This document shows positions 1 to 10,419 of a DNA stretch of 10,419 bases, piece after piece. The translations under genes and the position numbers were made by a program. Under the pieces are notes generated by a model that worked only from the letters and a program-made list of their open reading frames with translations, was not told where the DNA came from and made no database searches. Positions within the stretch are counted from its first letter, which is position 1. Every line of letters begins with the position of its first letter. The DNA is taken from positions 36,166 through 46,584 of the forward strand of contig MHFL01000047.1 in NCBI GenBank assembly GCA_001804165.1, written 5' to 3'. This DNA is from Omnitrophica bacterium RIFCSPLOWO2_01_FULL_45_10 (GTDB lineage Bacteria > Omnitrophota > Gorgyraeia > 2-01-FULL-45-10).

Positions 1-792
1 TATTCACACCATGAAGTGGCGGCCTCCCAGCATGAGATAGACCTAAGATACCAGGACGCGCTCACAATGGCCGATAACGTAATGACTTACCGCCTCATTG
101 TGAAAGAGATAGCGAGACAGCAGGGTGTTTATGCCACATTCATGCCAAAACCTGTATTTGGGATTAACGGCTCCGGTATGCACGTCCATCAGTCGCTATT
201 CAAGGGCGAGAAAAACGCGTTCTTCGACGAAAACGATAAATACCATCTATCCAAGATCGGCAAATCTTATATAGCGGGATTGCTCCGGCATGCGCCGGAG
301 ATAACCTCCATAACGAGTCAATGGGTAAACTCTTATAAACGGCTGGTGCCCGGCTATGAGGCCCCTGTCTATATCTGTTGGGCGCAGATGAACCGTTCGG
401 CATTGATAAGGGTGCCGATGTATAAACCCGGCAAAGAGAAGGCGACACGTATAGAGTATCGATCGCCGGATCCGGCATGCAATCCTTATCTTACATTCTC
501 TGTGATGCTGGCCGCTGGTCTCGAAGGCATCGAGAAGAATTATGAAATTCCTGAACAGTCCACCGATAACATCTACAAGATGACGGCGGAAGAGAGGGCG
601 GGATCCAAGATAGAATCACTGCCGGAGGATTTATTTGAGGCGATAAAATTGACTGAAAACAGCGATATTGTCAAGCGCTCGCTTGGCGCAAAGGTTTTCG
701 ACTATTTTATAAGGAACAAAAAGATGGAGTGGGACGAATATAAGGCGCAGGTTTCCGGTTATGAGATTCAAAAATATTTGCCTATTCTTTAA
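1..792 (+). CDS. glnA: Type I glutamine synthetase, C-terminal part (5' end outside window)
   Basis: Glutamine synthetase makes glutamine from glutamate, ammonia and ATP as a cytoplasmic dodecamer. The reading frame is open from base 1 (YSHHEVAASQHEID), so the gene starts upstream; an internal GTG at 16 is not the real start. About 263 residues remain. Numbering from the first visible codon, the metal ligands Glu5 (HHEV) and Glu12 (QHE), the metal/ATP-site His61 (GSGMHVH), the flap Glu120 (GYEAP), Arg132/Arg137 (NRSALIR) and Arg150/Arg154 (RIEYR) are all present. The C-terminus (NIYKMTAEER, then WDEYKAQVSGYE and YLPIL) is short, as in GSI-alpha enzymes of the Bacillus/Thermotoga type. The stretch before NSYKRL reads SQWV instead of the commoner NPTV. 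The stop lies only 12 bp before the next promoter, with no terminator in between. It differs in subtype from the second GS at 2677. The family call is certain; subtype is inferred from the C-terminus alone. Confidence 0.96.
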   Translation, partial: YSHHEVAASQHEIDLRYQDALTMADNVMTYRLIVKEIARQQGVYATFMPKPVFGINGSGMHVHQSLFKGEKNAFFDENDKYHLSKIGKSYIAGLLRHAPEITSITSQWVNSYKRLVPGYEAPVYICWAQMNRSALIRVPMYKPGKEKATRIEYRSPDPACNPYLTFSVMLAAGLEGIEKNYEIPEQSTDNIYKMTAEERAGSKIESLPEDLFEAIKLTENSDIVKRSLGAKVFDYFIRNKKMEWDEYKAQVSGYEIQKYLPIL

Positions 793-804
793 TCACTATT
801 TGGC

Positions 805-833
805 TTGACAAAAAATTTTTTTTGCGGTATAAT
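805..833 (+). promoter_or_regulatory. Consensus sigma70 promoter for the FMN-domain GltS-like gene
   Basis: TTGACA (805-810) and TATAAT (828-833) are both perfect hexamers with an optimal 17-bp spacer. The spacer is mostly an A-run followed by a T-run, which is likely curved. Predicted transcription start is about 839-841, giving a leader of about 100 nt before the ATG at 941. The strength of the promoter makes sense if expression is limited downstream by the leader terminator. Confidence 0.9.
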
Positions 834-837
834 TGCC

Positions 838-849
838 TAAAATTTAGGC
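838..849 (+). repeat. 12-nt motif TAAAATTTAGGC, copy 1, at predicted transcription start
   Basis: The same 12 bases recur at 2558-2569, again immediately 5' of the first hairpin of a leader. In this copy the motif is the right part of an inverted repeat GCCTAAA-A-TTTAGGC (835-849) that straddles the predicted start site. It could be an operator or simply the 5' edge of the conserved leader. Function is inferred. Confidence 0.5.
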
Positions 850-904
850 GCATTACAATGGCGTAGTGCGCATCTTTATAAATTGAAGACATGGACGTCC
901 TCAA
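848..904 (+). promoter_or_regulatory. Two-hairpin ANTAR-type antiterminator RNA, leader A
   Basis: Hairpin P1: 848-856 pairs with 863-871 (9 bp, one G-U) around the hexaloop AATGGC (857-862). Hairpin P2: 883-890 pairs with 897-904 (7 pairs, one A-C mismatch) around the hexaloop ATGGAC (891-896). Both loops have A1 and G4 and are closed by C-G. P2 takes up the whole 5' arm of the terminator at 895-915, so P2 and the terminator cannot form together. These are the defining features of RNAs bound by ANTAR-domain antiterminators such as EutV and NasR, where a regulator dimer stabilises P1-P2 and allows readthrough. Recognition is by structure and loop identity; binding by an ANTAR protein is inferred, and no such protein is encoded in this window. 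Confidence 0.75.
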
Positions 905-920
905 AGGGAGGACGTTTTTT
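895..920 (+). terminator. Intrinsic terminator in leader A (attenuator)
   Basis: A perfect 8-bp stem ACGTCCTC / GAGGACGT (895-902 with 908-915), a 5-nt loop AAAGG, and a run of six T (915-920) followed by ATTTT. It lies between the promoter and the ribosome binding site of the gene at 941, so it acts as an attenuator. It would also stop readthrough from the upstream glutamine synthetase gene. Confidence 0.9.
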
Positions 921-940
921 ATTTTAGCGAAGGAGGAAAT

Positions 941-2512
941 ATGAGTTTTAGCAAGCCAAACGCGTCACAAGCAACTTTGACAAAGAATAGAATTTCGCCG
1001 TCACCTATATCGGGTATATGCGTAACCTGTTTAGATGGCTGTCCGGGTCCTTGCGAGGTGGGCAGGTCCGCCTTGCGCGGTAGGGAGGTACTATATCCCC
1101 AGCCGTTTGGTAAAGTGATTTCCGGCTCAGAGAAGGATTACCCGGTAGATTTATCACATTTTAACATTTCCGGTACCTGCGTTGGCGCTGTCGGTATTGA
1201 GGCGGATTCGGACAAGGCGACATTTCCTAACGTGAATATTTCAACAGCGGTTGGTTCTAAAGAGAAGATAAAATTAAAAGTCCCATTCTTCACAGGCGCT
1301 CTGGGCTCAACTGAAATAGCGCGAATCAACTGGGAACCTACGGCTATCGGCGCCGCAATCTGCGGCACTATTTTGGTCATAGGGGAGAATGTCTGCGGCA
1401 TGGACCATAATGCTGAGATAAAAAAAGGCAAGATAGTCAAATCTCCTGAGATGGAACGCCGAATTAAAATATTCAAAGATTGGTACGATGGATATGGGAC
1501 GGTGCTGGTGCAACTCAATGTTGAAGACACCCGCCTGGGAGTGGCTGAATACGTAATAGACAAACTGGAAGTGGATACGATCGAACTTAAGTGGGGTCAG
1601 GGAGCCAAGGACATTGGAGGTGAGGTAAAACTGCCTTCTTTGGAGCGCGCGTTGGAATTGAAGAAACGGGGATATCTTGTCATGCCTGATCCGGAGGACC
1701 CTATCGTGCAGGCGGCGTTTAATAATGGGGATTTCAAGGAATTTGAAAGGCACTCACGGCTTGGCATGGTGGACGAGGAGGGTTTCTACAAAGCGGCCCA
1801 GCGCTTGAGAAAATTAGGCGCAAAACACGTTACATTAAAGACAGGCGCTTATAGGCCGGCCGATCTTGCTCGAGCGGTTAAATTTTCGAGCGAGGCAAAG
1901 ATAGACCTTCTTACGGTGGACGGCGCCGGCGGCGGTACCGGAATGAGCCCATGGAGAATGATGAACGAGTGGGGAATACCTACGGTGCAGATAGAGTGCC
2001 TCCTGTACAGATATCTCAATGTGTTGTCTAAGAAGAAAAAATTCATCCCGGACTGCGCGATAGCGGGAGGGTTCTCTCTGGAAGACCATATATTCAAGGG
2101 ACTGGCGCTGGCCGCTCCATATATTAAGGCCATATGCCTGGGCAGGGCAACCATGACGGCCGCGATGGTCGGAAAAACCATAGGCGAGATGGTCAAACAC
2201 AGAAAACTCACCCCTGAACTTGAGAAATACGGCTATGATATCGAACAGATTTTCGTTGGCGCGGCTCAATTGAAGGCAAAGTACGGCAAGGATTATGAGA
2301 AAATACCGGCAGGCGCCATAGGTCTTTACAACTATTACGATAGACTATCCCTTGGATTAAAACAGCTTATGGCAGGCAATAGAAAATTTAGCTTGAAGCA
2401 CATTTCCCGCGATGATCTCATCGCGCTCACGCCGGAGGCGGCGGCGATATCGGGCCTTCCGTATGTAATGGATAAAGATCGGGATGATGTCAATAAAATC
2501 TTAAATTCGTAA
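941..2512 (+). CDS. Stand-alone FMN-binding glutamate-synthase-like protein (GltS domain only)
   Basis: This 523-residue protein consists mainly of the FMN-binding (alpha/beta)8-barrel synthase domain of glutamate synthase (Glu_synthase family). The match is seen in TGALGSTEIAR, GQGAKDIGG, and the phosphate-binding loop DGAGGGTGMSP at residues 327-337, the counterpart of SGGDGGTGASP in the GltB encoded downstream. It has no glutaminase (GATase) domain, no GXGXG domain and no CHLNxC iron-sulfur motif. Near the N-terminus Cys27, Cys30, Cys34 and Cys38 form a CX2CX3CX3C motif that could bind an Fe-S cluster. The start is set by AAGGAGG at 930-936, four bases before the ATG. Proteins of this kind occur in archaea and many bacteria and are often annotated as FMN-binding glutamate synthase family; the true reaction is generally unproven. 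Placement between two GS genes, behind a regulated leader, suggests a role in glutamine/glutamate metabolism. With no glutaminase domain, it would need ammonia from a partner or act on another substrate. Confidence 0.9.
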   Translation: MSFSKPNASQATLTKNRISPSPISGICVTCLDGCPGPCEVGRSALRGREVLYPQPFGKVISGSEKDYPVDLSHFNISGTCVGAVGIEADSDKATFPNVNISTAVGSKEKIKLKVPFFTGALGSTEIARINWEPTAIGAAICGTILVIGENVCGMDHNAEIKKGKIVKSPEMERRIKIFKDWYDGYGTVLVQLNVEDTRLGVAEYVIDKLEVDTIELKWGQGAKDIGGEVKLPSLERALELKKRGYLVMPDPEDPIVQAAFNNGDFKEFERHSRLGMVDEEGFYKAAQRLRKLGAKHVTLKTGAYRPADLARAVKFSSEAKIDLLTVDGAGGGTGMSPWRMMNEWGIPTVQIECLLYRYLNVLSKKKKFIPDCAIAGGFSLEDHIFKGLALAAPYIKAICLGRATMTAAMVGKTIGEMVKHRKLTPELEKYGYDIEQIFVGAAQLKAKYGKDYEKIPAGAIGLYNYYDRLSLGLKQLMAGNRKFSLKHISRDDLIALTPEAAAISGLPYVMDKDRDDVNKILNS

Positions 2513-2557
2513 CAGGGGTTACCAAAATCGGGTGATTTCTACTTGTACTATTGTAGG

Positions 2558-2569
2558 TAAAATTTAGGC
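2558..2569 (+). repeat. 12-nt motif TAAAATTTAGGC, copy 2
   Basis: Identical to 838-849 and placed the same way, overlapping the 5' foot of hairpin P1. Here the left flank (GTAGG) does not complete the inverted repeat seen in copy 1. A looser palindrome, TGCCAAATTAGGCA, follows at 2579-2592. The part TAAAAT resembles a -10 hexamer, but it is too close to P1 and has no usable -35. Confidence 0.45.
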
Positions 2570-2614
2570 ACATAGTGGTGCCAAATTAGGCAAAAGTAAA
2601 GAACACAGACGTTC
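2567..2614 (+). promoter_or_regulatory. Two-hairpin ANTAR-type antiterminator RNA, leader B
   Basis: Hairpin P1: GGCAC (2567-2571) pairs with GTGCC (2578-2582) around the hexaloop ATAGTG (2572-2577). Hairpin P2: GAAC (2601-2604) pairs with GTTC (2611-2614) around the hexaloop ACAGAC (2605-2610). As in leader A, both loops have A1 and G4 and a closing C-G pair, and P2 overlaps the 5' arm of the following terminator (from 2609). The P2 stem is short (4 bp), so on its own it would be marginal; the match to leader A is what makes it credible. It stands before a glutamine synthetase gene, in keeping with the nitrogen-related targets known for ANTAR RNAs. No clear promoter precedes it, so transcription may come from the gene at 941 or from a weak, activator-dependent promoter. 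Confidence 0.68.
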
Positions 2615-2651
2615 AATTGGTCAATTGTCATGGCCGGTTGGACGTTTTTTT
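2609..2651 (+). terminator. Intrinsic terminator in leader B (attenuator)
   Basis: The 5' arm 2609-2623 pairs with 2631-2645 over 15 positions including G-U wobbles, with a 7-nt loop ATTGTCA, followed directly by a run of seven T (2645-2651). It sits 13 bases ahead of the ribosome binding site of the second glutamine synthetase. Its 5' arm shares six bases (2609-2614) with hairpin P2, which makes the two structures mutually exclusive. Confidence 0.88.
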
Positions 2652-2676
2652 AACCAGAGCAATTAAGGAGGATCGC

Positions 2677-4179
2677 ATGGCAAAAAGAAAAGAGCAAAAA
2701 GAAGTGAGGACAAAAAACCCGCTTAAAAACGGGTCATTTGATGATAGCGCCGCAAAGGCCGTCGCGAAGATTATAGAAGACAATAAGATACAGATAGTTG
2801 ACCTTAAATTTAACGACTTACCGGGATTATGGCAGCATTTTTCAATCCCGGCATCGGAATTGCAGGAGATGGATGATATCATGAGGTCGATCTGGGTGGA
2901 CGGAATAGGTTTTGACGGCTCGTCGATACGTGGATTCCAGAAGATACAGGAATCGGATATGATACTGATACCCGATCCATCGACAGCGATAGTTGATCCG
3001 GTCTGCGAAGTTCCCACATTGAGTCTAATCTGTGATATCTATGATCCTCTTACGCGAAAACCATACACACGCGACCCAAGGTACATAGCGAAAAAATCGG
3101 AACAATATCTCAAAAATTCAGGGATCGCGGATGACATATACTTTGGCCCTGAAGCCGAATTCTTCCTATTCAACGACGTCCGTTTCGATCAGACTGAAAA
3201 CGCCGGTTACTATTTTCTTGATTCTATCGAGGCGGACTGGAACACAGGCAGAGTTGAGAATCCCAACTTAGGTTATAAGATACGCTTTAAAGAGGGTTAT
3301 TTCCCCGTTCCACCGCACGATTCCTTACAGGATTTGAGATCGAGGATCATCATAAAGATGAAAGAGGCGGGCATAAACGTTGAGGTTCACCACCACGAAG
3401 TCGCCACCGCGGGCCAATGCGAAATCGACATGAAGTTCGATAAACTGACGAAGATGGGAGACAGCCTTTTGCTGTACAAGTACATAATAAAAAATATGGC
3501 GAAAAAGAACAACATGGTCGCCACATTCATGCCGAAGCCGCTTTTCGCGGATAACGGCTCAGGCATGCATTGCCATCAGAGTTTATGGAAGAACGGTAAA
3601 AATCTATTTTTCGATAAAAATGGCTACGCGCTTTTGAGCCAAACGGCTAAATATTATATAGGAGGGCTATTAAAGCACGCGAATAGTCTCATGGCATTTT
3701 GCGCGCCGACAACCAACTCCTATAAGAGGCTCGTGCCGGGATATGAGGCGCCTGTAAATCTGGTATATTCTCAGCGCAATCGATCCGCGGCCGTTAGAAT
3801 ACCTATGTACACGGATAACCCTAAGTCGAAGAGAATAGAGTTTCGTCCTCCGGATCCATCGTGCAACGCGTATCTTGCCTTTAGCGCCATGCTCATGGCG
3901 GGATTGGATGGGATACAGAAAAAGATAGATCCAGGCGAACCGATGGATAAAGACCTATTCGAACTGAGCGATGAAGAACTCACGATGATACCCACTGTTC
4001 CGGCCTCGCTTCGAAGGGCTATCGACGCGCTGGAAGCGGATCAGGAATACCTTCTGAAGGGCGGCGTATTTACTCAGGATGTCATCGATATCTGGCTCGA
4101 ATATAAGCGCAAAAAAGAAATAGACGCGGTTAGGATGAGGCCCCATCCTTATGAGTTTTACCTTTATTTCGATATTTAA
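2677..4179 (+). CDS. glnA: Type I glutamine synthetase, GSI-beta-like, with Phe at the adenylylation site
   Basis: A complete 500-residue ATP-dependent glutamine synthetase. The start is ATG 2677, set by AAGGAGG at 2665-2671; an upstream in-frame GTG at 2617 lies inside the terminator stem and is not used. Active-site residues are in place: Asp80 (FDGSS), Glu159 and Glu161 (EAEFF), Glu241 (HHHEV), Glu249 (QCE), His298 (GSGMHCH), Glu357 (GYEAP) and the Arg residues of NRSAAVR and KRIEFR. The C-terminal half resembles E. coli GlnA (KGGVFTQD, VRMRPHPYEF). At the position of E. coli Tyr397 (NLYDLPPEE) this protein reads DLFELSDEE, with Phe428, so covalent adenylylation cannot occur there. A Lys-rich N-terminal extension of about 25 residues precedes the usual start of the fold. 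It follows a leader with an antitermination-type switch, suggesting control at the RNA level. It belongs to a different subtype from the GS at 1-792. Confidence 0.97.
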   Translation: MAKRKEQKEVRTKNPLKNGSFDDSAAKAVAKIIEDNKIQIVDLKFNDLPGLWQHFSIPASELQEMDDIMRSIWVDGIGFDGSSIRGFQKIQESDMILIPDPSTAIVDPVCEVPTLSLICDIYDPLTRKPYTRDPRYIAKKSEQYLKNSGIADDIYFGPEAEFFLFNDVRFDQTENAGYYFLDSIEADWNTGRVENPNLGYKIRFKEGYFPVPPHDSLQDLRSRIIIKMKEAGINVEVHHHEVATAGQCEIDMKFDKLTKMGDSLLLYKYIIKNMAKKNNMVATFMPKPLFADNGSGMHCHQSLWKNGKNLFFDKNGYALLSQTAKYYIGGLLKHANSLMAFCAPTTNSYKRLVPGYEAPVNLVYSQRNRSAAVRIPMYTDNPKSKRIEFRPPDPSCNAYLAFSAMLMAGLDGIQKKIDPGEPMDKDLFELSDEELTMIPTVPASLRRAIDALEADQEYLLKGGVFTQDVIDIWLEYKRKKEIDAVRMRPHPYEFYLYFDI

Positions 4180-4189
4180 TTGACTTATC

Positions 4190-4231
4190 CACTCATAGTA
4201 GCCCAGGCTTAAGCCTGGGCTACTATGAGTG
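4190..4231 (+). repeat. Perfect 42-nt palindrome, REP-like or terminator hairpin
   Basis: Bases 4190-4210 are the exact reverse complement of 4211-4231 (21 bp, no spacer, centre TTAA). It begins 10 bases after the second GS stop. No T-run follows at once; the nearest is seven T at 4251-4257, about 19 bases further. It therefore does not look like a classic intrinsic terminator, although a hairpin this strong could still end transcription or protect the 3' end of the mRNA. Its core, built on AGCCCAGGCTTAAGCCTGGG, resembles dispersed palindromic repeats of some environmental genomes (from memory, not checked). Confidence 0.7.
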
Positions 4232-4293
4232 TCGCTAACCCGGCGGCGTGTTTTTTTGTTTGAGTCTGCCTATATTTTGTGCAAAAATTGAAA

Positions 4294-4674
4294 ATGACAA
4301 ACATTTCGATCGCTAAAGACGAGAAGAAGTTGAAAGAGATGCTCATCCAACTATTACGGCAGGAAGGATATGCTGTTTCGGCCGAGACGGGTGTTCGCGG
4401 AGACTTCATCCGGGTTACAAGTAGGGAGTCGGTAGATATTGATTCTTTGAAAGAAAAAGTGATAAAATTAGAGGATGCGTTATACTCTGAGAAGAAGGGC
4501 CTAGTTTACAAATCTATTTTAGATACTATTGAAAAGCCGATGATTGAGCACATATTGGAGCGAACTGAAGGCAACCAACTGAAAGCGGCCGGAATATTGG
4601 GCATAAATCGAAATACGATACGTGTGAAGATTAAGAGATTAGGGATCGATCCGAAAGTCTACAGGAATAAATAA
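4294..4674 (+). CDS. Small Fis-like DNA-binding protein
   Basis: A 126-residue protein whose C-terminal 45 residues or so (from PMIEHILE to the end) form a Fis-type helix-turn-helix, as in Fis and at the C-terminus of NtrC: RTEGNQLKAAGILGINRNT followed by a basic helix IRVKIKRLG. Fis itself carries GNQTRAALMMGINRGT at the equivalent place. The preceding segment (LVYKSILDTIEKP) also resembles Fis. The N-terminal half is charged and helical and I do not recognise it; no sigma54 AAA+ domain is present, so this is not an NtrC. A GTG at 4279 would add five residues; neither start has a good ribosome binding site, and I prefer the ATG. The stop is 7 bp before gltB, so the two are probably co-transcribed with gltD. 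It may regulate this locus by binding DNA, but the target is not evident. Confidence 0.85.
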   Translation: MTNISIAKDEKKLKEMLIQLLRQEGYAVSAETGVRGDFIRVTSRESVDIDSLKEKVIKLEDALYSEKKGLVYKSILDTIEKPMIEHILERTEGNQLKAAGILGINRNTIRVKIKRLGIDPKVYRNK

Positions 4675-4681
4675 AAAATAT

Positions 4682-7600
4682 ATGGACAAGAAACAAATGC
4701 TAGAAAAGCGCGGTTTATACGACAGCCGTTATGAGCGCGGTTCCTGCGGCGTGGGTTTCGTATGCGATATCAAGGGCTCGAGGAGTAATAAGACAATCCA
4801 TTTGGGGCTGGAGGCCCTTAAACGTCTATTGCATAGAGGCGCAACCGGCTCTGACCCGAAGACGGGAGACGGCGCAGGCATTTTGATCCAAACCCCGCAC
4901 GATTTTTTCAAAAAAGTTTCAGAAGGTATAAAGATCGACCTGCCCGATTTTGGCGCATACGGCACAGGTCTTGTATTCTTACCAAAGGATGGGAAAGATC
5001 GTCGCTTTTGTAAAGACGCCTTTGCCAGAATCATTAAGGATGAGGGTCAAACCATTTTGGGTTGGCGAGACGTTCCTGTAGACAATTCCGATATTGGTAA
5101 TACTGCGCGTGAGACCGAACCGGTCATAGAGCAACCTTTTATCTCCCGGAGCCCCGCTTTAAAAACGCAAGAGGATTTTGAAAGGCGCCTTTATGTCATA
5201 AGAAAACGCGTTGAAAATATAATGCGTTCCTCCAAATTAAAAGAAAAATCTTACTTTTACATCACGAACATCTCTTCACGAACCTTCTCCTATAAAGGCC
5301 TTCTAATGTCAACGCAGTTGGAGAAATTCTTCATTGACCTCAAAGACGAAAGATTAACGAGCAGCTTATGTCTTATGCACGCCCGCTACAGCACAAATAC
5401 GTTTCCCACATGGGATTTAGCGCAACCATTCAGATTTCTAGCTCATAATGGCGAAATAAATACCCTAAGAGGCAATATCAACTGGATGAAGGCAAGGGAA
5501 AGGCTTTTAAAAAGCGCTCTTCTGTCGCCCGGGGATATCAAGAATATATTGCCCATAATAGTGCCTGGAGGAAGCGACTCCGCTATAATCGACAATGTTT
5601 TTGAACTGCTTGTATTAGCTGGCAGGTCTCTGCCGCATGCGATGATGATGTTGATACCTGCGGCATGGGAGCAGGACAAAATAATGGATAAGAAACTAAA
5701 AAGTTTTTATCAATACCACGCCTGTTTCATGGAACCCTGGGACGGCCCTGCGGCTATCGCATTCACCGACGGAACAAGGATTGGCGCCTCATTGGATAGA
5801 AACGGTCTTAGGCCAGCCAGATATATCATCACCAAGGATGATTTTGTAGTTATGGCATCGGAGGTTGGAGTTTTGGATATAGAGCCGTCAAATATCGCGA
5901 GATCTGGCAGGCTTGAGCCGGGAAAACTCTTCTTCGTCGATCCCGAGGAGGGAAGAATAGTCCACGACGAAGAGATAAAAGATACGGTTTCCAGACAAGG
6001 GCCTTATCATCTATGGGTAAAAGAGAATCTCACAGAACTCGGCGACGTTAAGGAGCGCTCCTCTTCTAGAAAAGGCCCTGGTCACAAGCAAGGTAGAGAG
6101 GGAAAAAAAGATGAGGCTCTTTCCTTGTTGAAGGCCTTTGGCTATACGCGCGAAGACCTTAAGTTCATAATGAAACCTATGGTTTTAGAGGGATATGAGC
6201 CAACCGGCTCTATGGGAAACGATACCCCGCACGCGGTATTATCCGTCCGGCCGCAGCTCTTATACAATTATTTTAAACAACTCTTTGCGCAGGTTACCAA
6301 CCCTGCCATAGATCCGATACGCGAAGAACTCGTTATGAGTCTTTATAGTTTTGTCGGCGCTCAAAAGAATATTTTGGACCAGACGCCGCGGCATTGCAAA
6401 AAACTATTGGTGAGAGAGCCGGTCCTTACCAATAAAGACTTGGAAAAGATCCGCGGTATAAAAGAGAAAGGTTTTAAAGCCAAGACGCTCTCGCTTCTAT
6501 TTTCTGTAAAAGACGGAAAAAGAAATGACGAAGCTAATTTCATCAGGACATTGGACGCTATATGCCGTCAGGCGGAATCGGCCATAATAGACGGCCATAG
6601 TTTCATCATCTTAAGTGATAGGGGGATAGATGCTGAACATTGCGCATTGCCAAGTCTGGTGGCATGCGGCGCGGTCCATCATCATCTGGTGAGGAAGGCG
6701 CTTAGAACGCAGATTGGAATAATCGTTGAGAGCGGCGAGCCAAGAGAGGTCCATCACTTCGCGCTTCTATTTGGATATGGCGCTGACTGCGTGAATCCTT
6801 ACCTGGCCTACGAGGCGGTAGAGCGCCTGGTCATTGAAGGCGAAGTTAACATGGGCTTGATAAGCAGTTTAAAGAACTACCATAAGGCCGTCAATAAAGG
6901 CATACTGAAGATACTATCCAAGATGGGGATTTCCACTTTACAAAGTTACCGAGGCGCTCAGATATTTGAAGCCTTGGGTCTAAAAGAAGCGGTGATTGAA
7001 CGTTGTTTTACAGGCACCGTATCGCGGATAGGAGGAGCGGGATTTAAGGAGATTTCTCGGGAAACCATTTTGAGGCACAGAGAGGCCTATCCAAAAAAAG
7101 AGGTATCCGCGTCGTACTTAGACACAGGCGGAATCTATCAGTGGAAACTGGACGGCGAATTCCACTTATGGAATCCTGAAAGCATCGCGAGTTTACAGGA
7201 CGCGGTGCGCAAGGACGATTACAACATCTATAAAAAGAAGTTCTCAATCTTGATAAATGAACAATCAAAAAATCCGACTACTTTGAGGGGTTTGCTTAAA
7301 TTTAAACGGACTAAACCCATATCTATTGATGAGGTCGAGCCAATAGAGTCAATATTCAAACGGTTCGCGACCGGAGCGATGAGTTTTGGCTCAATCTCGC
7401 GGGCCTGCCATGAAACGATAGCGAAAGCAATGAATAGGCTGGGGGCCAGATCCAATTCAGGCGAGGGCGGGGAGGACCCTGTCAGGTTTGTTCCGCTTCC
7501 AAACGGCGATTCCGTTTCGAGCGCGGTGAAACAGGTAGCATCAGGCAGGTTTGGCGTCACAACAAATTATTTAGTCAACGCAAAAGAACTGCAAATCAAG

Positions 7601-9262
7601 ATCGCCCAAGGGGCAAAGCCGGGCGAGGGGGGCCAGCTGCCGGGTCATAAGGTTAGCGCCGTAATCGCCCGAACACGCTATACAACGCCCGGCGTAACCC
7701 TAATATCGCCTCCGCCGCATCACGACATTTATTCCATTGAGGACCTCGCGCAGTTGATATTCGATCTAAAAAACACAAACCCCGAGGCGCGCGTCAGCGT
7801 AAAACTCGTATCAGAGATAGGCGTTGGAACAATAGCGATGGGCGTGGCCAAGGGACATGCGGACATGATATTGATATCCGGCGGAGACGGAGGAACGGGC
7901 GCGTCACCATTAAGTTCGATAAGGCATGCGGGGCTGCCCTGGGAATTGGGCTTATCGGAAACACATCAGATTCTCATCCTGAACAACTTGAGGTCGAGGG
8001 TCCGTTTACAGACCGACGGCCAGATGAGGACCGGCAGGGACGTGGCCATAGCGGCGCTTTTGGGCGCGGAGGAATTCGGATTTTCCACGGCGGTCCTAAT
8101 CGCGCTCGGATGCGTAATGTTGAGGCATTGCCACCTGAACAACTGCTCTCTCGGCGTGGCCACACAGGATGAAATATTGGAAAAGAGATTCACCGGTAGG
8201 CTTGAATATGTTATGAACTATTTTAAATTTGTGGCGCAGGAATTACGCGAGATCATGGCAAGTTTAGGTTTCACGACTGTCGATGAGATGATTGGCAGGA
8301 CCGACCTTTTAGAAATGAATACTGACATACTACCATGGAAGGCGCGGGGGATAGATTATTCAAAAATCCTATACAGGCCTGATGTGCCGAAAACCGTCGG
8401 GAGATACTGTAAGATCAAGCAGGGGCACGCAATCGATAAGGTTTTAGACCTCAAGTTGATAGAATTGGCGAAAGGCGCGTTGGAGAAGGGCTCGGCCGTA
8501 AAGAAAGAGCTGACCATAAACAACACCAATAGGACAACCGGTGCGATGTTAAGCGGAGCTATCTGTAAAAAATATGGGGAAGAGGGTCTGCCGGAAGGCA
8601 CTATCCATTTTAAGTTTAAAGGAGCTGCCGGCCAAAGTTTTGGGGCATGGCTCGGACGCGGCGTCACGCTCGAATTGGAAGGCATGTCTAATGACTATGT
8701 AGGAAAAGGCATCTCGGGAGGAAAGATAATAATATATCCGGACAAAAGGGCGTCTTTTAAACCCGACGAAAATATAATCATTGGAAATACCGCCTTCTAT
8801 GGCGCGATAAATGGCGAGGCATACATAGCAGGGGTAGCGGGCGAAAGATTCTGTATAAGAAACTCAGGACTTTATGCTGTGGTTGAAGGAGTTGGCGATC
8901 ACGGCTGTGAGTACATGACGGGTGGAAGGGTGGTTATTTTAGGCGGGACAGGAAGAAACTTTGGCGCGGGCATGTCGGGCGGAATCGCTTATGTCTGGGA
9001 TAGGGGTGGCAAATTCAAGTCGAGATGCAATATGGCGATGGTTGAATTAGAGAACTTGAATGAAAGCGATTTCGAAACGATTAAAAATATGCTCAGCGAT
9101 CATTATCGCCACACTAAAAGCGGCCTTGCAAAAGAAGTTTTAGATGATTTCAAGAGCAAAATGAGGGAATTTATAAAAGTAATGCCGATAGAGTATAAGC
9201 GCATTTTAGAAGGCGAGGCCTTGGAAAAGAAGTTGGAGGTCTCAGAGGTATCTGATGGGTGA
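4682..9262 (+). CDS. gltB: Glutamate synthase (NADPH-type) large subunit
   Basis: Complete 1526-residue GltB, the subunit that hydrolyses glutamine and passes the ammonia through a tunnel to 2-oxoglutarate on FMN. Domains in order: a 21-residue propeptide, then the class II glutaminase domain with nucleophile Cys22 (RGSCGVGF), Arg235 (HARYST), HNGE at 255-258 and DRNGLR at 372-377; the central domain; the FMN barrel with GAMSFGS near 899-905 and SGGDGGTG at 1066-1073; the 3Fe-4S ligands Cys1144, Cys1150 and Cys1155 (CX5CX4C, in HCHLNNCSLGV); and the C-terminal GXGXG beta-helix with its repeated glycine motifs up to about 1460. All key residues are present. A Lys/Arg/Gly-rich linker (about 457-476) separates the glutaminase and central domains and may be longer than usual. 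No ribosome binding site is visible before the ATG, so translation may be coupled to the Fis-like gene 7 bp upstream. It overlaps gltD by 8 bp. Confidence 0.98.
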   Translation: MDKKQMLEKRGLYDSRYERGSCGVGFVCDIKGSRSNKTIHLGLEALKRLLHRGATGSDPKTGDGAGILIQTPHDFFKKVSEGIKIDLPDFGAYGTGLVFLPKDGKDRRFCKDAFARIIKDEGQTILGWRDVPVDNSDIGNTARETEPVIEQPFISRSPALKTQEDFERRLYVIRKRVENIMRSSKLKEKSYFYITNISSRTFSYKGLLMSTQLEKFFIDLKDERLTSSLCLMHARYSTNTFPTWDLAQPFRFLAHNGEINTLRGNINWMKARERLLKSALLSPGDIKNILPIIVPGGSDSAIIDNVFELLVLAGRSLPHAMMMLIPAAWEQDKIMDKKLKSFYQYHACFMEPWDGPAAIAFTDGTRIGASLDRNGLRPARYIITKDDFVVMASEVGVLDIEPSNIARSGRLEPGKLFFVDPEEGRIVHDEEIKDTVSRQGPYHLWVKENLTELGDVKERSSSRKGPGHKQGREGKKDEALSLLKAFGYTREDLKFIMKPMVLEGYEPTGSMGNDTPHAVLSVRPQLLYNYFKQLFAQVTNPAIDPIREELVMSLYSFVGAQKNILDQTPRHCKKLLVREPVLTNKDLEKIRGIKEKGFKAKTLSLLFSVKDGKRNDEANFIRTLDAICRQAESAIIDGHSFIILSDRGIDAEHCALPSLVACGAVHHHLVRKALRTQIGIIVESGEPREVHHFALLFGYGADCVNPYLAYEAVERLVIEGEVNMGLISSLKNYHKAVNKGILKILSKMGISTLQSYRGAQIFEALGLKEAVIERCFTGTVSRIGGAGFKEISRETILRHREAYPKKEVSASYLDTGGIYQWKLDGEFHLWNPESIASLQDAVRKDDYNIYKKKFSILINEQSKNPTTLRGLLKFKRTKPISIDEVEPIESIFKRFATGAMSFGSISRACHETIAKAMNRLGARSNSGEGGEDPVRFVPLPNGDSVSSAVKQVASGRFGVTTNYLVNAKELQIKIAQGAKPGEGGQLPGHKVSAVIARTRYTTPGVTLISPPPHHDIYSIEDLAQLIFDLKNTNPEARVSVKLVSEIGVGTIAMGVAKGHADMILISGGDGGTGASPLSSIRHAGLPWELGLSETHQILILNNLRSRVRLQTDGQMRTGRDVAIAALLGAEEFGFSTAVLIALGCVMLRHCHLNNCSLGVATQDEILEKRFTGRLEYVMNYFKFVAQELREIMASLGFTTVDEMIGRTDLLEMNTDILPWKARGIDYSKILYRPDVPKTVGRYCKIKQGHAIDKVLDLKLIELAKGALEKGSAVKKELTINNTNRTTGAMLSGAICKKYGEEGLPEGTIHFKFKGAAGQSFGAWLGRGVTLELEGMSNDYVGKGISGGKIIIYPDKRASFKPDENIIIGNTAFYGAINGEAYIAGVAGERFCIRNSGLYAVVEGVGDHGCEYMTGGRVVILGGTGRNFGAGMSGGIAYVWDRGGKFKSRCNMAMVELENLNESDFETIKNMLSDHYRHTKSGLAKEVLDDFKSKMREFIKVMPIEYKRILEGEALEKKLEVSEVSDG

Positions 9263-10419
9263 CGTCAAAGGTTTTCTAAAAGTCAAGAGAGAAGCGGCAA
9301 CATACAGGCCCGTATGCGAGCGCCTCAAGGACTGGCGCGAGGTTATCCTGTTTCGCAAAGAGGAGGCGTCGAAAGAGCAGGCCTCTCGCTGTATGGATTG
9401 CGGAACGCCATTTTGTCATTGGGGCTGCCCTGTAGGTAACTACATACCGGAATGGAACGACTTCGTATTTCACGGCCAATGGAAGAGGGCATTAGAACTA
9501 TTACACGCGACGAATAATTTCCCTGAATTCACCGGAAGGTTGTGTCCTGCCCAGTGTGAGACCGCTTGTGTATTAGGCATTAACGATGACCCGGTGACCA
9601 TTCGTGAAAATGAACTTGCCATCATTGAGGAGGCCTTTAAAAGGGGTTACATCAAGCCTGTCCCTCCAAAAAGCCGAACCGGAAAGGAAATTGCCGTAAT
9701 CGGCTCAGGCCCTGCCGGTTTGGCGGCCGCTGACCAATTGAATAAAGCGGGCCATAAGGTAACGGTATTTGAGATGTATGATAGAATCGGAGGCATACTG
9801 CGCTACGGAATTCCTGATTTCAAACTCGAGAAATCGATCATAGACAGGCGCCTCAAGATCCTCGAAAAAGAGGGGATTGACTTCATTACAGGCGTAAATG
9901 TCGGCATGGAGATGTCGATAGATAGATTAAAAAGAAACTTTGACGCGGTCTTGCTCTCAGGCGGCAGCCGCGTGCCGCGGGACTTGAGCATCGAGGGCCG
10001 GAATTTAAAAGGAATCAATTTCGCCATGGATTATCTCATCCAATCTAATAGAAGGGCGCAGGGCGAAAAAATACCGCATGAAGAATTGATCGACGCTAAA
10101 GGCAAGCATGTCGTCGTAATAGGCGGTGGAGATACGGGCGCTGATTGCGTCGGAACAGCTCATAGACAGGCCGCTGCATGCGTGGTCCAGATAGAGATTA
10201 TGCCTAAGCCGGCATCATGCCGAACCGAAGACTTCCCATGGCCGCGATATCCCTTGATCCTAAAGACCTCAACGAGCCACGAGGAAGGCGGCGAGAGGCA
10301 GTGGTCGATTTTGACCAAAAGATTCTCCGGCGTTGGCGGTCAGGTCAGGAAACTATCCTGCGTCAAAGTCGATTTTTCACTAAAAGATGAGAAGTGCTGT
10401 CCTGTAATGAAAGAAACTG
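9255..10419 (+). CDS. gltD: Glutamate synthase small subunit (3' end outside window)
   Basis: The beta subunit supplies electrons from NAD(P)H through FAD and Fe-S clusters to GltB. The first 388 residues are visible, of roughly 470-490 in the family. The N-terminus carries the cysteine clusters CMDCGTPFCHWGCP and CPAQCETAC, ligands of the two 4Fe-4S centres. Next come the FAD-binding GSGPAGLAA loop, RIGGILRYGIPDFKL, and the nucleotide-binding GGGDTGADCVGTAHRQ, typical of the NADPH site. The ATG at 9255 overlaps the end of gltB by 8 bases, with AGAGG six bases before it, indicating translational coupling. The frame is open to the last base, so truncation is only the window edge. Confidence 0.97.
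   Translation, partial: MGDVKGFLKVKREAATYRPVCERLKDWREVILFRKEEASKEQASRCMDCGTPFCHWGCPVGNYIPEWNDFVFHGQWKRALELLHATNNFPEFTGRLCPAQCETACVLGINDDPVTIRENELAIIEEAFKRGYIKPVPPKSRTGKEIAVIGSGPAGLAAADQLNKAGHKVTVFEMYDRIGGILRYGIPDFKLEKSIIDRRLKILEKEGIDFITGVNVGMEMSIDRLKRNFDAVLLSGGSRVPRDLSIEGRNLKGINFAMDYLIQSNRRAQGEKIPHEELIDAKGKHVVVIGGGDTGADCVGTAHRQAAACVVQIEIMPKPASCRTEDFPWPRYPLILKTSTSHEEGGERQWSILTKRFSGVGGQVRKLSCVKVDFSLKDEKCCPVMKET

Follow-up and report, generated by a model that had tools for sequence, protein, structure and literature searches.

The presence of a gene for a glutamate synthase-like protein (gltS) in the genome of Omnitrophica bacterium RIFCSPLOWO2_01_FULL_45_10 raises the question of how its transcription is governed, i.e. 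what is encoded in the interval between the end of the preceding gene glnA1 (792) and the gltS start codon (ATG at 941). All positions given without further specification refer to the window, that is, the whole stretch of 10,419 nucleotides that was analysed. The interval can be read as an ANTAR-target leader in which transcription is terminated by default and in which gltS, like the genes behind several sister leaders, is reached by antitermination that depends on a GAF-ANTAR protein; we assign this reading a probability of about 0.9. A preliminary description of the locus had called gltS an orphan, a label that can not be maintained, because the gene resides in a nitrogen cluster with the order hcp / porin-amt-glnK / amt-glnK / glnA1 / gltS / glnA2 / fis / gltB / gltD. 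The GltS protein itself carries an N-terminal CxxCxxxCxxxC motif (C27, C30, C34, C38), which is invariant in 17 aligned proteins and resembles an iron-sulfur site.

The leader was said to comprise a perfect sigma70 promoter, a hairpin P1 with hexaloop AATGGC, a hairpin P2 with hexaloop ATGGAC, a terminator with a T-run whose 5' arm lies inside P2 and finally a ribosome binding site, and all of these were found in place (Table 1). The P2 stem is composed of an inner GAC/GTC and an outer TTGA/TCAA part, i.e. three and four pairs, with one A.C mismatch (887/900), so that both stems contain at least three pairs. In the terminator, 893-902 pairs with 908-917 and the 5' arm consists of P2 loop positions 3-6 and the P2 3' arm; an RBS-like GGAGG (~931-935) stands in front of the gltS start. 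When the RNA was folded without the terminator 3' arm (843-905), P1 and P2 were formed (z -2.95, with 3 of 200 shuffles equally stable); when the full leader was folded (843-925), P1 and the terminator were formed and P2 was dissolved (z -6.58, 0 of 200 shuffles). This pair of mutually exclusive computed folds is the published ANTAR arrangement, where the definition of an ANTAR-target RNA was taken from PMC3369931, in whose search model the linker length is variable. A scan of the window against Rfam yielded no family at gathering score, glutamine riboswitches included; the weak matches of STnc300 and DUF3800-I that span the gltS leader are far below their cut-offs and were rejected as resemblances to a terminator. 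A palindrome (TGCCTAAA-n-TTAGGCA) is located at 835-849 and recurs near many leaders of relatives.

Table 1. Positions in the window of the two leaders and of the genes associated with them
Feature	Positions	Strand	Details	Basis
Sigma70-type promoter of gltS leader	805..833	+	TTGACA 805-810, 17-bp spacer, TATAAT 828-833	sequence
P1 hairpin of gltS leader	848..871	+	nine pairs; hexaloop AATGGC 857-862 (A1, G4)	sequence, folding, model matches
P2 hairpin (antiterminator) of gltS leader	883..904	+	hexaloop ATGGAC 891-896 (A1, G4)	sequence, folding, model match
Intrinsic terminator of gltS leader	893..920	+	exclusive with P2; T-run 915-920	sequence, folding
gltS, stand-alone FMN-domain glutamate synthase-like protein	941..2512	+	523 aa; Glu_synthase match on residues 277-405 only	
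P1 of second leader	2567..2582	+	GGCAC-ATAGTG-GTGCC	sequence, folding
P2 of second leader	2601..2614	+	GAAC-ACAGAC-GTTC	sequence, folding
Terminator of second leader	2607..2651	+	T-run; takes up P2	sequence, folding
glnA2, type I glutamine synthetase, behind second leader	2677..4179	+	start chosen by RBS; ORF list has an upstream TTG at 2617	
Fis-like small regulator	4279..4674	+		

A second leader, absent from the preliminary description, precedes glnA2 (2567-2651). Its P1 and P2 contain five and four pairs, both six-base loops have A1 and G4, and the P2 and terminator folds are again exclusive. The linker between P1 and P2, counted on the sequence, is 11 nt in the gltS leader and 18 nt in the glnA2 leader. 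The latter exceeds the range of the eut leaders, where the spacing is 5-12 nt and 14 nt already hurts induction according to PMC3369931, and this spacing, together with the A.C mismatch in P2 of the gltS leader, speaks against the ANTAR reading. No leader was found before glnA1 or amt2 of the window genome, either by eye or with the R1 covariance model described below.

Covariance models were used to search the assembly (1.43 Mb, 87% complete). In the case of model R1, built from 12 seeds that include both window leaders, these two came first and were followed by two non-seed places, namely the leader of porin-amt-glnK (26.0 bits, E 0.009) and that of hcp (21.3 bits, E 0.109); no other place in the assembly scores above 16.6 bits. 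In the case of model R2, whose 10 seeds all stem from other genomes, the gltS leader ranked first (29.4 bits, E=0.003), so that the search proposed earlier for this locus recovers it without any seed from the window. It was followed by the amt leader (24.6 bits, E 0.034) and the hcp leader (21.1 bits, E 0.195), with the next match at 17.1 bits, and these top three lie on one contig within one nitrogen cluster of ~17 kb. The glnA2 leader obtained 17.6 bits with R2 and is not among the genome-wide R2 matches. The hcp and porin-amt leaders (L003 2619-2682 and 4150-4210) have the P1 loops AGCGAA and ATTGAA and the P2 loop GAAGGC, in which position 1 is a G and which thus departs from the A1/G4 rule; folded alone, their P2 adopts a four-base loop with a stability no better than that of shuffles. 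The nadE gene of this genome is flanked on either side by weak matches of at most 17.8 bits (L002 6377-6407 in front of it and 8069-8111 behind it).

An earlier search with a stem-score script, which proposed leaders at 9 of the 78 named gltS loci and overlooked imperfect stems, was superseded by these models. The loop rule was also examined without being imposed: among 97 upstream stretches with 102 terminators, 23 hexaloop hairpins overlapped a terminator 5' arm, and 9 of these had A1/G4, as compared to 1.7 expected from base composition (p 2e-5). The script allowed no mismatch and therefore did not pick the gltS leader of the window.

Conservation of the leader was assessed in 57 relatives, with gltS in 20 genomes and an ANTAR domain in 44. 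In 13 of the 20 gltS genomes, gltS or an ANTAR(-fis)-gltS operon is preceded by a match that reaches 20 bits or more (the window genome itself, G002, G006, G007, G022, G025, G027, G033, G038, G040, G047, G050 and G055), where five of the 13 are R1 seeds and G040 reaches 20.6 bits with R1 only. Three more have a weak match of 16.7-18.2 bits (G029, G036, G041), in two P2 alone was found by eye (G018, G056), and no leader was found in G021 (ANTAR present) and G045 (ANTAR not found). At the 78 named gltS loci with upstream DNA, R1 gave 38 matches. Half of these (19) fall, on the coding strand, into the 500 nt that precede gltS, a stretch that makes up 3.6% of the searched space; the 500 nt behind the gene hold 5, and the remaining 14 are located elsewhere. 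After removal of six seed loci the fraction within 500 nt before gltS was 12 of 29 (p 1e-10).

The resulting alignment (A5) holds 46 matches, 44 of them distinct, seeds included and with two putative leaders (L060:1323 and L167:765). The fraction of paired cells is 94.7% for P1 and 84.5% for P2, counts that lean towards the model since the alignment was fitted to it. The covariation score was 0.560, a value that none of 500 shuffled alignments attained (0.227 in these); sliding the alignment gave no score above 0.132. Eight of the ten pairs were changed on both sides, with 100 such cells versus 29 in shuffles, where the number of doubly changed pairs, taken alone, is not above that of shuffles (178 of 500). 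Of the 44 rows, 16-17 lack pairing at the two outer positions of the P2 stem. Six-base loops are present in 42 of 46 P1 hairpins (A1 in 38, G1 in 4, G4 in 41) and in 45 of 46 P2 hairpins (A1 in 40, G1 in 5, G4 in 45). When both loops have six bases (n=41), A1/G4 is found in both in 31 leaders, and A or G at position 1 combined with G4 in 40. A pair between loop positions 1 and 5 is possible in 11 of the 42 six-base loops of P1 and in none of the 45 of P2, and the linkers range from 2 to 24 nt. Of the expectation that related leaders would conserve both hairpins with invariant A1 and G4, the part concerning the hairpins and G4 thus stands (P1 and P2 covary, G4 is nearly fixed), whereas A1 is not strict and is sometimes replaced by G. 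The recurrent G1, the nearly fixed G4 and the lack of pairable positions 1 and 5 in P2 fit the proposal in PMC8934654 that the protein reads G4 and that position 1 only keeps the loop open.

These data bear on a first alternative, namely that the element is a constitutive attenuator or plain terminator with incidental hairpins, which ends read-through from glnA1 or fixes a low level of gltS. Terminators just behind genes are common and glnA1 ends at 792. Nevertheless, a promoter lies between glnA1 and the terminator, which makes the terminator a part of the gltS leader; covariation extends to P1 and to the 5' arm of P2, neither of which belongs to the terminator; and the same design is found before unrelated genes. 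We therefore consider this alternative very improbable.

The regulator that the ANTAR reading demands was sought in the same genome. One ANTAR domain was detected in the 87% complete assembly (E 2.9e-22), as the preliminary description had anticipated, in a gene of 239 aa from its ATG (C47:15604-16323) that encodes a GAF and an ANTAR domain. The regulator had been taken to be unlinked to gltS, and this was not borne out: the gene lies on the same contig ~21 kb upstream, and in 7 of the 20 genomes with gltS (G002, G006, G007, G025, G041, G050, G055) no more than 350 bp separate this gene from an ANTAR domain, while in two others (G029, G033) the distance is at most 3.3 kb. In five relatives a leader precedes an ANTAR-gltS or ANTAR-fis-gltS operon, and at named gltS loci of other phyla an ANTAR domain is present in 13 of 80. 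The named near relatives of the GAF-ANTAR protein belong to Candidatus Omnitrophota/Omnitrophica (81-86% identical). The structures 4akk and 1qo0 (NasR and AmiR) match its ANTAR domain in sequence. In an alignment with EutV, numbered by our own mapping and with the contact residues of the crystal structure as given in PMC8934654, 7 of 11 RNA-touching residues are identical; Tyr164 is replaced by Phe, and Arg168, Asn173 and Arg177 by Gln, Asp and Ser. The best solved relatives of the GAF domain include PtsP-type and other GAF domains. GAF domains of such type can sense glutamine or 2-oxoglutarate.

Given this inventory, we infer binding of the protein, the direction of its effect (activation) and its signal as follows. 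RNA polymerase would start near 840 and by default stop at the gltS terminator. At a low or otherwise signalled nitrogen status, perhaps perceived as glutamine or 2-oxoglutarate via the GAF domain, the GAF-ANTAR protein would bind the hexaloops as a dimer, P1 and then P2. P2 would thereby be held closed and its 3' arm kept from the terminator, and gltS would be transcribed. The sister leaders (glnA2, porin-amt-glnK, hcp) would respond to the same protein and form a small nitrogen regulon. Alternatively, an ANTAR protein may bind and act otherwise (on translation, or with several partner kinases), the leader being a repressor site. Some ANTAR RNAs lie close to a ribosome binding site according to PMC3369931, and GAF-ANTAR is a domain type for which, by its account, no characterised example existed as of 2012. 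In both window leaders, however, P2 overlaps the terminator and not the ribosome binding site, and we deem a repressor site just as improbable as a plain terminator.

Most of the genes that follow the leaders are related to nitrogen. Over the 57 relatives, R1 gave 28 matches in 19 genomes, with as first gene gltS (5), type I glnA (3), a type III glutamine synthetase (2), an amt operon (3), gdhA (2), carA (2), purF (1), nadE (1) or an FAD/NAD-binding partner of the glutamate synthase type (3). These nitrogen genes account for 22 of the 28; a NuoE-like gene (1) and a sigma-factor-like gene behind nadE (2) follow, and three matches have no gene assigned (L154, L157, L167). L139, L140 and L142, which are coding or weak, and L157, for which no gene was matched, were regarded as chance matches and discarded. 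The orthologue of the Fis-like gene of the window lies behind an ANTAR-type leader in three genomes of the class (L169, L174, L185), and the leader-associated genes thus include gltS, glnA, glnN, amt, gdhA, carA, purF, nadE and fis-gltB. The sigma-factor-like ORF behind nadE in the window genome (L002 8155-8691) corresponds to one with an ANTAR-type leader in two relatives (L148, L155).

At the level of the class, model R3, built from A5, gave matches in 82 of 292 genomes. The best 20 new loci, identified by tblastn to reference proteins, concern gdhA (5), gltS (3), carA (3), fis(-gltB) (3), amt (3), glnA (2) and a NuoE-like gene (1). An ANTAR domain was found in 210 of the 292 genomes, and the RNA is present in 76 of these versus 6 of the 82 others (p 2e-7), or in 62 of 193 versus 5 of 81 when the 18 seed genomes are removed (p 1e-6). 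Five of the six genomes with RNA and without a detected ANTAR gene are less than 90% complete (G074: 95%). These six genomes count against the ANTAR reading, as does the absence of an RNA match at E 0.01 in 134 of the 210 ANTAR-bearing genomes; misses are expected in this search, because filters were stricter and 20 candidates were scored per genome. A riboswitch or other metabolite-binding RNA (e.g. a glutamine riboswitch) that controls the terminator without a protein is the least probable of all readings, for, while the genes make and use glutamine and alternative folds are typical of riboswitches, Rfam gave no glutamine riboswitch among six matches with E up to 10, the conserved core is limited to two small hairpins and the presence of the RNA tracks that of the ANTAR gene.

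The preliminary description knew of no report for this gene type. PMC3369931, however, linked ANTAR RNAs in 2012 to glutamate synthase genes of Desulfotomaculum reducens, which may include this gltS type, described 13 ANTAR RNAs in the nitrogen regulon of D. acetoxidans and noted that many bacteria have such RNAs before P-II, amt and the synthase genes for glutamate, glutamine and arginine. The mechanism and the nitrogen theme are therefore known. The Desulfotomaculum leaders described there share with those of Omnitrophota the two hexaloop hairpins, the overlap of P2 with the terminator, the occurrence of several leaders per genome and the position before glutamate synthase, glutamine synthetase, amt and P-II genes; they belong to another phylum, and loop position 1 is sometimes G in Omnitrophota. 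In Desulfotomaculum copahuensis and Desulfocucumis palustris, the gltS locus likewise contains ANTAR domains as well as homologues of glnA next to gltS, but the model match lies behind gltS and not before it. The targets gdhA, carA, purF, nadE, hcp and fis-gltB are not named in what PMC3369931 says of the Desulfotomaculum systems. The eut leaders of Enterococcus faecalis, the targets of EutV, also have hexaloops with A1 and G4 and a P2 that is exclusive with the terminator (PMC3369931, PMC8934654), whereas EutV carries a receiver domain and works with a partner kinase where the Omnitrophota protein has a GAF domain, and the eut linkers span a narrower range than those found here. NasR/nas of Klebsiella and AmiR/ami of Pseudomonas have the ANTAR output domain and the nitrogen theme in common with this system (PMC3369931) and differ in sensor domains, in the restriction to single operons and in phylum. 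Among the openly accessible articles searched we found no report of such leaders in Omnitrophota and no paper that joins 'ANTAR domain' and 'Omnitroph'. What is new, within that literature, is the phylum, and furthermore the wider target set and the relaxed loop position 1.

Several such leaders probably allow a single sensor protein to turn on the genes of nitrogen assimilation. A sigma54 gene was not found in the 87% complete assembly and no NtrC scored over the curated cut-off in it, so that the ANTAR system becomes a candidate for the leading role in nitrogen control; for Omnitrophota as a whole, ANTAR leaders are probably one of the main controls of this kind. A more far-reaching view, which we regard as an even bet, is that in this lineage of Omnitrophota a single GAF-ANTAR protein acts as master regulator of nitrogen, a role otherwise held by NtrC/sigma54. 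By attenuation it would adjust the production of glutamine and glutamate (amt, glnA, glnN, gltS, gltB, gdhA) to their use by glutamine-consuming enzymes (carA, purF, nadE), its own gene often being part of the circuit. The leaders extend the ANTAR theme to enzymes that consume glutamine and, with their putative regulator, to proteins of GAF-ANTAR architecture, and an uncultivated phylum gains a concrete, testable form of nitrogen control in which a single sensor-antiterminator is paired with a defined group of leaders.

Two further sequence elements were observed in the cluster. Between glnA2 and the Fis-like gene lies an inverted repeat with arms of ~19 bp (4192-4229). Upstream of the glnA2, hcp and porin-amt leaders, a common element of the form GGTTACC(W)AAA ... 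TACTTGTACTRTTGTA is present (window 2517-2556; L003 2578-2620 and 4111-4150), which is a candidate operator, perhaps of the Fis-like protein. A similar GTTACC ... TACTTGTA precedes several leaders in relatives (L147, L153, L154, L161, L174, L179, L182, L184 and L185).
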